Source of the DNA: Fibrobacter sp. UWB13
GTDB lineage: Bacteria > Fibrobacterota > Fibrobacteria > Fibrobacterales > Fibrobacteraceae
Length of the DNA stretch: 64,000 bases
Direction: 5' to 3'
Assembly (NCBI RefSeq): GCF_900177805.1
Contig: NZ_FXAX01000001.1
Coordinates: 2,232,001 to 2,296,000 of the forward strand
Notes under the pieces: generated by a model
Told to the model about the DNA's origin: nothing
Databases searched by the model: none
The model's input: the letters and a program-made list of their open reading frames with translations, nothing else
Shown here: positions 1-64,000 of the stretch, in pieces
Layout: each line of letters opens with the position of its first letter
Numbering within the stretch: the first letter of the stretch is position 1
Made by a program: the position numbers and the translations under genes

Positions 1-2068
1 GGCGGGAGCTAATCTTCCAGCCGTAGAAATATTCATCCGTATAATTTGCAGACCACCAGACTTTCAAGAAGTCTTCTTTGCCAAACAAATCGCCAATATG
101 GAATTCCGCAAGATAGTTCATAAAGAATCGCGGAATGTTAGGCACAATCGCCTTCTTGGGAACGCCCTGTTTTGCCGTATATTTCATATTACGCAAGTCC
201 TGGAAAGTCCAGTTCGTCCCAAGCAAAACCCATTCATTGACATCCAACTTCACATCGCCTTCGTAGCCCCAGGCACGAATCGGATTCATATTAAAGTAAG
301 GTGTAGACATCTGTGCCGAACTCATGTAATGGATTCTATCTTTGTAGTACGAATAAAACACATCGCCATCAAAGCGGAGCCTTGTCACAAGCGGCAATTC
401 CTGCAAATCAACAGAAATTCCAAAGTTGAAGTTATCAGCCTGTTCGGGCTTGAGGCTTGTCGCCGCGCTCACGCGAATGCCGTCGCCAAAGAGTTCTTCT
501 GGAGTCGGCAAGCGCACAGCATGCTGATACGAAGCCTTCACAGAAAGTGGCTTTGCCACCTTGAACATCAAACTTTCATCGTAACTGAAATCATTGTAAT
601 CATTTGATTCCACCGCAGGTTCAATCAGAAGGCTCGTCGGCATATTCGAAATTTCAGCCTTCATGTAATGGAACTTGAAACCAAGAAGATTCTGGAGACG
701 CGAATCAAAGAAATTATTTTCAAGAGAAAGCCCTGTCGTTATCGAGAAAACTTCTCCCGGAAGCCCCGCTGTGTTAAACTGAGCCTTTTCAGAGCCGTAA
801 TCGTCTTCAGGATTTTCCTTGTGGTACTTGATGAGCGTATTCCAATAAATTTTTTGATCCTTAATAAACTGGTAATCAAAATTCAGCAAGTTATTGAAAT
901 CATACACCTGCACCGTGCGCAATCTCGGAAGTCCCATAGACACGAGTTCGCCTACATTCTTTTGCGCTGTATCGCAGCTAAACCAGTTACGGCAATGGAC
1001 TCGGCTCGTATCAATGATTTTATTTTCAGCAAAGCCAAACGAAAAATTGTCGCCGAAATTCAAGTTTTTCGCAAAGAAATTCTTCTTGTCCAGTCCGAAC
1101 GAAACGCCAAAATTATAGCCTTCAGAAGCCGCTTCCTTAATGCGATTCTCAATACCCTGAATCTGCTTGTCAAACGCGCCAAAGCTTGCACCCAACGAAA
1201 TTTGGTCAAACCAGGCGTTCATCAAATTTGCAAAAGCCTGCACATTGTAGGAGGTGTAATGATCGTGATTACGAACAACGCTCGTATCTTCGCCCGTAGA
1301 ACTTTTCATATACGGCGAAGTAAATTCATAATCGTTATCGGAATGGTTAAAGTAACCAGATACGCCAATTTCAAGGCTTGCAGCTCCCGCAATGCTATCA
1401 ATCAAATGGCTCGCGGCAACAGAAGCTTTATGCGTGTTGAAACTCGAAAAACTATAAGAAGCGTCCACAGAATTTGTCGGACGTTTTTTAGTCACAATGT
1501 TAATGGCACCGCCTGCGCCATCCGTTGCAAAACGCGCCGGGATATAGCCCTTATAAACTTCGATATCTGCAATCTGGTCGATAGGAATATCGTCAAGTCC
1601 CAAATTTCCTTGCGTTTCGACAGGAACGCCGTTGACAAGCACCTTGATGTTCTTGCCTTCCATGCCGCGAATATTTATTTTGCCTTCGCTACCCATTCCG
1701 CCAGACTTGCGAACTTTCACACCAGACGCAGAATTAATTGCCTTGGAAACGCTCTTGCTCGTATTTTGCAATTCAGCGGCATCAATCGTAGAGACTGTTT
1801 CTACCTGTTTTGCAATGGCAGCCTGTTCCGCTTCGGATTCCGTTTCAACCGAGAGTAAATCCAGCTTCGTCACGTCTTCGGAACTTGTGGAAGCGCCCGC
1901 AGCATTTACTTCAGAAACGCCACCATTGGAAGCATCAGTCGCATTGCTTTCCGCGACGGGTTCATCAAAATCTTCGAACGAAGTAACTTCGTCATCCTGC
2001 GCATAAGCAGAAACAACGGCAAATGCCGCAAAAGCGGCAAAAACAGTAGCAAACTTACGAATATTCAT
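1..2068 (-). CDS. TonB-dependent outer-membrane receptor (C-terminus beyond window)
   Basis: The reading frame is open from an ATG at 2068 to the window edge (689 codons, no stop), so the C-terminal barrel is missing. Residues 1-23 form a signal peptide ending SAYA before QDD. A low-complexity acidic linker follows to about residue 85. A TonB plug domain spans about residues 88-196 (KINIRGMEGKNIKVLVNG, then GAGGAINIVTKK). The rest alternates aromatic residues in the manner of barrel strands. It imports a ligand across the outer membrane using TonB energy. The next gene, in the same direction, encodes a beta-propeller lipoprotein, and a divergent ABC pair lies beyond it. This resembles siderophore-uptake loci. 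The substrate is inferred, not shown. Confidence 0.9.
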   Translation of the reverse strand, partial: MNIRKFATVFAAFAAFAVVSAYAQDDEVTSFEDFDEPVAESNATDASNGGVSEVNAAGASTSSEDVTKLDLLSVETESEAEQAAIAKQVETVSTIDAAELQNTSKSVSKAINSASGVKVRKSGGMGSEGKINIRGMEGKNIKVLVNGVPVETQGNLGLDDIPIDQIADIEVYKGYIPARFATDGAGGAINIVTKKRPTNSVDASYSFSSFNTHKASVAASHLIDSIAGAASLEIGVSGYFNHSDNDYEFTSPYMKSSTGEDTSVVRNHDHYTSYNVQAFANLMNAWFDQISLGASFGAFDKQIQGIENRIKEAASEGYNFGVSFGLDKKNFFAKNLNFGDNFSFGFAENKIIDTSRVHCRNWFSCDTAQKNVGELVSMGLPRLRTVQVYDFNNLLNFDYQFIKDQKIYWNTLIKYHKENPEDDYGSEKAQFNTAGLPGEVFSITTGLSLENNFFDSRLQNLLGFKFHYMKAEISNMPTSLLIEPAVESNDYNDFSYDESLMFKVAKPLSVKASYQHAVRLPTPEELFGDGIRVSAATSLKPEQADNFNFGISVDLQELPLVTRLRFDGDVFYSYYKDRIHYMSSAQMSTPYFNMNPIRAWGYEGDVKLDVNEWVLLGTNWTFQDLRNMKYTAKQGVPKKAIVPNIPRFFMNYLAEFHIGDLFGKEDFLKVWWSANYTDEYFYGWKISSR

Positions 2069-2102
2069 CTTCAATAAAACCCAGAACTACTTTTTACAAG
2101 AA

Positions 2103-2205
2103 GGAGATTCCCGGTCAAGCCGGGAATGACACAACACTGTCATGCCCGCCTCCAAGCTCTTTGATCACTTAGTGAGCATGATCCGCGTATGGGGAGGGCA
2201 TCTCC
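2103..2205. repeat. REP-like intergenic repeats
   Basis: Positions 2103-2131 carry a 29-nt inverted repeat (TTCCCGG...CCGGGAA) that is identical to 23150-23178 at the hsdS/hsdR junction. A second composite palindrome at about 2138-2205 (TGTCATGCCC... with GATCA/TGATC arms) resembles the element at 54204-54286. They sit between two genes transcribed leftward and probably form RNA hairpins. Confidence 0.7.
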
Positions 2206-2211
2206 AATTCA

Positions 2212-3414
2212 TTACTTCAACGGAACAATCCACATCGGGATTTGTTCGGCTTCAGCAATTTTCTTAGCCTTATCCGTCTTCGGATCATAGCGGAAGTATG
2301 CATTGCCATCTTCTTCAGTAGAGACCGCAAAAATTACGTTGCCATCATCTTCCACATACTTGCCGTAGCTTGCCCAGCTCGAAGAATAACCAATCGGCAA
2401 AGCCTTGATCTTCTTCTTGGCAAGGTCAACCTGCACCGGCTTGCAAGTGTTATTGTGATAGCTATCCATGTCCGTCCAGGTCTGCTGCAAATCAACCATC
2501 ACGTTCAAGAAAGCATAGACATAGCCATCTTCCGACGGGAACGTTGCCGGAGAGAGATACTTGAAGTTACCCTTTTCCGTAAGGTTCTTGATGCCAACTT
2601 CTTCGCTGACCTTCCAAACATACTTTTCGTCGAACTTGGTTTCACCCACCTTAATGCGGAGGAAACCATCAACCTGGCCCGGAGCGTAGCCCCAAGAAGC
2701 GTTACTGTAGCAGTAGATATAGCCATCAATAACAGTAAATGCCTGGTTCTGGGAGTCATCCAAGGAACCCACGGCAGCAATGCGGTCATCCTTAGCAACA
2801 GCGACGACTTCGTCCTTCTTGACATCGATAATGGCGACCTGGGCTTCATTACCCGTAGCATAATCGCTCACATTCTGCAAAAGACCCACATAAAGGCGGT
2901 CGTCAACAATCACGCCAGTTCCCGGGCTCACCACGAGAGCGTCCTTATCCTTGTACTTGGAAAGGTCAATGGCGCCCGTCTTCTTCATGGTTTTCGGGTT
3001 GATGATGATCAAGGAATCAAGCATGCCGCCCAAATAAGCCTTTTCTTCGTTCACAAAGTAAATGTGGTTTACCCAAGTTCCCGGGAGAGAAAGCTTTGCA
3101 GTCACCTTGCCAAGCTTGTTGTTTTCAGTCAGGCTATAACGGGAAATAGAACCAACATCCAAATCAGCGATGAACAGAGAATTATCATAATAGACAACGC
3201 CTGCACGCGTACCGACTTCGACAAAGTCCTTGCCCAGATCATCTGTGTGATCGAGGGACATTGTGCCGATAAACATCGTTTCGCCGGTCGAAATGGAAGT
3301 CGCAAATTCGCGCTTGTAATCATCCTTTTCAGAATCAGCGTTACTCGAAGAATCGCTACCGCAGGCGGCAAAAAGGCTTGTAGCAAAAGTAAGTGCAATG
3401 AGTTTTTTATTCAT
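2212..3414 (-). CDS. Surface beta-propeller lipoprotein, DUF4374/XusB-like
   Basis: 400 aa. The N-terminus is a lipoprotein signal (LFAAC, lipid-bearing Cys at about residue 18), followed by an Ser/Asn/Asp-rich tether. The body consists of repeated strand motifs (GGMLDSLIIINPKTMK, AQVAIIDVKKDEVVAVAK, YFRYDPKTDKAKKI) typical of a beta-propeller. The start has an AGGAGA ribosome-binding site just upstream. The DUF4374 lipoprotein XusB of Bacteroides works beside a TonB receptor to capture xenosiderophores. The neighbourhood here is similar, with the receptor downstream in the same direction. Family membership is judged from architecture, so the exact ligand is an inference. Confidence 0.65.
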   Translation of the reverse strand: MNKKLIALTFATSLFAACGSDSSSNADSEKDDYKREFATSISTGETMFIGTMSLDHTDDLGKDFVEVGTRAGVVYYDNSLFIADLDVGSISRYSLTENNKLGKVTAKLSLPGTWVNHIYFVNEEKAYLGGMLDSLIIINPKTMKKTGAIDLSKYKDKDALVVSPGTGVIVDDRLYVGLLQNVSDYATGNEAQVAIIDVKKDEVVAVAKDDRIAAVGSLDDSQNQAFTVIDGYIYCYSNASWGYAPGQVDGFLRIKVGETKFDEKYVWKVSEEVGIKNLTEKGNFKYLSPATFPSEDGYVYAFLNVMVDLQQTWTDMDSYHNNTCKPVQVDLAKKKIKALPIGYSSSWASYGKYVEDDGNVIFAVSTEEDGNAYFRYDPKTDKAKKIAEAEQIPMWIVPLK

Positions 3415-3514
3415 ACAGTTCTCCTAGGGTTATACACCTTTCAAGTTTCGCCCGCATTTTAGAAATCCCAAAAGACCGCCTCAACTCCAAATGGACTCAA
3501 ACCAATCCAAAAAG

Positions 3515-3528
3515 TTAGATATGACTAA
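3515..3528. promoter_or_regulatory. TTAG-N6-CTAA palindrome between divergent transport genes
   Basis: A short inverted repeat (TTAGATATGACTAA) lies between the leftward lipoprotein gene and the rightward ABC pair. Its shape recalls metal-regulator boxes of the DtxR/IdeR type (TTAGG...CCTAA). It could co-regulate both transcripts, but with no regulator gene nearby this is only a suggestion. Confidence 0.3.
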
Positions 3529-3592
3529 TATAACCTTTAAAACAAGACCTCAATAAATTAAAATTGGTGCGAAAAACAAACAGAAGGTAACT

Positions 3593-5356
3593 ATGAGTGT
3601 TTTCAAAAGACTAACACCTTATATGCAATCGCGAAAAATTTTATATCCGTTTGCACTTTTATTTTCATCATTGAGTTCCATCGCAGGGATCGCTCCCTTT
3701 ATATATGTATGGCTCATCGTCCGTGAATTATTCGCTGACACAGGTAATATTTCATACGACATGGTCAAGCATTACGCATTGATGGCCGTCATTTTCTCCG
3801 TCATAAGCATCGTGCTCTATTTTTCAGCGCTCATCTGTTCGCACTTAGTCGCCTTCCGCATCGAAGGCAACATCCGCAGAATCACCATGAAAAAATTGCT
3901 CAAGCTCCCGCTTGGCTTTTTCGACAAGAATCCCACCGGACGCATCCGCAAAATCATTGACGACAACGCAGCCGTCACACATACATTCATGGCGCACGAG
4001 CTTCCGGATTTGGCAGGAACCATCGTCGTTCCCATCGCCTCGCTCGTATTGTTGTTCATTTTCGATTGGCGTCTTGGCATCGCATCACTCGTCCCAATTG
4101 CCTACGCCATCATCACGCTCGGCTCCAAGATGAACAAGAGCAAGGACTTTATGCAAAAATACATGAAGTCTCTCGAAGACATGAATACAGAAGCGGTCGA
4201 ATACGTGCGCGGCATCCCCGTTGTGAAAGTTTTCCAGCAAACTATTTATTCCTTTAAGAACTTCTATAAAACAATTGATGATTACCACCAAATGGTCACT
4301 GCATATTCTAGCAGTTGGAAGTTCATCATGTGCTCTTACACGACGCTCATCAACGGCGTCGCCCTCATCCTCGTCCCCACAACATTCCTCATCGCAACGA
4401 GTTCAGGCAACATTGCCGCCACAATCGTGGACTTGATGCTCTACGTTCTCGTGACCCCCGTTTTCTCGCAGTGCGTCATGCGCAGCATGTACTTGAGCCA
4501 AGCCGTAAACCAGGCAAAACTCGCCATTGGTAGCATTGAATCGTTAACAGATTACCCAGAACTTGCTACACCGACAAACCCGCAAGAAGTCAAGCATTTT
4601 GATATTGAATTCAAGAATGTCAAGTTCACCTACCCCGGCACAGAAAATGAAGTCCTTCATGACATTTCATTCAAAATAAAGGAAGGCGAAACAGTCGCAC
4701 TCGTTGGTACATCTGGCGGCGGCAAGAGCACCATTGCAAAACTCGTCCCGAGATTCTTCGACGCCAACGATGGTGAAATTTTAGTCGGCGGCGCGCCCAT
4801 CAAGGAAATACCCCAAGAAGTCCTCATGAAAAACACATCATTCGTTTTCCAGAATACTCGACTCTTCAAGAAGAGTATTTTGGAAAACGTCCGTTACGGA
4901 ACTCCTGAGGCATCCATTGAAAGCGTCAATAAGGCACTCGATCTCGCCCAATGCCGCGAAATCATTGACCGCCTGCCCGAAGGCATCAACACCGTCATCG
5001 GTAGCAAGGGTACATACCTCTCCGGTGGCGAACAGCAGCGAATCGTCCTTGCCCGCGCCATTCTCAAGAACGCACCGATCGTCGTTCTTGACGAAGCGAC
5101 CGCATTTGCAGACCCCGAAAACGAAAGCCTTATCCAGCAAGCACTGCAAACGCTGTCGAAGGGCAAAACAGTCTTGATGATTGCACACAGACTCACAAGC
5201 ATCGTGAATGCCGACCAGATTCTCGTCGTACAAGGTGGCCGCATCGTGGAACGCGGCACGCACAAGGAACTCATCGAAAAGGGCGGCATATTCGCCAAGA
5301 TGTGGCAAGATTACCAGCAGTCCGTCAGCTGGACTATCGGAGGCAAGAATGTATAA
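3593..5356 (+). CDS. ABC transporter, fused permease-ATPase, subunit 1
   Basis: 587 aa. A six-helix exporter-fold membrane domain occupies about residues 1-320, followed by an ATPase domain with Walker A (GTSGGGKST), signature LSGGEQQR, Walker B (IVVLDEATAFAD) and H-loop (IAHR). It overlaps the next gene by 8 nt and forms a heterodimer with it by all appearances. Pairs of this type include the siderophore importers YbtP/YbtQ and IrtA/IrtB, which have exporter fold but import. Location beside a TonB receptor and a DUF4374-like lipoprotein makes inner-membrane uptake of an iron complex the best guess. Export of another compound cannot be excluded. A purine-rich AAGG lies upstream of the ATG. 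Confidence 0.85.
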   Translation: MSVFKRLTPYMQSRKILYPFALLFSSLSSIAGIAPFIYVWLIVRELFADTGNISYDMVKHYALMAVIFSVISIVLYFSALICSHLVAFRIEGNIRRITMKKLLKLPLGFFDKNPTGRIRKIIDDNAAVTHTFMAHELPDLAGTIVVPIASLVLLFIFDWRLGIASLVPIAYAIITLGSKMNKSKDFMQKYMKSLEDMNTEAVEYVRGIPVVKVFQQTIYSFKNFYKTIDDYHQMVTAYSSSWKFIMCSYTTLINGVALILVPTTFLIATSSGNIAATIVDLMLYVLVTPVFSQCVMRSMYLSQAVNQAKLAIGSIESLTDYPELATPTNPQEVKHFDIEFKNVKFTYPGTENEVLHDISFKIKEGETVALVGTSGGGKSTIAKLVPRFFDANDGEILVGGAPIKEIPQEVLMKNTSFVFQNTRLFKKSILENVRYGTPEASIESVNKALDLAQCREIIDRLPEGINTVIGSKGTYLSGGEQQRIVLARAILKNAPIVVLDEATAFADPENESLIQQALQTLSKGKTVLMIAHRLTSIVNADQILVVQGGRIVERGTHKELIEKGGIFAKMWQDYQQSVSWTIGGKNV

Positions 5357-7076
5357 CTGGATCAAAAATCGCTTTGTTCTCTCTGATGAAGGTACAAAAA
5401 CATTTATCAAAGGCGTATTTTGGACAACGTGGCATTACCTTTCGTTAATGCTCCCGCTTTCGTTCGTATTCCTGTTCCTCAAGGAATTCATGGCGAAGCT
5501 GAAAGAACCAGAGGCAATCACCTTGGATTTTTGGCAATATTTAGTCATCGCGGTCGTCATTTACCTTGTCATGTACTTCATCTATGCGCTCTCTTACGAC
5601 AGCACATACGAATCCGTCTATTCGGAATGCAAAAAACGTCGCATCACGCTTGCCGAAAAGTTGCGCAAGCTCCCGCTCGCCTTCTTTGGCAAAAAGGACC
5701 TTTCCGACTTGACTTCGACTATCATGAACGACGTGAACGCCCTTGAAATGATTTTCTCGCACGCCGTTCCTGAAATTTTTGCAGTCGCCGCGATGCTCGT
5801 TATCTGCGCAGTCGCACTCATCATTTACAATCCGTTGATGGCAGCAGCACTTTTGTGGGTAGCACCATTTGCAGGATTGCTCATTTACTTGTCCCGCAAA
5901 TTACAGTTCAAAAACTTCAAGCACACCTACAATGCGGCCCGCGTCATTACCGAAGACATTCAGGAAAGCCTTGAAAACATTCAAGAAATCAAGTCCTACT
6001 GCGAAGAAGAAAGCGTCTGCAAAGCATTGGACGATCACTCCAAATTCTATGAACATTCCCAGATTAAAGGCGAATTCATGTCTGGTGTCATCTTGAACGG
6101 CGCCCAGATTTTCTTGAAACTCGGCCTTGCTTCCGTCCTCATTTTCGGTTCCATCCTCCTTGCTCAAGACAAATTGAGCGTATTTGATTACCTCGTGTAC
6201 ATCGTCTGCGCATCGACGATTTACAGCCCCATTTATCTCGTTCTAAACAACATGACGGAACTATTCTTCTTGGATGTTCGTCTCAAGCGATTCAAGGAAA
6301 TGGACGATATGGAAGTCCAGCGCGGTTCCACAAAGTTTGAGCCCGCTGATTATGACATTGAATTCAAAAACGTTGATTTCTACTACAACGAAGAAAAACA
6401 AGTTTTGAAGAAGGCTTCGTTCACCGCCAAGCAAGGCGAAATCACCGCACTCGTTGGCCCCTCTGGCAGCGGAAAGACAACCGCAGCAAAGCTCGCCGCC
6501 CGTTTCTGGGACATTCAAGGCGGCACCATCACGCTCGGCGGCCAGGACATCTCAAGAATCGATCCCGAAACGCTCCTCAAAAACTTCTCCATCGTCTTTC
6601 AGGATGTCGTGCTGTTCAACACCTCCATCCGCGACAACATCCGCATCGGTAAGCGCGACGCCACCGACGAAGAAATCCTGCGAGCCGCAAAACTTGCAAA
6701 CTGCGATGACTTTGTCCAAAAGCTCCCGCAAGGCTACGATACAGTCATCGGCGAAAACGGCGATACACTCTCCGGCGGCGAACGCCAGCGAATCTCCATC
6801 GCCCGCGCCATCCTCAAGGACGCCCCCATCGTGCTCCTTGACGAAGCCACCGCAAGCCTCGACGTCGAAAACGAATCCAAGATTCAGCAGAGCATTTCAA
6901 AACTCGTGCAGAACAAGACCGTCATCATCATCGCCCACCGCATGCGCACTATCGCCAATGCAGACAAGGTCGTGGTGTTGCAAAACGGTCAAGTCGTCGA
7001 AACCGGCTCCCCCGCAGAACTCAAAGCGAAAGGCGGCCTCTTCGGCAAAATGCTCAAGCTCCAAGAAGTAAATTAG
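5349..7076 (+). CDS. ABC transporter, fused permease-ATPase, subunit 2
   Basis: 575 aa from the ATG at 5349, which overlaps the stop of the preceding gene and gives MYNWIKNRFVL. The frame is open further upstream, but that stretch lies inside the first subunit and reads like an out-of-frame shadow. Membrane domain at about residues 1-330, then Walker A (GPSGSGKTT), signature LSGGERQR, Walker B (IVLLDEATASLD) and H-loop (IAHR). Both subunits keep canonical catalytic motifs, including the Glu after Walker B, so both sites may hydrolyse ATP. Translation is presumably coupled to subunit 1. An intrinsic terminator follows 25 nt downstream. Confidence 0.85.
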   Translation: MYNWIKNRFVLSDEGTKTFIKGVFWTTWHYLSLMLPLSFVFLFLKEFMAKLKEPEAITLDFWQYLVIAVVIYLVMYFIYALSYDSTYESVYSECKKRRITLAEKLRKLPLAFFGKKDLSDLTSTIMNDVNALEMIFSHAVPEIFAVAAMLVICAVALIIYNPLMAAALLWVAPFAGLLIYLSRKLQFKNFKHTYNAARVITEDIQESLENIQEIKSYCEEESVCKALDDHSKFYEHSQIKGEFMSGVILNGAQIFLKLGLASVLIFGSILLAQDKLSVFDYLVYIVCASTIYSPIYLVLNNMTELFFLDVRLKRFKEMDDMEVQRGSTKFEPADYDIEFKNVDFYYNEEKQVLKKASFTAKQGEITALVGPSGSGKTTAAKLAARFWDIQGGTITLGGQDISRIDPETLLKNFSIVFQDVVLFNTSIRDNIRIGKRDATDEEILRAAKLANCDDFVQKLPQGYDTVIGENGDTLSGGERQRISIARAILKDAPIVLLDEATASLDVENESKIQQSISKLVQNKTVIIIAHRMRTIANADKVVVLQNGQVVETGSPAELKAKGGLFGKMLKLQEVN

Positions 7077-7100
7077 AACTCATTCAATAACCACCTACTA

Positions 7101-7132
7101 AATTGCCCCGGAGTAATCCGGGGCAATTTTCT
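7101..7132 (+). terminator. Intrinsic terminator of the ABC operon
   Basis: A 12-bp GC-rich stem (7101-7112 with 7117-7128, loop GTAA) is followed by a T-rich run. It sits just after the second ABC gene. Confidence 0.85.
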
Positions 7133-7143
7133 TAACATATTCT

Positions 7144-7173
7144 TGTCATTCCCGCCTCCGAGCGGGAATCTCC
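7144..7173. repeat. REP-like repeat
   Basis: Inverted repeat TTCCCGC...GCGGGAA preceded by TGTCA and followed by TCTCC. It belongs to the same family as the copies at 2103, 20042, 23150, 29599 and 55603. Confidence 0.65.
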
Positions 7174-7238
7174 ATTTTTGTTCAGCGCCCCACTCAAATG
7201 TATTGCTTTTGTGCGGACAAATATGTATATTGAATAAC

Positions 7239-7541
7239 ATGAACAAAACCGCAAATTTATACGCCCGCATAGAGCCCGATGTCAAAGAACAAGCTGAAAA
7301 CATCCTGGAAACTCTCGGTATATCCGTTTCCAGCGCTATCAACATGTTCTATAAGCAGATTATTCTGCAACAGGGAATTCCCTTCGATGTGAAGCTGCCT
7401 AAAGCTCCCGAAAATGCCGCTAAATGGTCAAAAGAGCGCCTCGACACGGAACTCGAAAAAGGATACAATGACATGCTGAAAGGTCGCACCCGCCCTGCAG
7501 CGATGGTCCTTTCCGATGTCAAGAAAAAATACAAGGTATGA
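7239..7541 (+). CDS. RelB/DinJ-family antitoxin
   Basis: 100 aa from the ATG at 7239 (MNKTANLYARIEPDVKEQAE). Residues 1-50 match the ribbon-helix-helix start of RelB/DinJ antitoxins, which bind their own promoter; ETLGISVSSAINMFYKQI is the typical helix. The C-terminal part should wrap the toxin. Its stop overlaps the toxin start by 4 nt (ATGA), the normal coupled arrangement in which the antitoxin is made first. A longer in-frame start at 7143 would translate the upstream REP-like repeat and is unlikely. Confidence 0.85.
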   Translation: MNKTANLYARIEPDVKEQAENILETLGISVSSAINMFYKQIILQQGIPFDVKLPKAPENAAKWSKERLDTELEKGYNDMLKGRTRPAAMVLSDVKKKYKV

Positions 7542-7840
7542 ATTTCAAAGTTTTCTTTTCTTCTGCCGCACAAAACGACATCGAGCAAATCTTTGATTAT
7601 ATCAGCATAACTCTTTGTTCGCCTATTGCAGCGAAGAATCTAATGGGAAAATTTCAAGAATCGGTTAACACATTATCCGATTTTCCTGAAGCATTCGCCT
7701 TATGTCAAGACGAACCTTGGTTTTTACGCGAAGTGCGTTCAATACCAGTCGGAAACTACCGACTTTTTTATCATGTCAATCACGACAAGCGAGAAGTCGT
7801 CATTTTGCGCATCTTTTATTACAGACAAGAAGCGAAATAG
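7538..7840 (+). CDS. RelE/ParE-family toxin
   Basis: 100 aa with the compact RelE/ParE fold pattern: FFSSAAQNDIEQIFDYI at the N-terminus and VGNYRLFYHVNHDKREVVILRIFYYRQ near the end. RelE members cut mRNA in the ribosome and ParE members poison gyrase; the sequence alone does not decide which. It overlaps the antitoxin by 4 nt. The last codons (QEAK-stop) lie inside a 69-nt repeat shared with 13385-13453, where the small gene at 13123 also ends in EAK-stop. The toxin tail is therefore part of an island junction. Confidence 0.85.
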   Translation: MNFKVFFSSAAQNDIEQIFDYISITLCSPIAAKNLMGKFQESVNTLSDFPEAFALCQDEPWFLREVRSIPVGNYRLFYHVNHDKREVVILRIFYYRQEAK

Positions 7841-7895
7841 TCTTCATTTCCCGCATTCCACGTAAGCTAAATCAATTCGGTCCTTGATAATGCAA
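7827..7895. repeat. 69-nt direct repeat, left end of the type III R-M island
   Basis: It aligns without gaps to 13385-13453 with about six mismatches. Both copies contain the end of a rightward gene (EAK-stop), a 3-nt gap, and the 3' end of a leftward methyltransferase gene. The two copies bracket about 5.5 kb containing res, mod, the structured leader and one small gene. Confidence 0.8.
7844..7895 (-). pseudogene. 3'-end fragment of a class I methyltransferase gene
   Basis: Read leftward it encodes CIIKDRIDLAYVECGK and a stop. This matches the C-terminus of the intact methyltransferase at 13402-13998 (CVIKGRIDLAYVECGK) with two replacements and an unbroken frame. Nothing of the rest of the gene is present. 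It is a scar left by insertion of the R-M island or by exchange with a related allele. Confidence 0.75.
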
Positions 7896-7908
7896 ACATC
7901 ATTAAAAT

Positions 7909-10863
7909 CTATAGATCCTCTACTATCGCCTTCAAATTTTCCTGTTTGAGCTGCTTTTTAAAGCAAACTTTCACACCTTCACTTTCCAAATTCTCAAAGA
8001 ACACCTTAGCAGATTCAATCTTGATTTTTTCGCCACCGCGTAAATCAGTCTCTGCATTTTCAACGTCCTTACACTCTACGATGAGATTCAACTCATTTTT
8101 ATCTTTACGACGAACGATGTACATAAAGTCAGGGCTATAAGTTTCACCCAAGATAGTGGGAATGCGAACGGTACTTTTCGGAATTTTTCCGTAAACTTCG
8201 ACGCCTTCCACATCGTTTAAGATGTCGTCTTTTTCAAGTGGAGAATCATAAGCAATGCTATCATAGAGATATTTTTCAGGAACTTCGCCCACATCCATGA
8301 ATTTACCAACAAGTCCCAAAGTGATAAACTCTTCGGAACTCCCATCAGCCTTGTTAAGGGTGGTTTTCTTAATGCGAGTACGCTCCACTTTTTGATAGGA
8401 AAAACGCCCCATCAACTTTTCAAGTTTCCAGCGATGGATTTCTGCGCAAATATTTTTAAGGCTTTGTTCGTTGAACATCGGCTCTCCGCCGTCTTGAACG
8501 AATTTGCATATTGCCTGGTGCATTGCGACAACAGGAACGGATTCTTTTTGCTGAATTCTCTGCAAAAATTTTCCGTAGCCGATTTTTCTTTCCACTTCAT
8601 AACTGTTGCCGCTAGAATCATGCAGCTTTGCAACGCCATTTTGCGTAGTAACCTTTTGACGAATACTTTGCGCGACTGTTATTGCAAAAAGATCTTGCTT
8701 GATAAGGGCCGGCAAAGCATTCTCTAACTCGTCATTCAATTTGTCATCGAATGTGAGTAGGTAATGCTCGTTCATCTTAAGCCAAAGATTCTTCAACTGG
8801 TTATAGCGACCGCTTCTAATCTTGATTTTATCGCAGCCATTTTTCTTGTTGCGGTCAATAATTTTGCGACTTGTGTCACAAACCTTAAATAAGTCGGGGT
8901 ACTCAGACGCAAATTCGTTGACCTTTTCTGGATTCACAGGGAGTCCCGGCATATCCCCTTTGCGCATCTTGACGAATTTTTTCCCAAGAAGTTCTGAAAG
9001 CAGGTCTTCTGCTTCAATTCCGTTTTTCTGAGCAAATTCTTCAATTTGTTCATCAGTGATGAACATCAACTCTTCGCGTTCACCGTTGATTTCCGCAATA
9101 AGCTTGTCGGCAAATTCCTTTTCGGTATAGTCAACGATATAGTTTAACGTAAATTCTTCGTCTGTAATGCGTTTCCCGAATTCATTTACAGGGAGGCGAA
9201 GCCCACGACCCACTTCTTGCAACTTGCTGATTTCAGAACCACTACTACGGAGTTTCGCAATTGTGAATACGTTCGGATTATCCCAGCCTTCCTTGAGCGT
9301 CCACTTGGAGAAAATAAACCTTCTCAAGTTATCCATTGAAAGTAACTTTTTCTTGTCGTGTAGGATTTCTGAAATCTCTTGAGCAACGGATTCTTCGCTA
9401 CTTGAGTTATCCTGCGCAAAATAGCCGCCATGTGTTGCAGAAATATCGGTGAGCGATTTTTGCAGATATCCGCAATATGGATCTGTTTCTTTTAAACCTT
9501 CGATTTTTTTGTTGATTTCTGCTTTCAAGATTTTCTCAAACGAGCGTCGCAAAGCGCCGTTGTCATGTCGATAGGCGGAAATGTCATCAATAAAGAAGAG
9601 TGCAAGAGTTTTTATCTTGTCTTCGCGATTGAAATTCTGCTCTTCCGTCTCCAAATGTCGGCGTATTGCCATACGCATCATGGCTTCTTGATAGGTTGTA
9701 GCATACATATCAGGTGTAAGGGTGTCCCCGACCTTTAGTACCACACCATTAGAAAGATGAATTTCGTTCTTGTCAAAATCTTCTATGATAAGGTTTCCAA
9801 AGTTCTCATGAATTTCGGAAAGAGGAATCCCAAGAGCCAATGTCTTTCGATGTGATTTGCCAAGGGCATCTTCCCATGAGAATCTTGTTTCGCAGTTGTC
9901 CTTGTCTATTTTGGTAATCTCTGCAACCTTGACCTTGATGTTTTCCGCATCCTTTAGCGGATTGAGATGTTCCTTTGCGATTCCCTTGATAAGGTTCTTA
10001 TTGAAGGATTCGTATGCATCAAGGTTATAAACTAGGTTCTTGTAATCCTTGACAATTCTCTTCTCTTTTCCTCTGCCAACAGTCATTTCGGGGAATGTCG
10101 CTCCAAAACGAATCAGCATTTGCGGACAGAGATTCATGATGGCGTCCATGGCCTTGTTTCCATCAGAAAAACGATGTGGTTCGTCAATAATAACGATGGG
10201 GCGCGTCGCTTTCAGGGCTTCTAAGGGACAGTAAAAATTGTCTATACCATAATCAAAATCGTCATTCTTGTAATTGGAATTGGTTAGTAGCGCACTATTA
10301 AGCAACAGAACAGAAATATATCGTTCTGATTCTCCAGGATTTTGATAAAACCCTGAAACCGCAGAAGGGAAAAGTTTCTTTTTCTTGTTGCCCTTTTGCT
10401 CCGATCCTTCAAATAGGCGAATTTCTGCGCCATATCCGCATGTGTCACGAAAATGCCTGCGTACGTCGGGATCTTCTATGAAGTTTTTTGCACCCGCCTT
10501 AATTGCTTTTCCGGGAACAATCAGGATAAATTTTGAAACACCCAACTGTTTGTGCAATTCATGAATAGTTTCAGTATAGACGTATGTTTTGCCCGTACCC
10601 GTTTCCATCTTAACGTCAATATAAAGGCATGGCATCGAGGCGACTCCCGCTGCTTTTTGTGCCGTGGTAAAGCCTTTCATATTGGGTTGAAAGTCTTTTT
10701 GAATTTTGCTCAATTCAGCCTGAAGCTTGGAGTCGTTTGGATAGATATCGCAGTTGGCGAAGTGGTTGAGCGAATGTTCTGCATGCAAAGTTCCTGTCAA
10801 CGCAAGAATTCTTTCAATTGCTTCACGCTGGTGCGGCAGATTTTGTTCAAATTGAAATTCCAT
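7909..10863 (-). CDS. res: Type III restriction enzyme, Res subunit
   Basis: 984 aa from the ATG at 10863 (MEFQFEQNLPHQREA). This start lies 7 nt after the mod stop; upstream in-frame codons overlap mod. Superfamily 2 helicase motifs are visible: Walker A region METGTGKTYVYTE (about residue 85), DEAD-box variant VIIDEPHRF, and motif VI QEVGRGLRLPV. The C-terminus carries a PD-(D/E)XK nuclease (YSPDFMYIV ... LIVECKD). It cuts DNA when two unmethylated sites converge, using ATP-driven translocation, and needs Mod for recognition. The length is normal for Res and no frame break was seen, so the enzyme is probably active. Confidence 0.92.
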   Translation of the reverse strand: MEFQFEQNLPHQREAIERILALTGTLHAEHSLNHFANCDIYPNDSKLQAELSKIQKDFQPNMKGFTTAQKAAGVASMPCLYIDVKMETGTGKTYVYTETIHELHKQLGVSKFILIVPGKAIKAGAKNFIEDPDVRRHFRDTCGYGAEIRLFEGSEQKGNKKKKLFPSAVSGFYQNPGESERYISVLLLNSALLTNSNYKNDDFDYGIDNFYCPLEALKATRPIVIIDEPHRFSDGNKAMDAIMNLCPQMLIRFGATFPEMTVGRGKEKRIVKDYKNLVYNLDAYESFNKNLIKGIAKEHLNPLKDAENIKVKVAEITKIDKDNCETRFSWEDALGKSHRKTLALGIPLSEIHENFGNLIIEDFDKNEIHLSNGVVLKVGDTLTPDMYATTYQEAMMRMAIRRHLETEEQNFNREDKIKTLALFFIDDISAYRHDNGALRRSFEKILKAEINKKIEGLKETDPYCGYLQKSLTDISATHGGYFAQDNSSSEESVAQEISEILHDKKKLLSMDNLRRFIFSKWTLKEGWDNPNVFTIAKLRSSGSEISKLQEVGRGLRLPVNEFGKRITDEEFTLNYIVDYTEKEFADKLIAEINGEREELMFITDEQIEEFAQKNGIEAEDLLSELLGKKFVKMRKGDMPGLPVNPEKVNEFASEYPDLFKVCDTSRKIIDRNKKNGCDKIKIRSGRYNQLKNLWLKMNEHYLLTFDDKLNDELENALPALIKQDLFAITVAQSIRQKVTTQNGVAKLHDSSGNSYEVERKIGYGKFLQRIQQKESVPVVAMHQAICKFVQDGGEPMFNEQSLKNICAEIHRWKLEKLMGRFSYQKVERTRIKKTTLNKADGSSEEFITLGLVGKFMDVGEVPEKYLYDSIAYDSPLEKDDILNDVEGVEVYGKIPKSTVRIPTILGETYSPDFMYIVRRKDKNELNLIVECKDVENAETDLRGGEKIKIESAKVFFENLESEGVKVCFKKQLKQENLKAIVEDL

Positions 10864-10870
10864 AAACACC

Positions 10871-12751
10871 TCAGTAACGGATTTCAAGGTGAATGTCAAT
10901 GCCGTCAACGTTCTTGATGTTGGCTTTCAGCGTATCCAGTGTCGTCATGCCGAAACTGTAGCCGAAAAGAACGATATGCTTTGGCTTGAAGTTTTTATCT
11001 TCATCGTATTTTTTGAACAATTCCTTAACATGTTTGCCATCTATGCCACTATTGATGAGATAGAGATAATCATTCACCTTGTAAGCAGTATAACCGTTCA
11101 AGTCAATTTTTTCAACATTTGCATTGAACGTATGACCATCATCAACCATCCATGTAGCAAGAACTGTTTCTGCACCAAACTGTTTCAAAATTGTTGCTTC
11201 GCCGAAATTCGGATTGGGTTCAAAATTCTTGATGCTGTCAAGTGATTTTTCAGCAGGTTTTTGAATGATGTAGTGTTTAAAACCGAAATCGCATTTACTG
11301 TCGGGATGTTCTTCCTTGATTTTCGCTGCAGCGCGGCGAATTCGTTCCATGCCGATTTGGTCTATTGTTTTGTAACCAGCCTTAAAAGCTTCACTTTGCT
11401 CTGGGCATGATGCTGAAATTTGAACCACAATAAATTTACAATTACCATTTTCTTCTGCATTTTGCCGCATCACAGCATGTGCTGTTGTTCCTGAGCCACT
11501 GAAGAAATCGAGAACAATATCCGAATCTTGCAAATTTGCAAGATTCATTACTCTTGACAACAATTTCGTTCCCTTAGGATTATCAAACATACCCTTCCCT
11601 ATCACTGAAGCTAATTCTTCATTATTTTCATGGGTATGACCAACATCAGAATATTTTAGAATACTCCCAGGAACGACTCCCTTCTCAGAGACCTCAGACA
11701 AATAAGTTTTTTTGTCAACTCCTCCATTTTTATTAAAATAAAGCTCATTTTGTTCATATAACTTCAACAAAGTATCTTTTGAATATCTAGGAAAACGCCC
11801 CTGAGGACATTTCCACGTAATCCCATTGCTAAAAGTAATATCATATTTTGATTTTTCCGTTCCACTTTTCGCATGCAATGGAGTAGCCTTCCAGGGTCCC
11901 TTAGGATCGTTATCGCGATTTTTATATGAAGCGTTTTGTTCTTCCGTTCTTTCCAATCGTCCTATCTTAAACGACTCTATTTTTCTAGCATAAAACAAAA
12001 CATATTCATGTTGCGAAGATACATATTGAGAATCGTTTGAAACAGTATATTTACTTTCCCAAATCATATCAGCAACAAAATTTTCTTCTCCAAAAATTTC
12101 ATCGCATAAAATCTTCAAATTCGCCTGTTCGTTATCATCAATAGAAATAAAGATTACACCATCATCTTTCAACAAATCACGAGCCAATTTCAAACGAGGA
12201 TACATAAACGTGAGCCATGCCGCATGAGAGCGTGAACCACGCTTTCGCATATTCATAATTTTTTCAACTTGAGCATCATCATCCAAGCCCAATTTTTCTT
12301 TCAAATCTTTTTCAGTAAAATCAAAAGAATCGTTATAGACAAAGTCGTCAGAACCAGTGTTGTATGGAGGATCAATATAGATGCACTTGACTTGACCTTC
12401 ATAAGAATGACGTAAGTGTTTAAGCACTTCCAAATTGTCACCCGACAAATAGAGGTTTTCGCTATTCTTATTTTCCGATTTACGATTATTTTCTTCATCA
12501 GGAGTGATAACCGTTTCTGTGTCAAGGGCGTAAAGCAGACGTGCATAATCTTTGCCCAAAAAATTGAACGTTTCGCGTTCTTCCGTCACAAGTTTCGGAT
12601 CGCCCACTGCACATTCGGCCCAATAGCGGATGGCATCAGCATCAATAGAGCCGTCTTTCGCAATGACACCAGGAATCAGGGATTTTAGTTTTTTCAGAAG
12701 GTCTGCATTTGGGTTTACCCTTCCGTTTTTCTCAATAATGTCACGCACCAT
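10871..12751 (-). CDS. mod: Type III DNA methyltransferase, Mod subunit
   Basis: 626 aa. Beta-class N6-adenine methyltransferase order: catalytic DPPY motif (YIDPPYNTGSDDFVYND, about residue 128) before the SAM-binding motif (FFSGSGTTAHAVM). The variable target-recognition segment lies between them. It methylates host sites and gives specificity to Res, encoded 7 nt downstream. No simple-sequence repeats of the phase-variable kind were seen in the gene. The ATG at 12751 is preceded by GAGGAG, part of which pairs in a hairpin (12760-12779). A long structured leader shared with hsdM lies upstream, so translation or transcription of mod may be RNA-controlled. Confidence 0.93.
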   Translation of the reverse strand: MVRDIIEKNGRVNPNADLLKKLKSLIPGVIAKDGSIDADAIRYWAECAVGDPKLVTEERETFNFLGKDYARLLYALDTETVITPDEENNRKSENKNSENLYLSGDNLEVLKHLRHSYEGQVKCIYIDPPYNTGSDDFVYNDSFDFTEKDLKEKLGLDDDAQVEKIMNMRKRGSRSHAAWLTFMYPRLKLARDLLKDDGVIFISIDDNEQANLKILCDEIFGEENFVADMIWESKYTVSNDSQYVSSQHEYVLFYARKIESFKIGRLERTEEQNASYKNRDNDPKGPWKATPLHAKSGTEKSKYDITFSNGITWKCPQGRFPRYSKDTLLKLYEQNELYFNKNGGVDKKTYLSEVSEKGVVPGSILKYSDVGHTHENNEELASVIGKGMFDNPKGTKLLSRVMNLANLQDSDIVLDFFSGSGTTAHAVMRQNAEENGNCKFIVVQISASCPEQSEAFKAGYKTIDQIGMERIRRAAAKIKEEHPDSKCDFGFKHYIIQKPAEKSLDSIKNFEPNPNFGEATILKQFGAETVLATWMVDDGHTFNANVEKIDLNGYTAYKVNDYLYLINSGIDGKHVKELFKKYDEDKNFKPKHIVLFGYSFGMTTLDTLKANIKNVDGIDIHLEIRY

Positions 12752-12756
12752 AACGG

Positions 12757-12779
12757 CTCCTCGTATAAAAGTTTACGAG
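12757..12779 (-). promoter_or_regulatory. Hairpin overlapping the mod ribosome-binding site
   Basis: In the mod transcript CTCGTA (12779-12774) pairs with TACGAG (12765-12760). The GAGGAG ribosome-binding site (12762-12757) overlaps the last bases of the stem, so folding would partly hide it. The hsdM gene has a comparable start-site hairpin after the same kind of leader. Confidence 0.5.
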
Positions 12780-12800
12780 TCCGCTCTACTCTGTGTCTCA

Positions 12801-13022
12801 ATGCCCACAAAACAAAAAAGGCGTGGCATCGTTAGCACTTACCGTCACAGAGGGCTACCACACCCTTTCGCATAATAAGCACAAAACGACCCACGCCCCA
12901 TACGGGACGTGAGCGTTCGTCTTATCCTCATGCGTTTTGAAAGTGGTAGTTTCTGTGGCGAGAATAAGAGACGAATCTCAAAATTTTAGTCGCTCCGCAC
13001 CATTCGGTACAGAGCTATGTCA
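12801..13022 (-). ncRNA. Structured leader RNA upstream of mod (copy 1 of 2)
   Basis: Read leftward. P0 hairpin 13015-12992 (GCTC/GAGC ends). A 131-nt rod 12968-12838 is closed by CTTA/TAAG. Inside it are P1 CACAGA/TCTGTG, P2 CTACCAC/GTGGTAG, P3 CGCAT/ATGCG and the terminal hairpin CACGTCCC/GGGGCGTG. A T-loop hairpin ATGCCAC...GTGGGCAT lies at 12829-12801. Copy 2 before hsdM has the same elements at almost the same lengths but different stem bases. Conserved unpaired blocks include GTGGGTCGTT and GGTAAGTGC. A TATATAT -10-like box precedes TTGACATAGC at the presumed 5' end. I know of no named RNA family that fits. Confidence 0.7.
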
Positions 13023-13053
13023 ATGGGAAATATATAAACAAATCTCTAATTAC

Positions 13054-13065
13054 ACCGAATTCGGT
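13054..13065. promoter_or_regulatory. 12-bp palindrome between mod leader and small gene
   Basis: ACCGAATTCGGT is a perfect palindrome in the divergent promoter region. Its right half extends to ATTCGGTACA (13059-13068), repeated at 13001-13010 within the P0 hairpin of the leader. It is a possible operator; no cognate protein is identified. Confidence 0.35.
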
Positions 13066-13122
13066 ACAATAAAAATGGCGATTTCACCATAATTATTCAA
13101 GCTATTGACGGAGAGTTCCAAA

Positions 13123-13398
13123 ATGTCTAATTTGACAAAAGAAGAATTCGAGGCGTACCAGAAAGTGTACCATAAGGAATATGATCATAACGCCATGGTA
13201 GATGGCATTTTCGAAGAATTCGCGGACGAAATCAACGCGAAGGTGGTTTCGAGCGTTCAAGACCGCGAACGAGAAATGGCTCGCAACATGCTCGCCGAAG
13301 GTGATTCTGTAGAAAAAATTTCTAGAATCACCAAGCTTTCCGAAAGGGAAGTACTCAAGCTGAAGAAAGAACTTGAGAAAACTGAAGAAGCGAAATAG
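13123..13398 (+). CDS. Small acidic protein with C-terminal helix-turn-helix-like motif
   Basis: 91 aa from the ATG at 13123, with GGAG upstream. The tail (MARNMLAEGDSVEKISRITKLSEREVLKLK) resembles the short C-terminal segment found on many Rpn/PD-(D/E)XK transposase-like and related proteins of gut bacteria. The nuclease domain is absent. It may be a leftover C-terminus given a new start, or a genuine small protein. It is convergent with the methyltransferase gene, 3 nt apart, and its last codons lie in the 69-nt island repeat. It lies divergent from the mod leader and could be a regulator, but that is speculation. Confidence 0.5.
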   Translation: MSNLTKEEFEAYQKVYHKEYDHNAMVDGIFEEFADEINAKVVSSVQDREREMARNMLAEGDSVEKISRITKLSEREVLKLKKELEKTEEAK

Positions 13399-13453
13399 TC
13401 TTCATTTTCCGCATTCCACGTAGGCTAAATCAATCCGCCCCTTGATAACGCAA
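13385..13453. repeat. 69-nt direct repeat, right end of the type III R-M island
   Basis: Partner of 7827-7895. It contains the end of the small gene at 13123 and the last codons of the intact methyltransferase gene. Confidence 0.8.
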
Positions 13454-13998
13454 TTTTCCGTTATCGTCCAGCCATTCCCTTTCAAGAAAGACTTGTATTC
13501 GTCTTCCGTCCATTCGTGCGCAAAGCGAACACCGACAAGACTCAAAAGCTTTTGCCACAAGTTTCTTTTGCCGTCAGCAGGGAATATAAAGTTCGGAGCT
13601 ATCAGCACGCCGTCATCTTTCAAGACGCGGCGGATTTCCGCAAGCGCCTTCGAGGGCTCCGGGATAATGTGGAGTGCATTCGCAATCACGACGACATCAA
13701 AAGCGTTGTCCATGAACCGCAACGAAGTCGCATCAGCCACTTCAAAACGCACATTCTCCGGATTCTTCGCCTTGCGAGCCGTCTCAATCATCTTCGGAGC
13801 AAAATCAGTCGCCACCACATGATTTGCATGCGGAGCAATATGCCGCGCAATCATCCCCGGACCCGTTGCAAGCTCAAGCACATCCTTGCCCCGCGCGACC
13901 TCGCCAATTCGCCCATACATAAAATCATAAATATCCTTCTGCGAACGCATCGCGAATTCATAAACCGGCGCAAAGATATCCCAAATGTTCTTACTCAT
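13402..13998 (-). CDS. Class I SAM-dependent methyltransferase
   Basis: 198 aa from the second of two adjacent ATGs (13998). AGGAG sits at better spacing for it than for the ATG at 14001. SAM-binding motif I is VLELATGPG (about residue 40), an acidic motif II follows (VVATDF), then FDVVVIANALHIIPEP and a C-terminal substrate region. It is typical of UbiE/small-molecule methyltransferases; the substrate is unknown. Its 3' end is duplicated as a fragment at 7844-7895, so this gene is the apparent target of the R-M island insertion and was rebuilt intact at the right end. Confidence 0.85.
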   Translation of the reverse strand: MSKNIWDIFAPVYEFAMRSQKDIYDFMYGRIGEVARGKDVLELATGPGMIARHIAPHANHVVATDFAPKMIETARKAKNPENVRFEVADATSLRFMDNAFDVVVIANALHIIPEPSKALAEIRRVLKDDGVLIAPNFIFPADGKRNLWQKLLSLVGVRFAHEWTEDEYKSFLKGNGWTITENCVIKGRIDLAYVECGK

Positions 13999-14009
13999 CA
14001 TTTTCTCCT

Positions 14010-14045
14010 AAAAAACGCACTCTCCTCATGACAAGGAAAGTGCGC
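14010..14045 (-). terminator. Intrinsic terminator after the hydrolase gene
   Basis: Read leftward, a CGCACTTTCC / GGAGAGTGCG stem (14044-14035 with 14025-14016) is followed by a run of T. It lies between the hydrolase stop and the methyltransferase start. Confidence 0.75.
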
Positions 14046-14071
14046 TAACCGATTAAAACAAAATCTAGTTA

Positions 14072-15253
14072 TTAAAAGTTCTGTGCAACGACAATTTGCT
14101 TCCGCAAAATGGCACCATCCAAGAATTCAAACATCGTGCGGTATGCTTTATCGCGGACATCCTTACGCGAAAGGAACAAGTCGTGCATGCCGTCCGTAAT
14201 CGTTACAGTCGTGACATCGTTACCCAATTTCGGAGCCCACTTTTCAAGGAGATTCACATCGAGCATGCAATCGCAACGCATGTAGTCGTCATCCCACTTG
14301 ACCGTGTTCACCGTACAGCCGCTACGCATCATGAGAACAGGAGCCTTGATCTGCATTCCCGCATGGATCCACTTGATGCCGCGAGTTGTCGCACGGAGGT
14401 ATCCAAAATACTGTTGTGGCCATTCATCGCTTTTCAATTTACGATTGAATTCCCACTCGCCCTTTTCACTTTTCAAAAGAGATATGTTGTACTTAGGGGC
14501 TTCCTGTTTCGGAGCGGGTGCATCGGGCAACAACAGCGCAATATCCGAGAATACAGGGAACGCCACATTGCGGACAAACCAGCTATTTTTATAATCCAGG
14601 AACGGACTATTCAAAACGAGAGCTGCAAAATCTTCGCTATTACGTTCATTCAAGTAATTCGGCGTGATCAACCCACCCTGCGAATGGCCGAGAATGACAA
14701 ACGGCAATTTTGCATTTGAGCCTTTCGCAGCAATACTCTTGCTAAGCGCAATAGCCGCATCCAATTCCGCATAGTATTCCTTGACGCTACGCATATCCGA
14801 ACGCGGCTCGCCTTCACTATACGAACGACCATTGTAATGCAAGTCAATTGCAAAGAACGCAAAACCCGCAGAATCCGATTTTTCCGCAAGTTCTTCCTGG
14901 AAGAAGTAATCATTGTAGCCATGCACGTACAAGATAATTCCACGCGGATTCGGTTCATGCCTCAACGCACGCGGAGAACTTCCGTAAGGATATTCAATCA
15001 GCGTCGCATGGAAATCTTTATCATACGGCTTTACGTCAATCGGATAAACCTGATAAGGTTCGCCAAGTTCCGGGTCCACAGCCTTCAGCGGCAAAGCGTT
15101 ATCAATAACAGTCTGCAATGTAGCAGCCGAGAGTTGCTTACTGTAAGCCTCATCTCGTTTCTTTTCCTTGCAAGCTGCAAGGCACGCATTTGCAGAAGTT
15201 GTAAAAAGCAATACGACAGAGGCCGCGACAACAAAAGACTTTAACTTATTCAT
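14072..15253 (-). CDS. Secreted alpha/beta hydrolase, lipase/esterase-like
   Basis: 393 aa from the ATG at 15253 (MNKLKSFVVAASVVLLF). A signal peptide is followed by a Cys-rich mature start (ANACLAAC), so it may be lipid-anchored. The body shows the monoacylglycerol-lipase-like pattern: oxyanion segment LYVHGYNDYFFQ, nucleophile GHSQGG (about residue 190) and a late His in TDGMHDLFLSR. It hydrolyses an ester or similar bond in the periplasm or at the cell surface; the substrate is unknown. It stands alone, with its own terminator downstream. Confidence 0.8.
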   Translation of the reverse strand: MNKLKSFVVAASVVLLFTTSANACLAACKEKKRDEAYSKQLSAATLQTVIDNALPLKAVDPELGEPYQVYPIDVKPYDKDFHATLIEYPYGSSPRALRHEPNPRGIILYVHGYNDYFFQEELAEKSDSAGFAFFAIDLHYNGRSYSEGEPRSDMRSVKEYYAELDAAIALSKSIAAKGSNAKLPFVILGHSQGGLITPNYLNERNSEDFAALVLNSPFLDYKNSWFVRNVAFPVFSDIALLLPDAPAPKQEAPKYNISLLKSEKGEWEFNRKLKSDEWPQQYFGYLRATTRGIKWIHAGMQIKAPVLMMRSGCTVNTVKWDDDYMRCDCMLDVNLLEKWAPKLGNDVTTVTITDGMHDLFLSRKDVRDKAYRTMFEFLDGAILRKQIVVAQNF

Positions 15254-15358
15254 GCGTCTACGATACAAAAATGTAATCGTTTACGCTACTCCAATTAGAC
15301 CTTCAAAACTCCAGCGCGTTTTTTGAAATTGTCAAGTTTTAATACTATCTTTTTTCGT

Positions 15359-16147
15359 ATGACTCAACCTATTTTACCCATTATTCAAGGCCTCACCATT
15401 CCGTTTTTAGGGACGGTTCTCGGCGCAGCATGCGTGTTCTTTATTCGCGGGCAGATGAAGCAGAACCTCAAGCGCGGACTTTTAGCATTTGCGGCTGGCG
15501 TCATGGTAGCGGCATCCGTCTGGAGTCTGCTCCTCCCGGCCATCAGCGCCAGCGAACATTTGGGGAAATTATCATTTGCACCCGCCGCAGTCGGATTTTG
15601 GGCAGGTATTTTATTTCTATTCATTTTGGATAAAATCACACCGCATTTGCATTTGGGCAGTCAAACTCCCGAAGGTCCGAGAGCAAAACTTAAACGCACC
15701 ACGATGCTCACGCTCGCGGTAACGCTCCACAACTTGCCCGAAGGCATGGCAGTCGGCATCGTTTTCGCAGGTTGGCTTTCCGGGAATGTCGCCATCACGC
15801 TCTCGGCCGCATTCGCTCTTTCCATCGGTATCGCGATACAAAACTTCCCTGAAGGAGCAGTCGTTTCGCTCCCGTTAAAAGCCGAAGGCGCGACACGCAA
15901 AAAAGCATTTGCACTCGGAGCGCTCTCCGGAGCTGTCGAACCCATCGGAGCCTTGATTACCTTAATCGCCGCCGAAATCCTTTCGCCATTTATGCCCTAC
16001 CTGCTCTCGTTTGCGGCAGGCGCAATGATTTACGTTGTCGTTGAAGAAATGCTCCCCGAAGTGAGCGAAGGCGACCACTTTGACGCAGGCACTATCCTCT
16101 TCGCCGTCGGCTTCACGCTCATGATGGCACTCGACAGCGCACTTTAA
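15359..16147 (+). CDS. ZIP-family divalent metal transporter
   Basis: 262 aa from the ATG at 15359. There is no clear ribosome-binding site; an in-frame TTG at 15323 is the alternative. Eight hydrophobic helices are seen. Helix IV holds LHNLPEGMAVGIVF and helix V IQNFPEGAVVSLPL, the paired HNxPEG/QNxPEG metal-binding motifs of ZIP proteins of the GufA/ZupT type. It takes up zinc, iron or manganese across the inner membrane. It converges with the ATPase gene, only 2 nt apart. Confidence 0.9.
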   Translation: MTQPILPIIQGLTIPFLGTVLGAACVFFIRGQMKQNLKRGLLAFAAGVMVAASVWSLLLPAISASEHLGKLSFAPAAVGFWAGILFLFILDKITPHLHLGSQTPEGPRAKLKRTTMLTLAVTLHNLPEGMAVGIVFAGWLSGNVAITLSAAFALSIGIAIQNFPEGAVVSLPLKAEGATRKKAFALGALSGAVEPIGALITLIAAEILSPFMPYLLSFAAGAMIYVVVEEMLPEVSEGDHFDAGTILFAVGFTLMMALDSAL

Positions 16148-16149
16148 AA

Positions 16150-17553
16150 TCAAGCAAACAATTCTTTTATCGAAATAACCTTGTAATTGCCCAGATTTTT
16201 TATTTTCTTCTTGACTCCAGCCGTGACGCCCTTTCTGGAAAAAATCCAAAAATACAAATTGTCGCGTTTAATACACGGTGCGCACGCCTGCAAGTCAGAA
16301 AGTTCAGTCTCATCAAACGCCTTTTCAGTGTATTTACATTCGCAAAGAATGGCATTATTCTCATCTTGGGCAACAATGTCTATTTCCTCTTGACGTTTCG
16401 CAAGAGGGTTATTACCCCACCAGCGTCCAACTTGTTCAGCAAAGAACGGAAGCTCGCCATTATAGGATTTTTCCATAATAAACTGCGAGCACACTCTTTC
16501 AAATCGATGCCCAATATATCCATTTAAGCTTTCAGTTGTAAACTCTCTATCGTAATAAATTTCAGGTGAAATAAGCCCATTCAACATATTCAAATGTTTA
16601 TAAATAAACCTGAAATAAAAAGCAAAGTAGTTATCGTCAATGGAATAAAGCGTATTGCGAGCCTTGCCTTTTTCGCCAACAGGGATTTCTGTTTTGATAA
16701 ATCCCAAATTTTGAAGGACGTTCAGGTATTTTGCAATCTTCGCCCCATCTTCTCCGACCTTCATCTTTATATCATTAAGCGTCGAAGCACCAGAATTGAT
16801 AGCAAGCAGAATATTCTTATAAAAAAGCGTTTCTTTGAGTTCCATGCGAAGCAACGTATCAATTTCATTGTATAAGTAGCCCGTTGTAGAAAGGCAATTT
16901 TTGATGACGTTCTCGCGAATAGAAACGGAATCGTCAAAAAGAGAAAGGTATAGAGGAATACCGCCAAGAATTGAATAAACCGTTAGGACTTCTTCGTCAC
17001 TATATTTGGGGAAAAATTCTTTAGATTCTTTATATGAAAATGGTTGCAATTTCAAATCGGCAGTCTTGCGACCATATAAAGGTTTGGTAGAATCATCAAA
17101 CAAATCCTCAATAACAGAGACTTCAGAACCGCACAAAATTAAAAAAATGTTCTTTTTTTTCAGAATTCGGTCAATAGCATTCTGCAGCCCCGAATCGTAT
17201 ACAGGATTTGAATTGTACAAATAAGTAAACTCGTCAATAATGATATTCACACGTTTAGAAAAAGCGGCACCATCGATGAACGAGTAGACATCCTGCCAAG
17301 TCTCAAGTGAATTCAAAAAATCGCCAGCATTTAATACCCGTTTCAATTCCGTACAAAAATTACGAACATTATTGGCTTCGCTCCCTTTGTCAGCAGTAAA
17401 GAACACAGTATCCTTTTCATGAAGCGAGGCAAAGTGAGCCAAAAGAAAACTCTTGCCCACGCGCCTACGACCATGCATGATTAGCATTTCAAATTTCTTA
17501 GACCGATAAAGATCTTCAAGAAGCTTTAATTCTCTTTTACGTCCGACAAACAT
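16150..17553 (-). CDS. DUF234-type AAA ATPase (archaeal-ATPase family)
   Basis: 467 aa from MFVGRKRELKLLEDLY at 17553. Walker A HGRRRVGKSFLLAHF (about residue 30), Walker B region INIIIDEFTYLY, sensor LILCGSEVSVI, then a winged-helix segment and a C-terminal DUF234 nuclease-like domain (NAILCECKYTEKAF). Such proteins are common on mobile and defence islands, and their role is poorly known. An in-frame upstream ATG would add 32 residues made mostly of a 5-residue repeat (VNNFK/VNNFG). That stretch looks like operator DNA rather than protein, and the GGAG preceding 17553 lies in it. Confidence 0.85.
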   Translation of the reverse strand: MFVGRKRELKLLEDLYRSKKFEMLIMHGRRRVGKSFLLAHFASLHEKDTVFFTADKGSEANNVRNFCTELKRVLNAGDFLNSLETWQDVYSFIDGAAFSKRVNIIIDEFTYLYNSNPVYDSGLQNAIDRILKKKNIFLILCGSEVSVIEDLFDDSTKPLYGRKTADLKLQPFSYKESKEFFPKYSDEEVLTVYSILGGIPLYLSLFDDSVSIRENVIKNCLSTTGYLYNEIDTLLRMELKETLFYKNILLAINSGASTLNDIKMKVGEDGAKIAKYLNVLQNLGFIKTEIPVGEKGKARNTLYSIDDNYFAFYFRFIYKHLNMLNGLISPEIYYDREFTTESLNGYIGHRFERVCSQFIMEKSYNGELPFFAEQVGRWWGNNPLAKRQEEIDIVAQDENNAILCECKYTEKAFDETELSDLQACAPCIKRDNLYFWIFSRKGVTAGVKKKIKNLGNYKVISIKELFA

Positions 17554-17560
17554 CTTATTT

Positions 17561-17605
17561 ACTCCAAAGTTATTAACTTTAAAGTTATTTACTCTAGAGT
17601 TAATA
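17561..17605. repeat. Three 15-bp iterons over the ATPase start region
   Basis: Palindromic or near-palindromic 10-mers ACTCCAAAGT, ACTTTAAAGT and ACTCTAGAGT begin at 17561, 17576 and 17591, exactly 15 bp apart and joined by TTATT-like spacers. They cover the ribosome-binding site of the ATPase gene, so bound protein would block expression. They probably form an operator for autoregulation. Confidence 0.6.
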
Positions 17606-17786
17606 TAAATATTTTTCATTAGAGAATCAACAAATTCTAACAAAAACACTCTTTTTCAAGGGTATCATAAAAAAAAGACAATACATTGTCAAGTTTTTTC
17701 ATGACTTTTGCAATTTTTATCAATTTTAGCCAACCAATTTTACTACTTTATATTAAGTAATTATCAATACAGTAAGGAGGATTAAC

Positions 17787-18578
17787 ATGAACAAAAAGTC
17801 TATCGCACTCACCCATGCATTGGCTATACTATTTACATCATTTGCCATTTTAGGCTGTTCAAGCGACAATTCTAGCGGGGCAAACGGAAATGAATGCGTT
17901 TTCGCAAACAACGAAAAAAGCCCACTGATTCTGGATTCAATTTCGTCATGCATCATCAATCCCGATTCAATTGAAGGACTCATCGCATTAAATAAAATCT
18001 ACCTTAAATATTTTGACGGAACATGGAGACTCACATTCCCTGCAAATATCAATGATTTAAGAGACAATTACACCATCGCAACTCGCAGCGCAAACGACAC
18101 GTTGATCGTTTCCATGAAACGAAAAAAAGAAAGCACAGCCGTACCCGGCCTCGCCTGCCCCGTTCTAGTCTACACTTCGCTAAAAAGAGAACTAGAAGAG
18201 AATTACCTAGCAGCTATGGGCGCTTATTCCATCATCCGCTACGACGAAAATTTCGTTACTCTGGATTCCATATCGGATTGCATCCTCGACGAACAAGAAA
18301 TAAACAAGCACTACTTTTCCGACACCGCATTTGTCGAAGAAAAAAACGGGAAGAACATCATTGTTTTCCCGTCGCAATTAGACTATCCTAGAAAATATGT
18401 CAAATCAATCGGAGTGTTCATCAAAGGTGACACTCTGCAACTGGACCTTCTCGATAAAGAAAAACCACCTGAGACACCTCTGTTCTGCCCAATCAAAGTT
18501 TACGGAACGTTAAACAAACCATTCAACGGAAAATTTGTTTCGACCCGTTCAGGAGTTTACGTTTACAGTTCGATATAG
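17787..18578 (+). CDS. Hypothetical lipoprotein
   Basis: 263 aa with a lipoprotein signal (FAILGCSSDNSSG, Cys at about residue 24) and a strong AGGAGG site before the ATG. The mature part holds two similar halves, each with a CVF/CIL...LDSISxCI-type segment followed by PxxxCPVxVY(T/G)xLK (PGLACPVLVYTSLK and PLFCPIKVYGTLN). This suggests an internal duplication with conserved Cys pairs. No family was recognised. It overlaps the convergent GNAT gene by 16 nt. Confidence 0.75.
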   Translation: MNKKSIALTHALAILFTSFAILGCSSDNSSGANGNECVFANNEKSPLILDSISSCIINPDSIEGLIALNKIYLKYFDGTWRLTFPANINDLRDNYTIATRSANDTLIVSMKRKKESTAVPGLACPVLVYTSLKRELEENYLAAMGAYSIIRYDENFVTLDSISDCILDEQEINKHYFSDTAFVEEKNGKNIIVFPSQLDYPRKYVKSIGVFIKGDTLQLDLLDKEKPPETPLFCPIKVYGTLNKPFNGKFVSTRSGVYVYSSI

Positions 18579-19051
18579 TGCGGGATAATATCTTCGTAGT
18601 TCCCGTCTTTGAGCAAGAAACCCTTGGGAATCACGCCGAGCTGCGTAAATCCGAGCTTCTTGTAGAGCTTGAGTGCCGACGTGTTTGTGGCGACAACCGC
18701 ATTGAACTGCAAGATCCTGAAGCCGATTTCCTTTGCCTTCGCGAGGCAATCCTTTACGAGAAATTCACCGATGTGCTGGCCGCGTTTGTTCTTCTTGACC
18801 GCATAGCTTGCATTCGAAATATGCCCGCAGCGCCCGACATTGTTCGGGTGGAGAATGTACAGCCCCACAACCTCGCCGGAGTCCGTATCAAGAGCAATAC
18901 CCGTGAACGATTGCGACTTGAAAAAGGCGTCACCCGTCTGCGGGTCAAGCGCATCTTTCTGAGGGAACGCGATTCCGTCTTCGACGATATCGTTCCAGAT
19001 TTCAATCGCGTCGTTGATATACTTTGTACTGTATTCTTCAATTTTAAGCAT
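18563..19051 (-). CDS. GNAT-family N-acetyltransferase
   Basis: 162 aa. GNAT core: GLYILHPNNVGRCGHISNASYAV, then the acetyl-CoA loop region NKRGQHIGEFLVKDCLAKA, and the C-terminal NTSALKLYKKLGFTQLGVIPKG. It transfers an acetyl group to an unknown amine, possibly an amino acid or antibiotic. It lies 23 nt downstream of the LysR gene in the same direction, so the two are likely co-transcribed. Confidence 0.88.
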   Translation of the reverse strand: MLKIEEYSTKYINDAIEIWNDIVEDGIAFPQKDALDPQTGDAFFKSQSFTGIALDTDSGEVVGLYILHPNNVGRCGHISNASYAVKKNKRGQHIGEFLVKDCLAKAKEIGFRILQFNAVVATNTSALKLYKKLGFTQLGVIPKGFLLKDGNYEDIIPHYIEL

Positions 19052-19074
19052 GAGAATAATCCTCTAATTTCTTT

Positions 19075-19956
19075 TTATTCCCCCAGCACGTGCCGGAGCG
19101 TGTCGAGGAAAAGTTCGCCCGCCCGCGTGAACTGCTGGCCCCGCCGCCAAATGATGTACATGTTGGTGGTGAGCTCGGGCATGAGCGGCCTGAAGCACAG
19201 GCGCGAAGTGCGGCTCGTATCCACCAGTCCGTCGAAAGTGAGCAGGTAGCCCGTGCCCTCCTTCGCAAGCACCGAACCGTTGTACGAAAGATCCAGCCCC
19301 ACAATCACGTTCAGCCTCGAAATATCGTCGCCGAACCATTTCGGCAAATCCGCCACCATCGCCTGCCGCGACGCCATCAGCGGCTTGTCGAGCAAGTCCT
19401 TCGGCTCAATGAAATCCCGCTTGGCCAAAGGGTCGTCGCGACGCATCACCACGCCCCAGCGGTCCACCGAACGCACCGCAAGGCAGTTGTACTTTTCCAA
19501 ATCAACGTTGTCTACAACCACCGCGAAATCAAAAATGCCCTTGTCCAGCTTTTCCAAGGCGCGCTCACTGTCGCCCGAATATAAGTTGTACTTAATCTTC
19601 GGATAGTCGTCCCGGAGAATCGCGATGCACTTCGAAAGAAAATTCACGTTCCGCGATTCCGCGCAGGCAATGGCGATTTCACCCACCACCTCGTCTTCCT
19701 TCAGCGACTTGAAATCCTGCACCGTCCTGTCCGCCATCGAAAGGATATCCTCCGCACGCTCCCGCAAGAGTTCCCCCGCAGGCGTCAGCCGAATCGCGTA
19801 ATTCGTGCGCTCGAAAAGCTTTTCGCCCAGTTCCTCCTCCAACTCCTTGAGCTGGCGACTCACCGTCGGCTGCGTCACGCAAAGATTATCCGCCGCGCGC
19901 GAGACATTCCCCAACCGCGCCGCCTCCAGAAAATACCGCAAAACTCGAAGTTCCAT
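19075..19956 (-). CDS. LysR-family transcriptional regulator
   Basis: 293 aa. The N-terminal winged helix-turn-helix is classic (LRYFLEAARLGNVSRAADN, then LCVTQPTVSRQLKELEEELG). The effector-binding domain covers about residues 90-293. It probably regulates itself and the downstream GNAT gene. This block reads more GC-rich than the neighbouring ATPase and lipoprotein genes. No ATGC-N7-GCAT box of the other LysR regulon was seen upstream of it. Confidence 0.9.
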   Translation of the reverse strand: MELRVLRYFLEAARLGNVSRAADNLCVTQPTVSRQLKELEEELGEKLFERTNYAIRLTPAGELLRERAEDILSMADRTVQDFKSLKEDEVVGEIAIACAESRNVNFLSKCIAILRDDYPKIKYNLYSGDSERALEKLDKGIFDFAVVVDNVDLEKYNCLAVRSVDRWGVVMRRDDPLAKRDFIEPKDLLDKPLMASRQAMVADLPKWFGDDISRLNVIVGLDLSYNGSVLAKEGTGYLLTFDGLVDTSRTSRLCFRPLMPELTTNMYIIWRRGQQFTRAGELFLDTLRHVLGE

Positions 19957-20041
19957 ACCCGAAAGCTAATAAAATTCAAGCCCCGCAGGTATGAATTTGC
20001 AAAATAATGCCCGAAAGGAATAACTGATTGCAGCCCCACAT

Positions 20042-20095
20042 TTGTCATTCCCGCTCCATTTGTCACCCCGGCCACTGTGCCGGGGTCGCCGATTT
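20042..20095. repeat. REP-like repeat
   Basis: Two half-elements lie side by side: TGTCATTCCCGC and TGTCACCCCGGCCACTGTGCCGGGG. They belong to the same dispersed family as the copies at 2103 and 7144. The copy ends just before the promoter of the hsdM leader. Confidence 0.6.
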
Positions 20096-20110
20096 ACTAC
20101 TATTTTCCAC

Positions 20111-20337
20111 TGACATAGCCCCATTCCTCACGGTTTGGGGCGCATAGAAATTTGAGTTATTGCTCTTATTCTCGCCTTGAAAAACGACCAAAATTTTCAA
20201 ATCCAACGAGAATGGGCAGACACTCACGCACCCTGTGCGTGGGTCGTTTGTGCTTACGTTGGATAGGTTTCTTGGTCGTTACCTCAAGGCGGTAAGTGCA
20301 TTCGATTCCACGCCTTTTTTTGTGGATTGAATGCACC
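20111..20337 (+). ncRNA. Structured leader RNA upstream of hsdM (copy 2 of 2)
   Basis: P0 hairpin 20118-20141 (GCCCC/GGGGC). A 132-nt rod 20165-20296 is closed by CTTA/TAAG. Within it are P1 CGCCTTGA/TCAAGGCG, P2 AACGACCAA/TTGGTCGTT, P3 ATCCAACG/CGTTGGAT and the terminal hairpin CACGCAC/GTGCGTG. A hairpin with a T7-containing loop lies at 20296-20336. Against copy 1 the P0 length (24 nt) and the spacer to the rod (23 nt) are identical and the rod differs by 1 nt, while stem bases change in pairs. CTTATTCTCGCC and GGTAAGTGC are conserved. A TACTAT -10-like box lies about 7 nt before the presumed 5' end. Confidence 0.7.
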
Positions 20338-20339
20338 AG

Positions 20340-20368
20340 CATAAGGGCTAGCAAATGAGGCCCTTATG
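20340..20368 (+). promoter_or_regulatory. Hairpin enclosing the hsdM start codon
   Basis: CATAAGGGC (20340-20348) is perfectly complementary to GCCCTTATG (20360-20368), and the last three bases are the hsdM ATG. Most of the GAGG ribosome-binding site lies in the 11-nt loop. A 9-bp stem over the start codon should hold initiation low unless opened. Confidence 0.7.
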
Positions 20369-21811
20369 TTTGAGCAGACTTTTAACAATATCGATGACAT
20401 CCTCTGGAAAGAGGGTGGTTGCAGCAACGAACTGGATTATGTGGAACAAACTTCGTGGGTCCTGTTCCTCAAGTACCTGGACAACCTCGAAGCCGAGCGC
20501 GAAGAAGAAGCCGAACTCAAGGGCGAAACCTACGAGCGAATCATTGATAAGAAATTCCGTTGGAACACCTGGGCCGCCCCAAAGACCAAGAACGGCGAAC
20601 CCGACCACGCCAAGGCACTCACCGGCGACGACCTCACGGATTTCGTGAACAACAAGCTTTTCCCTTACCTCAAGAAGTTCAAGGAATCCGCCACCACGCC
20701 GCAATCACTGGAATACAAGATTGGCGAAATCTTCGGTGAACTCCGCAACAAAATAACGAGCGGCTACAACCTCCGCGAAATTCTGTGGTATGCCGACGCG
20801 CTGAGTTTCCAGAGTAGCGAAGATAAGCACGAGATGAGCCACCTGTACGAAGACAAAATTCGCAGGATGGGCAACGCAGGCCGTAACGGCGGCGAATACT
20901 ACACGCCGCGTCCGCTTATCCGCACCATCGTCCGCATCATCGACCCGAAAATCGGCGAGACCGTGCTAGACCCGGCTTGCGGAAGTGCTGGGTTCCTTTG
21001 CGAAGCCTACGCCTACATGAAGCAGAAAGTCAAGAGCGTTGCCGACAGGGAAACTTTGCAGAAGAAAACCTTCTACGGACAAGAGAAAAAGGGCCTTGCC
21101 TACATCATCGGCATCATGAACATGATTTTGCACGGCGTGAACGCACCGAACATTTTGCACACGAATACCTTGTCCGAAAACATGGCGAACGTGGAACAGA
21201 AAATGCGTAAGGACGTCATCATCGCGAACCCGCCCTTCGGTGGCAAGGAACGCGCCGAGGTCCAGCAGAATTTCCCCATCAAGACAAGCGAAACAGCCTA
21301 CCTCTTTATGCAGTATTTTGTCAAGTTGCTCAAGGCGGGCGGCCGCGCGGGCATCGTCATCAAGAACACATTCCTTTCAAACACCGACAACGCGTCGGTC
21401 ATGTTGCGCAAGGAACTCTTGGAAAACTGTGACCTGCACACGATTCTCGATTTGCCGAGTGGCGTGTTTACGGGCGCTGGCGTAAAGACCGTGGTGCTCT
21501 TCTTCGAAAAGGGTCGCCCCACCGAAAAAATCTGGTACTACCAGCCGGACTTTGGCCGCAACCTGGGCAAGACGAACCCGCTTACCGAAGATGACCTTGC
21601 GGAATTCGTGAAGTTGCAGAAGAAAAAGACCGACAGCGAAAAATCGTGGACCATAAACGTCAAGGATTTGAACCCCGAAACATACGACCTCTCGGTGAAA
21701 AATCCCAACAAGAAAACCGAAGTCGAACTCCGCGACGCCAAAACCATCATCAAGGAAATGCAGAGCTTAGACGAAGAGAATAGGAAAATCCTCGCCAAAT
21801 TGTCGATATGA
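20366..21811 (+). CDS. hsdM: Type I DNA methyltransferase, HsdM subunit
   Basis: 481 aa. An N-terminal helical HsdM domain (about residues 5-140) precedes the N6-adenine methyltransferase core: GGEYYTPRPLIRTIVRII, SAM motif I VLDPACGSAGFL (about residue 205) and catalytic motif IV VIIANPPFGG (about 290). With HsdS it forms the modification enzyme; adding HsdR gives the nuclease. It is the first gene of hsdM-hsdS-hsdR. The start codon sits in a hairpin behind a long structured leader shared with the type III system. Confidence 0.95.
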   Translation: MFEQTFNNIDDILWKEGGCSNELDYVEQTSWVLFLKYLDNLEAEREEEAELKGETYERIIDKKFRWNTWAAPKTKNGEPDHAKALTGDDLTDFVNNKLFPYLKKFKESATTPQSLEYKIGEIFGELRNKITSGYNLREILWYADALSFQSSEDKHEMSHLYEDKIRRMGNAGRNGGEYYTPRPLIRTIVRIIDPKIGETVLDPACGSAGFLCEAYAYMKQKVKSVADRETLQKKTFYGQEKKGLAYIIGIMNMILHGVNAPNILHTNTLSENMANVEQKMRKDVIIANPPFGGKERAEVQQNFPIKTSETAYLFMQYFVKLLKAGGRAGIVIKNTFLSNTDNASVMLRKELLENCDLHTILDLPSGVFTGAGVKTVVLFFEKGRPTEKIWYYQPDFGRNLGKTNPLTEDDLAEFVKLQKKKTDSEKSWTINVKDLNPETYDLSVKNPNKKTEVELRDAKTIIKEMQSLDEENRKILAKLSI

Positions 21812-21819
21812 GAGAACTT

Positions 21820-21901
21820 TGTCATTCTGGAGCGAAGCGATAGAATCCAAAGTGTTAAACAAAGTGTCACCCTGAGTCCCGGAACAAGTCCGGGATAAAC
21901 A
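21820..21901. repeat. Dispersed repeats between hsdM and hsdS
   Basis: GTCATTCTGGAGCGAAGCGA (from 21820) and GTCACCCTGAGTCCCGGAAC (from 21866) are two related repeat units. The first is the same kind of unit found in frame inside hsdS at 22539. Confidence 0.55.
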
Positions 21902-21934
21902 ATGTCGAATGGGTCTAAGCAACCGGAGAATGTT

Positions 21935-23176
21935 ATGAGCAAATGGGAATGGAAGAAACTTGGTGAAGTTGCAAAAATTTATAACGGCAACAGCATAAAT
22001 GCTAATGTAAAAAAGGAACGATACTCAAATGTAGAATCGGGATTTCCTTTTATCGCAACAAAAGATGTTGGTAATGATTCTGAAGTTGATTACGAAAATG
22101 GAATTAGAATACCTTTTGAGGAAGCCGGATTTAAAGTCGCAAGAAAGGATACTGTTTTAATATGTGCAGAAGGTGGTAGTGCAGGAAAAAAGAAATGTAT
22201 TTTAAATGAAGATGTTTGCTTTGGAAACAAGCTATTTGCAATTGATTATAATAGAGAAAAACTAATTGGAAAATTTGTTTTTTATTACACTTTTGAACAA
22301 TCTTTCACTGATGAGTTTCAAAAACTTTTATCGGGTATAATTGGTGGTGTCAGTTCTGCAAAATTTAAGGAAATTCAAATTCCCATTCCCCCTCTTTCGG
22401 AGCAGAATCGCATAGTCAAATTCCTTGACGAAGAATTCTCAAAAATAGACACACTCAAAACAAACGCCGAAACCAACCTCAAAAACGCCAAAGAACTATT
22501 CGAAACCACCCTTGAAAAAGAACTGAATTCCCAATCACGTCATTCTGAGCGTAGTGAAGAATCCAGTGCAGAATTGCCCTCCGGCTGGGAATGGAAAACA
22601 TTGGGGGATGTTTGTGAGATTCTATCGGATTTGATTAATCCAACAGAAGAAAAGTATTTGAATATGTATCATGTTGGTGGTGCAAATATTGAAAGTGAAA
22701 CAGGACGGATTATCGATTTGAAAACTTCAGAAGAAGAAGGTCTTACATCAGGTAAATTTGTTTTTGATGATTCTGTTGTGTTGTATAATAAAATTCGTCC
22801 TTATCTAAAAAAAGTTGCTCGACCTAATTTTGCTGGTATATGCAGTGCTGACATGTATCCGTTATCACCAAAAAACGGAATGCTTAAGGACTTTTTGTAT
22901 TACATCTTAATAGCAAGCGATTTTACTGATTATGCAATCAAACATTCTGATCGTGCGGGGATGCCAAAACTAAATCGAAAAGCTTTGTTTGTGTATGAAT
23001 TCCCCCTCCCGCCTCTTTCCGTCCAAAAAGAAATCGTCGCCCGCCTAGACAAACTCTCCGAGAACGTCAAACGCCTCGAAGCAAACTACAAGCAAATCAT
23101 CGCCAACTGCGACGAACTTAAAAAATCGATTCTGAAGAAAACTTTCGAAGGAGATTCCCGGTCAAGCCGGGAATGA
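21935..23176 (+). CDS. hsdS: Type I restriction specificity subunit, HsdS
   Basis: 413 aa from the ATG at 21935 (GGAGA 5 nt upstream); an ATG at 21902 lies within the repeat-rich spacer. Two target-recognition domains begin with WEWKKLGEVAKIYNG and WEWKTLGDVCEIL. Each ends in a helical arm (PPLSEQNRIVKFLDEEFSKI; PPLSVQKEIVARLDKL). Each domain reads one half of a split site. Between the first arm and the second domain the frame runs through a dispersed DNA repeat, giving SRHSERSEES. The last codons (FEGDSRSSRE) and the stop come from another repeat. Base usage in the recognition domains is AT-richer than in hsdM or hsdR, as expected for exchanged specificity modules. Confidence 0.93.
   Translation: MSKWEWKKLGEVAKIYNGNSINANVKKERYSNVESGFPFIATKDVGNDSEVDYENGIRIPFEEAGFKVARKDTVLICAEGGSAGKKKCILNEDVCFGNKLFAIDYNREKLIGKFVFYYTFEQSFTDEFQKLLSGIIGGVSSAKFKEIQIPIPPLSEQNRIVKFLDEEFSKIDTLKTNAETNLKNAKELFETTLEKELNSQSRHSERSEESSAELPSGWEWKTLGDVCEILSDLINPTEEKYLNMYHVGGANIESETGRIIDLKTSEEEGLTSGKFVFDDSVVLYNKIRPYLKKVARPNFAGICSADMYPLSPKNGMLKDFLYYILIASDFTDYAIKHSDRAGMPKLNRKALFVYEFPLPPLSVQKEIVARLDKLSENVKRLEANYKQIIANCDELKKSILKKTFEGDSRSSRE
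22539..22564. repeat. Dispersed repeat inside hsdS, translated in frame
   Basis: GTCATTCTGAGCGTAGTGAA (from 22539) belongs to the common GTCATTCTGAGC...GAATCC class. It is read as SRHSERSEES in the linker between the two halves of HsdS. Confidence 0.7.
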
Positions 23177-23178
23177 CA
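23150..23178. repeat. REP-like repeat at the hsdS/hsdR junction
   Basis: 29 nt identical to 2103-2131. It encodes the C-terminus and stop of HsdS and supplies both a GGAG and the ATG of hsdR within an ATGA overlap. Confidence 0.75.
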
Positions 23179-25530
23179 GCAAGTATGAACGAGTCCGATA
23201 CCAGAAGAAAGAAGATTGACCCCAAGCTGAAAGAAGCCTTGTGGGAAGTGACGCCGGACAGCGCCATTTATACGGAGCAGTCCGCTTACGAAATCGCACC
23301 GGGGCGAATCGGCCATGCCGAACGCAACCCCAAGAAAATCGACTACCTTCTGGTTTACAAGGGCATCAAGATTGCCATCGTCGAGGCGAAAAAGGACGAA
23401 CTCGATGTAAGCGAGGGCGTGCCGCAAGCCAAGGAATATGCGGAACGCATGAACATCCGCTTCACGTATTCTTGCAATGGCGATAAAATCTGGGCAATCG
23501 ACATGCAGACGGGGAAGGAAGGCTTTGTCGATGCATTCCCGACACCGCAAGAACTCTGGGAACGACTTTATCCTGAAAACAATCCGCTCCGCGACAAGCT
23601 GAATGCCGTTCCGTTCAACAGGGATGGCGGCAAGTCTCCGCGCTACTATCAGGAAATCGCTGTCAATAGCGTCATGGAGGCCATCTCCCGAAAGCAGGAC
23701 CGCGTCTTGCTCACGCTTGCAACGGGAACGGGCAAAACCTACATCGCTTTCCAAATCTGCTGGAAAATTTTCAAGGCACATTGGAATGTCGATGGAACGG
23801 AACGCTTGCCGCGCATCTTGTTCCTTGCCGACCGCAATATCCTCTCAAATCAGGCGCTCAATGATTTCGGACAATTTGACGAAAATGCCATGTGCCGCAT
23901 TACGCCGGAATCTATCGCCAAATCAAAAGGCGTGCCCAAGGGCCCGAGCATCTATTTCAGCATTTTCCAGACGATGATGACCTCGTTGAATGGAAAATTT
24001 GTTTATGAAAATTACCCCGAAGATTTCTTTGATCTTGTCATCATCGATGAATGCCATCGCGGTGCCGCTAACGACGAAAGCCGCTGGCGTGATATTCTTG
24101 ATTATTTCCAACGGGCGTATCACTTGGGCCTGACGGCAACACCCAAGAAAAATGAAAATGCCAACACCTACGAGTATTTCGGAAAGCCTGTCTATGTGTA
24201 TTCTCTGAAGCAGGGAATCGAAGACGGTTTTTTGACGCCTTACCGCGTGCGAATCTCTTCTAGCAATATTGACAATTACATCTACGATCCCGAAGACGAT
24301 GTAGAAAGCGGCGAAATTGACCCGAACAAAATTTATACAGAAGCGGACTTCTATCACGGCAATATCAAGATTCGCGAACGCGATGAGTTTAGGGTTGAAG
24401 AATTCCTGAAACAGATTGACCCCGACGAAAAGACGATTGTGTTCGGTGCGACACAGGCCCATGCAGCCATTTTGCGAGACCTCATCAATCAGCATTCTCG
24501 CAAGCCCAACGTGAATTATTGTAAGCGAGTCACCAGTGACGATGGCGACAAGGGCGAAGCCGATTTGAAGACTTTCCAGGATAATGAAAAACTGTTGCCT
24601 ACAATCCTTACGACATCGCAAAAACTCTCGACAGGTGTCGATGCCAAGAATGTCCGCAACATCGTACTGATGCGCCCTGTGAACAACATCATCGAATTCA
24701 AGCAGATTATCGGTCGCGGCACGAGACTTTTCGACGGAAAGTATTTCTTCACGATTTACGATTTCGTGGGCGCAAGCAGGAACTTTAGCGATCCCGAGTG
24801 GGACGGCGAACCGATTGTAGATACGCCGGAACCACCCGATGGTGGAAAATCTGATGGAGGCGACGGCTCTAGCGGCGGGCCACGCAAACCGAAACCTTGC
24901 AAAATCTGTGGCAATCTCCCGTGCACATGCGACGCAAACGTGAAAGAAAAAAATTGCATTGAAATTAAACTTTCTGACGGGCACGTTTTGCGCTTGCGTG
25001 CCCAGTGGGAAGAAAAGTTCATGTTCGATGGCGAACTCATAACGCTTGAACAGTTTATCAAAATTCTCTTCGGCAAGATTCCGGAGTTCTTCAAGGATAG
25101 TAAGGATTTGCGAGCCCGCTGGTCTGATCCCACGACCCGCGAAGCGTTGCTGCAGAACTTGAGCGACAACGGATTCAGCAAAGAAAGGCTCCGCCAAGTG
25201 CAAGCCTTGACGCAGAATGAAAAATGCGACCTGCTCGACGTGCTGGAACTCATCGCTTACAACAAGAGTCCCATGGAGCGCGCCGAAAGAGTCCGCCTGA
25301 TGCACGAAGAAATCCTGAACGAAATATCCGAAAAGCAAGTCCCCTTCATGGAATTCGTCTTGCAGCAATATGTGGAAAACGGAGTCGATGAACTATCATT
25401 GAATCAGCTGCCCGAACTCGTCAAGCTCAAGTACGGCACCATCAAGGATGCCTGTGATAAAATGGGTGTGACCGGCAAGGATTTGAAGAAACTCTTCACC
25501 GATTTCCAGAAGACGTTGTACGTAGCGTAG
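23173..25530 (+). CDS. hsdR: Type I restriction enzyme, HsdR motor/nuclease subunit
   Basis: 785 aa. The N-terminal PD-(D/E)XK nuclease has KIDYLLVYKGIKIAIVEAKK (Asp...Glu-x-Lys, about residues 55-75). Helicase motifs follow: LATGTGKTYIAFQ (Walker A), VIIDECHRG (DECH), GLTATP and QIIGRGTRLF. A C-terminal helical part contacts HsdM/HsdS. The size and motifs fit EcoEI-like HsdR. Between motor and C-terminus is a Gly/Pro-rich linker with a small Cys cluster (CKICGNLPCTC), a possible zinc site. The ATG at 23173 overlaps the hsdS stop and lies in a REP-like repeat; MNESD at 23185 is an alternative start. Confidence 0.94.
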   Translation: MTASMNESDTRRKKIDPKLKEALWEVTPDSAIYTEQSAYEIAPGRIGHAERNPKKIDYLLVYKGIKIAIVEAKKDELDVSEGVPQAKEYAERMNIRFTYSCNGDKIWAIDMQTGKEGFVDAFPTPQELWERLYPENNPLRDKLNAVPFNRDGGKSPRYYQEIAVNSVMEAISRKQDRVLLTLATGTGKTYIAFQICWKIFKAHWNVDGTERLPRILFLADRNILSNQALNDFGQFDENAMCRITPESIAKSKGVPKGPSIYFSIFQTMMTSLNGKFVYENYPEDFFDLVIIDECHRGAANDESRWRDILDYFQRAYHLGLTATPKKNENANTYEYFGKPVYVYSLKQGIEDGFLTPYRVRISSSNIDNYIYDPEDDVESGEIDPNKIYTEADFYHGNIKIRERDEFRVEEFLKQIDPDEKTIVFGATQAHAAILRDLINQHSRKPNVNYCKRVTSDDGDKGEADLKTFQDNEKLLPTILTTSQKLSTGVDAKNVRNIVLMRPVNNIIEFKQIIGRGTRLFDGKYFFTIYDFVGASRNFSDPEWDGEPIVDTPEPPDGGKSDGGDGSSGGPRKPKPCKICGNLPCTCDANVKEKNCIEIKLSDGHVLRLRAQWEEKFMFDGELITLEQFIKILFGKIPEFFKDSKDLRARWSDPTTREALLQNLSDNGFSKERLRQVQALTQNEKCDLLDVLELIAYNKSPMERAERVRLMHEEILNEISEKQVPFMEFVLQQYVENGVDELSLNQLPELVKLKYGTIKDACDKMGVTGKDLKKLFTDFQKTLYVA

Positions 25531-25582
25531 ACTTTTGAAATACGAATAACCCCAGTGGTTATGTAAAATTTCGTTATACCCC

Positions 25583-25611
25583 TTGCCAACTTTGGCAGAT
25601 TTAGATACATT
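25583..25611 (+). promoter_or_regulatory. Sigma-70-type promoter of the DUF1016 gene
   Basis: TTGCCA (25583-25588), a 17-bp spacer and TACATT (25606-25611). The transcript would start near 25618, giving a leader of about 115 nt. Confidence 0.6.
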
Positions 25612-25617
25612 ACCGCT

Positions 25618-25720
25618 GAACGCATCTCGCTGTTTTAAGGCGAGGTGCGTTTTTGCGTTAGATCGGCTTGTCGGTTTTGCAAGAACGCCTCAAATGTTAA
25701 CTAGCCGTTTTTTGCGGCTA
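25618..25720 (+). promoter_or_regulatory. Attenuator-like leader of the DUF1016 gene
   Basis: An 11-bp stem (25620-25630 with 25640-25650) followed by TTTTT looks like an intrinsic terminator immediately after the presumed transcription start. AACGCCTC downstream (about 25684-25691) could pair with GAGGTGCGTT of the stem and act as antiterminator. A second hairpin TAGCCG/CGGCTA with a T6-containing loop (25702-25720) sits just before the ribosome-binding site. Confidence 0.5.
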
Positions 25721-25733
25721 AATGGAGGCTAAT

Positions 25734-26759
25734 ATGGCTAAAGAAGTTATCTCTACGAAGCTGATCCAAGATGCCAAGCAAATCATCGAGACTGCTCGGG
25801 AAAATGCGGTCAGGAGTGTTGATTTCTGTCGTGTCCAGATGTACTGGAAGCTTGGTAAGCGTATTTTCGAAGAAGAACAGCATGGCAAGAAGCGTGCCGA
25901 TTATGGGGCGTATATCGTGAAATCGCTTGCAGAAAAACTGGAAGCGGAGTATGGTCGTGGATTTGGTATTCGACAAATTGAGCGTGCTCGTCAATTTTTC
26001 CTATTGTATCCAATTGCGTCCGCAGTGCGGACGCAATTGAACTGGTCTCAATATAAGATGCTTATTGCTATTTCTGACCCCGAAAAACGCGAATATTACG
26101 AGCTTGAGGCGGTGAACAATTCTTGGAATGGACGCGAACTCGAACGCCAAATCAACAGCCAGCTATACGAGCGACTTTTGCTCAGCAACGACAAGGAATC
26201 CGTACTTGCAGTCGCTCGCAAGGAGCGCATCCCTGAAACCCCGCAAGAGGTCATCAAGGATCCGATGATTTTGGAATTTGTTGGGTTGAAAATGAATTCG
26301 GCCTTTTATGAAACCGATTTGGAAGGCGCGATTATTTCGCATATTACTGATTTTCTGCTTGAACTAGGAAAGGGATTTTCCTTTGTTGCCCGGCAGAAGC
26401 GGATTATGCTCGAAGACGATGAATTCTTCATCGATCTCGTTCTTTACAATAGGCTGCTTCGCTGTTTTGTGGTTATTGAAATCAAGACGAGCAAAATCAC
26501 GCATCAGGATATAGGCCAACTCCAGATGTACGTGAATTACCACGACCGCATTGAAAAACTTCCCGATGAAAATCCTACCATCGGCATTCTTTTGTGCGCA
26601 GGCAAAAACGACACTGCCGTGAAAATGACTTTGCCCGAAGACAACAAGACTATCCTTGCTAGTGAGTACAAGTTGTATCTGCCCACCACCGAGCAACTGG
26701 TCGGTGAAATCAACGAAGCCAAAGAACTCGTGAAAAAATCCAAGCGAATAAAGAAATAA
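25734..26759 (+). CDS. DUF1016 (YhcG-family) PD-(D/E)XK nuclease
   Basis: 341 aa. The ATG at 25734 is chosen because GGAGG (25724-25728) precedes it; the ATG at 25722 overlaps that site. The N-terminal DUF1016 helical domain has YWKLGKRIFEEEQHG and GFGIRQIERARQFF. The C-terminal nuclease has FFIDLVLYNRLLRCFVVIEIK (Asp ... Glu-x-Lys, about residues 223-243). Family members sit in or beside type I R-M loci and defence islands; their action on DNA is inferred from the fold. It has its own promoter and attenuator-like leader, so it can be expressed apart from hsdMSR. Confidence 0.88.
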   Translation: MAKEVISTKLIQDAKQIIETARENAVRSVDFCRVQMYWKLGKRIFEEEQHGKKRADYGAYIVKSLAEKLEAEYGRGFGIRQIERARQFFLLYPIASAVRTQLNWSQYKMLIAISDPEKREYYELEAVNNSWNGRELERQINSQLYERLLLSNDKESVLAVARKERIPETPQEVIKDPMILEFVGLKMNSAFYETDLEGAIISHITDFLLELGKGFSFVARQKRIMLEDDEFFIDLVLYNRLLRCFVVIEIKTSKITHQDIGQLQMYVNYHDRIEKLPDENPTIGILLCAGKNDTAVKMTLPEDNKTILASEYKLYLPTTEQLVGEINEAKELVKKSKRIKK

Positions 26760-26776
26760 ATTAGTGCGTCTCGCTC

Positions 26777-26805
26777 TTGACAGTCGCCTTCTAGTAATTT
26801 ATATT
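26777..26805 (+). promoter_or_regulatory. Consensus sigma-70 promoter of the TA-like pair
   Basis: TTGACA (26777-26782), a spacer of exactly 17 bp, and TATATT (26800-26805). The leader begins with a hairpin (GTGCGC...GCGCAC, about 26809-26843). Confidence 0.75.
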
Positions 26806-26859
26806 TAGTGCGCAAGTGTGTAGAAAACTACTTTTCGCGCACGGTGTAAAACAAGCAAA

Positions 26860-26902
26860 GCCCCGCCTTTTTATGCATGTAGGCGGAGGGAGGAAAGATG
26901 AA
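26860..26902 (+). repeat. 43-nt leader repeat, copy 1
   Basis: Identical to 27459-27501. It contains a CCGCC/GGCGG hairpin with TTTTT in its loop, then GGAGGGAGGAAAG and an ATG, so it delivers a ribosome-binding site and start codon. A 17-nt remnant of the same unit lies at 28187-28203. Confidence 0.8.
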
Positions 26903-27221
26903 TACTAGCCAAACAAGGCCTGAAAATGTTATATTGCCATCAAGCAATATGATGTACCCCTTCATGACACTTGACGATAACGCAGAAATTGTCCATTCTG
27001 AAATGGGCAAGGACGGCCGCGTTAAGGTGTACATCGAAAAGCCCGACGCAAAAGACGGCTTCCATCGGGCGACATGCTATTTACCCTCCTATACATGGGA
27101 AGATATATTCGGTTTTTCAGATGAGGAAATCGATCGCTATAAGAAGGTGATTGAATCTACGGCTCATTTGATAATGGAATTTTCTCAGAAAGGCGGGTTC
27201 AGCAATGCCGCAAATCTTTAA
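26898..27221 (+). CDS. Conserved hypothetical, partner of a DUF4160 protein
   Basis: 107 aa, mostly acidic, with no signal peptide or membrane segment (MMYPFMTLDDNAEIVHSE; LPSYTWEDIFGFSDEEID). I recognise the arrangement rather than a named domain: such proteins are usually followed by an overlapping DUF4160 gene, as here (17-nt overlap). The pair looks like a small toxin-antitoxin-type module; which protein would be the antitoxin is not known. Start codon and ribosome-binding site come from the 43-nt repeat. Confidence 0.7.
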   Translation: MNTSQTRPENVILPSSNMMYPFMTLDDNAEIVHSEMGKDGRVKVYIEKPDAKDGFHRATCYLPSYTWEDIFGFSDEEIDRYKKVIESTAHLIMEFSQKGGFSNAANL

Positions 27222-27378
27222 GATAGGATCTTTCTGGGTTTATTTCTGGTCCAACGAAGGTGTTCCTCTGGAACCGGTACATGTCTTGCAAAATATTCTT
27301 CGGATTATTGAAGCTCGTCATGAGGATGTTGTTGCGAAATGGATTGCTCATTTCAACGAAATATCGTATTTCTGCTAG
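27205..27378 (+). pseudogene. DUF4160 protein with a probable internal deletion
   Basis: 57 aa: MPQIFKIGSFWVYFWSNEG... and ...RIIEARHEDVVAKWIAHFNE. The start matches DUF4160 proteins (a G-Y-x-V/F-Y-F-x-S-N motif followed by HVHV), and the tail matches their C-terminal helix. The usual middle segment of about 25-30 residues after the VHV motif appears to be missing without loss of frame. It is probably non-functional, although a short open frame remains. It overlaps the preceding gene, as is usual for the pair. Confidence 0.55.
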
Positions 27379-27458
27379 AAAGAACTAAAAGGATATGATT
27401 CGGAAGTAATCTCTGTATGTAAGGATACCTTACTAACAAAAAAAATGTAAACCCGAAT

Positions 27459-27501
27459 GCCCCGCCTTTTTATGCATGTAGGCGGAGGGAGGAAAGATGA
27501 A
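27459..27501 (+). repeat. 43-nt leader repeat, copy 2
   Basis: Perfect copy of 26860-26902. It supplies the ribosome-binding site and start codon of the RhuM-like remnant. With the other copies it brackets two cassette-like units. Confidence 0.8.
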
Positions 27502-28187
27502 GAATAGCGGTTTGTTGCCGTCGGGTGAAGTTGACGGCGAGAAGAACGAAATCATCGTGTATCAGCCGGAAGGGGGCGAATTTCACATTGAAGTTCGCGT
27601 GGATCAGGATACTGTCTGGCTGACGCAGGCGCAGATGGCGGAGTTGTTTTCGACATCTCGAACGAACATCGTTGAACATATTAGCCATATTTACGAAGAA
27701 AATGAATTGGATTTGGAGTCAACTTGTCGGAAATTCCGACAGGTTCAGATTGAGGGAAATCGCAGGGTCAATCGCCAAATTCCTTTTTACAATCTTGACA
27801 TGATATTGTCTCTTGGCTACCGAGTTAAATCTGTAGTTGTAACTCGGTTCCGTCGCTGGGCCAATAAGGTCCTCAAAGAGCACATGTTGAAGGGCTTTAG
27901 CGTAAACCAGCGCCTTGTCGCTTATGCCCAAGCGAAATCCCGGAGTGAACGCGATAATCTATTCCGCCCGCATCAATCAGACGATGAAAGCTGAATGCGA
28001 ACGGCTGAATCGGCAGTGCCCGCCTGTGAAATTGCGGACGATGCGCGAAGTCCACGACCGGTTCATTGTCGTTGACGAGACCGTTTACCACATCGGAGCT
28101 TCGATTAAGGATTTGGGCAATAAACTCACTGCGTTTTCAGTGCTTAGCCTTTTGACCAAGCAGCAACTGTTGGATATGATCAAGTAG
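27497..28187 (+). pseudogene. RhuM-family protein gene, broken
   Basis: The first part (27497 to about 27910) encodes a normal RhuM start: EVRVDQDTVWLTQAQMAELF, NLDMILSLGYRVKS and RRWANKVLKEHMLKGFSVNQ. The frame then changes and ends at 27994. A second frame from 27915 to 28187 encodes a C-terminal piece with VHDRFIVVDETVYHIGASIK, a PLD-like tail seen on related proteins. A deletion plus frameshift between the two explains this best. RhuM proteins are common on genomic islands; their function is uncertain. Confidence 0.75.
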
Positions 28188-28203
28188 CCCCGCCTTTTTA
28201 TGC
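28187..28203 (+). repeat. 17-nt remnant of the leader repeat, copy 3
   Basis: GCCCCGCCTTTTTATGC follows the stop of the RhuM remnant. It is the first 17 nt of the 43-nt repeat. Confidence 0.6.
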
Positions 28204-28214
28204 TGCTTAAATCT

Positions 28215-28280
28215 ATGCCTTATAAGCATATCTAGTTATGAAAACAAAGTATTTGCAATATCTGAAAAAAGAGGTATATT
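28215..28280 (+). promoter_or_regulatory. LysR-type operator and promoter, member 1
   Basis: ATGC-N7-GCAT at 28215-28229 (extended TATGC...GCATA) and TATATT at 28275-28280. Centre-to-centre distance is 55.5 bp, which places the operator near -65. It drives the flavodoxin-like gene at 28314. Confidence 0.75.
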
Positions 28281-28313
28281 TGAACATGTAAAGACTTCAA
28301 CCGAGAGGAACCT

Positions 28314-28853
28314 ATGAAAAAAGTATTGTTCTTGTCCAGCAGCTTGCGCAAGGGGAGCAACTCCGAAACTCTGGCGCAGGAGTTCGCGAAGGGTGCCGCC
28401 GAGGCGGGCAACAAGGTGGAATTCGAGTCGCTACGCGGCAAGAAGATCGGTTTTTGCATGGGCTGCCTCGCTTGCCAGAAGAAGGGCAAGTGCGTCATCA
28501 AGGACGACGCTCCCGCCATCACCAAGAAGATGGAATCGGCTGACGTCATCGTGTTCGCGACACCGATTTACTATTACGAGATGAGCGGCCAGCTCAAGAC
28601 GATGCTCGACCGCGCGAATTCCCTCTATTCCAGCGATTACAAGTTCCGCGAAATTTATCTGCTCACATCTGCCGCCGACACCGATGCGAAGGCCATGAAC
28701 ATCGCAAAGCGCGGCATTGGCGGGTGGATCGCCTGCTTTGACGGCGTGAAGCTCAAGGGCGCTCTCTGCGCCACGGGTGCCGAAAGCGCTGGCGATGTCA
28801 AGAAAGATTCCGCGCTCCTGAAAAAAGCGTTCGCCATGGGAAAGAAAGTTTAA
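28314..28853 (+). CDS. NADPH-dependent FMN reductase / flavodoxin-family protein
   Basis: 179 aa. The flavodoxin-like fold begins KKVLFLSSSLRKGSNSETLA (phosphate-binding loop). A Cys cluster, CMGCLACQKKGKC (about residues 42-54), is seen in iron-sulfur flavoprotein-like members. FATPIYYYEMSGQLKTMLDR is the typical flavin-contact segment. It probably reduces small electrophiles or metals with FMN. It is preceded by GAGAGGA and by a LysR-type operator, and the DUF1349 gene follows 36 nt later, likely in the same transcript. Confidence 0.88.
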   Translation: MKKVLFLSSSLRKGSNSETLAQEFAKGAAEAGNKVEFESLRGKKIGFCMGCLACQKKGKCVIKDDAPAITKKMESADVIVFATPIYYYEMSGQLKTMLDRANSLYSSDYKFREIYLLTSAADTDAKAMNIAKRGIGGWIACFDGVKLKGALCATGAESAGDVKKDSALLKKAFAMGKKV

Positions 28854-28889
28854 TAAGGGGGGGGGCAACTATGAAAAAAGGAATTCCTC

Positions 28890-29501
28890 ATGAAGCAAGT
28901 TTTTGACACTGCCGACCTGAAATGGACTCGCGAACCTGCAACTTACAAAGTTGGCGAGGATGAAATTTGCATCGTGACCGATCCGCATACGGATCTCTGG
29001 CAAAGAACTTATTACCGTTTTCGCAACGACAATGCGCCGGTTCTTCAGATTGAAACGGAGGAAAAATTTTTCTCGTTTGTCATGAAAACAGATTTTTCTG
29101 GAAGTCATCATCGCTTCGATCAGTGCGGAATCGCTATGTATCTTGATTCTGAAAATTGGCTGAAAGCATCTGTTGAATACGAAAATGAAAAATTCCAGCA
29201 TCTTGGTTCGGTTGTAACCAACCACGGTTATTCCGACTGGGCTACGACTGCTATCAGTGCCGAAATTAAAACGATGTGGTTCCGCTTTAGCCGTCGAGAA
29301 AGTGACTATTGCGTAGAATGCTCGCAAGATGGAAAAAACTTCACGCAAATGCGCATTTGCCACATGTGGGAAGGTGCTGGTAAAATCCGCTTTGGTATTT
29401 ACGCTTGTAGCCCTGAAGATTCCTCGTTCTTGGCAAAATTTTCAGACTTTGCATTGACGGAATGCCTGTGGAAAGCTCACGACGGCCAGCAACCTGATTG
29501 A
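28890..29501 (+). CDS. DUF1349 family protein, concanavalin-like fold
   Basis: 203 aa with no signal peptide. The sequence follows DUF1349: VTDPHTDLWQRTYYRF at the start, the core HHRFDQCGIAMYLDSENWLK and VEYENEKFQHLGSVVTNHGY, and a C-terminal IRFGIYACSPED segment. The fold is a beta-sandwich related to glucanases and lectins, and the proteins are thought to bind or modify sugars. It follows the flavodoxin-like gene and shares its LysR-type promoter. The spacer contains a run of G before GAATTCCTC, so its own ribosome-binding site is weak. Confidence 0.85.
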   Translation: MKQVFDTADLKWTREPATYKVGEDEICIVTDPHTDLWQRTYYRFRNDNAPVLQIETEEKFFSFVMKTDFSGSHHRFDQCGIAMYLDSENWLKASVEYENEKFQHLGSVVTNHGYSDWATTAISAEIKTMWFRFSRRESDYCVECSQDGKNFTQMRICHMWEGAGKIRFGIYACSPEDSSFLAKFSDFALTECLWKAHDGQQPD

Positions 29502-29520
29502 ATTTGTTTATTAAATATCC

Positions 29521-29586
29521 ATGCCTAAAAAGCATAACAAACCATAGTAAATAAGCAATTGCTATTGTACAGGGAATAAATAATAT
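29521..29586 (+). promoter_or_regulatory. LysR-type operator and promoter, member 2
   Basis: ATGC-N7-GCAT at 29521-29535 and TAATAT at 29581-29586. The centre-to-centre distance is again 55.5 bp. It drives the hydrolase at 29661. Confidence 0.7.
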
Positions 29587-29598
29587 TAAAAATGTAAA

Positions 29599-29630
29599 GG
29601 GAGATGTCCGCCTGCGCGGACATGACAAGA
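29599..29630. repeat. REP-like repeat in the hydrolase leader
   Basis: GGAGATGTCCGCCTGCGCGG from 29599 continues to ACATGACA. It is a variant of the family seen at 2103 and lies in the 5' leader. Confidence 0.55.
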
Positions 29631-29660
29631 AGAGTTGAATTTTTAAATAGGAGATAAATC

Positions 29661-30869
29661 ATGAAATCCAGATTCTTTAAAGCGGCGCTCGCCGTGGTTT
29701 CCGCATGCACCCTGATGGCATGTACCCCCGAAAAAGAAAACAATGCTGCCGCGCAAGGTGCCGCCACGCCGGCCGCGCAGTCGGCAACAGAAATAGCCTC
29801 CACAGCACAACAGACAAAGGACGAAAATATGAACAAGCTCACGCTCACCGCCGAATGGGACAAGGTATTCCCCAAGAGCGACAAGGTCGAACATTCCAAG
29901 GTCACTTTCAAGAACCACTTTGGCATTGAACTCGCCGCCGACATGTTCGTGCCCAAGGATACGAGCCTCAAGGTGAACGGCAAGTTCCCCGCAATCGCAG
30001 TCTCCGGCCCGTTCGGAGCCGTCAAGGAACAGTCCAGCGGCCTTTACGCCCAGCAGATGGCGGAACGCGGATTCCTGACCATCGCATTCGACCCGAGCTT
30101 CACCGGCGAATCGGGCGGCGAGCCGCGCTACATGAACAGCCCGGACATCAACACCGAAGATTTCATGGCGTCTGTAGATTTCCTCTCGACTCGCGACAAC
30201 GTTGACCCGGAACGCATCGGCATTATCGGCATTTGCGGCTGGGGCGGCATGGCGATTAACGCTGCCGGCATCGATACCCGCGTAAAGGCGACGGTTGCCT
30301 CGACCATGTACGACATGAGCCGCGTAACCGCGAACGGCTACTTCGATTCCGCAAACAACGCCGACGCCCGTAACGAAGCCCGCAAGGCATTGATGGCCCA
30401 GCGCACCAAGGACTTCAAGAACGGTACGTATGACCTGGCTGGCGGCGTGGTGGACCCGCTCCCGGACGACGCTCCTTACTTTGTCAAGGATTACTACGCC
30501 TACTACAAGACCCCGCGCGGCTACCACAAGCGTTCCCTCAACAGCAACAAGGGCTGGGCCGCCTCCGCAGGCACCTCGCTCATGAACACGAAGCTCCTCG
30601 CATACGCCGACGAAATCCGTAACCCGGTGCTCATCATCCACGGCGAAAAGGCCCACAGTCGCTACTTCGGCGAAGGCGCATTCGAAAAGATGACCGGCAA
30701 GAAGGCGAACGTCCCCGCAAAACTCGACGCCACCAAGAACTGGAGCAAGACCGTCGGCAACAAGGAACTCCTCGTTATCCCCGGAGCCTCCCACGTGGAC
30801 CTCTACGACAACCTGGAAAAAATTCCCTTCGAAAAGCTGAACGAATTCTTCAAGACAAACTTGAAGTAA
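29661..30869 (+). CDS. Lipoprotein alpha/beta hydrolase, dienelactone-hydrolase-like
   Basis: 402 aa. The lipoprotein signal ends LMACTPEKEN, followed by an Ala/Thr-rich tether to about residue 50. The hydrolase core has IAVSGPFGAVKEQSSGLYAQ, FDPSFTGESGGEPR, a nucleophile-elbow position IIGICGWGGMA with Cys where Ser is common (as in dienelactone hydrolases), and a late His in PGASHVDLYDN. Related proteins act on unidentified small esters. It is envelope-anchored. The LysR-type operator upstream ties it to the redox and binding genes around it. An intrinsic terminator follows. Confidence 0.85.
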   Translation: MKSRFFKAALAVVSACTLMACTPEKENNAAAQGAATPAAQSATEIASTAQQTKDENMNKLTLTAEWDKVFPKSDKVEHSKVTFKNHFGIELAADMFVPKDTSLKVNGKFPAIAVSGPFGAVKEQSSGLYAQQMAERGFLTIAFDPSFTGESGGEPRYMNSPDINTEDFMASVDFLSTRDNVDPERIGIIGICGWGGMAINAAGIDTRVKATVASTMYDMSRVTANGYFDSANNADARNEARKALMAQRTKDFKNGTYDLAGGVVDPLPDDAPYFVKDYYAYYKTPRGYHKRSLNSNKGWAASAGTSLMNTKLLAYADEIRNPVLIIHGEKAHSRYFGEGAFEKMTGKKANVPAKLDATKNWSKTVGNKELLVIPGASHVDLYDNLEKIPFEKLNEFFKTNLK

Positions 30870-30890
30870 AAGTGATCGCTTAAACAAAAA

Positions 30891-30917
30891 GCGGCCTGCG
30901 AAATGCGGGCCGTTTTT
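30891..30917 (+). terminator. Intrinsic terminator after the hydrolase gene
   Basis: Stem CGGCCTGC / GCGGGCCG (30892-30899 with 30905-30912) then TTTTT. An A-run on the left side may make it work for the convergent YjbR-like gene too. Confidence 0.8.
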
Positions 30918-31582
30918 CACGCCAGCGTGTAGCTTTTATCCAGCAATTTCTTGATTTCGGTTAGCGACACAGTCCCATCAAGGATGATCGTTACCCAGCT
31001 TTTCTTGTTCATGTGGTATGCGGGGAGGTAGCCGGGCTTTTTCAGGAGTTCCGGCAATTCCTTCGGGACTATCTTGAAGTTCGCCACTTCGATTATCTCG
31101 TCGCCTTTGAGGCCAACTTTTGATTTTTCGACAGTCCCCAATAGGCAATACCATTTCTTGTTTTCGTGCTTGCGGATGGCGGCGAATTGCGGAAACCGTT
31201 CCCACAGATATTCGGGCTTGTCTCCGTATTTTTGTTCCGCGTAGCCAATCAGGTCGTTTGCTGATTTCCTTTTAAAAATCTGCGTTTCGAAACATTCGCT
31301 GATAAATTTATCCGTAATAGTGAAAACTTCTTTGCGGATGCGGCCCACGAGGGCTCCCTGCACTGACAGCACCGAAAACAGTAAGTATTCTTCGCCGGAA
31401 TCGTTGTCGAACACCTTGACAGAAACTTTCTTGCCCCGTCCCACTCTGATTTCCAGACGGAATTGCCCGCCAAGTATTTCGCGGACGAGCGCATAGTTTG
31501 GCCCTTCCTTCGTGAACCCGAACGGAATGAGCTTCTTGACAAGGAGTTTCTTGCCGTTGAATTGTTCTTCGATGCCTGTCAC
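30917..31582 (-). CDS. MmcQ/YjbR-family protein
   Basis: 221 aa if started at the GTG at 31582. The C-terminal 110 residues match MmcQ/YjbR (KYGDKPEYLWERFPQFAAIR; PGYLPAYHMNKKSWVTIILD), a CyaY-like fold with DNA-binding features. The N-terminal domain (GKKLLVKKLIPFGFTKEG) is an extra module present in some members. No ATG lies in a sensible place: upstream in-frame sequence contains TTGACA and a TATCTA-like box about 18 bp apart and reads like a promoter. The start is therefore uncertain. Its role is unknown. Confidence 0.75.
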   Translation of the reverse strand: MTGIEEQFNGKKLLVKKLIPFGFTKEGPNYALVREILGGQFRLEIRVGRGKKVSVKVFDNDSGEEYLLFSVLSVQGALVGRIRKEVFTITDKFISECFETQIFKRKSANDLIGYAEQKYGDKPEYLWERFPQFAAIRKHENKKWYCLLGTVEKSKVGLKGDEIIEVANFKIVPKELPELLKKPGYLPAYHMNKKSWVTIILDGTVSLTEIKKLLDKSYTLA

Positions 31583-31628
31583 AAACGAAAAGATAGATAA
31601 AATTATTTTTTTCGCCTTTGTCAAGAAC

Positions 31629-31657
31629 TTGCCAACGGAAAAATTTTTTCCTAAATT
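31629..31657 (+). promoter_or_regulatory. Promoter of the MFS gene leader
   Basis: TTGCCA (31629-31634), a 17-bp spacer and TAAATT (31652-31657). The predicted transcript starts near 31664 and runs into the terminator-like hairpin at 31684. Confidence 0.5.
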
Positions 31658-31683
31658 CGCTTGCGAAATCAACGTGTAGCGGT

Positions 31684-31723
31684 CCCGCATAAGTCCAGTT
31701 GTAAGGCTTTGCGGGCTTTTTTT
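31684..31723 (+). terminator. Terminator-like hairpin in the MFS gene leader
   Basis: CCCGCA (31684-31689) pairs with TGCGGG (31710-31715), then C and seven T. It lies between a promoter and the MFS start with no rightward gene before it, so it is better read as an attenuator than as the end of a gene. Confidence 0.55.
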
Positions 31724-31758
31724 ATGGCGATTCCGTGCGGTTTCGTCAAGAGGAATTT

Positions 31759-32949
31759 ATGAGCGGAAAACAGAAATTCACTTTCCTTATGCTGCTGCTT
31801 GGACTGCTTTCGGCATTTGGTCCCTTCGTGACGGACCTTTACTTGCCGGCCCTCCCGAGCCTTGCCGATTACTTTGCAGCAAGCCCCTCGATGGCACAGC
31901 TTAGCCTCACCATGAGCATGCTCGGGCTTTCGGTGGGGCAAATCTTTGTAGGCCCGCTGAGCGACAAGTACGGCCGCAAAAAGTTGTTGCTAGTTTGTCT
32001 GTTGCTTTTTGTTTGCGGGACAGTCGCCTGCATTGTCGCGCCGAACATCGTAACCTTCAACGTGTTTCGTTTGTTGCAGGGCATGGCGGCATCCGGCGGC
32101 ATTGTGATAGCGCGTTCCATTTCGGCGGATTCCTACCGCGGCCCGGTGCTCACCAAGTTCCTTGCCATGGTGAGCGCTGTGAACGGAGTCGCCCCGATTA
32201 TAGCCCCGGTGCTAGGCGGATTCTTGCTGAATTTCATGAGCTGGAAGGGTACTTTTGCGGTGTTGCTTCTGTATGGGGCGCTGCTGCTCTTTATGTCAGG
32301 GAAATTCCAGGAATCGCTCCCGGTAAAACGCCGCAGCAAAAAATCTGTCTTTGCGAGCTTTAGCTTGTATGCAAAAGTGTTCAAGAACCGCGCCTACGTA
32401 TCGTATTTCTTGGTATGCACATTCCCAATGATTATCTTGTTCGGGTATATTGCGTCTTCGCCGTTTATCTACCAAAAAATCTACGGCCTTTCGCCTGTCG
32501 GCTTTAGTCTGTGCTTTGCGCTGAACGCCGTTTTCACGGCCATCGGTTGTGCGTTGTCGGGTAAAGTCGGCAACGAATTCAAGGCCCTTAAAATCGCGGG
32601 TATGGGAATGTTCGTTTTCGCAATTGCTGTTGCTGCCGCACTCATGACGCACGCTTTACTCCCGCTTCTGCAGGTCGCCTTCATGGGGCTTACGTTCATG
32701 TTCGGCATGAGTCAGCCTCCTGCAAACGCATTGGCATTGAATGCGGAACGCGCAAATGCAGGCACCGCAGCCGCGGCCATCGGGGCATCGGGCTTCTTGA
32801 TGGGCGGAATCGTTTCTCCGCTGGTCGGCATGGTCGACATTGCCACAAGTGTCTCGATCGTCCTAGTTGTGGGTGCCGTTTTGACGCTTATTTCTGTTCT
32901 CGCCATCGGTTCACTATGCGCAAAAGGCATAGTGAGTCATAGCAAATAA
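31759..32949 (+). CDS. Bcr/CflA-type MFS drug-efflux transporter
   Basis: 396 aa from the ATG at 31759 (GAGGA upstream). Twelve hydrophobic helices. Motif A-like GPLSDKYGRKKLLL lies between helices 2 and 3. The start FGPFVTDLYLPALPSLADYF is typical of the Bcr/CflA subgroup of drug:H+ antiporters, which export bicyclomycin, sulfonamides or chloramphenicol. The real substrate is unknown. The last codons overlap the operator of the next gene (32916-32930). Its leader carries a terminator-like hairpin. Confidence 0.9.
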   Translation: MSGKQKFTFLMLLLGLLSAFGPFVTDLYLPALPSLADYFAASPSMAQLSLTMSMLGLSVGQIFVGPLSDKYGRKKLLLVCLLLFVCGTVACIVAPNIVTFNVFRLLQGMAASGGIVIARSISADSYRGPVLTKFLAMVSAVNGVAPIIAPVLGGFLLNFMSWKGTFAVLLLYGALLLFMSGKFQESLPVKRRSKKSVFASFSLYAKVFKNRAYVSYFLVCTFPMIILFGYIASSPFIYQKIYGLSPVGFSLCFALNAVFTAIGCALSGKVGNEFKALKIAGMGMFVFAIAVAAALMTHALLPLLQVAFMGLTFMFGMSQPPANALALNAERANAGTAAAAIGASGFLMGGIVSPLVGMVDIATSVSIVLVVGAVLTLISVLAIGSLCAKGIVSHSK

Positions 32950-32982
32950 GTATTTTGAATCGCTCGAGCAATTATTTATATT
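32916..32982 (+). promoter_or_regulatory. LysR-type operator and promoter, member 3
   Basis: ATGC-N7-GCAT at 32916-32930, extended to CACTATGC/GCATAGTG (32912-32934), and TATATT at 32977-32982. Distance is 56.5 bp. The operator lies inside the 3' end of the MFS gene. Confidence 0.75.
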
Positions 32983-32988
32983 GTGTAT

Positions 32989-33471
32989 ATGCGAAATTTT
33001 GTCCTTATAACGTTGTTCTTTCTGGTAGCCTGCAGCGATGCGGCGAGCCATTCGACGCAGCCTGAAGCTCAGACGCCGAAATCGTCCGCCAATTCATCGG
33101 CCCAAACGGAGGCTCCCGTGAAACTCAAGATCCATGTGAACGACACCACCTTCACGGCAACGCTCGAAGAAAATTCCTCGGCCAAGGCCTTCGCCGAATT
33201 CCTCGCGCAGGGCGACATGACGCTCGACATGCGCGACTACGGCAGCTTCGAGAAGGTGGCTGACCTGCCGCGCAGTTTCCCGCGCAACGACAAGCAAATC
33301 GACACCGACGCAGGCGACATCATCTTTTACCAGGGCAACTCCATCACCATTTACTACGACAAGAATTCCTGGAACTTCACACGCCTCGCCCGTATCGATA
33401 ACGTGAACAAGAAGCGCCTCCAGCAGATCCTCGGCAAAGGGAACGTGAAGGCTACATTCTCGGTGGAATAG
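32989..33471 (+). CDS. Cyclophilin-like-fold lipoprotein
   Basis: 160 aa from the ATG at 32989. The lipoprotein signal FFLVACSDAASH is followed by a Ser/Gln-rich tether. The mature domain (about residues 47-160) matches the bacterial cyclophilin-like family: KIHVNDTTFTATLEENSSAK, DMRDYGSFEKVADLP, QIDTDAGDIIFYQGNSITIY and NFTRLARID. Such proteins are often co-regulated with flavodoxins and carboxymuconolactone-decarboxylase-like proteins in gut bacteria. Isomerase activity is doubtful. The operator upstream belongs to the LysR regulon. Confidence 0.85.
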   Translation: MRNFVLITLFFLVACSDAASHSTQPEAQTPKSSANSSAQTEAPVKLKIHVNDTTFTATLEENSSAKAFAEFLAQGDMTLDMRDYGSFEKVADLPRSFPRNDKQIDTDAGDIIFYQGNSITIYYDKNSWNFTRLARIDNVNKKRLQQILGKGNVKATFSVE

Positions 33472-33480
33472 ATTTTCAGT

Positions 33481-33546
33481 ATGCGTTGCGCGCATACTGA
33501 GCATGAAAATTAAGCATTTTGAGCACTCCGCAAAAATATTTATATT
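33481..33546 (+). promoter_or_regulatory. LysR-type operator and promoter, member 4
   Basis: ATGC-N7-GCAT at 33481-33495 within a perfect 9-bp-arm palindrome (33477-33499), and TATATT at 33541-33546. Distance is 55.5 bp. Confidence 0.8.
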
Positions 33547-33573
33547 ATACGCAAAGCATTTCGGAGTGGCAAA

Positions 33574-33975
33574 ATGAAACTCAAGTTTTTAACAATGTTT
33601 TCAATCCTTGCGCTCGCTGCGAGCGTGTTTGCGGAGAGTGCCATGAGCAACATTACGGTAAACCTGCGCTATACGGGTAAGAACGGGGCGGCAAAGAAGT
33701 TCGCCGAAGAGATGGTTTCTAGCGGGACTGTGGCGAAAATCCGTGCCGAGAAGGGCAACATCCGCTACGAATATTTCCAATCGCTGGACGATCCCGAGAC
33801 CATCTTGCTGATTGACGCGTGGGAAAGCCAGGCAGCCATCGATGTGCACCATGCTTCGCCCATGATGAAGACGATTGCGAAACTCCGCGACAAGTACGAC
33901 TTGAAAATGACTGTCGAACGCTACACGCCCGACAATACCATGCCCAAGACCGACGAAAAATTCATCAGGAAATAA
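33574..33975 (+). CDS. Exported antibiotic-biosynthesis-monooxygenase (ABM)-fold protein
   Basis: 133 aa with a cleavable signal peptide (ALAASVFAESAM). The mature domain is a ferredoxin-like ABM fold (ITVNLRYTGKNGAAKKFAEE; RYEYFQSLDDPETILLIDAW; AIDVHHASPMMKTIAKL) like YgiN-type quinol monooxygenases. It may act on quinones or other aromatic electrophiles in the periplasm. It is expressed alone from a LysR-regulon promoter. The ribosome-binding site is GGAG before AAAATG. Confidence 0.87.
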   Translation: MKLKFLTMFSILALAASVFAESAMSNITVNLRYTGKNGAAKKFAEEMVSSGTVAKIRAEKGNIRYEYFQSLDDPETILLIDAWESQAAIDVHHASPMMKTIAKLRDKYDLKMTVERYTPDNTMPKTDEKFIRK

Positions 33976-34000
33976 GTCGCGAAAATGCAACGCCCGCGCG

Positions 34001-34804
34001 CTATTTCATTAACTTAACCTTGAAAAATTCCACGTTCATTTCGCGATCGGCGAGCGGCACAATCTTGCGATCCTTGGGAATTTCGTAATCGAACTTCTGG
34101 TCCGAAACGAATGTCAACAGCGAAGATTGTTCGATTAGCTTTGAAATGCCCTTCGTGCTGTCGTGCTTGATGAAGGTGGCGTCGGGAATCTTCTTGCGCT
34201 TGACCTGCTCCCAAAACCCTACGTTGCTGCGCTGGATGATGGTTTCGCCCTTGAGTTCCCGAAGCCGGATGGACTTGCGCTTCGCAAGCGGGTGCTTTTT
34301 CGGGAGCGCAATCGAGAGCCGCTCCTGCATGTATTTTTCGGCACGGTATTTCTTTGCACGGGGGGCCTTAAGCGTGATGCCGATATCCGCCGTGCCCTCG
34401 TTCAAGGCCTTCAGCACGCCCGCCTCATTGTCGATAATCTCGTAAGTGACTTGCGCGCCGGGGTATTTCTCCTGCAGTTCCTGCACCATCCGCATGGCGG
34501 GGAGGATGGCCACCGACGCGATAGAGAACGTGCGCGTGGCCCCCTGCGGGCTTACCTTTTCCATCATCTCGCCTTGCAAATCCATGATGCGCTTAGCGTA
34601 TTCGGCGACCGTGCGTCCCTTCTCGTTTAGCTCAATGCGGTTCTTTTTGCGCTCGAAGAGCGGAGCACCGATTTCATCTTCCAGCTTCTTGAACGCGCGA
34701 CTCACCGCCGGCTGCGAAGTGTAGAGCTTGTCTGCAACGGCCGAAAGCGTCCCGTATTCCAGGAACCCGGCCAGCAATCGCAAAATGTAGGTCTCGACAA
34801 ACAT
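34001..34804 (-). CDS. LysR-family regulator, probable controller of the local regulon
   Basis: 267 aa from MFVETYILRLLAGFLEYG at 34804 (AGGGGA upstream). The winged helix-turn-helix is LSAVADKLYTSQPAVSRAFKKLEDEIGA; the effector domain spans about residues 85-267. It is divergent from the flavodoxin gene at 34954, and the operator ATGC-N7-GCAT (34842-34856) lies between them, the usual LysR arrangement. Five further copies stand before neighbouring genes with near-identical spacing to the -10 box. I infer that this protein binds all six. The inducer is unknown; the gene set suggests electrophile or quinone stress. Confidence 0.88.
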   Translation of the reverse strand: MFVETYILRLLAGFLEYGTLSAVADKLYTSQPAVSRAFKKLEDEIGAPLFERKKNRIELNEKGRTVAEYAKRIMDLQGEMMEKVSPQGATRTFSIASVAILPAMRMVQELQEKYPGAQVTYEIIDNEAGVLKALNEGTADIGITLKAPRAKKYRAEKYMQERLSIALPKKHPLAKRKSIRLRELKGETIIQRSNVGFWEQVKRKKIPDATFIKHDSTKGISKLIEQSSLLTFVSDQKFDYEIPKDRKIVPLADREMNVEFFKVKLMK

Positions 34805-34841
34805 AAAAATCCCCTTTTGGGGAGAATATAATAAATCCGCT

Positions 34842-34907
34842 ATGCGTTTCACGCATAGTGGGCATAAAAATTACGCATTACGCGGCTGTGCTGGATTTAT
34901 TTATATT
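34842..34907 (+). promoter_or_regulatory. LysR-type operator and promoter, member 5 (divergent)
   Basis: ATGC-N7-GCAT at 34842-34856, with arms CTATGCGT/ACGCATAG, and TATATT at 34902-34907. Distance is 55.5 bp. It also lies 38 bp from the start of the LysR gene, so autoregulation is likely. Confidence 0.8.
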
Positions 34908-34953
34908 ATAGACAACCGGTTCAAAGGAATTTTTAACGAAAAAGGCGGATTCC

Positions 34954-35514
34954 ATGAAAAAAATCACCTTGATTCTTTTATCACTTCTTCTAGGAGTCTC
35001 TATGGCAGCAGAAAAGAAAATCCTCGTCGTTTACTATTCCCGCGCCGACGAAAACTTCAGCGTCGGGAACATTTCCAAGGGCAATACTGAAATCATTGCC
35101 GAGATGATCGCGAAAAAGACGGGCGGCACGCTCTTGCATGTGGAACCCGCGAAGGAATACCCCAAGGGCTACGACGACTGCATCAACGTGGCCAAGAAGG
35201 AACTTGCGCAGGATGCGCGTCCGGCAATCAAGCCGGTGAACGTGAACCCCGAAGAATTCGACGAGATTTACGTCGGTTACCCGGTGTGGTGGGGCGAGAT
35301 GCCCATGCCCATGTTCACCTTTTTCGAGAAGTATAACCTGAAAGGCAAGACGATTCACCCGTTCGTGACCCACGAAGGCAGCGGCCTCTCGGGTGTGCAG
35401 CGCCTCAAGAAGGTGACCGGCGCGAATGTGACCCCTGGCCTTGCCATCTACGGACACGTGGCCCAGAACGAACGCGACAAGGCCCAGAAAGAAGTCGACA
35501 AGTGGGTGAAGTAG
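34954..35514 (+). CDS. Exported flavodoxin-family protein
   Basis: 186 aa. The hydrophobic start (ITLILLSLLLGVSMAAEKK) looks like a signal peptide. The flavodoxin fold follows: KILVVYYSRADENFS with a loop for FMN phosphate, EIYVGYPVWWGEMPMPMFTF, and HPFVTHEGSGLSGVQRLKK. It is probably an FMN-dependent reductase like others found near carboxymuconolactone decarboxylases. Its last 35 coding nucleotides (35479-35513) are duplicated at 45788-45822, where a terminator follows. The phosphate island therefore separates this gene from its original downstream DNA. Confidence 0.87.
   Translation: MKKITLILLSLLLGVSMAAEKKILVVYYSRADENFSVGNISKGNTEIIAEMIAKKTGGTLLHVEPAKEYPKGYDDCINVAKKELAQDARPAIKPVNVNPEEFDEIYVGYPVWWGEMPMPMFTFFEKYNLKGKTIHPFVTHEGSGLSGVQRLKKVTGANVTPGLAIYGHVAQNERDKAQKEVDKWVK
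35479..35513. repeat. 35-nt direct repeat, left end of the phosphate island
   Basis: The last 35 nt of the flavodoxin coding region before the final base of its stop codon. It matches 45788-45822 with one mismatch (C/T). Confidence 0.8.
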
Positions 35515-35634
35515 GCTGATTGCGCCTCACTTAGGATTGCTAGTCCTCTTCTTCAATTCAGTCCAAGAGCTAGCTTTCTCTAAAATCGGCCTTGGAGAGA
35601 ATGTCTCTGGCCTGTCCAATTTGCTTGAATAAAA

Positions 35635-35668
35635 AAAAAGAGATGAATCCTGTTCATCTCTTTTTCGT
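35635..35668. terminator. Bidirectional terminator between flavodoxin and pstS
   Basis: A 13-bp stem (35635-35647 with 35653-35665, loop TCCTG) has an A-run on the left and a T-run on the right, so it can end transcription from both sides. Confidence 0.85.
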
Positions 35669-35689
35669 TTTACTTCATAGTTGCGTTTT

Positions 35690-36571
35690 TTACTTCACGT
35701 CTTTCCACTTACGGATAAGTCCGGTATACACATCCCGCAACCTGGACAGGGCAATATTGGAAACTTGGTTCTGCTTGTTGACAATCACGGCAATACCGTC
35801 TTGGGCGATGGTCTGGGAAGTTAAGACTTCCAGTTCGTTGGGTTTCAGGTTGCGGCTGGCCATGCCAATATCGCAGGTGCCTTCCTTGGCGGCTAGCATT
35901 CCCGAAGAAGAATCGTTGGTCTGAATTTCGATTTCCATTTCCGGGTTTAGGGCAGTGTAGGCTTCTTTGAGTTTTTCCATGACCGGTGACACACTGGAAG
36001 AACCTGCGATGACAATTTTGCCCTTCAGCTTTTGGGCTTGGAATTTTTTACCATCGGAAACTCTGATGTAGCCGTTTCCTTCGATAACGGCTTGGCCGTC
36101 GGCGCTAAGGATAAAGTTCACGAAGTCCTTTACGGCGTCGTTCATCTTGCCCTTGGTGGCAATGTTGAAGGGGCGGGCGATGGGGTACTTGGCGGACTTA
36201 ATGTTTTCTTTGGTGGGAGCGAAACCGTCAATGCTCAGGGCCTTCACGGAACAGTTCAGGGAGCCAAGGGAAATATAGCCGATGGCGTATTCGTTACCGG
36301 CTACGGCACTCATGACGCCCTGAGTGCCGTCGATGGTAATCGCGTCCTTGGTAGTATTGTCCTTTTTCTTTCCATCTTGCTTGATAAGGGTTCCCACCAG
36401 TTCGGTAAAGGCGTCCCGAGTGCCGGAACCAGCTTCTCGGGCGATGACGGAAATTTCAGGCTGCTTGGTGGTGGCGACTTCGACGTTCTTTTCGTTTTCT
36501 CCGTTGCAGGCTGCCGTAATACCCATTACAGCTAAACTAATTACACAAGCGGTTAAAGCCAGTTTTTTCAT
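35690..36571 (-). CDS. pstS: Phosphate ABC transporter substrate-binding lipoprotein
   Basis: 293 aa from the ATG at 36571 (AAGGAG upstream). The lipoprotein signal ends ITAACNGEN. The order of the two lobes is reversed against E. coli-type PstS. The phosphate-loop half VIAREAGSGTRDAFTELV comes first (about residue 40), followed by AIGYISLGSLNCSVKALSID and a hinge. Then comes KIVIAGSSSVSPVMEKLKEA, normally the N-terminus, with TCDIGMASRNLKPNE and DGIAVIVNKQNQVSNIALS. To my knowledge many Firmicutes PstS proteins share this order, so the gene may have been acquired. It is divergent from the porin and pstCAB genes, with a Pho-box-like repeat upstream. Confidence 0.88.
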   Translation of the reverse strand: MKKLALTACVISLAVMGITAACNGENEKNVEVATTKQPEISVIAREAGSGTRDAFTELVGTLIKQDGKKKDNTTKDAITIDGTQGVMSAVAGNEYAIGYISLGSLNCSVKALSIDGFAPTKENIKSAKYPIARPFNIATKGKMNDAVKDFVNFILSADGQAVIEGNGYIRVSDGKKFQAQKLKGKIVIAGSSSVSPVMEKLKEAYTALNPEMEIEIQTNDSSSGMLAAKEGTCDIGMASRNLKPNELEVLTSQTIAQDGIAVIVNKQNQVSNIALSRLRDVYTGLIRKWKDVK

Positions 36572-36646
36572 TCTTGATACTCCTTGGTTGGTTTTGAATG
36601 ATGACCACAAGTTAGACAAGCTATGTAAAGACCCAATAGCATGTAG

Positions 36647-36664
36647 GGTAAAATCTTTGTAAAG
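36647..36664 (-). promoter_or_regulatory. Pho-box-like repeat upstream of pstS
   Basis: Read leftward, CTTTACAAAGATTTTACC gives two TTTAC repeats 11 nt apart, on the same strand as pstS. The pattern matches direct-repeat sites of PhoB/PhoP-type regulators and recurs before the PiT gene at 45728. Confidence 0.5.
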
Positions 36665-36792
36665 CCTTTACTCCTCTTTTATTCGTTACAAGAACTTCTC
36701 AAATATTTTACTTCGACCCCTCTTCAGTTTTTACAATGACAATCTAAGTTGATGCCGTCATTCAAACAGGGCTTGGCCCAAAGGAGTTCAAA

Positions 36793-37809
36793 ATGACGAT
36801 TAAGAAATCTTGCATCATCGCAGCTGTTGTTACCACTATCGGCATGGCTAGCGCCGCCGAAGAATCCAAGGCCAGCGGCTTTGACTTGACCGGAAATATT
36901 CAAACTCAGGCCTACAAGGCATTTTACGACAATGAAAAGGAAAACACTCTGGATAACTTCTGGTTTCGAGCCAATATCGGCGGAACGTACAGCTCCGAAG
37001 ATTTCGATGCCAAGGTGACTATCCGCATGTACGCCCCCCACTTTAATGGAGGTGCAGACAAGTTTCAGGCCGATACCTATTACGGAAATTACAAGTGGAC
37101 AACTTCCGGACTGAACTTGAAACTGGGTCACTGGAAGACGGATACGGAAGGTGCCGGTAATTTCGGTGGCTACCTGGACCAGAATCTTTCTAAGCGGGGC
37201 TTTCTAGTTCGAGATTACGCCCACGACGCCTTTGAGCTGGGCTGGAAAATGGCCGGCAACCAGCTGAACGTGATGGTGGGTACCGATGACGGTAATTTCA
37301 ACAAGGGTTACCTCCGCGTAAACGACGACCTGAAATTGGGAGAAGCCCTGAAACTCGGTCTGGGTTATCGCGCCAATGTTCTTGACCCGATGCAATATAG
37401 CGCAGTCCTGACCCATGTGGTGGATTTTCGGGCCCGTTACCAGGTATCCAAGCAACTGGCGGTATACGCCGAAGCGGCTGCTATCATGACCGGCAAAGAC
37501 GACAAAGTGAATGCGGCCTCCATTGAAGCGGGTGCTGCAGTAAAGCCTCTCTACAGTCAGGATACCCAGTACTTCCCGGTGTACGGCGGCGTGGAATTTC
37601 CTACCGGCGGCATTCTCGACAAGGCCTTTGCCGAAGTGGAATACGTCGCTAACCGTGACGAACTGAACGCCGATGCCGATGAATTGGGTTGGGCCGTAGG
37701 TCTCGTGAAAAAGATCGGTTCCCACGGTAAAATCCAGGCGACAGTCTATAGCGAAAACAAAATGTCCGATGTAGGCTTTAGCGCCCGCCTCACGACCTCC
37801 ATCAAGTAA
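36793..37809 (+). CDS. Outer-membrane porin, probably phosphate-regulated
   Basis: 338 aa. A signal peptide ends MASAAEESKA. The rest is repeated amphipathic strands with aromatic ends (GFDLTGNIQTQAYKAFYD, FWFRANIGGTYSSEDFDAK, LNLKLGHWKTDTEGAG), the layout of a 16-strand-type porin, and the chain ends in a short strand (SARLTTSIK). It lies 4 nt before pstC in the same direction, suggesting it lets phosphate cross the outer membrane in step with Pst. It has a strong ribosome-binding site (AAAGGAG). Confidence 0.8.
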   Translation: MTIKKSCIIAAVVTTIGMASAAEESKASGFDLTGNIQTQAYKAFYDNEKENTLDNFWFRANIGGTYSSEDFDAKVTIRMYAPHFNGGADKFQADTYYGNYKWTTSGLNLKLGHWKTDTEGAGNFGGYLDQNLSKRGFLVRDYAHDAFELGWKMAGNQLNVMVGTDDGNFNKGYLRVNDDLKLGEALKLGLGYRANVLDPMQYSAVLTHVVDFRARYQVSKQLAVYAEAAAIMTGKDDKVNAASIEAGAAVKPLYSQDTQYFPVYGGVEFPTGGILDKAFAEVEYVANRDELNADADELGWAVGLVKKIGSHGKIQATVYSENKMSDVGFSARLTTSIK

Positions 37810-37813
37810 TACC

Positions 37814-38686
37814 ATGAAATTCAAACTATCCAGTCCATTCAAGGAACGGGCCGCGTCCACCATCTTCCTGGTCTCTGCGCTAGCAAGCATCCTGTTTGTT
37901 GCCCTAATCTGCGTGTTCCTTTTTGCAAACGGTGTCCCCGCCATTCTAAAGATAGGCTTTACGGACTTTTTGTTCGGAACGGAATGGGCCCCCACGGACG
38001 AGCCTGCGATCTACGGGATTTTTCCCATGATTCTCGGCAGCCTCTACGTGACACTGGGGGCCCTAGCCATCGGTGTCTCGGTGGGGCTCCTGTCGGCCAT
38101 ATTCCTGGCTCGGTTCTGCTCCGAAAGGCTCCACAGGGTGTTGAAACCCGCCGTGGAACTCCTGGCCGGCATTCCCTCGGTGATCTACGGCTTCTTTGGC
38201 TTGGTGATCATCGTCCCCTTTGTGCGGCAGCACCTTGGCGGGAGCGGTTTCAGCATCTTTACGGCGTCGATTCTGCTGGGAATCATGATTTTGCCTACCG
38301 TCATTTCCGTTTCCGAAGCCGCCCTGCGGGCGGTCCCCAACAGCTACTACGAAGGTTCCCTGGCTCTCGGGGCCACCCACGAAAGGAGTGTATTCTTCAC
38401 GGTTCTTCCGGCGGCCACTTCGGGAATCGTGGCGGGTATCATCTTGGGTTTTGGCCGGGCTATTGGCGAAACCATGGCAGTGATTCTTGTGGCTGGAAAC
38501 CAGGCCCGAATGCCCGACGGTATTTTCGAGGGAGTCAGGACCTTGACCGCCAACATTGTGTTGGAAATGGGCTATGCCACGGACCTGCACCGCGAAGCCC
38601 TCATTGCCACCGGTGTGGTGCTATTCTCCTTTATCCTTACTATCAACCTGCTGTTTTCCATTCTCAAGAAGAGGGTTGTCAAATGA
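37814..38686 (+). CDS. pstC: Phosphate ABC transporter permease PstC
   Basis: 290 aa with six transmembrane helices. The BPD-type EAA loop region reads ALRAVPNSYYEGSLALGATH, followed by GFGRAIGETMAVILVAGN. The N-terminal segment GFTDFLFGTEWAPTDEPAIY is typical of PstC. It forms the inner-membrane channel with PstA. The stop overlaps the pstA start (ATGA). Confidence 0.93.
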   Translation: MKFKLSSPFKERAASTIFLVSALASILFVALICVFLFANGVPAILKIGFTDFLFGTEWAPTDEPAIYGIFPMILGSLYVTLGALAIGVSVGLLSAIFLARFCSERLHRVLKPAVELLAGIPSVIYGFFGLVIIVPFVRQHLGGSGFSIFTASILLGIMILPTVISVSEAALRAVPNSYYEGSLALGATHERSVFFTVLPAATSGIVAGIILGFGRAIGETMAVILVAGNQARMPDGIFEGVRTLTANIVLEMGYATDLHREALIATGVVLFSFILTINLLFSILKKRVVK

Positions 38687-39516
38687 TCGGATACTATAAG
38701 CATGCGCCCTTTTCGCTGTTTCTGAGAATCCTCGTGTCCTTGGCCATCGCCATTACGGTATGCACCCTGGGGTTCCTGATCCTCTATATATTGGTGAAGG
38801 GTATCCCATTCCTGAAACCCTCCCTGTTTTCTCTCACTTACACCTCGGAGAATGTCTCTTTCCTGCCCTCCATCCTGAATACGGTTATCATCGTGTTTGG
38901 TTCTCTCCTGGTGGCAGGCCCTTTAGGAATCTGTGCTGCCATCTATACGGTGGAATACGCCCGCCGCGGAAATAAGATCGTGGGACTGGTGCGGATCACT
39001 ACCGAAACCCTTTCCGGAATTCCCTCCATTATCTACGGTCTTTTCGGAATGCTGTTCTTCGTGACCTTCCTGCACCTGGGATATTCCTTGGTTTCCGGTA
39101 TCTTGACCATTTCCATCATGATTTTGCCCCTGGTCATGCGCACCACTGAAGAGGCCCTGCGTTCTGTTCCAGATAGTTATCGCGAAGGTTCCTACGGCCT
39201 CGGGGCAGGTAAGCTCCGTACGGTTTTGTCGGTAATATTACCGTCAGCCGTTCCGGGAATCCTTGCAGGTGTAATCCTAGCGGTGGGCCGTGTGGTGGGA
39301 GAGACTGCCGCCCTTGTCTATACGGCAGGTACGGTGGCGGATTTTCCCAAGGGAATATTCTCTTCGGGCAGGACTCTGTCTGTTCACATGTACGAACTTT
39401 CTCGAGAAGGTTTCCATACCGGCGAGGCCTACGCCACTTCGGTTATCCTCATTCTGGTAATCCTTCTTATCAACTGGATTTCTAACAAATTTGCAAAGAA
39501 AATCGGAAAAACCTAA
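38683..39516 (+). CDS. pstA: Phosphate ABC transporter permease PstA
   Basis: 277 aa from the ATG at 38683, overlapping the pstC stop by 4 nt. The frame is open for 230 codons further upstream, but that part is the pstC coding region in another frame. Six helices; EAA loop [20 protein letters not shown] and [15 protein letters not shown] are diagnostic for PstA. Its stop TAATG overlaps the pstB start by one base, so the operon is tightly coupled. Confidence 0.93.
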
Positions 39517-40274
39517 TGACACCTAACGAAAAAATTTCTATTCAAGGAATGGATCTGTATTACGGCAATTTCCATGCGTTGAAAAACGTGAACCTTAACA
39601 TTATGCCCAACGAAATCTTGGCCTTTATTGGGCCTTCCGGCTGCGGTAAAAGCACCTTACTCAAGTCCTTGAACCGCATGAACGACCTGGTGGAAGGCTG
39701 CAAGATTACGGGCCACATCCTCTTGGATGGTCAGGATGTATACGGGGAAATGAATCCCAATATTCTCCGCAAGAGGGTGGGCATGGTGTTCCAGAAACCC
39801 AATCCCTTTCCCATGAGCATCTACGACAACATCGCCTACGGTCCTAGGACCCACGGTATCCGTAACAAGGCGGAGCTGGATGAAATCGTGGAAACGTCCC
39901 TGCAGAAATCCGGCGTGTGGGAAGAACTGAAGGACCGCTTGAAAAAGAATGCTCTCGGCCTTTCCGGCGGTCAACAGCAGAGGCTCTGCATTGCCCGTGC
40001 CCTGGCAGTTTCGCCGGAAGTGCTCCTGATGGACGAACCTACCAGCGCCCTGGACCCCATTTCCACCTCCATTATCGAGGACCTAGTTTTGGAACTCAAG
40101 AAGAACTATACCATCGTCATGGTGACCCATAACATGCAGCAGGCCACCCGCGTTTCCGACAGGACCGCCTTTTTCCTCTTAGGGGAAGTCATCGAAGTCA
40201 ACAAGACTGAAACCCTGTTCTCGCTGCCCAAGGACAAGCGCACCGAGGACTACATTACCGGGAGATTTGGATAA
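39516..40274 (+). CDS. pstB: Phosphate ABC transporter ATPase PstB
   Basis: 252 aa. Walker [21 protein letters not shown]-loop [19 protein letters not shown] (the NPFPMS stretch is diagnostic of PstB), signature [16 protein letters not shown], Walker [14 protein letters not shown] and H-loop [14 protein letters not shown]. It powers PstCA. The stop overlaps the phoU start by one base. A 72-nt fragment of a second pstB copy lies at 41243-41314. Confidence 0.96.
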
Positions 40275-40960
40275 TGAGAAACCGTTTTGATTCGCAACTG
40301 GAAGCCCTGAACAGGGGTATTATAGAAATGGGCGCCCTGGTGGAAGATTCCCTGAAGGCCTCCATAGACGCCTTGCTGGCCTTTGACCGTGAAACCGCCA
40401 AGAAGATTGTGGTGGGCGACAAGGAAATCGACCAGAAGATGAAGGAAATTGAGACTCTTTGCCTGCGGCTTTTGCTGAGCCAGCAGCCTGTAGCCCGGGA
40501 CTTGCGCCTGATTTCGGCCTCCCTGAAAATGGTGGGGGACCTGGAACGCATCGGCGACCAGGCTGCAGATATTGCTGAAATTGTAGCGGGGTGTACAGAC
40601 CAGGACGGGGCTCCCCTGAAACTGGCCGCTATTCCGCCCATGGGAATCGATGTGCTCAAGATGCTGGCGCAAAGTATCGACGCCTTTGTCCGCAAGGACT
40701 TGAAGTTGGCTCAGATTGTTATCGACAGTGACGACGACGTAGATTTTCTATTCCGCTCTGCCAAGCGGGAACTAGTGAAAAACATCAGAAATACGGAAAG
40801 CGATGCCGAGTGCATTATCAATTCCATCATGATCGCCAAATACCTAGAACGCATCGGCGACCACGCCTTGAATGTGGCTCGGTGGGCCATTTTTGCAGAA
40901 ACCGGTACTCATCATGGAGCCAATCTCTTGAACGGGGCCGACGATTTCGATGAAAAGTAA
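40274..40960 (+). CDS. phoU: Phosphate signalling regulator PhoU
   Basis: 228 aa, two PhoU helical repeats (residues about 1-110 and 115-220) with metal-site motifs SLKMVGDLERIGDQAADIAE and IAKYLERIGDHALNVARWAI. It dampens signalling from the Pst transporter to the PhoR kinase. Last intact gene of pstCAB-phoU; degenerate gene pieces follow. Confidence 0.95.
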   Translation: MRNRFDSQLEALNRGIIEMGALVEDSLKASIDALLAFDRETAKKIVVGDKEIDQKMKEIETLCLRLLLSQQPVARDLRLISASLKMVGDLERIGDQAADIAEIVAGCTDQDGAPLKLAAIPPMGIDVLKMLAQSIDAFVRKDLKLAQIVIDSDDDVDFLFRSAKRELVKNIRNTESDAECIINSIMIAKYLERIGDHALNVARWAIFAETGTHHGANLLNGADDFDEK

Positions 40961-40999
40961 CTAGAAATATTATAAAACTGACTTTACCAGGGCCTGTTT

Positions 41000-41224
41000 A
41001 TGGGTAGCCGTAGTTTCAATATCGGAACCCTGCGGCTGCTCTGCGGCCTGGTGGACATGGATTCCGTAGATGACATGTGCGACGAAATCCGCATGATGAT
41101 GGTGAACTGGGGGCCCGTTTCTATTATCGGTTCTGGTGGATACATCAACAAGCTTTACCGGCTGGTGCCCAAGAAGGTGTGGCTGGACAATCGCCTTTCC
41201 CTGGTCCAGCTGGAACGGCTTTAA
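41000..41224 (+). pseudogene. Remnant of an exopolyphosphatase (Ppx/GppA-like) gene
   Basis: 74 codons: GSRSFNIGTLRLLCG and VSIIGSGGYINKLYRL match internal segments of Ppx-type phosphatases (the SFxIGTVRLL and GSGGNINKL regions). The N-terminal nucleotide-binding motifs and the large C-terminal part are absent. A ppx gene is common beside pst/pho genes, which supports decay in place. Confidence 0.6.
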
Positions 41225-41242
41225 GAAAATATAAATTACCCG

Positions 41243-41314
41243 AAGAACTATACCGTCGTCATGGTGACCCATAATATGCAACAGGCCACCCGCGTTTTCG
41301 ATAGGACCGCCTTT
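41243..41314 (+). pseudogene. 72-nt fragment of pstB
   Basis: It aligns to 40101-40172 of the intact pstB ([20 protein letters not shown] region) with a few silent-type changes. It suggests that a second pst copy or a rearrangement once stood here. Confidence 0.7.
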
Positions 41315-41353
41315 GACCCGACAGAGCCATAAGTGGAAGAAATAGGCTTGCTT

Positions 41354-42718
41354 CTAGCAGAAGGTCACGGTGATTTCCGTGCCTACGCCTATGGCGGATT
41401 GTAACGAAATCTCTGCATGGTGCACTTCGGCGATATGCTTAACAATGGCAAGGCCCAATCCCGTACCGCCTGTAGCCTTGGAACGACTCTTGTCCACACG
41501 GTAAAACCGTTCAAAAATGCGTGGCTGGTTTTCTTCGGGAATGCCAATTCCAGTATCCTTCACAGCAATGGAATTTTGTTGCACTAGAATACTCACGGAA
41601 CCACCCGTTTCTGTATAGCGAATGGAATTGTCGACCAAGTTGTAAAGCATCTCGAATAGGAGCCGATGATTGCCGTAAACCTGTGCGGTTTTACAACCTT
41701 CCAACGCCACACGAACTCCCTTCTTTTCGGCGTTTAAGGAGAGTTCGTCAATACAGCTTGAAGCCAGTGTCCACAAATTCACGGATTCGTCCAGTCCAAT
41801 CGCAGATTCTCCCGAGGAGTCAAGTTTGGAAAGGGTCATAATATCGTTTGCGATAGAAAGGAGACGGCCAGCTTCTTTGTGAATTTTTCCAGCAAAGCGT
41901 TTTACGTCTTCGGGTTTCGCCATACCATTTTCGATGAGTTCCGCATATCCAGAAATGGATGTCAATGGCGTTTTGAGTTCATGGGAGGCGTTAGCCGTAA
42001 ACTCATCTCGCATCTTGGCCGTTTTCTTTTTTTCTTCAGAAAGTTGTTCAATGGTGAGTTGAAGTTCCCGATTCTGCTTACGGATAGTTTTGACTAATGG
42101 TGCAATTTCTTTGTATATCCCTTCGTCATCCATAAGTTCTGGCTGTCCCAAGTTTTCTGCCAATTTTTGCACAGGTCGCACAAAAGCGCGGCTCAAGCCA
42201 AAAGCAATTAAAACAGCCACAACAACAATACCTGTCAACAGCGCTAATAGGTAAGGCATGGTCTTAGATACGGATTCGTGAAGACTCGCTTGACGACGAC
42301 TTAAACGCAGAATTTTGCCGTCTGACAGTCATTCTGCAAAATAGAACACTTGGGCGTTCAAAGTCACTGAATAGCGGAGGTTTTCACCTATTCCTTTGGA
42401 ATTTGCGTCCATGATTTCGGGACGACTCCTATGATTTTCCATTTTGCCAGCTTTTGCGTCACTTTCGTAGAGGACCATTCCGTCCCGGTCCACCAGAGTT
42501 ACGCGCAAACGTTTGCTGGCAATGGAATCCAGATTTTTTCGGAAGTTCTCAGAAGGAATCTGTCCATAGAAATTTTTGATAAGGGAGGCTGTTTCCCTCA
42601 AATCTCGCTTCTGCTGTTCGGACATTTCATTTTCAAAAACGCGAGCCGTAAAATACACTGCAAAGAGGGCGGCGAGTACTCCGACATAAATCAAGCTGAA
42701 ACGGAGACTGTTTTTCAT
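41354..42718 (-). pseudogene. phoR: PhoR-like sensor histidine kinase split by an in-frame TGA
   Basis: 454 sense codons if read through. Codon 130 (42329-42331) is TGA, and the frame continues unchanged on both sides (...VFYFAE-stop-LSDGKILRLSR...). Upstream part: membrane helix and periplasmic sensor. Downstream part: second helix, HAMP-like linker, HELKTPLTSISGYAELI (phospho-His), N-box LVDNSIRYTETGG, and the ATP lid DTGIGIPEE and GTGLGLAIVKHI. CGA to TGA would be a single transition. The next in-frame ATG (42259) lacks a ribosome-binding site. It may be a recent nonsense mutation, a sequencing error or a readthrough site. It overlaps phoB by 4 nt. Confidence 0.8.
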
Positions 42719-43392
42719 TGAACTTTGTACCCCACGTTTCGCACGGTCTGTATGATAGAGCCTTGTACCCCTAACTTCTGCCGAAGCGTTTTTATGTGCA
42801 TATCCACGGTGCGTGTATCCATATCAAAATCCACCCCCCAAATCTTTTCTAGAATCTGTTGCCTAGAGAAAACAGTTCCCGGTCGGGACATCAGGAGTTT
42901 CAAAAGTTCATATTCCTTAAAAGTGAGTTCTACAGCGATTCCGCCAACAGTTACCGAACGACGCTGATCATCGAGTGTTACTCCTCCTAGAGCCAAGTTC
43001 AACGCTTCCGTACTTTCGGATGAGCTTCGTTCAGAACGGCGTAGCACGGCTCGCACACGTGAAATGAATTCTAGAACGCCAAATGGTTTTGCTATGTAGT
43101 CGTCCGCTCCCAAGTCAAGTCCCTTCACTTTGTCAAGTTCAGTTCCTTTCGCTGTAAGCATGATGACGGGGATGTCCTTTGTATTTTCTTGCACTCGCAA
43201 GCGTTTGAGAATGTTTAAACCATCTTCGCCAGGGAGCATAATGTCCAAAATAAACAAGTCCGGCACTTTAACCTTAACTTGTTTGTCCATAACTTTACCG
43301 CATTCGAAAGCCATCACGTCAAAACCGCCGCTCTTTAAAGCATAAGTTTCCATTTCCCGAACTTCAGCATCATCTTCCACAATATAAATCAT
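42715..43392 (-). CDS. phoB: PhoB-like OmpR-family response regulator
   Basis: 225 aa from the ATG at 43392 (MIYIVEDDAEVREM). Receiver domain with acidic pocket EDD, phospho-acceptor Asp in LFILDIMLPGEDG, and Lys in IAKPFGVLEF. C-terminal winged helix (LTFKEYELLKLLMSRPG ... DTRTVDMHIKTLRQKLG). It should bind the TTTAC-type direct repeats near pstS and the PiT gene. It is encoded with the interrupted kinase, so its phosphorylation may be impaired or supplied by another kinase. Confidence 0.92.
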   Translation of the reverse strand: MIYIVEDDAEVREMETYALKSGGFDVMAFECGKVMDKQVKVKVPDLFILDIMLPGEDGLNILKRLRVQENTKDIPVIMLTAKGTELDKVKGLDLGADDYIAKPFGVLEFISRVRAVLRRSERSSSESTEALNLALGGVTLDDQRRSVTVGGIAVELTFKEYELLKLLMSRPGTVFSRQQILEKIWGVDFDMDTRTVDMHIKTLRQKLGVQGSIIQTVRNVGYKVQ

Positions 43393-43407
43393 AGGACTAC
43401 ACACAAA

Positions 43408-45642
43408 TTATTGTTTTACAGTTAGGAATTTTCTACTGGCTTTGGCCACGGAACTGACCGAATCCAGCAACGCCCAGGACTCATAAAGAATAGTTAAATA
43501 AAGGATTTCTGCGCGGATGTTTTCGGAACCGGCCTTCATCATCTCGGCCTTTCGTTCGGCAAATATCCTGGAACCTTCTTCCCGCAGCTGGCCCCGGACT
43601 TGATCATAACGGTCAAAGTCCATGATTTCCACCATCTCGGCGACACTCTCGATACGCTCCTTCACGTGGGCCGCTGTTCGCAGGAGCATCTTCCGCTTCT
43701 CGTTGTCCATCGGGTTAAAGCCGTTGTCCACGTGATTTTTGCAGGGCGAAGAAATCTGCTCTAGGCTAAACAGGGCGTCCCCCATAAAGTCATTGGCCTG
43801 ATACAGGAAAAAGTTTTTGACCACCAAATCTTCTTGGGCGAGCCTTTCTGTACACAGGGTTCCGTGGCGACGATTCCGCTGCACATGTTTCTTTAGAATT
43901 TTAATTTGTTTGTTCACCGAGCGGAGCCTTCCTAAATCTTCCCGCAACAGGCCTATCAGCAGTTTTTCATAGCAATCGGCACACCAGCGGAGAATTTCGC
44001 TCCATTCACCCCGACTGTATTCCTGAATAAGAGGGTACACCTTGGTTTCGGGGCTTGCAGAAAGAATTTTCTCAAAACGCTCTTCAGTTTTGTCCTTCTT
44101 GTTTCCACGATACTTCAGGTTGGAACGGACCAGCACGAAAATAACCACGGCAAACAGGGCAAATATCACCGGGAGTCCGCCAAAGTGAAGCACCATAGCC
44201 ACCACCGAGGCACTGGCAAAAGCCGCAAAAGCTGTCAGGAACCAGCCTCCAATAACCGAAAGAACCCCTGTGATGCGGTACACCGCAGTTTCACGGTTCC
44301 ACGCCCTGTCGGCAAGGCTTGTACCCATGGCCACCATGAAGGTCACGTAGGTGGTAGAAAGGGGAAGTTTCAGTGAAGTTCCGAGGGCTATGAGAGAACT
44401 GGCAAGCATCAGGTTCACGCAGGCCCGCAACAAATCAAAGGCTGCCCCATCCTCTTCCAGAATCATTTCCTTGGTATTAAAGCGGGTGTTAATTTTATCC
44501 GAAATTTTCTTTGGAACAAATTCTGTTACAAATTTTACGACACCATTAGAACTGCGAACTAAGGCGCGAGCTACCGGATTTGTACCAAAGATTTCTTCAG
44601 AAGAATTTTGGGCCGCTAGGGATACGGAAGTCTTCACCACATTCCGGGCCTTCTTGGAAAACACAAGGGAGAATACCATGGTAAGCCCAGCAACCATCAG
44701 CAAGTACCACTGTCCTGGTTCCGACTCCAACAAGAAGGACATATTGAAATCCTGAGGATTGCCCCCAGCAGCCATCAAATGCTGCACCGAAGAAAGGCTG
44801 GTGAGGGGTACCCCCACAAAATTCACAAGGTCGTTTCCGGCAAAGGCAAGAGCCAGAGAAAAAGTCCCAAAAGCAATGATTACCTTGAGCACGTTTACTT
44901 TTACCGCATGGAGCAAGTGACAAAGGATGAAAAATCCGACGAACATGCCAGCCATAAGAACGGTCTCATTTTCCGCGAGAAAAGTCTTGTAGCCTGCTCC
45001 CACAAAACTCATGTTTTTGAGGCCCTTGATGAGGATAAAATAAAATATGGACGTCAGGGAAACGCTTCCAAAAACACCAATAAAGTATCGAATATTTTTC
45101 TTGTAGCCAAAGGAGAAAACCAGGCGCGTCACATACTGCACCGCAAGGCCAACTACAAAAGCGATGGCCACCGAAAGGAAGATGCCCAAAATCACCGTCA
45201 GAGCCTTAGAGGTGTTGATGAGGTTTCCCAGTTCCAGGGTATCGTCAGAAAGAATCTTGATACTGGCGATAGCCACAGAGGCGCCCAAAAGTTCAAAGAC
45301 CATGGAAACTGTGGTGGAAGTGGGCATACCGTAAGAATTGAAAATATCCAGAAGGATTACGTCAGTAAACATCACCGCCGCATATACGCACATAAGTTCT
45401 GCAAAGGTATAATACTGGGGCATGTAAATGCCATGGCGGGCAATATCCATCATGCCGCTACTGAACGTAGCGCCACAGAACACGCCCACTGCAGCAAAGA
45501 CCATCAGGGTTTTGTACTTGAAAGCCTTGCTCCCGACAGAGGAACTGAGAAAATTCACGGCATCGTTACTGACCCCTACGAACAGGTCGAACAGGGCAAG
45601 GATTAGGAGCATGGCCACAAGAATCACATAAAAAGTCGTCAT
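43408..45642 (-). CDS. PiT-family phosphate transporter with PhoU-like C-terminal domain
   Basis: 744 aa from the ATG at 45642 (GAGAGG upstream). Two PiT halves carry the family signatures: FVGVSNDAVNFLSSSVGSKA with SYGMPTSTTVSMVFELLGAS, and AFAGNDLVNFVGVPLTSL with TSLKLPLSTTYVTFMVAMGT. The last 200 or so residues are helical and charged with no membrane segments, like the PhoU-type regulatory domain fused to bacteroidal PiT proteins. It is a low-affinity phosphate symporter. Being next to phoB and pst gives this island two uptake routes. TTTAC repeats lie upstream. Confidence 0.92.
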   Translation of the reverse strand: MTTFYVILVAMLLILALFDLFVGVSNDAVNFLSSSVGSKAFKYKTLMVFAAVGVFCGATFSSGMMDIARHGIYMPQYYTFAELMCVYAAVMFTDVILLDIFNSYGMPTSTTVSMVFELLGASVAIASIKILSDDTLELGNLINTSKALTVILGIFLSVAIAFVVGLAVQYVTRLVFSFGYKKNIRYFIGVFGSVSLTSIFYFILIKGLKNMSFVGAGYKTFLAENETVLMAGMFVGFFILCHLLHAVKVNVLKVIIAFGTFSLALAFAGNDLVNFVGVPLTSLSSVQHLMAAGGNPQDFNMSFLLESEPGQWYLLMVAGLTMVFSLVFSKKARNVVKTSVSLAAQNSSEEIFGTNPVARALVRSSNGVVKFVTEFVPKKISDKINTRFNTKEMILEEDGAAFDLLRACVNLMLASSLIALGTSLKLPLSTTYVTFMVAMGTSLADRAWNRETAVYRITGVLSVIGGWFLTAFAAFASASVVAMVLHFGGLPVIFALFAVVIFVLVRSNLKYRGNKKDKTEERFEKILSASPETKVYPLIQEYSRGEWSEILRWCADCYEKLLIGLLREDLGRLRSVNKQIKILKKHVQRNRRHGTLCTERLAQEDLVVKNFFLYQANDFMGDALFSLEQISSPCKNHVDNGFNPMDNEKRKMLLRTAAHVKERIESVAEMVEIMDFDRYDQVRGQLREEGSRIFAERKAEMMKAGSENIRAEILYLTILYESWALLDSVSSVAKASRKFLTVKQ

Positions 45643-45727
45643 AAAAACCTCTCGGGCCATAAACTAAAAAGCCTTGCGACAATACGCAAGGCGATGGAAT
45701 GAAGTTTTCCAAAGGTTTTATTAGGAC

Positions 45728-45765
45728 TTTACAAAGGCTTTACGCCGCTTTACACAGATTTTACT
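45728..45765. promoter_or_regulatory. Pho-box-like array upstream of the PiT gene
   Basis: TTTACA, TTTACG, TTTACA and TTTACT start at 45728, 45739, 45749 and 45760, about 11 bp apart (one helical turn). They face away from the PiT gene, unlike the pair at pstS, so their polarity needs testing. Confidence 0.55.
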
Positions 45766-45787
45766 TTTTGCGGTGTAGTAAGTTATA

Positions 45788-45822
45788 AAGGCCCAGAAAG
45801 AAGTCGATAAGTGGGTGAAGTA
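45788..45822. repeat. 35-nt direct repeat, right end of the phosphate island (flavodoxin 3' end)
   Basis: Copy of 35479-35513 with one mismatch. It encodes the last residues of the flavodoxin (KAQKEVDKWVK) followed by TAA, then the terminator at 45859. Confidence 0.8.
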
Positions 45823-45858
45823 ATCGGCTAGCGCCTTATGGGCGGAATGTTTTAGAAA

Positions 45859-45893
45859 GATTGCCAGGAAACTCTTGGCAGTCTTTTCTTTTT
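45859..45893 (+). terminator. Intrinsic terminator, probably the original end of the flavodoxin gene
   Basis: Stem GATTGCCA / TGGCAGTC (45859-45866 with 45876-45883) then TTTTCTTTTT. There is no intact gene before it, only the 35-nt flavodoxin tail. Confidence 0.75.
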
Positions 45894-45901
45894 AGGGGAA
45901 A

Positions 45902-45959
45902 GAAGATGTTTTACTTCAATGTTTATTTCCGCAGTTTCATAGGCAAAATTGTTTACAAA
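45902..45959. repeat. 58-nt direct repeat, left copy
   Basis: Identical over 58 nt to 47194-47251. The two copies flank a 1.3-kb segment holding a cupin remnant, an acetyltransferase gene and short ORFs. Between this copy and the cupin remnant I see nothing. Confidence 0.85.
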
Positions 45960-46034
45960 TTTGTCATCGTGTATGAAACTGAATTTTATAGATATGCACT
46001 TTTCGTTACGTTGTAAAGAGTTACTCCTTCCAGT

Positions 46035-46230
46035 CTAAAATCCATCTGAACTTCCCAAAACTCAACACCTGCTTCTGATGCCTCTTTGAAGGTTCATGTC
46101 ATCTCCGGACTCCTGTTTATGAGTCCCGATGCTTCCGCCCGGATGGATCGCTGTGGGCACTCATCATACCGGTGCCATTATCCATGCCTGGAAACGTCAT
46201 GGATGCAATCTCATTGAAATCTATGCGCAT
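46035..46230 (-). pseudogene. Remnant of a small cupin gene
   Basis: An ATG at 46230 with GGAGGAG upstream starts MRIDFNEIASMTFPGMDNGT, typical of a single-domain cupin. A later stretch in another frame gives IHPGGSIGTHKQESGDDMN, the metal-binding part of the same family. A deletion and frameshift lie between them, and the C-terminal half is lost. Confidence 0.65.
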
Positions 46231-46252
46231 GTTCTCCTCCAAAAACTGGAAG

Positions 46253-46822
46253 TTATTCTTCAATATTCTTTATGATTTTTGCTGGGTTTCCTGCAATCAC
46301 CACATGATCAGGAAAAGATTTAGTTACTACAGAAGCAGCAGCGATTACCGTGCTATCTCCTATGGATACACCCGGAAGAATCGTGACTCCACCGCCGATC
46401 CAGACATTATCGCCAATGGTGACCGGCTTAGGGATACCAATCTTTTCTCTTCTTGATTCTGCGTCCAACGGATGACCGATTGCATATATACAGGTTTTAG
46501 GTCCGATCATACAATGTTCTCCAATCCGAATCGGAGCTGCATCCAGGAACACGCAGTCAAAGTTTATGAACAAGTCATCGCCCGCAAAGATGTTATATCC
46601 GTAATCACAATGGAACGGGGGCTTGATGGCTATCCTCTCCCCGCAGTGCCCGAATAGTTGTTTTAACAATGCTTTTCTTAAGGACTCATCTTCCGGAGAA
46701 CTATTAAAACGAGAACAGAGGATACGAGCGTTTTTCTTATCCTCCATGAGCTGCGGGTCATTTGTAAAAAAAGATTCTCCATTTGTCATTCTTTCTCGTT
46801 CAGTTTTCCTGCAATTTTCCAT
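46253..46822 (-). CDS. Maa/NodL-type hexapeptide-repeat O-acetyltransferase
   Basis: 189 aa from the ATG at 46822, placed 5 nt after GGAGGG; ATGs at 46825 and 46834 are alternatives. The N-terminal Mac domain (RMTNGESFFTNDPQLMEDKK) is followed by a left-handed beta-helix (INFDCVFLDAAPIRIGEHCM, VTIGDNVWIGGGVTILPGVS, GDSTVIAAASVVTKSF, VVIAGNPAKIIK). It acetylates a sugar hydroxyl with acetyl-CoA. It lies between 58-nt direct repeats with a cupin remnant, and the segment's style recalls Firmicutes, so it was probably acquired. Confidence 0.88.
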   Translation of the reverse strand: MENCRKTERERMTNGESFFTNDPQLMEDKKNARILCSRFNSSPEDESLRKALLKQLFGHCGERIAIKPPFHCDYGYNIFAGDDLFINFDCVFLDAAPIRIGEHCMIGPKTCIYAIGHPLDAESRREKIGIPKPVTIGDNVWIGGGVTILPGVSIGDSTVIAAASVVTKSFPDHVVIAGNPAKIIKNIEE

Positions 46823-46890
46823 CATTCCCTCCATAAATCCCGATTTGTCTTAGTCTATTACTAGTCGATTATATTCAAGATTTTGTAATT

Positions 46891-46983
46891 TTAGTTACTT
46901 TTGTATGTGATACCCGCCGTCTGCAAATACAACACATCACTATCTTTCAGCATCTGCTTGAATTCTTGTGAAATCACTCGCAT
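46891..46983 (-). CDS. Short ORF with good ribosome-binding site
   Basis: 30 codons (MRVISQEFKQMLKDSDVLYL...) preceded by GGAGG. No family was recognised; it may be the truncated start of a longer gene. It lies in the insert between the 58-nt repeats. Confidence 0.3.
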   Translation of the reverse strand: MRVISQEFKQMLKDSDVLYLQTAGITYKSN

Positions 46984-47015
46984 AATAGACCTCCAATAAC
47001 AAATATATACTAATA

Positions 47016-47132
47016 CTAATTGGCGATAAAAGGCAAGTCGCCGAACTCAAAGGCAAAGTCCAAAAGAAGGCTATAGAAGCATTCATCTGACAAATACTTT
47101 TTACAGAAAAAGATGTTCCCTTTTGAATCCAT
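47016..47132 (-). CDS. Short ORF, unrecognised
   Basis: 38 codons (MDSKGNIFFCKKYLSDECFY...), rich in aromatic residues, in the same insert. There is no ribosome-binding site of note. It may be a gene remnant. Confidence 0.25.
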   Translation of the reverse strand: MDSKGNIFFCKKYLSDECFYSLLLDFAFEFGDLPFIAN

Positions 47133-47193
47133 CTTTTCATATTTTACTCCAAATCAACGACAACTTCATCATTTTGATAGAATTTTAAAGGTT

Positions 47194-47251
47194 GAAGATG
47201 TTTTACTTCAATGTTTATTTCCGCAGTTTCATAGGCAAAATTGTTTACAAA
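47194..47251. repeat. 58-nt direct repeat, right copy
   Basis: Identical to 45902-45959. It ends 21 bp before the LysR-type operator of the next gene. Confidence 0.85.
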
Positions 47252-47272
47252 AGTGCGTTGGCGGGCTTCACT

Positions 47273-47338
47273 ATGCGTTTTACGCATACTGAGCATGAAA
47301 AAATGGTATTTTGCGGGATTTGCGCATTTATTTATATT
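47273..47338 (+). promoter_or_regulatory. LysR-type operator and promoter, member 6
   Basis: ATGC-N7-GCAT at 47273-47287 within TATGCGTTTTACGCATA, and TATATT at 47333-47338. Distance is 55.5 bp, the same geometry as the five sites at 28215-34907 although 12 kb away. Confidence 0.8.
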
Positions 47339-47366
47339 AAAGGCGTAGATAGAAAAGGAACAAACC

Positions 47367-48596
47367 ATGAAACTAGGGACGATTATGACGATGCTTGGTA
47401 TGGGTGCGGTGCTTGCCGCATGTGACTGCTGCCCGCAAGACGGGGCGAAGGCGCTTTCGCAGGACAAGGAACTGCGTGCCGTGATGGACAACTTCACGCA
47501 GAACGAGGTTCCGGCGGCGACTCCGCTTGTGGAAAAGCGCGAGGTGGAGTTGATTCGCCTGGTGTCGCTTGTGACGCAGCAGTCGGGTGCACTTTTGCAA
47601 GAAGAAGTGGCGACGGCGCTTGCGCAGGGGCTTGTTCCCGAAGAAATTCTCGAGGCGATTTACCAGTGCGCCCCCTACACCGGGTTCCCGCGGACGGTGG
47701 ATGCGGTGGAAATTGCCCGCAACGTGTTCAAGGCGAAGAACGTAAAGGTGGACGAAAACCGTGCAACGGTGACGGCGCAGTCCCGCTTGGAGGCGGGTGC
47801 CGACGCGCAGGGAACGCTGTTCGGCCAGACTTTCCGCGACATGGCGAAGAACGGCAAGAGCGGTATGCCGACTATCAATTACTTCCTTGCGAGCAACTGC
47901 TTTGGCGATTACTACACCCGCAAGGGGCTTGACCTGAATACCCGCGAACTCTTGACGATGGCGATTCTCGTGAACCTGGGAACGGAGCCACAACTCAAGG
48001 CGCATATCGGCGCGAACCTGAAGATCCGCACGGCCGAATACGTGGAACAGGCGATTTACAACTGCTTGCCGTATTGCGGTTACCCGCGCACGCTGAACGC
48101 TCTGCGACTGCTCAAGGAAGCGGTGGCTGAGGCCGAGGCAGCAAACGCGACGGCTGGTGCTGTAAACGCGTCGGGTGCAAAAACCATGCCGGGAAAGGAC
48201 TGGAGTGTGTTCCCGGTGGGCAAGCCGAACGATGCCTACGCCAAGTATTTCGTGGGCAAGAGCTATCTCGACATGATCAGCAAGGAACAGGTGGGCGTCG
48301 GGAATGTGACTTTTGAACCGGCGTGCCGCAACAACTGGCATATCCATCATGCAAAGAAGGGCGGTGGCCAGATTCTCATTGCGACGGCGGGTCGCGGCTA
48401 CTACCAGGAATGGGGCAAGCCGGCGGTGGAACTGAAGCCCGGCGACGTGGTGAACATTCCGGCTGGCGTCAAGCATTGGCACGGGGCGGCTCCGGATTCC
48501 TGGTTCCAGCATTTGGCGATTGAAGTTCCCGGTGAAGGCGGAAGCAATGAATGGCTTGAGCCCGTGAGCGACGAAGACTACGGGAAGTTGAAATAA
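47367..48596 (+). CDS. Lipoprotein with two carboxymuconolactone-decarboxylase domains and a cupin
   Basis: 409 aa. The lipoprotein signal ends VLAACDCCPQ. Two AhpD/CMD-like domains follow, at about residues 50-130 (ALAQGLVPEEILEAIYQCAP) and 150-250 (REL LTMAILVNLGTEPQLKAH; AIYNCLPYCGYPRTLNAL). The cupin lies at about 290-400, with metal ligands in NNWHIHHAKKGGGQILIATA and GDVVNIPAGVKHWHG. The fusion is typical of gut Bacteroidetes-like genomes and is thought to detoxify reactive carbonyls or peroxides. It is a LysR-regulon member and was probably the neighbour of the flavodoxin gene before the islands came in. Confidence 0.88.
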   Translation: MKLGTIMTMLGMGAVLAACDCCPQDGAKALSQDKELRAVMDNFTQNEVPAATPLVEKREVELIRLVSLVTQQSGALLQEEVATALAQGLVPEEILEAIYQCAPYTGFPRTVDAVEIARNVFKAKNVKVDENRATVTAQSRLEAGADAQGTLFGQTFRDMAKNGKSGMPTINYFLASNCFGDYYTRKGLDLNTRELLTMAILVNLGTEPQLKAHIGANLKIRTAEYVEQAIYNCLPYCGYPRTLNALRLLKEAVAEAEAANATAGAVNASGAKTMPGKDWSVFPVGKPNDAYAKYFVGKSYLDMISKEQVGVGNVTFEPACRNNWHIHHAKKGGGQILIATAGRGYYQEWGKPAVELKPGDVVNIPAGVKHWHGAAPDSWFQHLAIEVPGEGGSNEWLEPVSDEDYGKLK

Positions 48597-48790
48597 TTTA
48601 TATTCCCTGATTTGCCGATTTCCGCCATAATTCGTATGATGCTTGATATCGCGATGGCCGAGCTCACCCTCGTGTTGATGGGTGGGAACGGTCTTTTTTA
48701 TAATGCTTGCGATGGTGATGCACATTGTGATGACGGCAATGGTCAAACACTCGCGTTTAAAAGATCAGCCTTTACAGCATCATTAATCGC
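48597..48790. other. Intergenic, nothing assigned
   Basis: Between the CMD-cupin stop and the convergent lipoprotein gene. Short open frames exist on both strands, but none has a ribosome-binding site or a recognisable product. No terminator with a clear T-run was found. Confidence 0.4.
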
Positions 48791-49954
48791 TTATTTGAAA
48801 TCAATTCCTTCAAACACGATTTTGTCAACTTCTAGATAAGTTCCGCTTCTCATAAAAATGCTAAACAGACCGATTTCGTGAGAAATCTCTTTCCACTCCA
48901 CTTGATAGGAGCTTTCTTCAAGAACTTCCCTACCGGGGTGCAAGATGATTTCATTCCAGTTTTCAGCCGCTTTGGCCTTCCATAACGATTTTTTAAAGGT
49001 ATTTTCTCCAACTTCACGGTAATGTTCCAAAGCGATATTCAATTCACAGTCGCCTCTTACCGTAAGGCGAATCGCCGTGAGATTGCTCAGGTCGAAAAAT
49101 CCTGTATCAAGTCCTAGATGAGTTCCGAGCAAAACGAAGCCTGTATCTATTGCGAATTTAACAGCGAGATACTTTCCATGATCTTTATCTTCTTTTAATA
49201 CGGATGAGAAACTTTCAGCACTATCAGGTATTGCAAAATTCGCTTTGCCAACAGCATTAAAATACCATCCGTAGTTAGGATAAGTTTTGGCGAGGTTATT
49301 CAAACTATCTCCATCGTCAAAGTCTTCGAAAACATACTCAACAGACTTTCCTGGAACAGGAACGAGCGTATCTGCGGATTCGTTTGGCGCAAGCGCCACT
49401 TCTGCGACGGTCGAATCTCCAGCAACAATAGTAAAGGACCCTGCCGGCACATGCGCAAACACATACTCGCTACCGAAGCGGTTTGCAAAATAGGGGGTCG
49501 ATTCCAGTTGAACATTTTCTAACAGGCCTTCGATTTCTTGGGTCGAAACGCCAGTACGTACAATGAGCGAAGCCGAAGGCAACAATGCAATTTCCTGAAC
49601 CGAGGTATCTGCAAAATCGACCGGCGACCAACTCATGAATGCGGAATCTTCGCCCGCAAGGGCTTCTACAAAACAGCCTTGGTCTGTGCAGATGCCGAGT
49701 TTGTCATTAAAAGAAATTCGTCCGCTTGAATCCGAAAGGGCGCTATCAATGACCGAGAAGGCATCTTTTGAATACACCTTCATTTGTGCGCAAGCGAACG
49801 GCTTATTTAAACTGTCAACGACTTTGAAGGCAATTCCATTTGTCGTTTCACTTGTGGCACCTGCGGTGTTATTTTCTGAACAACCTAAAAACAGCGACAG
49901 GCAAAGCAAGGCGCAAAACGAAACACAAAACGAAGTTTCCATACCTTTTTTCAT
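48791..49954 (-). CDS. Lipoprotein with carbohydrate-binding-like C-terminal domain
   Basis: 387 aa. The lipoprotein signal ends LSLFLGCSENNTAG. Residues 40-110 resemble a carboxypeptidase-regulatory/transthyretin-like fold (GIAFKVVDSLNKPFACAQMK; SALSDSSGRISFNDK). The C-terminal 180 residues (YVFEDFDDGDSLNNLAKTYP; LTAIRLTVRGDCELNIALEH; YLEVDKIVFEG) look like a family 11/30-type beta-sandwich seen in Fibrobacter surface proteins. It overlaps the TIGR02147 gene by 4 nt, so the two form one transcript. Confidence 0.75.
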   Translation of the reverse strand: MKKGMETSFCVSFCALLCLSLFLGCSENNTAGATSETTNGIAFKVVDSLNKPFACAQMKVYSKDAFSVIDSALSDSSGRISFNDKLGICTDQGCFVEALAGEDSAFMSWSPVDFADTSVQEIALLPSASLIVRTGVSTQEIEGLLENVQLESTPYFANRFGSEYVFAHVPAGSFTIVAGDSTVAEVALAPNESADTLVPVPGKSVEYVFEDFDDGDSLNNLAKTYPNYGWYFNAVGKANFAIPDSAESFSSVLKEDKDHGKYLAVKFAIDTGFVLLGTHLGLDTGFFDLSNLTAIRLTVRGDCELNIALEHYREVGENTFKKSLWKAKAAENWNEIILHPGREVLEESSYQVEWKEISHEIGLFSIFMRSGTYLEVDKIVFEGIDFK

Positions 49955-50799
49955 TGTTCTTCCTTTTTCATCATCGGAAACAACTGAAAGTTTAACTGAT
50001 AAACGCTATCGCAAATTTGCGGAGGCATCGCATTGACTACGTTTACGATGGCTTTTCTCGTTTTGGCGAGGATTTCACGAATTTTATCAATTTGTTGCGA
50101 ATCAAGAGCCATCGTGAGCGTGCTGATGTCGCGTTTTTCTTTGGGAGTATTCTGGATGGATTTGCCGGCCAGTTCCGCAATGCTGCTTTGGTAATCGCTG
50201 ATACAGGCACTCAGCCAGTGTTCCATAGTCTTGAGATGAGCTTCGGTCGGAACCACGCGACCGTCATTGCGGGCATGCGCAAGTCCGAGCTGCAACAAAG
50301 CATCGACAGCGTTTTCTACTTGCGAAGCGGAAAGCTTAGGAATGCAGCATTCCCCAAGGGCGGCAGCATCTTGTGTACCGCGATAATTGAATACATCGAG
50401 CGCCGAGCGGATCATCGGATAATACCATTGCTGAAAATAGCGGTACCGGGCTTCGTCGAGTTCTCGGCTGGCTGCAGGTCGCATTTTTTGAAGCGTTTCA
50501 AAATGGCTACGCACATCCTCATCGTTTTTCGCCTTGCCGTAAGCAATCATTTCACGGAAGTATTCTGCCTTGGCATCTTTGAAACGGAAAAATTTAACGA
50601 AAACATCTATGCATTTCGGAGAAATATGGCGTTTCCCCTGCAATATTTTCAAAAGCAGGCTTGCGTCCATGCCAACCGCCGCAGCAAACACTCGATAACT
50701 GAACGAGGAATCCAGCGATTTTTCGAGTTCATAGAACTCCTGCAAGAACTTGCGGTAGTCCGAATAGTCGTAGATGTTGATTTTGTTTTTTGCAAACAT
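49951..50799 (-). CDS. TIGR02147-family protein (Fibrobacter-type regulator)
   Basis: 282 aa from the ATG at 50799 (NKINIYDYSDYRKFLQEFYE). The frame is open well upstream, but that part lacks similarity to the family and covers the promoter region. The N-terminal part is HTH-like (SFSYRVFAAAVGMDASLLLK, ILQGKRHISPKCIDVFVKFF), followed by a long helical domain. The family is strongly expanded in Fibrobacterota and is thought to regulate neighbouring genes. It pairs with the downstream lipoprotein gene (ATGA overlap). It is divergent from the GH26 gene, with a palindrome between them. Confidence 0.85.
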   Translation of the reverse strand: MFAKNKINIYDYSDYRKFLQEFYELEKSLDSSFSYRVFAAAVGMDASLLLKILQGKRHISPKCIDVFVKFFRFKDAKAEYFREMIAYGKAKNDEDVRSHFETLQKMRPAASRELDEARYRYFQQWYYPMIRSALDVFNYRGTQDAAALGECCIPKLSASQVENAVDALLQLGLAHARNDGRVVPTEAHLKTMEHWLSACISDYQSSIAELAGKSIQNTPKEKRDISTLTMALDSQQIDKIREILAKTRKAIVNVVNAMPPQICDSVYQLNFQLFPMMKKEEQ

Positions 50800-50880
50800 A
50801 AAGCGTCTCGCCAGATATAAAAAAGCTCTACCTAAAAATCGTTTCATTTCCTGGCGTCTCGTAAAAAAAATATACAATTC

Positions 50881-50898
50881 GTGGACATTTTTGTCCAC
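50881..50898. promoter_or_regulatory. Palindrome between the TIGR02147 and mannanase genes
   Basis: GTGGACA-TTTT-TGTCCAC, a perfect 7-bp inverted repeat in the divergent intergenic region. It is a candidate operator for the TIGR02147 protein. It has no T-run, so it is not a terminator. Confidence 0.5.
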
Positions 50899-50916
50899 AC
50901 CATTCGAAAAAAATAA

Positions 50917-50943
50917 TTGATAAATATACTTGGGGAATATAAT
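50917..50943 (+). promoter_or_regulatory. Probable promoter of the mannanase gene
   Basis: TTGATA (50917-50922), a 15-bp spacer and TATAAT (50938-50943), 19 bp downstream of the palindrome. The spacer is short, so the -35 choice is uncertain. Confidence 0.45.
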
Positions 50944-50965
50944 TTCGTAAAATGGAGGAACCCTA

Positions 50966-52621
50966 ATGATTAAAAGAAAAAACTTCATTATTTTGATTCT
51001 TGCTCTTTCGAGTATGGCATTTGCAACTAAGTACGAAGCTGAAGCAGCGACTCTTTCCGGAGGAGCAAAAAATGTCAACGCATCCGGAGTTTCGGGAACG
51101 GGTTATGCCGACTTGCAAGAAGGAAATATTTCTTTTAATGGTGTCACCGCAGAGAGTGCGGGCAAGTACCAAGTGACCATCCATTACAAGGCTGGGGATT
51201 TCAAAGCAAACTACTTGAAAGTAAACGGTGCAACCGCAGGCACCATCGACTTTAACGCCACCACTTCATGGGCGGATGTCACGACAGTCGCTACACTTAA
51301 AGCCGGGACAAACACAATCTCTATTGAGAAATACTGGGGCTGGATTAGCGTGGACTATATTGAGGTTGAGCCTTATCAATCCTCCCCTTTCAAAATATCC
51401 GCAACACCGGTTACCCCGAACACCACCGAAAGTGCAATCAAGCTCTACAGCTTTTTGCGTGAAAACTTTGGCAAAAAGACGATTAGCGGCATGATGACCG
51501 GCGATATGAGCGGTTACACCATGGGAGCCGACTTCAAGACGCACGACGACGTGAAATACACCTACACGCGCACAGGAAAGTACCCGGCTCTTGTCGGGCT
51601 TGATTTCTTGTTTGCGAGTGGCCCGAAGGCAAATGAAAGTTGGAACAAGGAATACACGGACAAAGCAATTTCCATTGCAAAAGGCCTTTGGAAAGCGGGC
51701 GGCATCCCTGCATTCACTTGGCACTGGAAAGATCCGCTAGACAAAAAAGACGCATTCTACATCCAAAGTGCAGCAAACGGAGGCGAATACACCGATTTCG
51801 ATTTCTCTACAGGTTTCAAGCCAGGCACCACCGAATGGAATACCGAAAGTGCTGCTTACAAAGGAATCGTAGCCGACATTGACCACATCGCCGATTACTT
51901 CCTTGAATTGCAGAAAGAAGGTGTAGCGGGAATCTTTCGCCCCTTGCATGAAGCTGGCGGAAAGTGGTTCTGGTGGAGTATTAATTCCGGAGAACAGTTT
52001 GCAGCCCTTTATCGACTCGTCTATGACCGCATGGTCAAAGTCAAGGGTGTAAAAAACATGATTTGGGTCTATAACCCTGAAGGAAGCACAGTCACCTCTT
52101 GGGATCCAGGTAGCGAATACTACGATGTACTCTCCATCGACATCTACAATAGCGCAAACGACCATTCCAGTAACGCAAGTGCCTTTGACAAATTCAAAAA
52201 CGCCTCGAAAAGCACGAAAATTATAGCTCTCAGCGAAAACGGCCCCATTCCCGATGTGATCAACATGCATACCGACGAAGCCGTATGGAGTTGGTGGATG
52301 CCGTGGTACAGCACCTGGAGCGGAACTTGGCCCGGCCAAACAAAAGATGGCGTATGGAAGAGCAACATGAATGACGAGCGTATCATTACTCTCGAGGACA
52401 TGCCAGGTTGGGACAAGTACATAGCAATAATCAAGCCTGACACAAGTACCACCAGTATCGCAACCATGCCACGCATGGCCGGGACTGCAACCACCGTTGG
52501 GATTTTTGACATGAACGGTCATTATTTGGGCATCAGCATGCGAGAACTTCCGCAAGGGCACTATGTTGTACGTAGAAAGATTCAAGGACACATTGTGAAT
52601 ACGGTGTATTTCAAGAAATAA
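50966..52621 (+). CDS. Secreted GH26 beta-mannanase with CBM35-like module and sorting-like tail
   Basis: 551 aa. Signal peptide (LALSSMAFA). Residues 22-136 form a CBM35/CBM6-like module (YEAEAATLSGGAKNVNASGV; WGWISVDYIEVEP). The GH26 catalytic domain spans about 150-480. The acid/base Glu is in GIFRPLHEAGGKWFWW and the nucleophile Glu in IIALSENGPIPDV. The tail TTVGIFDMNGHYLG ... GHYVVRRKIQGHIVNTVYFK resembles the C-terminal sorting modules of Fibrobacter and type IX-secreted proteins. It hydrolyses beta-1,4-mannan outside the cell. The ribosome-binding site is GGAGGA. It is divergent from the TIGR02147 gene, which may control it. Confidence 0.93.
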   Translation: MIKRKNFIILILALSSMAFATKYEAEAATLSGGAKNVNASGVSGTGYADLQEGNISFNGVTAESAGKYQVTIHYKAGDFKANYLKVNGATAGTIDFNATTSWADVTTVATLKAGTNTISIEKYWGWISVDYIEVEPYQSSPFKISATPVTPNTTESAIKLYSFLRENFGKKTISGMMTGDMSGYTMGADFKTHDDVKYTYTRTGKYPALVGLDFLFASGPKANESWNKEYTDKAISIAKGLWKAGGIPAFTWHWKDPLDKKDAFYIQSAANGGEYTDFDFSTGFKPGTTEWNTESAAYKGIVADIDHIADYFLELQKEGVAGIFRPLHEAGGKWFWWSINSGEQFAALYRLVYDRMVKVKGVKNMIWVYNPEGSTVTSWDPGSEYYDVLSIDIYNSANDHSSNASAFDKFKNASKSTKIIALSENGPIPDVINMHTDEAVWSWWMPWYSTWSGTWPGQTKDGVWKSNMNDERIITLEDMPGWDKYIAIIKPDTSTTSIATMPRMAGTATTVGIFDMNGHYLGISMRELPQGHYVVRRKIQGHIVNTVYFKK

Positions 52622-52669
52622 AATTATTGGGCGGCGTAACAAAAAAAACATTACGCATTCACGCTAAAT

Positions 52670-52697
52670 CGGATGTCGAAAACTCGGCATCCGTTTC
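52670..52697 (+). terminator. Intrinsic terminator after the mannanase gene
   Basis: CGGATGTCG (52670-52678) pairs with CGGCATCCG (52685-52693) with one mismatch, followed by TTTCT. It abuts the end of the convergent ABC gene. Confidence 0.65.
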
Positions 52698-54191
52698 TCA
52701 TTCCACCATCGTCTTGATAAGCTGCTTTTCGTCCCCTAACAGCGGATACTGTTCCACGATTTTTCCGTGTTCCAAACGAATCACGGATTGGCAACTGTTT
52801 AAAATAAATTCAGGGTCATGGGTAATTACAAGCAAAGTTTTTCCGCTGGTGGCAAGCTTTTTAAGCGTTGCAGAAACAGCAAGCATTTGCCGATAGTCAA
52901 GACCGCTTGTGGGTTCATCAAAGACAACGATATCACAACCGCTCGAGATTCCGCTGCCGATAGCGACACGCTGTTTTTGCCCGCCCGAAAGTGCCATCGG
53001 ATGATTTTCCGTATATTGCTTAAGATTGAGTCCATCAAGAATTTCAAGAGCAAGTTTTTCATTTTGCGGTTTCATGCCCAGCAAAACCTCGTCCAGAACG
53101 CTTTCAGTGAAAAGCTGATGGTTCACATCTTGCATAATCAAGTACGTGCCGCGCTTGCGAGCCGCACGCTTTTGACGCCAAGAGCCCAGCAATCCGCACA
53201 GCACTTGGGCAAGCGTCGATTTGCCCGCACCATTATGGCCAACCAGTGCCGTAATTTGTCCACATGGGAGTTCAAGATGGTCAATATCCAGAATCGGATG
53301 CTTGCGATGGTAAGAGAAAGTGAGATTGGTAAATGTTATGGATTGCTTCGCGAGATCCAGCTCCTTCGAACCTTGCGGCCCTTCGACAAGCTCAGGGACC
53401 TTACAAGGTTGGTGAGCCTGCCGAACCATCCCTTCGCACAATTGCCCCAAATTCATGCATCGGAGTCCAAGGCTCGATGCGTATGCAGCGCCTTTGGCTT
53501 CAAGTTCTGCGGGAGTCCATTCGTACGCAATTTGCCCATCCTTCACATAACAAATTCTGTCGGCGACATCACGCAAATAGTAAAGGCGATGCTCCACGAT
53601 AACGACCGTCTTCCCCGCCTTTTTCCATCGCGAAACAATTTCCTTCAAATCCGCAATCGTCTTGAGATCCAGATTTGCAGAAGGTTCATCCAGCACAAAA
53701 ATTTCAGGCCCCGTAGCAGAAACAGATGCGCACGCAATTTTCTGTTTTTCGCCGCCCGAAAGGTTAAAGATGCTACGGCCAAGCAAATGCTCTAAATGAA
53801 ATTCCTGAACAACATTCTCCACGCGCTGTTTGATTTCTTCGGGATCCATTTCCAAATTTTCGCAGCCAAAAGCAAGTTCGCAATCCGTATCGATGTTGAA
53901 AAATTGCGAACGCGGATTCTGAAAAACGGAACCCACAACTCGTGAAATTTCGGCTAGCGTCATATCGGAGGTATTCTTGCCACCGAGCAACACATCGCCA
54001 TCCATCGTTCCCGAATGGTAATGCGGAATCAAACCGTTAATGAGCTTTGAAATCGTCGTCTTCCCGCAGCCCGACTCCCCCGCCAGCACAACACACTCGC
54101 CCGAACGAATTTCCAGATTCAAGTTTTTGAGAATCGCATCGTCAAGGGAATCAGAGTAAGAAAAGGAAATATTTTTTAGGGAGATGTTCAT
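52698..54191 (-). CDS. ECF transporter ATPase with two fused ABC domains
   Basis: 497 aa from MNISLKNISFSYSDSLDD at 54191. First ABC domain: Walker A LAGESGCGKTTISKLINGL, signature FNLSGGEKQKIACASV, Walker B EIFVLDEPSANLDL. Second: GHNGAGKSTLAQVLCGLL, MALSGGQKQRVAIGSG, DIVVFDEPTSGLDY. It plays the role of EcfA1-EcfA2 in one chain. Between the domains the frame passes through a dispersed repeat (53379-53427), giving VRQAHQPCKVPELVEGPQ. It is the last gene of an S-T-A operon; the vitamin or other substrate depends on the S component. Confidence 0.9.
   Translation of the reverse strand: MNISLKNISFSYSDSLDDAILKNLNLEIRSGECVVLAGESGCGKTTISKLINGLIPHYHSGTMDGDVLLGGKNTSDMTLAEISRVVGSVFQNPRSQFFNIDTDCELAFGCENLEMDPEEIKQRVENVVQEFHLEHLLGRSIFNLSGGEKQKIACASVSATGPEIFVLDEPSANLDLKTIADLKEIVSRWKKAGKTVVIVEHRLYYLRDVADRICYVKDGQIAYEWTPAELEAKGAAYASSLGLRCMNLGQLCEGMVRQAHQPCKVPELVEGPQGSKELDLAKQSITFTNLTFSYHRKHPILDIDHLELPCGQITALVGHNGAGKSTLAQVLCGLLGSWRQKRAARKRGTYLIMQDVNHQLFTESVLDEVLLGMKPQNEKLALEILDGLNLKQYTENHPMALSGGQKQRVAIGSGISSGCDIVVFDEPTSGLDYRQMLAVSATLKKLATSGKTLLVITHDPEFILNSCQSVIRLEHGKIVEQYPLLGDEKQLIKTMVE
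53379..53427. repeat. Dispersed repeat inside the ECF ATPase gene, translated in frame
   Basis: CCCTTCGACAAGCTCAGGGA (from 53379) and, after a short spacer, GGTGAGCCTGCCGAACC form the two arms of a repeat of a type common in many genomes. It is read as a linker in the protein. Confidence 0.7.
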
Positions 54192-54203
54192 AAGAAAAAG
54201 GCG

Positions 54204-54286
54204 ATGCCGTCCCCATTCGCGGATCATGACCACATAAGAGCTAAAGCTCTAAGTGGTCAAAGATAACAAGTGCGGCATGACAAATC
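54204..54286. repeat. Composite palindromic repeat after the EcfT gene
   Basis: A long imperfect palindrome centred on AGAGCTAAAGCTCT with flanking GACCAC/GTGGTC (54228-54258) and outer TGCCG/CGGCA arms. It lies between two genes of one operon and resembles the element at 2138-2205. Confidence 0.6.
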
Positions 54287-54295
54287 AAAGTTCAA

Positions 54296-54973
54296 TCAAG
54301 AAGTAGCAAAGGCAACAACTACAACAATACAATAAGCGCACACAACAAAATCCACCCAGCGAAATCCAATCGTTGCAATGCAGGTGCGTTTTGTTTCTGC
54401 CGAGAGTCCACGCGTCACCGCCGCAATCGAAAGTTCATCACCAATTTTCGTAACAGAAACCAAAAGCGGAACCAGCCGATATTCAAGAAACGCCACTGGA
54501 CTTTTTAAAGTTCGCAAACTGAACAAGCGAATTCTGCGCATTCTCATGGCATTGCCAATCGCACGGGATTCATCATACACCGTCGGGAAAAATCGAATCA
54601 TCACAATCAAGGGTATCGTCACCTTGTTCGAAACATGCATTCGCGACATGCATGCCAAAAATTCATTGACCTTGGTAGTTGTTATCACATAATAAAGCAC
54701 AGCACAGGCCGGCATAATACGGTACATCAAAAACAACGATGCAAGAATTATCGTACCCGAGGTACCAATATCCAAATTTTTCACAAAATCAAAGAAAAAG
54801 CCAGCACTCAAATAAACAAAAAAGAAAGTGCAAACAAATTTCCACTTTCCCTCAAGCAACAGCAAAACAGACGCTACAACAACCATCAACAAGCTATAGA
54901 CAAGCGGAGCGGAAAAAATCATACCATTTGCCACCGCCGCTAAAAACAATTTTGTACGCGGGTCTAGTTTCAC
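54296..54973 (-). CDS. ECF transporter transmembrane subunit (EcfT)
   Basis: 225 aa with five or so hydrophobic helices. It begins KLDPRTKLFLAAVANGMIF, the usual EcfT start. A coupling-helix region is seen in SRAIGNAMRMRRIRLF and AVTRGLSAETKRT (Ala-Arg-Gly type motifs for ATPase contact). It links the S component to the ATPase. The start overlaps the upstream gene stop by 4 nt. Confidence 0.88.
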   Translation of the reverse strand: MKLDPRTKLFLAAVANGMIFSAPLVYSLLMVVVASVLLLLEGKWKFVCTFFFVYLSAGFFFDFVKNLDIGTSGTIILASLFLMYRIMPACAVLYYVITTTKVNEFLACMSRMHVSNKVTIPLIVMIRFFPTVYDESRAIGNAMRMRRIRLFSLRTLKSPVAFLEYRLVPLLVSVTKIGDELSIAAVTRGLSAETKRTCIATIGFRWVDFVVCAYCIVVVVAFATS

Positions 54974-55575
54974 TGCGCAAGTCCGATGCGTTCAAAATGC
55001 TTCTTCATCACGCGACGAGCAATGAAGCCACCCACCACAGCACCTGCGGCACCAAATCCAAAAAGACCAATCAAAGGCCAATAGCTGCTAGAAAGCTCCG
55101 CCAAATGAGCAATATAAGCCTTATCACAAATAGAACTGCAATACGCCAAATATTCTTCGGTCGAAGACCAAAGCGGAATCATCATCGAAGAAGGTACAAA
55201 ACTTATCATTACATTAGCTAGCAGGCAACCGACAAAATTTTTATGGAACAGCTTTAAGCAAATGCCCGCCAAAACGCCATATATCACACAAAGTAAACCA
55301 AAAGAAATTCCATGACCAGAGATTGTCATGACAACTCCGAAAAGCGTGCAAAGTAGCACACAGCAAAGTAAAGGTCTTTCGACTTTCGAAAAGAAAAGGA
55401 ATAGCGGGACGCTCGTCACCAAGCTCACTACGCATGTGGAAACCACAATAAACGCAGGAATAAAACCGATGCTCGCTCCAAGTCCAGAAAGCACAAGGTA
55501 AAGAGCACCAAAAATGCCCACGTTCACAAGGTCACGCACCAATGTATTCGAAGATTTTTTACCAGTAGTTCTCAT
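54970..55575 (-). CDS. ECF transporter S component, MptD-like
   Basis: 201 aa from the ATG at 55575; a TTG two codons earlier is less likely. Six hydrophobic segments (DLVNVGIFGALYLVLSGLGA at the start; IGLFGFGAAGAVVGGFIARR at the end) are typical of MptD-family S components, whose ligand is not settled. First gene of the operon, which suggests it sets the specificity of the whole transporter. A REP-like repeat lies in its upstream region (55603-55633). Confidence 0.8.
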   Translation of the reverse strand: MRTTGKKSSNTLVRDLVNVGIFGALYLVLSGLGASIGFIPAFIVVSTCVVSLVTSVPLFLFFSKVERPLLCCVLLCTLFGVVMTISGHGISFGLLCVIYGVLAGICLKLFHKNFVGCLLANVMISFVPSSMMIPLWSSTEEYLAYCSSICDKAYIAHLAELSSSYWPLIGLFGFGAAGAVVGGFIARRVMKKHFERIGLAQ

Positions 55576-55602
55576 TTTCAAGATCCTGTTACGCTTTCGA
55601 AA

Positions 55603-55633
55603 TTGTCATACCCGCCTCAGAGCGGGTATCTCC
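55603..55633. repeat. REP-like repeat
   Basis: TGTCATACCCGCC...GGGTATCTCC, the same family as 7144. Between it and 55835 I see only an AT-rich promoter-like stretch before the RND gene (GGGGAGG ribosome-binding site). Confidence 0.6.
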
Positions 55634-55835
55634 TTACACTGTTCCGATTGCGGATACTTTTTTGAGCGAAAATAGAGAAATTTCTTTATAAAAATCTACT
55701 CCATTTAGACGCAGTTTAGCCCCGTTTAACATTTTCCACACATACTATATCATCACTTGTTCCTAACGCGTCCGATTGGAGTAGAAAAACAAAACTCGTT
55801 ATGTTATTTTCGGGCAAAATTTTTGGGGAGGAAAC

Positions 55836-58211
55836 ATGCAAGTTTCTCGCGTTAATAAAGTTTTCGCCCGTCTGGGGCGTTTTCAAGTCAAATTCCGTTG
55901 GCTGATTTTACTCGCAACAATTCTTGTAACGTTCGCCGCATGCCTCGGACTTCCACAACTGCAAATGACAGCCAGCGAAGAAGAATGGTTCGACGACTGG
56001 GACAAAGTCAAAATCGACCAAGCGCACTTCAATGACGTTTTCGGCAGCGATGACGGCTATATGGTGATGGTCCGTGCTAACGATGTTTTTGCACCCGAAG
56101 TTTTAAGCGCCATTGACCGACTTTCCAAGCGCCTCGAAAATGAAGTCCCTTACGCTGACCGCGTCGTTTCACTCACGCATAACTTATCCATCCCCATCGC
56201 AAATGATGAGGGTTTCGAAGTCATCGACCCATTCGAAAGCGGCATCCCGACAGATTCAGCACAACTCGCCGCCAAGAAATCGCTCATCATGAGCCGAGAA
56301 TCGCTCGTGAACAACATCGTCTCTGACGACGCCAAAGAAACATGGGTTATTCTCTCGTTGAAATCGTACGAAGGCGGTATCGATTTCGGCAAAGACAGCA
56401 TCGCACCTTTTGCCCGCAATGTCATCCTCTCCGAAGAATTCAAAAGCGACAAGTTCGAGATGCTCCCAACCGGCATGAGCTACACCGAAATGGAAGAGAA
56501 CGAAGTTATCTCGCGTGAATGCGCTATGCGCATTATCTTCGGCTTCGCCGTCATGCTCGTTTGCCTTATTTTATTCGTACGTTCCTTGCGCGGAGTCATC
56601 GTCCCTGCCATTGCAACCGTCGGAGGAATCGCATCTGTTCTCGGCGTAAACGCTTGGCTCGGCATCATCGGCGACGAAAGCATGGTCGCGCTCCCCGTAC
56701 TTTTGGGCATGGCACTTTCGGTGGGCTACTCTATCCATTACATCAATTCATTCCGCATGCACTTTAGGCGCACGGGCAACTGCCGCGAATCCGTCATAAA
56801 CGCCGTAGAAGAAACGGGCTGGCCCATTCTCTTCACCGTCATTACCACCGTTGCCTCGCTGATTTCGTTCCTGTTCGCAGGCATCCGCCCGATCCGCTGG
56901 ATTGGCGGCATTTCGGCAGGCATCGTCTTCATGGTTTACCTGTATGTCATCATCTTGATTCCGATTCTCATGAGCTTCGGTAAAAATACAAAGCCCGACC
57001 CGACAGAAGTGAAAGCGGCAGGCGCCACCAAAATCGACATCCTCTTTGAATTCTTCGGTCGCAAAGTCTGTAGGCACAGCGGAATCGTCGCCGCAATTTC
57101 CGCTGCCATAATGTTAGCGCAAATCCCTGGCGTGATGAACATTGACGTGAACATGGACTACACAAAAACGATGGGCGAAAAAATTTCGTTCGTCACAAGG
57201 CTTATGGACATGCTCAGCGGAAAACTCGGAAGCCTCTACGATTTCAACGTGATGGTTGAATTCAACGACGGCGACGCGCTGAAAGATCCCGCCAACATGA
57301 AGCGCATCGAAACGCTAGAACAAAAGCTCGGTACGCTCCAGCTCACAAAAATTTCAGGAGACAAGCCCCGCGTGCAATCCGTAACGCGACTCGTGAAAGA
57401 AATGAATCGCACGCTGAACAGCGACAGCACAGAATACTACAAAATTCCCGACGCACAAGACATGCTCACGCAACTGCTGTTCCTCTACGAAATTTCAGAT
57501 GCCGACGCGCTCTTTGAACGCATGGACGAAGATTACAAAACAACATTTATCCACATAGAACTCTCCGGGTACGACGCCAAGAAAATCGTTGAAGACCTCG
57601 ATTCCGCGAAATCGTACGCCGCGCAAATTTTCCCGGACGCCAAAACTTCAATCGTCGGTGAAGTCGTAAACTATGCCGAAATGAACGGCAAGCTCGTCAA
57701 TGGACTGTTGCGTTCGTTCGGAGGTTCATTTGTCATCATCGCCATCATGATGATTCTCGCATTCGGGAGCATCAAGGCAGGCCTCATCGGCATGATTCCA
57801 AACGTCGCCCCCGTACTTTTAATCGGTGGCGTCATGGGCTATTCGGGAATGCCGCTCGACATGATAACGATGATTGTGATGCCGATGATTTTGGGCATCG
57901 CCGTCGACGATACCATCCACATGAACAATCACATTAAATACGGTTACGAACGCACAGGCAGCTACAAAAAAGCGCTATTGCTCTCTTACCGCGAAATCGG
58001 AAAGACTATGGGCATGACGACATTCATTCTCTGCGCGATGTTCTTCGTGTTCATCTTTAGCCCGATGGGCGCATTGCACAACGTCGGATTACTTTCCATC
58101 ATCGGCCTTGCCGCCGCCCTCGTCGCCGACTACACGCTTACCACCGCGCTAGTCTATGTGCTCAAACCGTATGGAACGGAAAAGCGGAATCACTCAATAA
58201 ACCCTTCCTGA
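55836..58211 (+). CDS. RND/MMPL-family exporter
   Basis: 791 aa in two homologous halves, each with a large periplasmic loop after the first helix and then a bundle of five helices. The second halves hold ALPVLLGMALSVGYSIHYIN and VMPMILGIAVDDTIHMNNHI, the latter with the Asp pair of proton-driven MMPL/RND proteins (hydrophobe/amphiphile efflux-3 type). Such proteins move lipids or hopanoid-like molecules across the inner membrane. The substrate is unknown. It ends 22 nt inside the convergent JetD-like gene. Confidence 0.85.
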   Translation: MQVSRVNKVFARLGRFQVKFRWLILLATILVTFAACLGLPQLQMTASEEEWFDDWDKVKIDQAHFNDVFGSDDGYMVMVRANDVFAPEVLSAIDRLSKRLENEVPYADRVVSLTHNLSIPIANDEGFEVIDPFESGIPTDSAQLAAKKSLIMSRESLVNNIVSDDAKETWVILSLKSYEGGIDFGKDSIAPFARNVILSEEFKSDKFEMLPTGMSYTEMEENEVISRECAMRIIFGFAVMLVCLILFVRSLRGVIVPAIATVGGIASVLGVNAWLGIIGDESMVALPVLLGMALSVGYSIHYINSFRMHFRRTGNCRESVINAVEETGWPILFTVITTVASLISFLFAGIRPIRWIGGISAGIVFMVYLYVIILIPILMSFGKNTKPDPTEVKAAGATKIDILFEFFGRKVCRHSGIVAAISAAIMLAQIPGVMNIDVNMDYTKTMGEKISFVTRLMDMLSGKLGSLYDFNVMVEFNDGDALKDPANMKRIETLEQKLGTLQLTKISGDKPRVQSVTRLVKEMNRTLNSDSTEYYKIPDAQDMLTQLLFLYEISDADALFERMDEDYKTTFIHIELSGYDAKKIVEDLDSAKSYAAQIFPDAKTSIVGEVVNYAEMNGKLVNGLLRSFGGSFVIIAIMMILAFGSIKAGLIGMIPNVAPVLLIGGVMGYSGMPLDMITMIVMPMILGIAVDDTIHMNNHIKYGYERTGSYKKALLLSYREIGKTMGMTTFILCAMFFVFIFSPMGALHNVGLLSIIGLAAALVADYTLTTALVYVLKPYGTEKRNHSINPS

Positions 58212-59089
58212 TCGTAGCACTTGTGATGTTTCTTTATCAGGTTCACAAGCGGAAGCACTCTCAAATCAGTCACTTTCATATTTTCAAATTTTAAAATTTG
58301 ATCGTCGTAACGTTCGCGGCTACCATTTGCTATGCGTTTTTCCGCATCTTGCGGGATAAAGAATGCTGAACGGTCTTCGAGTTTCGCATAAAATTCGGTA
58401 AGATAAATGTTAATGCCAGCGAGGTCAAGGTCGCCAAAATGCACATAGTAATTTTCGTTACCACAAAGCCAACGAATCAAATCGCCTGATTGCGGATATC
58501 GAGCGACAAACAATAATGGTTGCGGTTTAACAAATGGCACTATTTGTTTGAACAAAGTTTTTTGCCTTTCAATATAGCGGAAATTTTCCATATTCTCTAT
58601 GCCCACAACTATCACATTTTCGGGGATAAAGAAATTTTCGTAATCAGCGATGAATACGTAAGAGCCGTCGGGAGGATTCAGGTCGAAGTGTTTTCCATTG
58701 AGGCTGACGGGAATAGGCTCATAGCAATTCACTAAGAAACCCTTGCAACTGCGAGTAATTCGAATTTTAGAATTACCAGTTGTAGCGGCTTGCTCTTTAC
58801 GCAAAGCCAAAGGTCTTATGCTACTTTCGGCCCAAGAGAGTCTGCGATACATTTCTTCACTTTTTTCCAAATCCTTAAATGCGTCGTGACGTGTAGCAAG
58901 ATAAGCACGGAGAGCTTTCCCATTTGGTGCTTTACAAAAAGAGCCTCGCCCTTTCGGAATAGAAATCAGCAAACCTTCTTTAAGCAATTCTGCAAAAACA
59001 GTTCCCTTGCAATCGCTTGCAGGAAGTTCACCGCCATTAACAAGGGCAATTAGTTTATTCAGCAACGCAGTTGTGATGTTATAAGGCAT
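58190..59089 (-). CDS. JetD-like Toprim nuclease of a Wadjet-type system
   Basis: 299 aa. The C-terminal half shows a Toprim fold: the Glu motif NVIVVGIENMENFRYI (about residue 165) and the DxD motif YVHFGDLDLAGINIYL (about 218-232), ending in DQEGFIE. The N-terminal part is helix-turn-helix-like. In Wadjet, JetD cleaves plasmid DNA that the SMC complex has extruded. At 299 aa it is shorter than typical JetD proteins (about 400). It starts one base after the JetC-like stop (TAG-T-ATG), so translation is coupled. Confidence 0.8.
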   Translation of the reverse strand: MPYNITTALLNKLIALVNGGELPASDCKGTVFAELLKEGLLISIPKGRGSFCKAPNGKALRAYLATRHDAFKDLEKSEEMYRRLSWAESSIRPLALRKEQAATTGNSKIRITRSCKGFLVNCYEPIPVSLNGKHFDLNPPDGSYVFIADYENFFIPENVIVVGIENMENFRYIERQKTLFKQIVPFVKPQPLLFVARYPQSGDLIRWLCGNENYYVHFGDLDLAGINIYLTEFYAKLEDRSAFFIPQDAEKRIANGSRERYDDQILKFENMKVTDLRVLPLVNLIKKHHKCYDQEGFIE

Positions 59090-59090
59090 A

Positions 59091-62000
59091 CTAATTTTCC
59101 ACTCGTCTAGTCATCAGCGGTCTTACCACCGTCTGCGATTTAGCATTCTTTTCAAGTAAATAGGTGTAGCGATATTCCGATACACTTTGCGTTGTGGGCG
59201 AACCGTTCACCAGATAAATATTTCGACTGTTCGCAAATTTCAAAATGCCATTTGCATTTTTCGGATGGAGTTTTCCGATTTCGTCCATCATGCAATGGAG
59301 CTTAAATTCACCGAACTTGCGCGAAGCCTGGGTTTTGAAAACATTGATAAGCATAATGTTCACCATCGCTTTCACAAGCACATCCGTTCCTTCGGAACCC
59401 ACATTCGAAATTTTGTCAATCCAACCAGTATCGTTATCATTTTCTTGCACGCGGAACTGCAAGCGGAACGAATCTGAAAGTTTCAGCAAATTGCGAGTCG
59501 GTTCGTCATTCAAAGACTTCACAAATTGCAATAGCAAATTTACCGCTCCACGATTCGCACTTTCAGAATCCCCAACAGAGAACAAATTCAAATCACCCAA
59601 TGCATACTGATTTTCGGCATAAAACTTCTGCATAGAAAGCATCAATCGCATCAACTTATCGTTCGATTCTTCAGTACGCAAAGCGATACTCTTGATGACT
59701 CCCGCAAAATTCTTTTCGATAAAGTCTCGATTAATACTATTTACAATTTTTTCGATTTCAGATTTCTGGCGCGTAACATCGCCCACTTCTTTTGCAACTC
59801 GTGCCAAAATATCAGAATAGCGTCCGCTTGTTCGCTTGCGATAGTCTTCAATCTTTTCATTCAGCAAAAAGTCACTCAAGTTGTCTGCGAAATCCATAAA
59901 GTCACCTTCGCTATTCAGCTCCATCTTAAACTTGAAAGTATTGCGTCTAGAGAAACGCCCTTTGAACTTGTTGATTGCAATTTCAAGTTCCTTGCTGCGC
60001 TTTTGGCTATTCATTAGAGATTCTTTGAGTTCCGTCAAAATTTCGGTACAAAGGCGAGCATTAGGCGATTCCCCGACATCTTTCAGATTTTCAGGACAGA
60101 AGCTAGAAATAGAGAATTTATCGGTTTCCTCAATAGAATCCTTTAACAAGCGTTCCGTTTCGCGATTCTTTTGCAAAACATTATTCTGTTCAACTCGTTT
60201 TGCTTCAAGACGTTCCTTACGAACGTTAAACTTCTGCTGCAAATCATTCAATCGACTTTCTAAATCGCGTTTATCATTTTTGAATTCATCTTCGCGGTCA
60301 AAGAATTCTTGTTTGTCATAGCGGTAACGGGCCACCAAATCGCGATTGCGTTCAATTTCGTTCAACTGCTGCTGCACATTATCAATTTCCGCTTCGCATT
60401 CCTTCAACACGCTGACATCGACATTCTTATTTTTGAGTTCTTCATCGCGTTGCAGCAACAAATTCTTGCGTTCGTTTTCCGCTTCACTTTTGCGAGTTTC
60501 TATTTCAGTTAGAATTTGCACACGGAAATCGTCAAACGCATTTTGAAGAGATTCATTTTCTTGCAATTTCGCTTTTTCATTCGCTTTAAGTTCGCGATTT
60601 TTATCTGCAACAATTTTGTCCTGTTGATCTTCGGCGTTCAGCAATTTTTCAGAAAGCTGGCTCTGTTGAGACTGAATTTCATTTTTACGCTTTTCAATTT
60701 CAGCAGCATCATCGCGAATCCATTTTTCGCGATCGTTTTCTATGCGTTTACGCGTTATCGGAATTTGCACCAAATCGTTATCGGCATTCCTAATATTTTC
60801 CAACAGCGGTTTGATTTTTGGAGCATACAAGCGTTCTACCGCAGCATTTTTCTTTTCAAGAGCATCCGCCAATTCCGTCTGTTTCGCTTTATTTTCTTCA
60901 ACAAACTTTAAAACAGACTTTTTCTCGTTTGCAATTTCTTCAGGTGTGCGCACTCGGACTGGCAATTCTTCGAGATTAATTTTCACACCGAAAAGAGCGT
61001 TGTTTGCATCCGTCGCAGCTTCAGCCCCGGCAGCAGTCGCACCAACATTTACAAGTTCCGGCGAAAGCGTTGTATTGTACAAAACGGCTTCTTCATCTAC
61101 AACCTTGCCAATGGAATTTTCCCAACCAGGTTTATTTTGGCTGAGCCATTCATAGAAGGAACCTTTTTGCCGTTCTAGCAATTCGTCAAGATTTTTAAGT
61201 TGAGCAATTAAGTCTTGATTTTTCGCAACCAAAGCATCATTTTCTTTTTCATATTCGACGCGGTTCCGCTCCTGTTCAGCATCACGCTGTGCAGAAAGCT
61301 TGCTCAACTCCGCTTGATTCGTGGATTTTAAAACCTTCGTTTCGCTTTCTTGCGTGTTCAAAGATTTTAGCTGTTCATCGCACTCGCGAATTTTATCTGC
61401 AAATGGATGAACGTACTTGAGCTCTAGCAATTTCTTGTCACAAGCAACACTATCAGCCTTAAGCGAGTCAATCGTATTTTTAACACTCTCCAATTTTTCA
61501 TCGTATCGTGCAACAATCGCCGCCCTGGACTGTTCAAATTTTTCAAGTACCCGCTGTTGTTGTTCCAATAGCTCCGCTTTTTTATCGTTCAAACGAACGG
61601 TCTGATTTTGCTTAAACTCTTCTAACGCTCGCGAAACTTGCTTCAACAAATTTTCAAACTTGTCCGCAACATCATCGTATTCACGGGTCAAAAGGCGACG
61701 ACGTTCTTCAAGCCGCTCTTTCTCGTTTTTCAATGAACCTTCGCATTCATGCTTTTTCAGAACATCATCAATATTTTTCGCTTGATAATCCTGGAACTTA
61801 TCACGACAGTTTTTCAGTTTGTCCTTGACAAGAGTCAAACTCGCATTAAGTCCATCGCGTTCCTTATTGAACTTTCCATTTTCTTCACTAATAAGACGAA
61901 TCGTATCGTTCAACGCCGCATTCGACTTTTCAATTTCAATCGCAATCGACGGTAACTGTTCTTTTGCGGTACGATAAGAATAATTCAGTTGCTTGCCACA

Positions 62001-62789
62001 CTCCTCAATATTTTTCTTGAGTCCCAAAAGCGAATGGTAAAGTTTCACAACACGGTCGGCATCAAGCCTAGTCTCACATTCGCCTCGTTTGTTCGTCGTG
62101 AACCAAAGTCCGATATCGCTATATTCCTGTTCAAACTCCGAAACCTGATGCCTAAAATACCCCAAGTCGATAAACGAACTTTCACTATCCATCGACTGGA
62201 TAATCGTTTCCTTGATAAAATCTGCATCAAGCTTCGAATTCAGAAAAACATTCTGTATGCTGCGTGGTATATTCTGGTAACGGCTACTTTCAGCAATCGA
62301 GAATTTGAAAAATTCCTTTTTCATGACCGCCTGATGATTTCCGTAAATAATATCACGGAACATCTCATAGCGATCTACAATCGGGCTCATGTAGCAACCA
62401 TTAAGCCGTGTGCGAACTGTCGTCATTTCGGCAGTCACTTCGCCATTTTCGTCAATCAGCCATTCTTTCTTGTATGGCGAATCAATAAAGCGAAAAACCG
62501 TTCTACCATTAGACTTACTCAACAACACACAAAATGCAGATTCGTCTCGTTCTACTTCATAAACAACGTAAGAGTTAGATTGTTCAAAATAGAAATCATC
62601 GAAAGATTTCTTTTCCTTGGGAATCCCCAACTTTTGCTTGTCCGCATTGTAGAAAAAGAGAATTGCGCGCAAAAGAGTGCTCTTGCCTACGCCCTGCGTA
62701 CCTATCAAATGCACATTTCCATTAAGACCAATTTCTGCATAACGCACGTGGGCGCTATTGATAAATACAATCTTGTTAAGGGATCTCAT
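59091..62789 (-). CDS. JetC/MukB-like SMC ATPase
   Basis: 1232 aa from the ATG at 62789, which follows GGAGGGGG; an upstream in-frame ATG at 62807 lacks this. N-terminal ATPase head with Walker A LIGTQGVGKSTLLRAILFF (about residue 30). Long coiled coil at about 250-990 with a central hinge-like gap near 560-640. C-terminal head with signature-like VGSEGTDVLVKAMVN and Walker B LHCMMDEIGKLHP. It is the motor that extrudes DNA loops in Wadjet and Muk/Mks complexes. It overlaps the JetB-like gene by 14 nt. Confidence 0.85.
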   Translation of the reverse strand: MRSLNKIVFINSAHVRYAEIGLNGNVHLIGTQGVGKSTLLRAILFFYNADKQKLGIPKEKKSFDDFYFEQSNSYVVYEVERDESAFCVLLSKSNGRTVFRFIDSPYKKEWLIDENGEVTAEMTTVRTRLNGCYMSPIVDRYEMFRDIIYGNHQAVMKKEFFKFSIAESSRYQNIPRSIQNVFLNSKLDADFIKETIIQSMDSESSFIDLGYFRHQVSEFEQEYSDIGLWFTTNKRGECETRLDADRVVKLYHSLLGLKKNIEECGKQLNYSYRTAKEQLPSIAIEIEKSNAALNDTIRLISEENGKFNKERDGLNASLTLVKDKLKNCRDKFQDYQAKNIDDVLKKHECEGSLKNEKERLEERRRLLTREYDDVADKFENLLKQVSRALEEFKQNQTVRLNDKKAELLEQQQRVLEKFEQSRAAIVARYDEKLESVKNTIDSLKADSVACDKKLLELKYVHPFADKIRECDEQLKSLNTQESETKVLKSTNQAELSKLSAQRDAEQERNRVEYEKENDALVAKNQDLIAQLKNLDELLERQKGSFYEWLSQNKPGWENSIGKVVDEEAVLYNTTLSPELVNVGATAAGAEAATDANNALFGVKINLEELPVRVRTPEEIANEKKSVLKFVEENKAKQTELADALEKKNAAVERLYAPKIKPLLENIRNADNDLVQIPITRKRIENDREKWIRDDAAEIEKRKNEIQSQQSQLSEKLLNAEDQQDKIVADKNRELKANEKAKLQENESLQNAFDDFRVQILTEIETRKSEAENERKNLLLQRDEELKNKNVDVSVLKECEAEIDNVQQQLNEIERNRDLVARYRYDKQEFFDREDEFKNDKRDLESRLNDLQQKFNVRKERLEAKRVEQNNVLQKNRETERLLKDSIEETDKFSISSFCPENLKDVGESPNARLCTEILTELKESLMNSQKRSKELEIAINKFKGRFSRRNTFKFKMELNSEGDFMDFADNLSDFLLNEKIEDYRKRTSGRYSDILARVAKEVGDVTRQKSEIEKIVNSINRDFIEKNFAGVIKSIALRTEESNDKLMRLMLSMQKFYAENQYALGDLNLFSVGDSESANRGAVNLLLQFVKSLNDEPTRNLLKLSDSFRLQFRVQENDNDTGWIDKISNVGSEGTDVLVKAMVNIMLINVFKTQASRKFGEFKLHCMMDEIGKLHPKNANGILKFANSRNIYLVNGSPTTQSVSEYRYTYLLEKNAKSQTVVRPLMTRRVEN

Positions 62790-63327
62790 TTTCAGCCCCC
62801 TCCACAATATTCAAGCAATTCACCATTTCTTCGAGATAATGGAACGAAGCGGTTACCTTATACAAACCTTCCAAATCATTTTCAAGTTCCACAAAACCCG
62901 CTTTTACAAAATCATCCGTCAGCCTATCAATAACATCTGCAAAAGCTTTTTTGTCTGCGTAAAGCTTAGTCGCCTTATCCTTCAGTTCCATATCACAAGA
63001 AATTCGTTCCAGAATTTTCGCCTTGGTATAGACAAAACCCGAACCAAATGCTGAATTGAATGTTTTCAAAAAATCAAGTCGATCTATCCAATCGCAAAAA
63101 CGAGCAAGCTTGTCAACCGCATTTACGCGCTGTTCGTGCCTTGAAAAATAAAAATACCCATTACCGCTCTCTAGCACAAAGCCGATACCTTCATAATATT
63201 CACGGTAATTTTCAAAATCGTCTTCAATCTGGTCGAAATACGCACGGTTCGCTTGGGAAACGCTGTTCATCGAAATAAACGAGCCCTTGCTCAAGATATC
63301 AAAAATTTCCTTGGAGTATTTTAGCAT
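62776..63327 (-). CDS. JetB/MksE-like subunit
   Basis: 183 aa, all helical with winged-helix character (YSKEIFDILSKGSFISMN; VIDRLTDDFVKAGFVELEND). Size, content and place before the SMC gene fit the MukE/MksE/JetB family, which bridges the SMC head and the kleisin subunit. The expected kleisin (JetA/MukF, about 450-550 aa) is not encoded next to it. There is no strong ribosome-binding site before 63327. Confidence 0.7.
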   Translation of the reverse strand: MLKYSKEIFDILSKGSFISMNSVSQANRAYFDQIEDDFENYREYYEGIGFVLESGNGYFYFSRHEQRVNAVDKLARFCDWIDRLDFLKTFNSAFGSGFVYTKAKILERISCDMELKDKATKLYADKKAFADVIDRLTDDFVKAGFVELENDLEGLYKVTASFHYLEEMVNCLNIVEGAENEIP

Positions 63328-63406
63328 AGATGAAAATTATAAAAGTTTAGCAGTGCGCAGAGTATTTTTACCCGAAATATTCAATAATACGCAGAGTATT
63401 TCGTCT

Positions 63407-64000
63407 CTAAGCCCCTTCTGAAGCCGTTACCTTTTTGAATTCATCCATTATCGGGTGGTAAACCTCCGGGCATTCGACTTGCATAATGGTCGTAATTTTG
63501 TTACCACCGTCTTTTGAAGATGCACCGCAATGGAATAATTTCTCGTTAGGTAATCCGTAATCCAAAAATGTGTAGCGGTCATGAAACTTGCGGTTCGGAC
63601 GATCGATTTTTAACGAAACATCAGGTCTGGCTTTTTCATAATCTGCCTTTATCGCTGGAGTAATCTTTTCGTTGCCCCATTGCTCGCTGAAAATCTGTAC
63701 GCTTACGCCTTTAGCAATTCCGCGCAACAGATCCAAAGTTTTTACGCCCACGTAGTTATCAATAATCGTGATGGATTTCTTCGCCATAGCATAAATCTTC
63801 GTGTAGGCGACGTCGGCTTCCAACTTCTGTCCATCGAAAATCAGGAAGTGTTTGTAGGTAGAGGGATCGATGAAGTTCTCCATAACCTTTTGAAGGTCAA
63901 TATTCATTTTGCAGAGATCTTTGCGCACGTCGTGCACTTCGCCGGAAAGTTCGCGTACATTGGCAGATGTAACGGCAATATCGCGAGTATTTTGGACGGT
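63407..64000 (-). CDS. C-terminal part of a RhuM/ORF6N-type protein with PLD-like domain (5' end outside window)
   Basis: The frame is open to the window edge (TVQNTRDIAVTSANV... before HDVRKDL), so the start lies beyond 64000; the GTG at 63937 is probably not the real start. The visible part has a coiled segment, then LIFDGQKLEADVAYTKIYAM, SITIIDNYVGVKTLDLL, NRKFHDRYTFLDYG and FHCGASSKDGGNKITTI, a phospholipase-D-like tail found on such island proteins. It stands 79 nt upstream of the JetB-like gene in the same direction. Confidence 0.7.
   Translation of the reverse strand, partial: TVQNTRDIAVTSANVRELSGEVHDVRKDLCKMNIDLQKVMENFIDPSTYKHFLIFDGQKLEADVAYTKIYAMAKKSITIIDNYVGVKTLDLLRGIAKGVSVQIFSEQWGNEKITPAIKADYEKARPDVSLKIDRPNRKFHDRYTFLDYGLPNEKLFHCGASSKDGGNKITTIMQVECPEVYHPIMDEFKKVTASEGA

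Follow-up and report, generated by a model that had tools for sequence, protein, structure and literature searches.

A probable complete but sequence-divergent Wadjet-like JetABCD system in Fibrobacter, split between jetA and jetB

Does the Wadjet-like operon of Fibrobacter sp. UWB13 lack the kleisin JetA? In Wadjet systems, two JetABC motors extrude circular DNA, and JetD cuts it once the circle is exhausted (PMC10586767, PMC12647877, PMC12287153). The stretch of DNA analyzed here (64,000 nucleotides, G000:C1:2232001-2296000; hereafter, the window) ends within a locus where an ORF6N-domain gene lies upstream of jetB-, jetC-, and jetD-like genes. The initial annotation reported JetA as absent from this operon and offered two options: either jetA lies farther away, beyond the window, or a reduced SMC defense type uses another closing subunit. 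The first option is the correct one. A kleisin gene is present on the same strand past the end of the window, JetA appeared to be lacking because the window edge cuts the locus, and the claim of a kleisin-free Wadjet is refuted. With a probability of about 0.86, the locus encodes not a reduced type but a complete Wadjet-like JetABCD system that is divergent in sequence and belongs to a lineage of Fibrobacterota and Bacteroidota. In this reading, a secondary insertion, where an ORF6N (PDC-S05) gene now resides, has separated jetA from jetB and thereby split the operon.

By homology, JetA (kleisin), JetB (MksE-type KITE), and JetC (SMC ATPase) would form a complex that acts as an SMC motor and extrudes loops of circular DNA. 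The short JetD, which combines a winged helix with a TOPRIM nuclease domain, would cut the DNA when extrusion stalls on small circles, thereby restricting plasmids. The jetBCD genes are probably transcribed separately, from a promoter at the right edge of the insertion, in sequence that either arrived with it or was retained there.

Genes within and beyond the window

All genes of this locus are on the minus strand; positions past 64000 are given as window equivalents (positions in locus L003 equal the window position minus 52999). The jetD-like gene (58190-59089) encodes a 299-aa protein with an N-terminal winged helix and a C-terminal TOPRIM domain. It is preceded by the jetC-like SMC ATPase gene (59091-62789 from its ATG, with the open reading frame extending to 62807; 1232 aa) and the jetB-like KITE gene (62776-63327; 183 aa). 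The tight coupling of these three genes, described in the initial annotation, is confirmed by a 14-bp overlap of jetB and jetC and a 1-bp gap between jetC and jetD. The sizes of JetD, regarded there as unusually short, and of JetB, also singled out, are normal among orthologues, which have 284 to 305 aa and 180 to 190 aa, respectively. Upstream of jetB is a leader (63328-63400), a candidate promoter or regulatory region of jetBCD, followed by the ORF6N-domain gene, which runs past the window edge (63407 to 64474; L003:10408-11475; 355 aa).

The jetA gene (65156-66349; L003:12157-13350; 397 aa) is wholly outside the window, starting ~2.35 kb and ending ~1.16 kb past base 64000. Extension of the sequence thus recovers jetA, but not next to its partner: the ORF6N gene and a further ~680 bp without an obvious gene separate it from jetB, for a total jetA-jetB distance of 1830 bp in the UWB13 genome. 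All four jet reading frames are intact.

Sequence and structure of the four Jet proteins

No Pfam, PADLOC, or NCBIfam match to JetA passes the cutoff. Its AlphaFold model, built from 14 homologues (pLDDT 74, pTM 0.42), has winged helices at the N and C termini and long helices in the center. In a Foldseek search against 350,542 PDB chains, the five best matches of this model are MukF (9gm7_C), E. coli JetA (8q72_E), and MukF again (7nz2, 3euh_A, and 3euh_B), with E-values from 1.1e-3 to 3.3e-2. Further structural matches include a type II Wadjet JetA chain (9qe0_E, from Neobacillus vireti JetABC), which, at an rmsd of 38 Å, is only loosely comparable. In VIA-align, the Z-score of ~12 to 13 for MukF proves little, because unrelated helical bundles (syntaxin, STAT, and CorA) dominate with Z-scores of 12 to 14; it is the Foldseek ranking that carries the predicted kleisin fold. 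Given that all five top matches are MukF or JetA and that the gene order is conserved, the 397-aa protein is identified as JetA, a predicted MukF-type kleisin; by themselves, the fold statistics give moderate support, and the call becomes strong through the conserved gene order.

JetB belongs to the Pfam family MksE (PF21980, 6.5e-37) and is thus a KITE-type subunit. In hhalign comparisons, neither JetA nor JetB has a significant match to its counterpart in type I Wadjet systems from Fibrobacterota, with shallow alignments (Neff 2-3) in both cases; searches of PDB sequences with the JetA and JetB alignment profiles return a few weak matches to unrelated proteins and no true relative. JetC matches Pfam DUF3584 (1.3e-58) and contains a Walker A motif, GTQGVGKST (residues 30-38), and a Walker B motif, CMMDE (1166-1170). 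The SMC ATPase signatures GxxGxGKST and DE are invariant in 13 JetC members, and the JetC profile matches its type I counterpart across the ATP-binding region (1.4e-7).

JetD matches Pfam DUF7281 below the cutoff (1e-4), and neither its alignment profile nor that of JetC has matches among PDB sequences. The JetD model (pLDDT 84) resembles the C. glutamicum MksG (8b7f; Z 12.7 over 151 residues, 3.0 Å), Topo VI-A (Z 11.6), and P. aeruginosa JetD (7til; Z 11.2); the first unrelated fold follows at Z 5.5. Among 14 sequences, E165, G219-D220, D222, and G225 (the GDxDxxG motif) as well as Q294 and E295 ([DE]QE) are invariant or nearly so, and these motifs align with the E, GDxDxxG, and LEQE of type I JetD, to which the profile match has an E-value of 8.6e-6. 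The model, motifs, and profile agree on a CAP-like winged helix and a TOPRIM domain with catalytic acidic residues. The nuclease activity of MksG requires the TOPRIM glutamate E236 and aspartate D279 (PMC10123090); judging by the motifs, we take E165 and one of D220 and D222 to be their equivalents in JetD.

Three Wadjet types are recognized in the literature (PMC12647877). When typed with the PADLOC 2.0.0 models of types I, II, and III, JetA has no Jet matches in 14 members, JetB scores at or near chance (best 3.8e-4, in one member), JetC is matched only at its ATP-binding end, and JetD is matched weakly (best 6.4e-6), so that no single type recognizes all four proteins. Because these models miss JetA and JetB, the family is best viewed as a divergent lineage that appears Wadjet-like in its architecture and catalytic residues and whose type is not assignable from the PADLOC models. 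It shares with type I systems (JetABCD, or MksBEFG in C. glutamicum; also P. aeruginosa PA14 and E. coli GF4-3) the kleisin-KITE-SMC-TOPRIM nuclease order, the JetD fold with its E, GDxDxxG, and QE residues, and a kleisin-like JetA model. In contrast to type I, its JetA and JetB escape both the PADLOC models and a comparison of profiles against type I relatives, JetA has 397 aa versus ~467 to 517 aa in the compared type I loci, JetD has ~300 aa with a shorter N-terminal part, and the KITE is MksE. The likeness to type II is limited to the loose 9qe0_E match, whereas JetA and JetB have no PADLOC type II match. With somewhat less than even odds, these features could define a distinct Wadjet type, with an MksE-type KITE, a short DUF7281-like JetD, and a ~400-aa kleisin, that is found on chromosomes of Bacteroidota and Fibrobacterota and on large plasmids and has been overlooked by PADLOC-type searches. 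In a search of mainly open-access literature, no paper was found on this Bacteroidota/Fibrobacterota Wadjet lineage or on a jet operon interrupted by ORF6N.

A second, different four-gene SMC operon is found in other Fibrobacter (L121:4340-9789 and L119:6135-11860). It encodes a 413- or 504-aa protein, an MksE-type KITE (PF21980, 6.4e-24), a 927-aa SMC-like ATPase, and a 283- or 287-aa protein; PADLOC recognizes only the ATPase, weakly.

Gene order in relatives and the jetA-jetB insertion

A scan of GTDB genomes with JetA yields 22 loci with a jetA relative. The order jetA-jetB-jetC-jetD is found in Bacteroides, Prevotella, Pontibacter, F. intestinalis ATCC 43854, and other Fibrobacterota, and wherever a locus extends far enough, jetC is followed by jetD. 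In each of the 18 other loci whose junction is readable (Fibrobacterota and Bacteroidota), jetA and jetB are separated by -4 to 24 bp (16 bp in F. intestinalis ATCC 43854). The kleisin, KITE, SMC ATPase, and TOPRIM nuclease genes are co-located, contiguous in relatives and split by the insertion in UWB13. Insertions of 1.7 to 1.8 kb at this junction are found only in one Fibrobacter group of four genomes: UWB13 (G000), G006, G151, and G145. Full-length JetC is encoded in only 8 of the 168 genomes of the phylum, and plasmids of Bacteroides, Phocaeicola, Parabacteroides, and Persicobacter, from 65 kb to 1.6 Mb in size, carry copies of the divergent operon. In close relatives, the site beside the same transporter gene carries no jet genes, and homology stops at 58174-58190. 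The patchy distribution, plasmid copies, and jet-free relatives fit an accessory defense system.

The content of the insertion varies. UWB13 has an intact ORF6N gene, which the initial annotation described as PLD-like and of the RhuM/ORF6N type. The ORF6N domain is indeed present (Pfam, 7.9e-31), whereas Pfam detects no PLD family at E ≤ 1; residues 13 to 348 match the PADLOC PDC-S05 model (2.3e-101), and the C-terminal part has an HDRY-type motif, seen by eye. The UWB13 copy thus resembles the ORF6N/RhuM genes of this PADLOC candidate system and differs from them in being located inside a Wadjet-like operon, any joint action with which would be hypothetical. In G006, G151, and G145, with jetA-jetB distances of ~1720 to 1740 bp, the insertion consists of an ORF6N gene fragment, a short ORF6N C-terminal tail, a complete gene for a DUF1016/YhcG nuclease of the PDDEXK type (PF06250, 1.4e-55; PF17761, 1.1e-45), and another ORF6N tail. 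The simplest reading, which we infer from these sequences, is that an ORF6N-type gene inserted once in an ancestor and that the site was later remodeled.

Nei-Gojobori comparisons of UWB13 with G006 and G151, all of them insertion-bearing, give dN/dS values of 0.05 to 0.07 for jetA, 0.03 for jetB, and 0.04 for jetC, and for jetD a dN of 0.05 at saturated synonymous sites; JetA, JetB, and JetC are under strong purifying selection across the insertion. The jetB leader is ~90% identical in all four insertion-bearing genomes. As this ~10% difference compares with a synonymous distance of ~1.1 in jetB, the leader seems to be constrained, which suggests a putative regulatory role; a consensus promoter scan found the insertion no richer than its shuffles. 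Between G000 and G006, the synonymous distance is 0.42 for jetA versus 1.08 for jetB and 1.3 for jetC, which suggests that the jetA side recombined separately from jetBCD.

Alternative explanations and the ORF6N family

With the ORF6N gene directly upstream of jetB in UWB13, a reduced system could be imagined in which the ORF6N protein, in the absence of a kleisin, closes the JetC ring. This is extremely improbable, given that the system has a kleisin that is conserved and subject to purifying selection, and that ORF6N is a lineage-specific insertion, which none of the 18 other readable loci has at the junction and which the DUF1016 gene replaces in three sister genomes. DNA related to the ORF6N gene is found in 77 of the 80 genomes of the genus, often in several copies each, in contrast to the rarity of full-length JetC in the phylum. 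Its closest relatives (65 to 80% protein identity) adjoin Na/Ala symporter, methyltransferase-like, or housekeeping genes and have neither jetA nor jetB of the divergent family in their vicinity, and a scan of viral contigs for the ORF6N protein found nothing. Because related genes are so widespread, often far from any jet gene, ORF6N appears to be a bystander in origin and not the closing subunit. A less remote, though still unlikely, alternative is that the slot between jetA and jetB serves to carry functional cargo, in which case ORF6N/PDC-S05 or the DUF1016 nuclease would be an accessory defense module expressed together with Wadjet. In sister lineages, this one slot holds two different defense-associated genes, a similar palindrome-containing region lies upstream of each, and in another Fibrobacter a PDC-S05 gene (RhuM-like, 7.7e-142; L084:7566-8606) is directly upstream of a type I Wadjet jetA. 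However, given the abundance of ORF6N in the genus, adjacency may be due to chance, and the ORF6N remnants on both sides of DUF1016 look like replacement by recombination.

The affinity of JetB to the condensin family MksE raises the question of whether the four genes encode a chromosome-organizing condensin of the MksBEF/MukBEF kind rather than a defense system, the more so as some Bacteroidota have no recognizable condensins (PMC10197239). This is rather improbable in view of the patchy, accessory distribution (8 of 168 genomes), the copies on plasmids, the end of homology at the transporter gene in close relatives, and the fourth gene after jetC, which encodes a nuclease with intact TOPRIM residues in all members, unlike an MksBEF/MukBEF condensin without such a gene. 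Finally, the separation of jetA from jetBCD by ~1.8 kb and the loss of their tight coupling might indicate that the insertion broke the operon and that the system is decaying. The intact frames, the low dN/dS of jetA, jetB, and jetC between insertion-bearing lineages, and the conserved jetB leader make this very unlikely.

The complete, split JetABCD operon thus removes a false lead, a Wadjet without a kleisin, and points to a lineage of complete JetABCD systems in gut and rumen bacteria that PADLOC models miss. Such systems could be an obstacle to the use of plasmids in Fibrobacter and Bacteroides, and the split operon provides a natural experiment on whether the kleisin needs co-transcription with its partners.

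In ORF6N (PDC-S05) genes, the conserved AFTEQG motif is immediately preceded by a DNA palindrome that is near-perfect and in frame (L003:11194-11228, equivalent to 64193-64227; also L092-L118). Its stem is 12 to 17 in 18 of 23 copies, whereas 2 of 600 control windows reach 12, and its arms vary between paralogues with complementarity kept. A Treponema plasmid copy also has such a palindrome, and the ORF6N remnant in L027 starts at one; possible roles are a self-operator, a hairpin, or a recombination point. Another palindrome, AATGTCATAATATGACATT, is found upstream of the UWB13 ORF6N gene (L003:11547-11567 region) and of the sister DUF1016 gene (L027:11557-11575). It has 13 genome matches (≤2 mismatches, both strands), some of them upstream of RhuM/ORF6N-type genes, versus 0 for the reversed control. 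A short interspersed repeat with CCTTCGGCAAGCTCAGGGACC-like sequence, identified by eye, is found in the insertion (L003:11650-11720) and apparently again farther away within the window, at positions 53333-53602.
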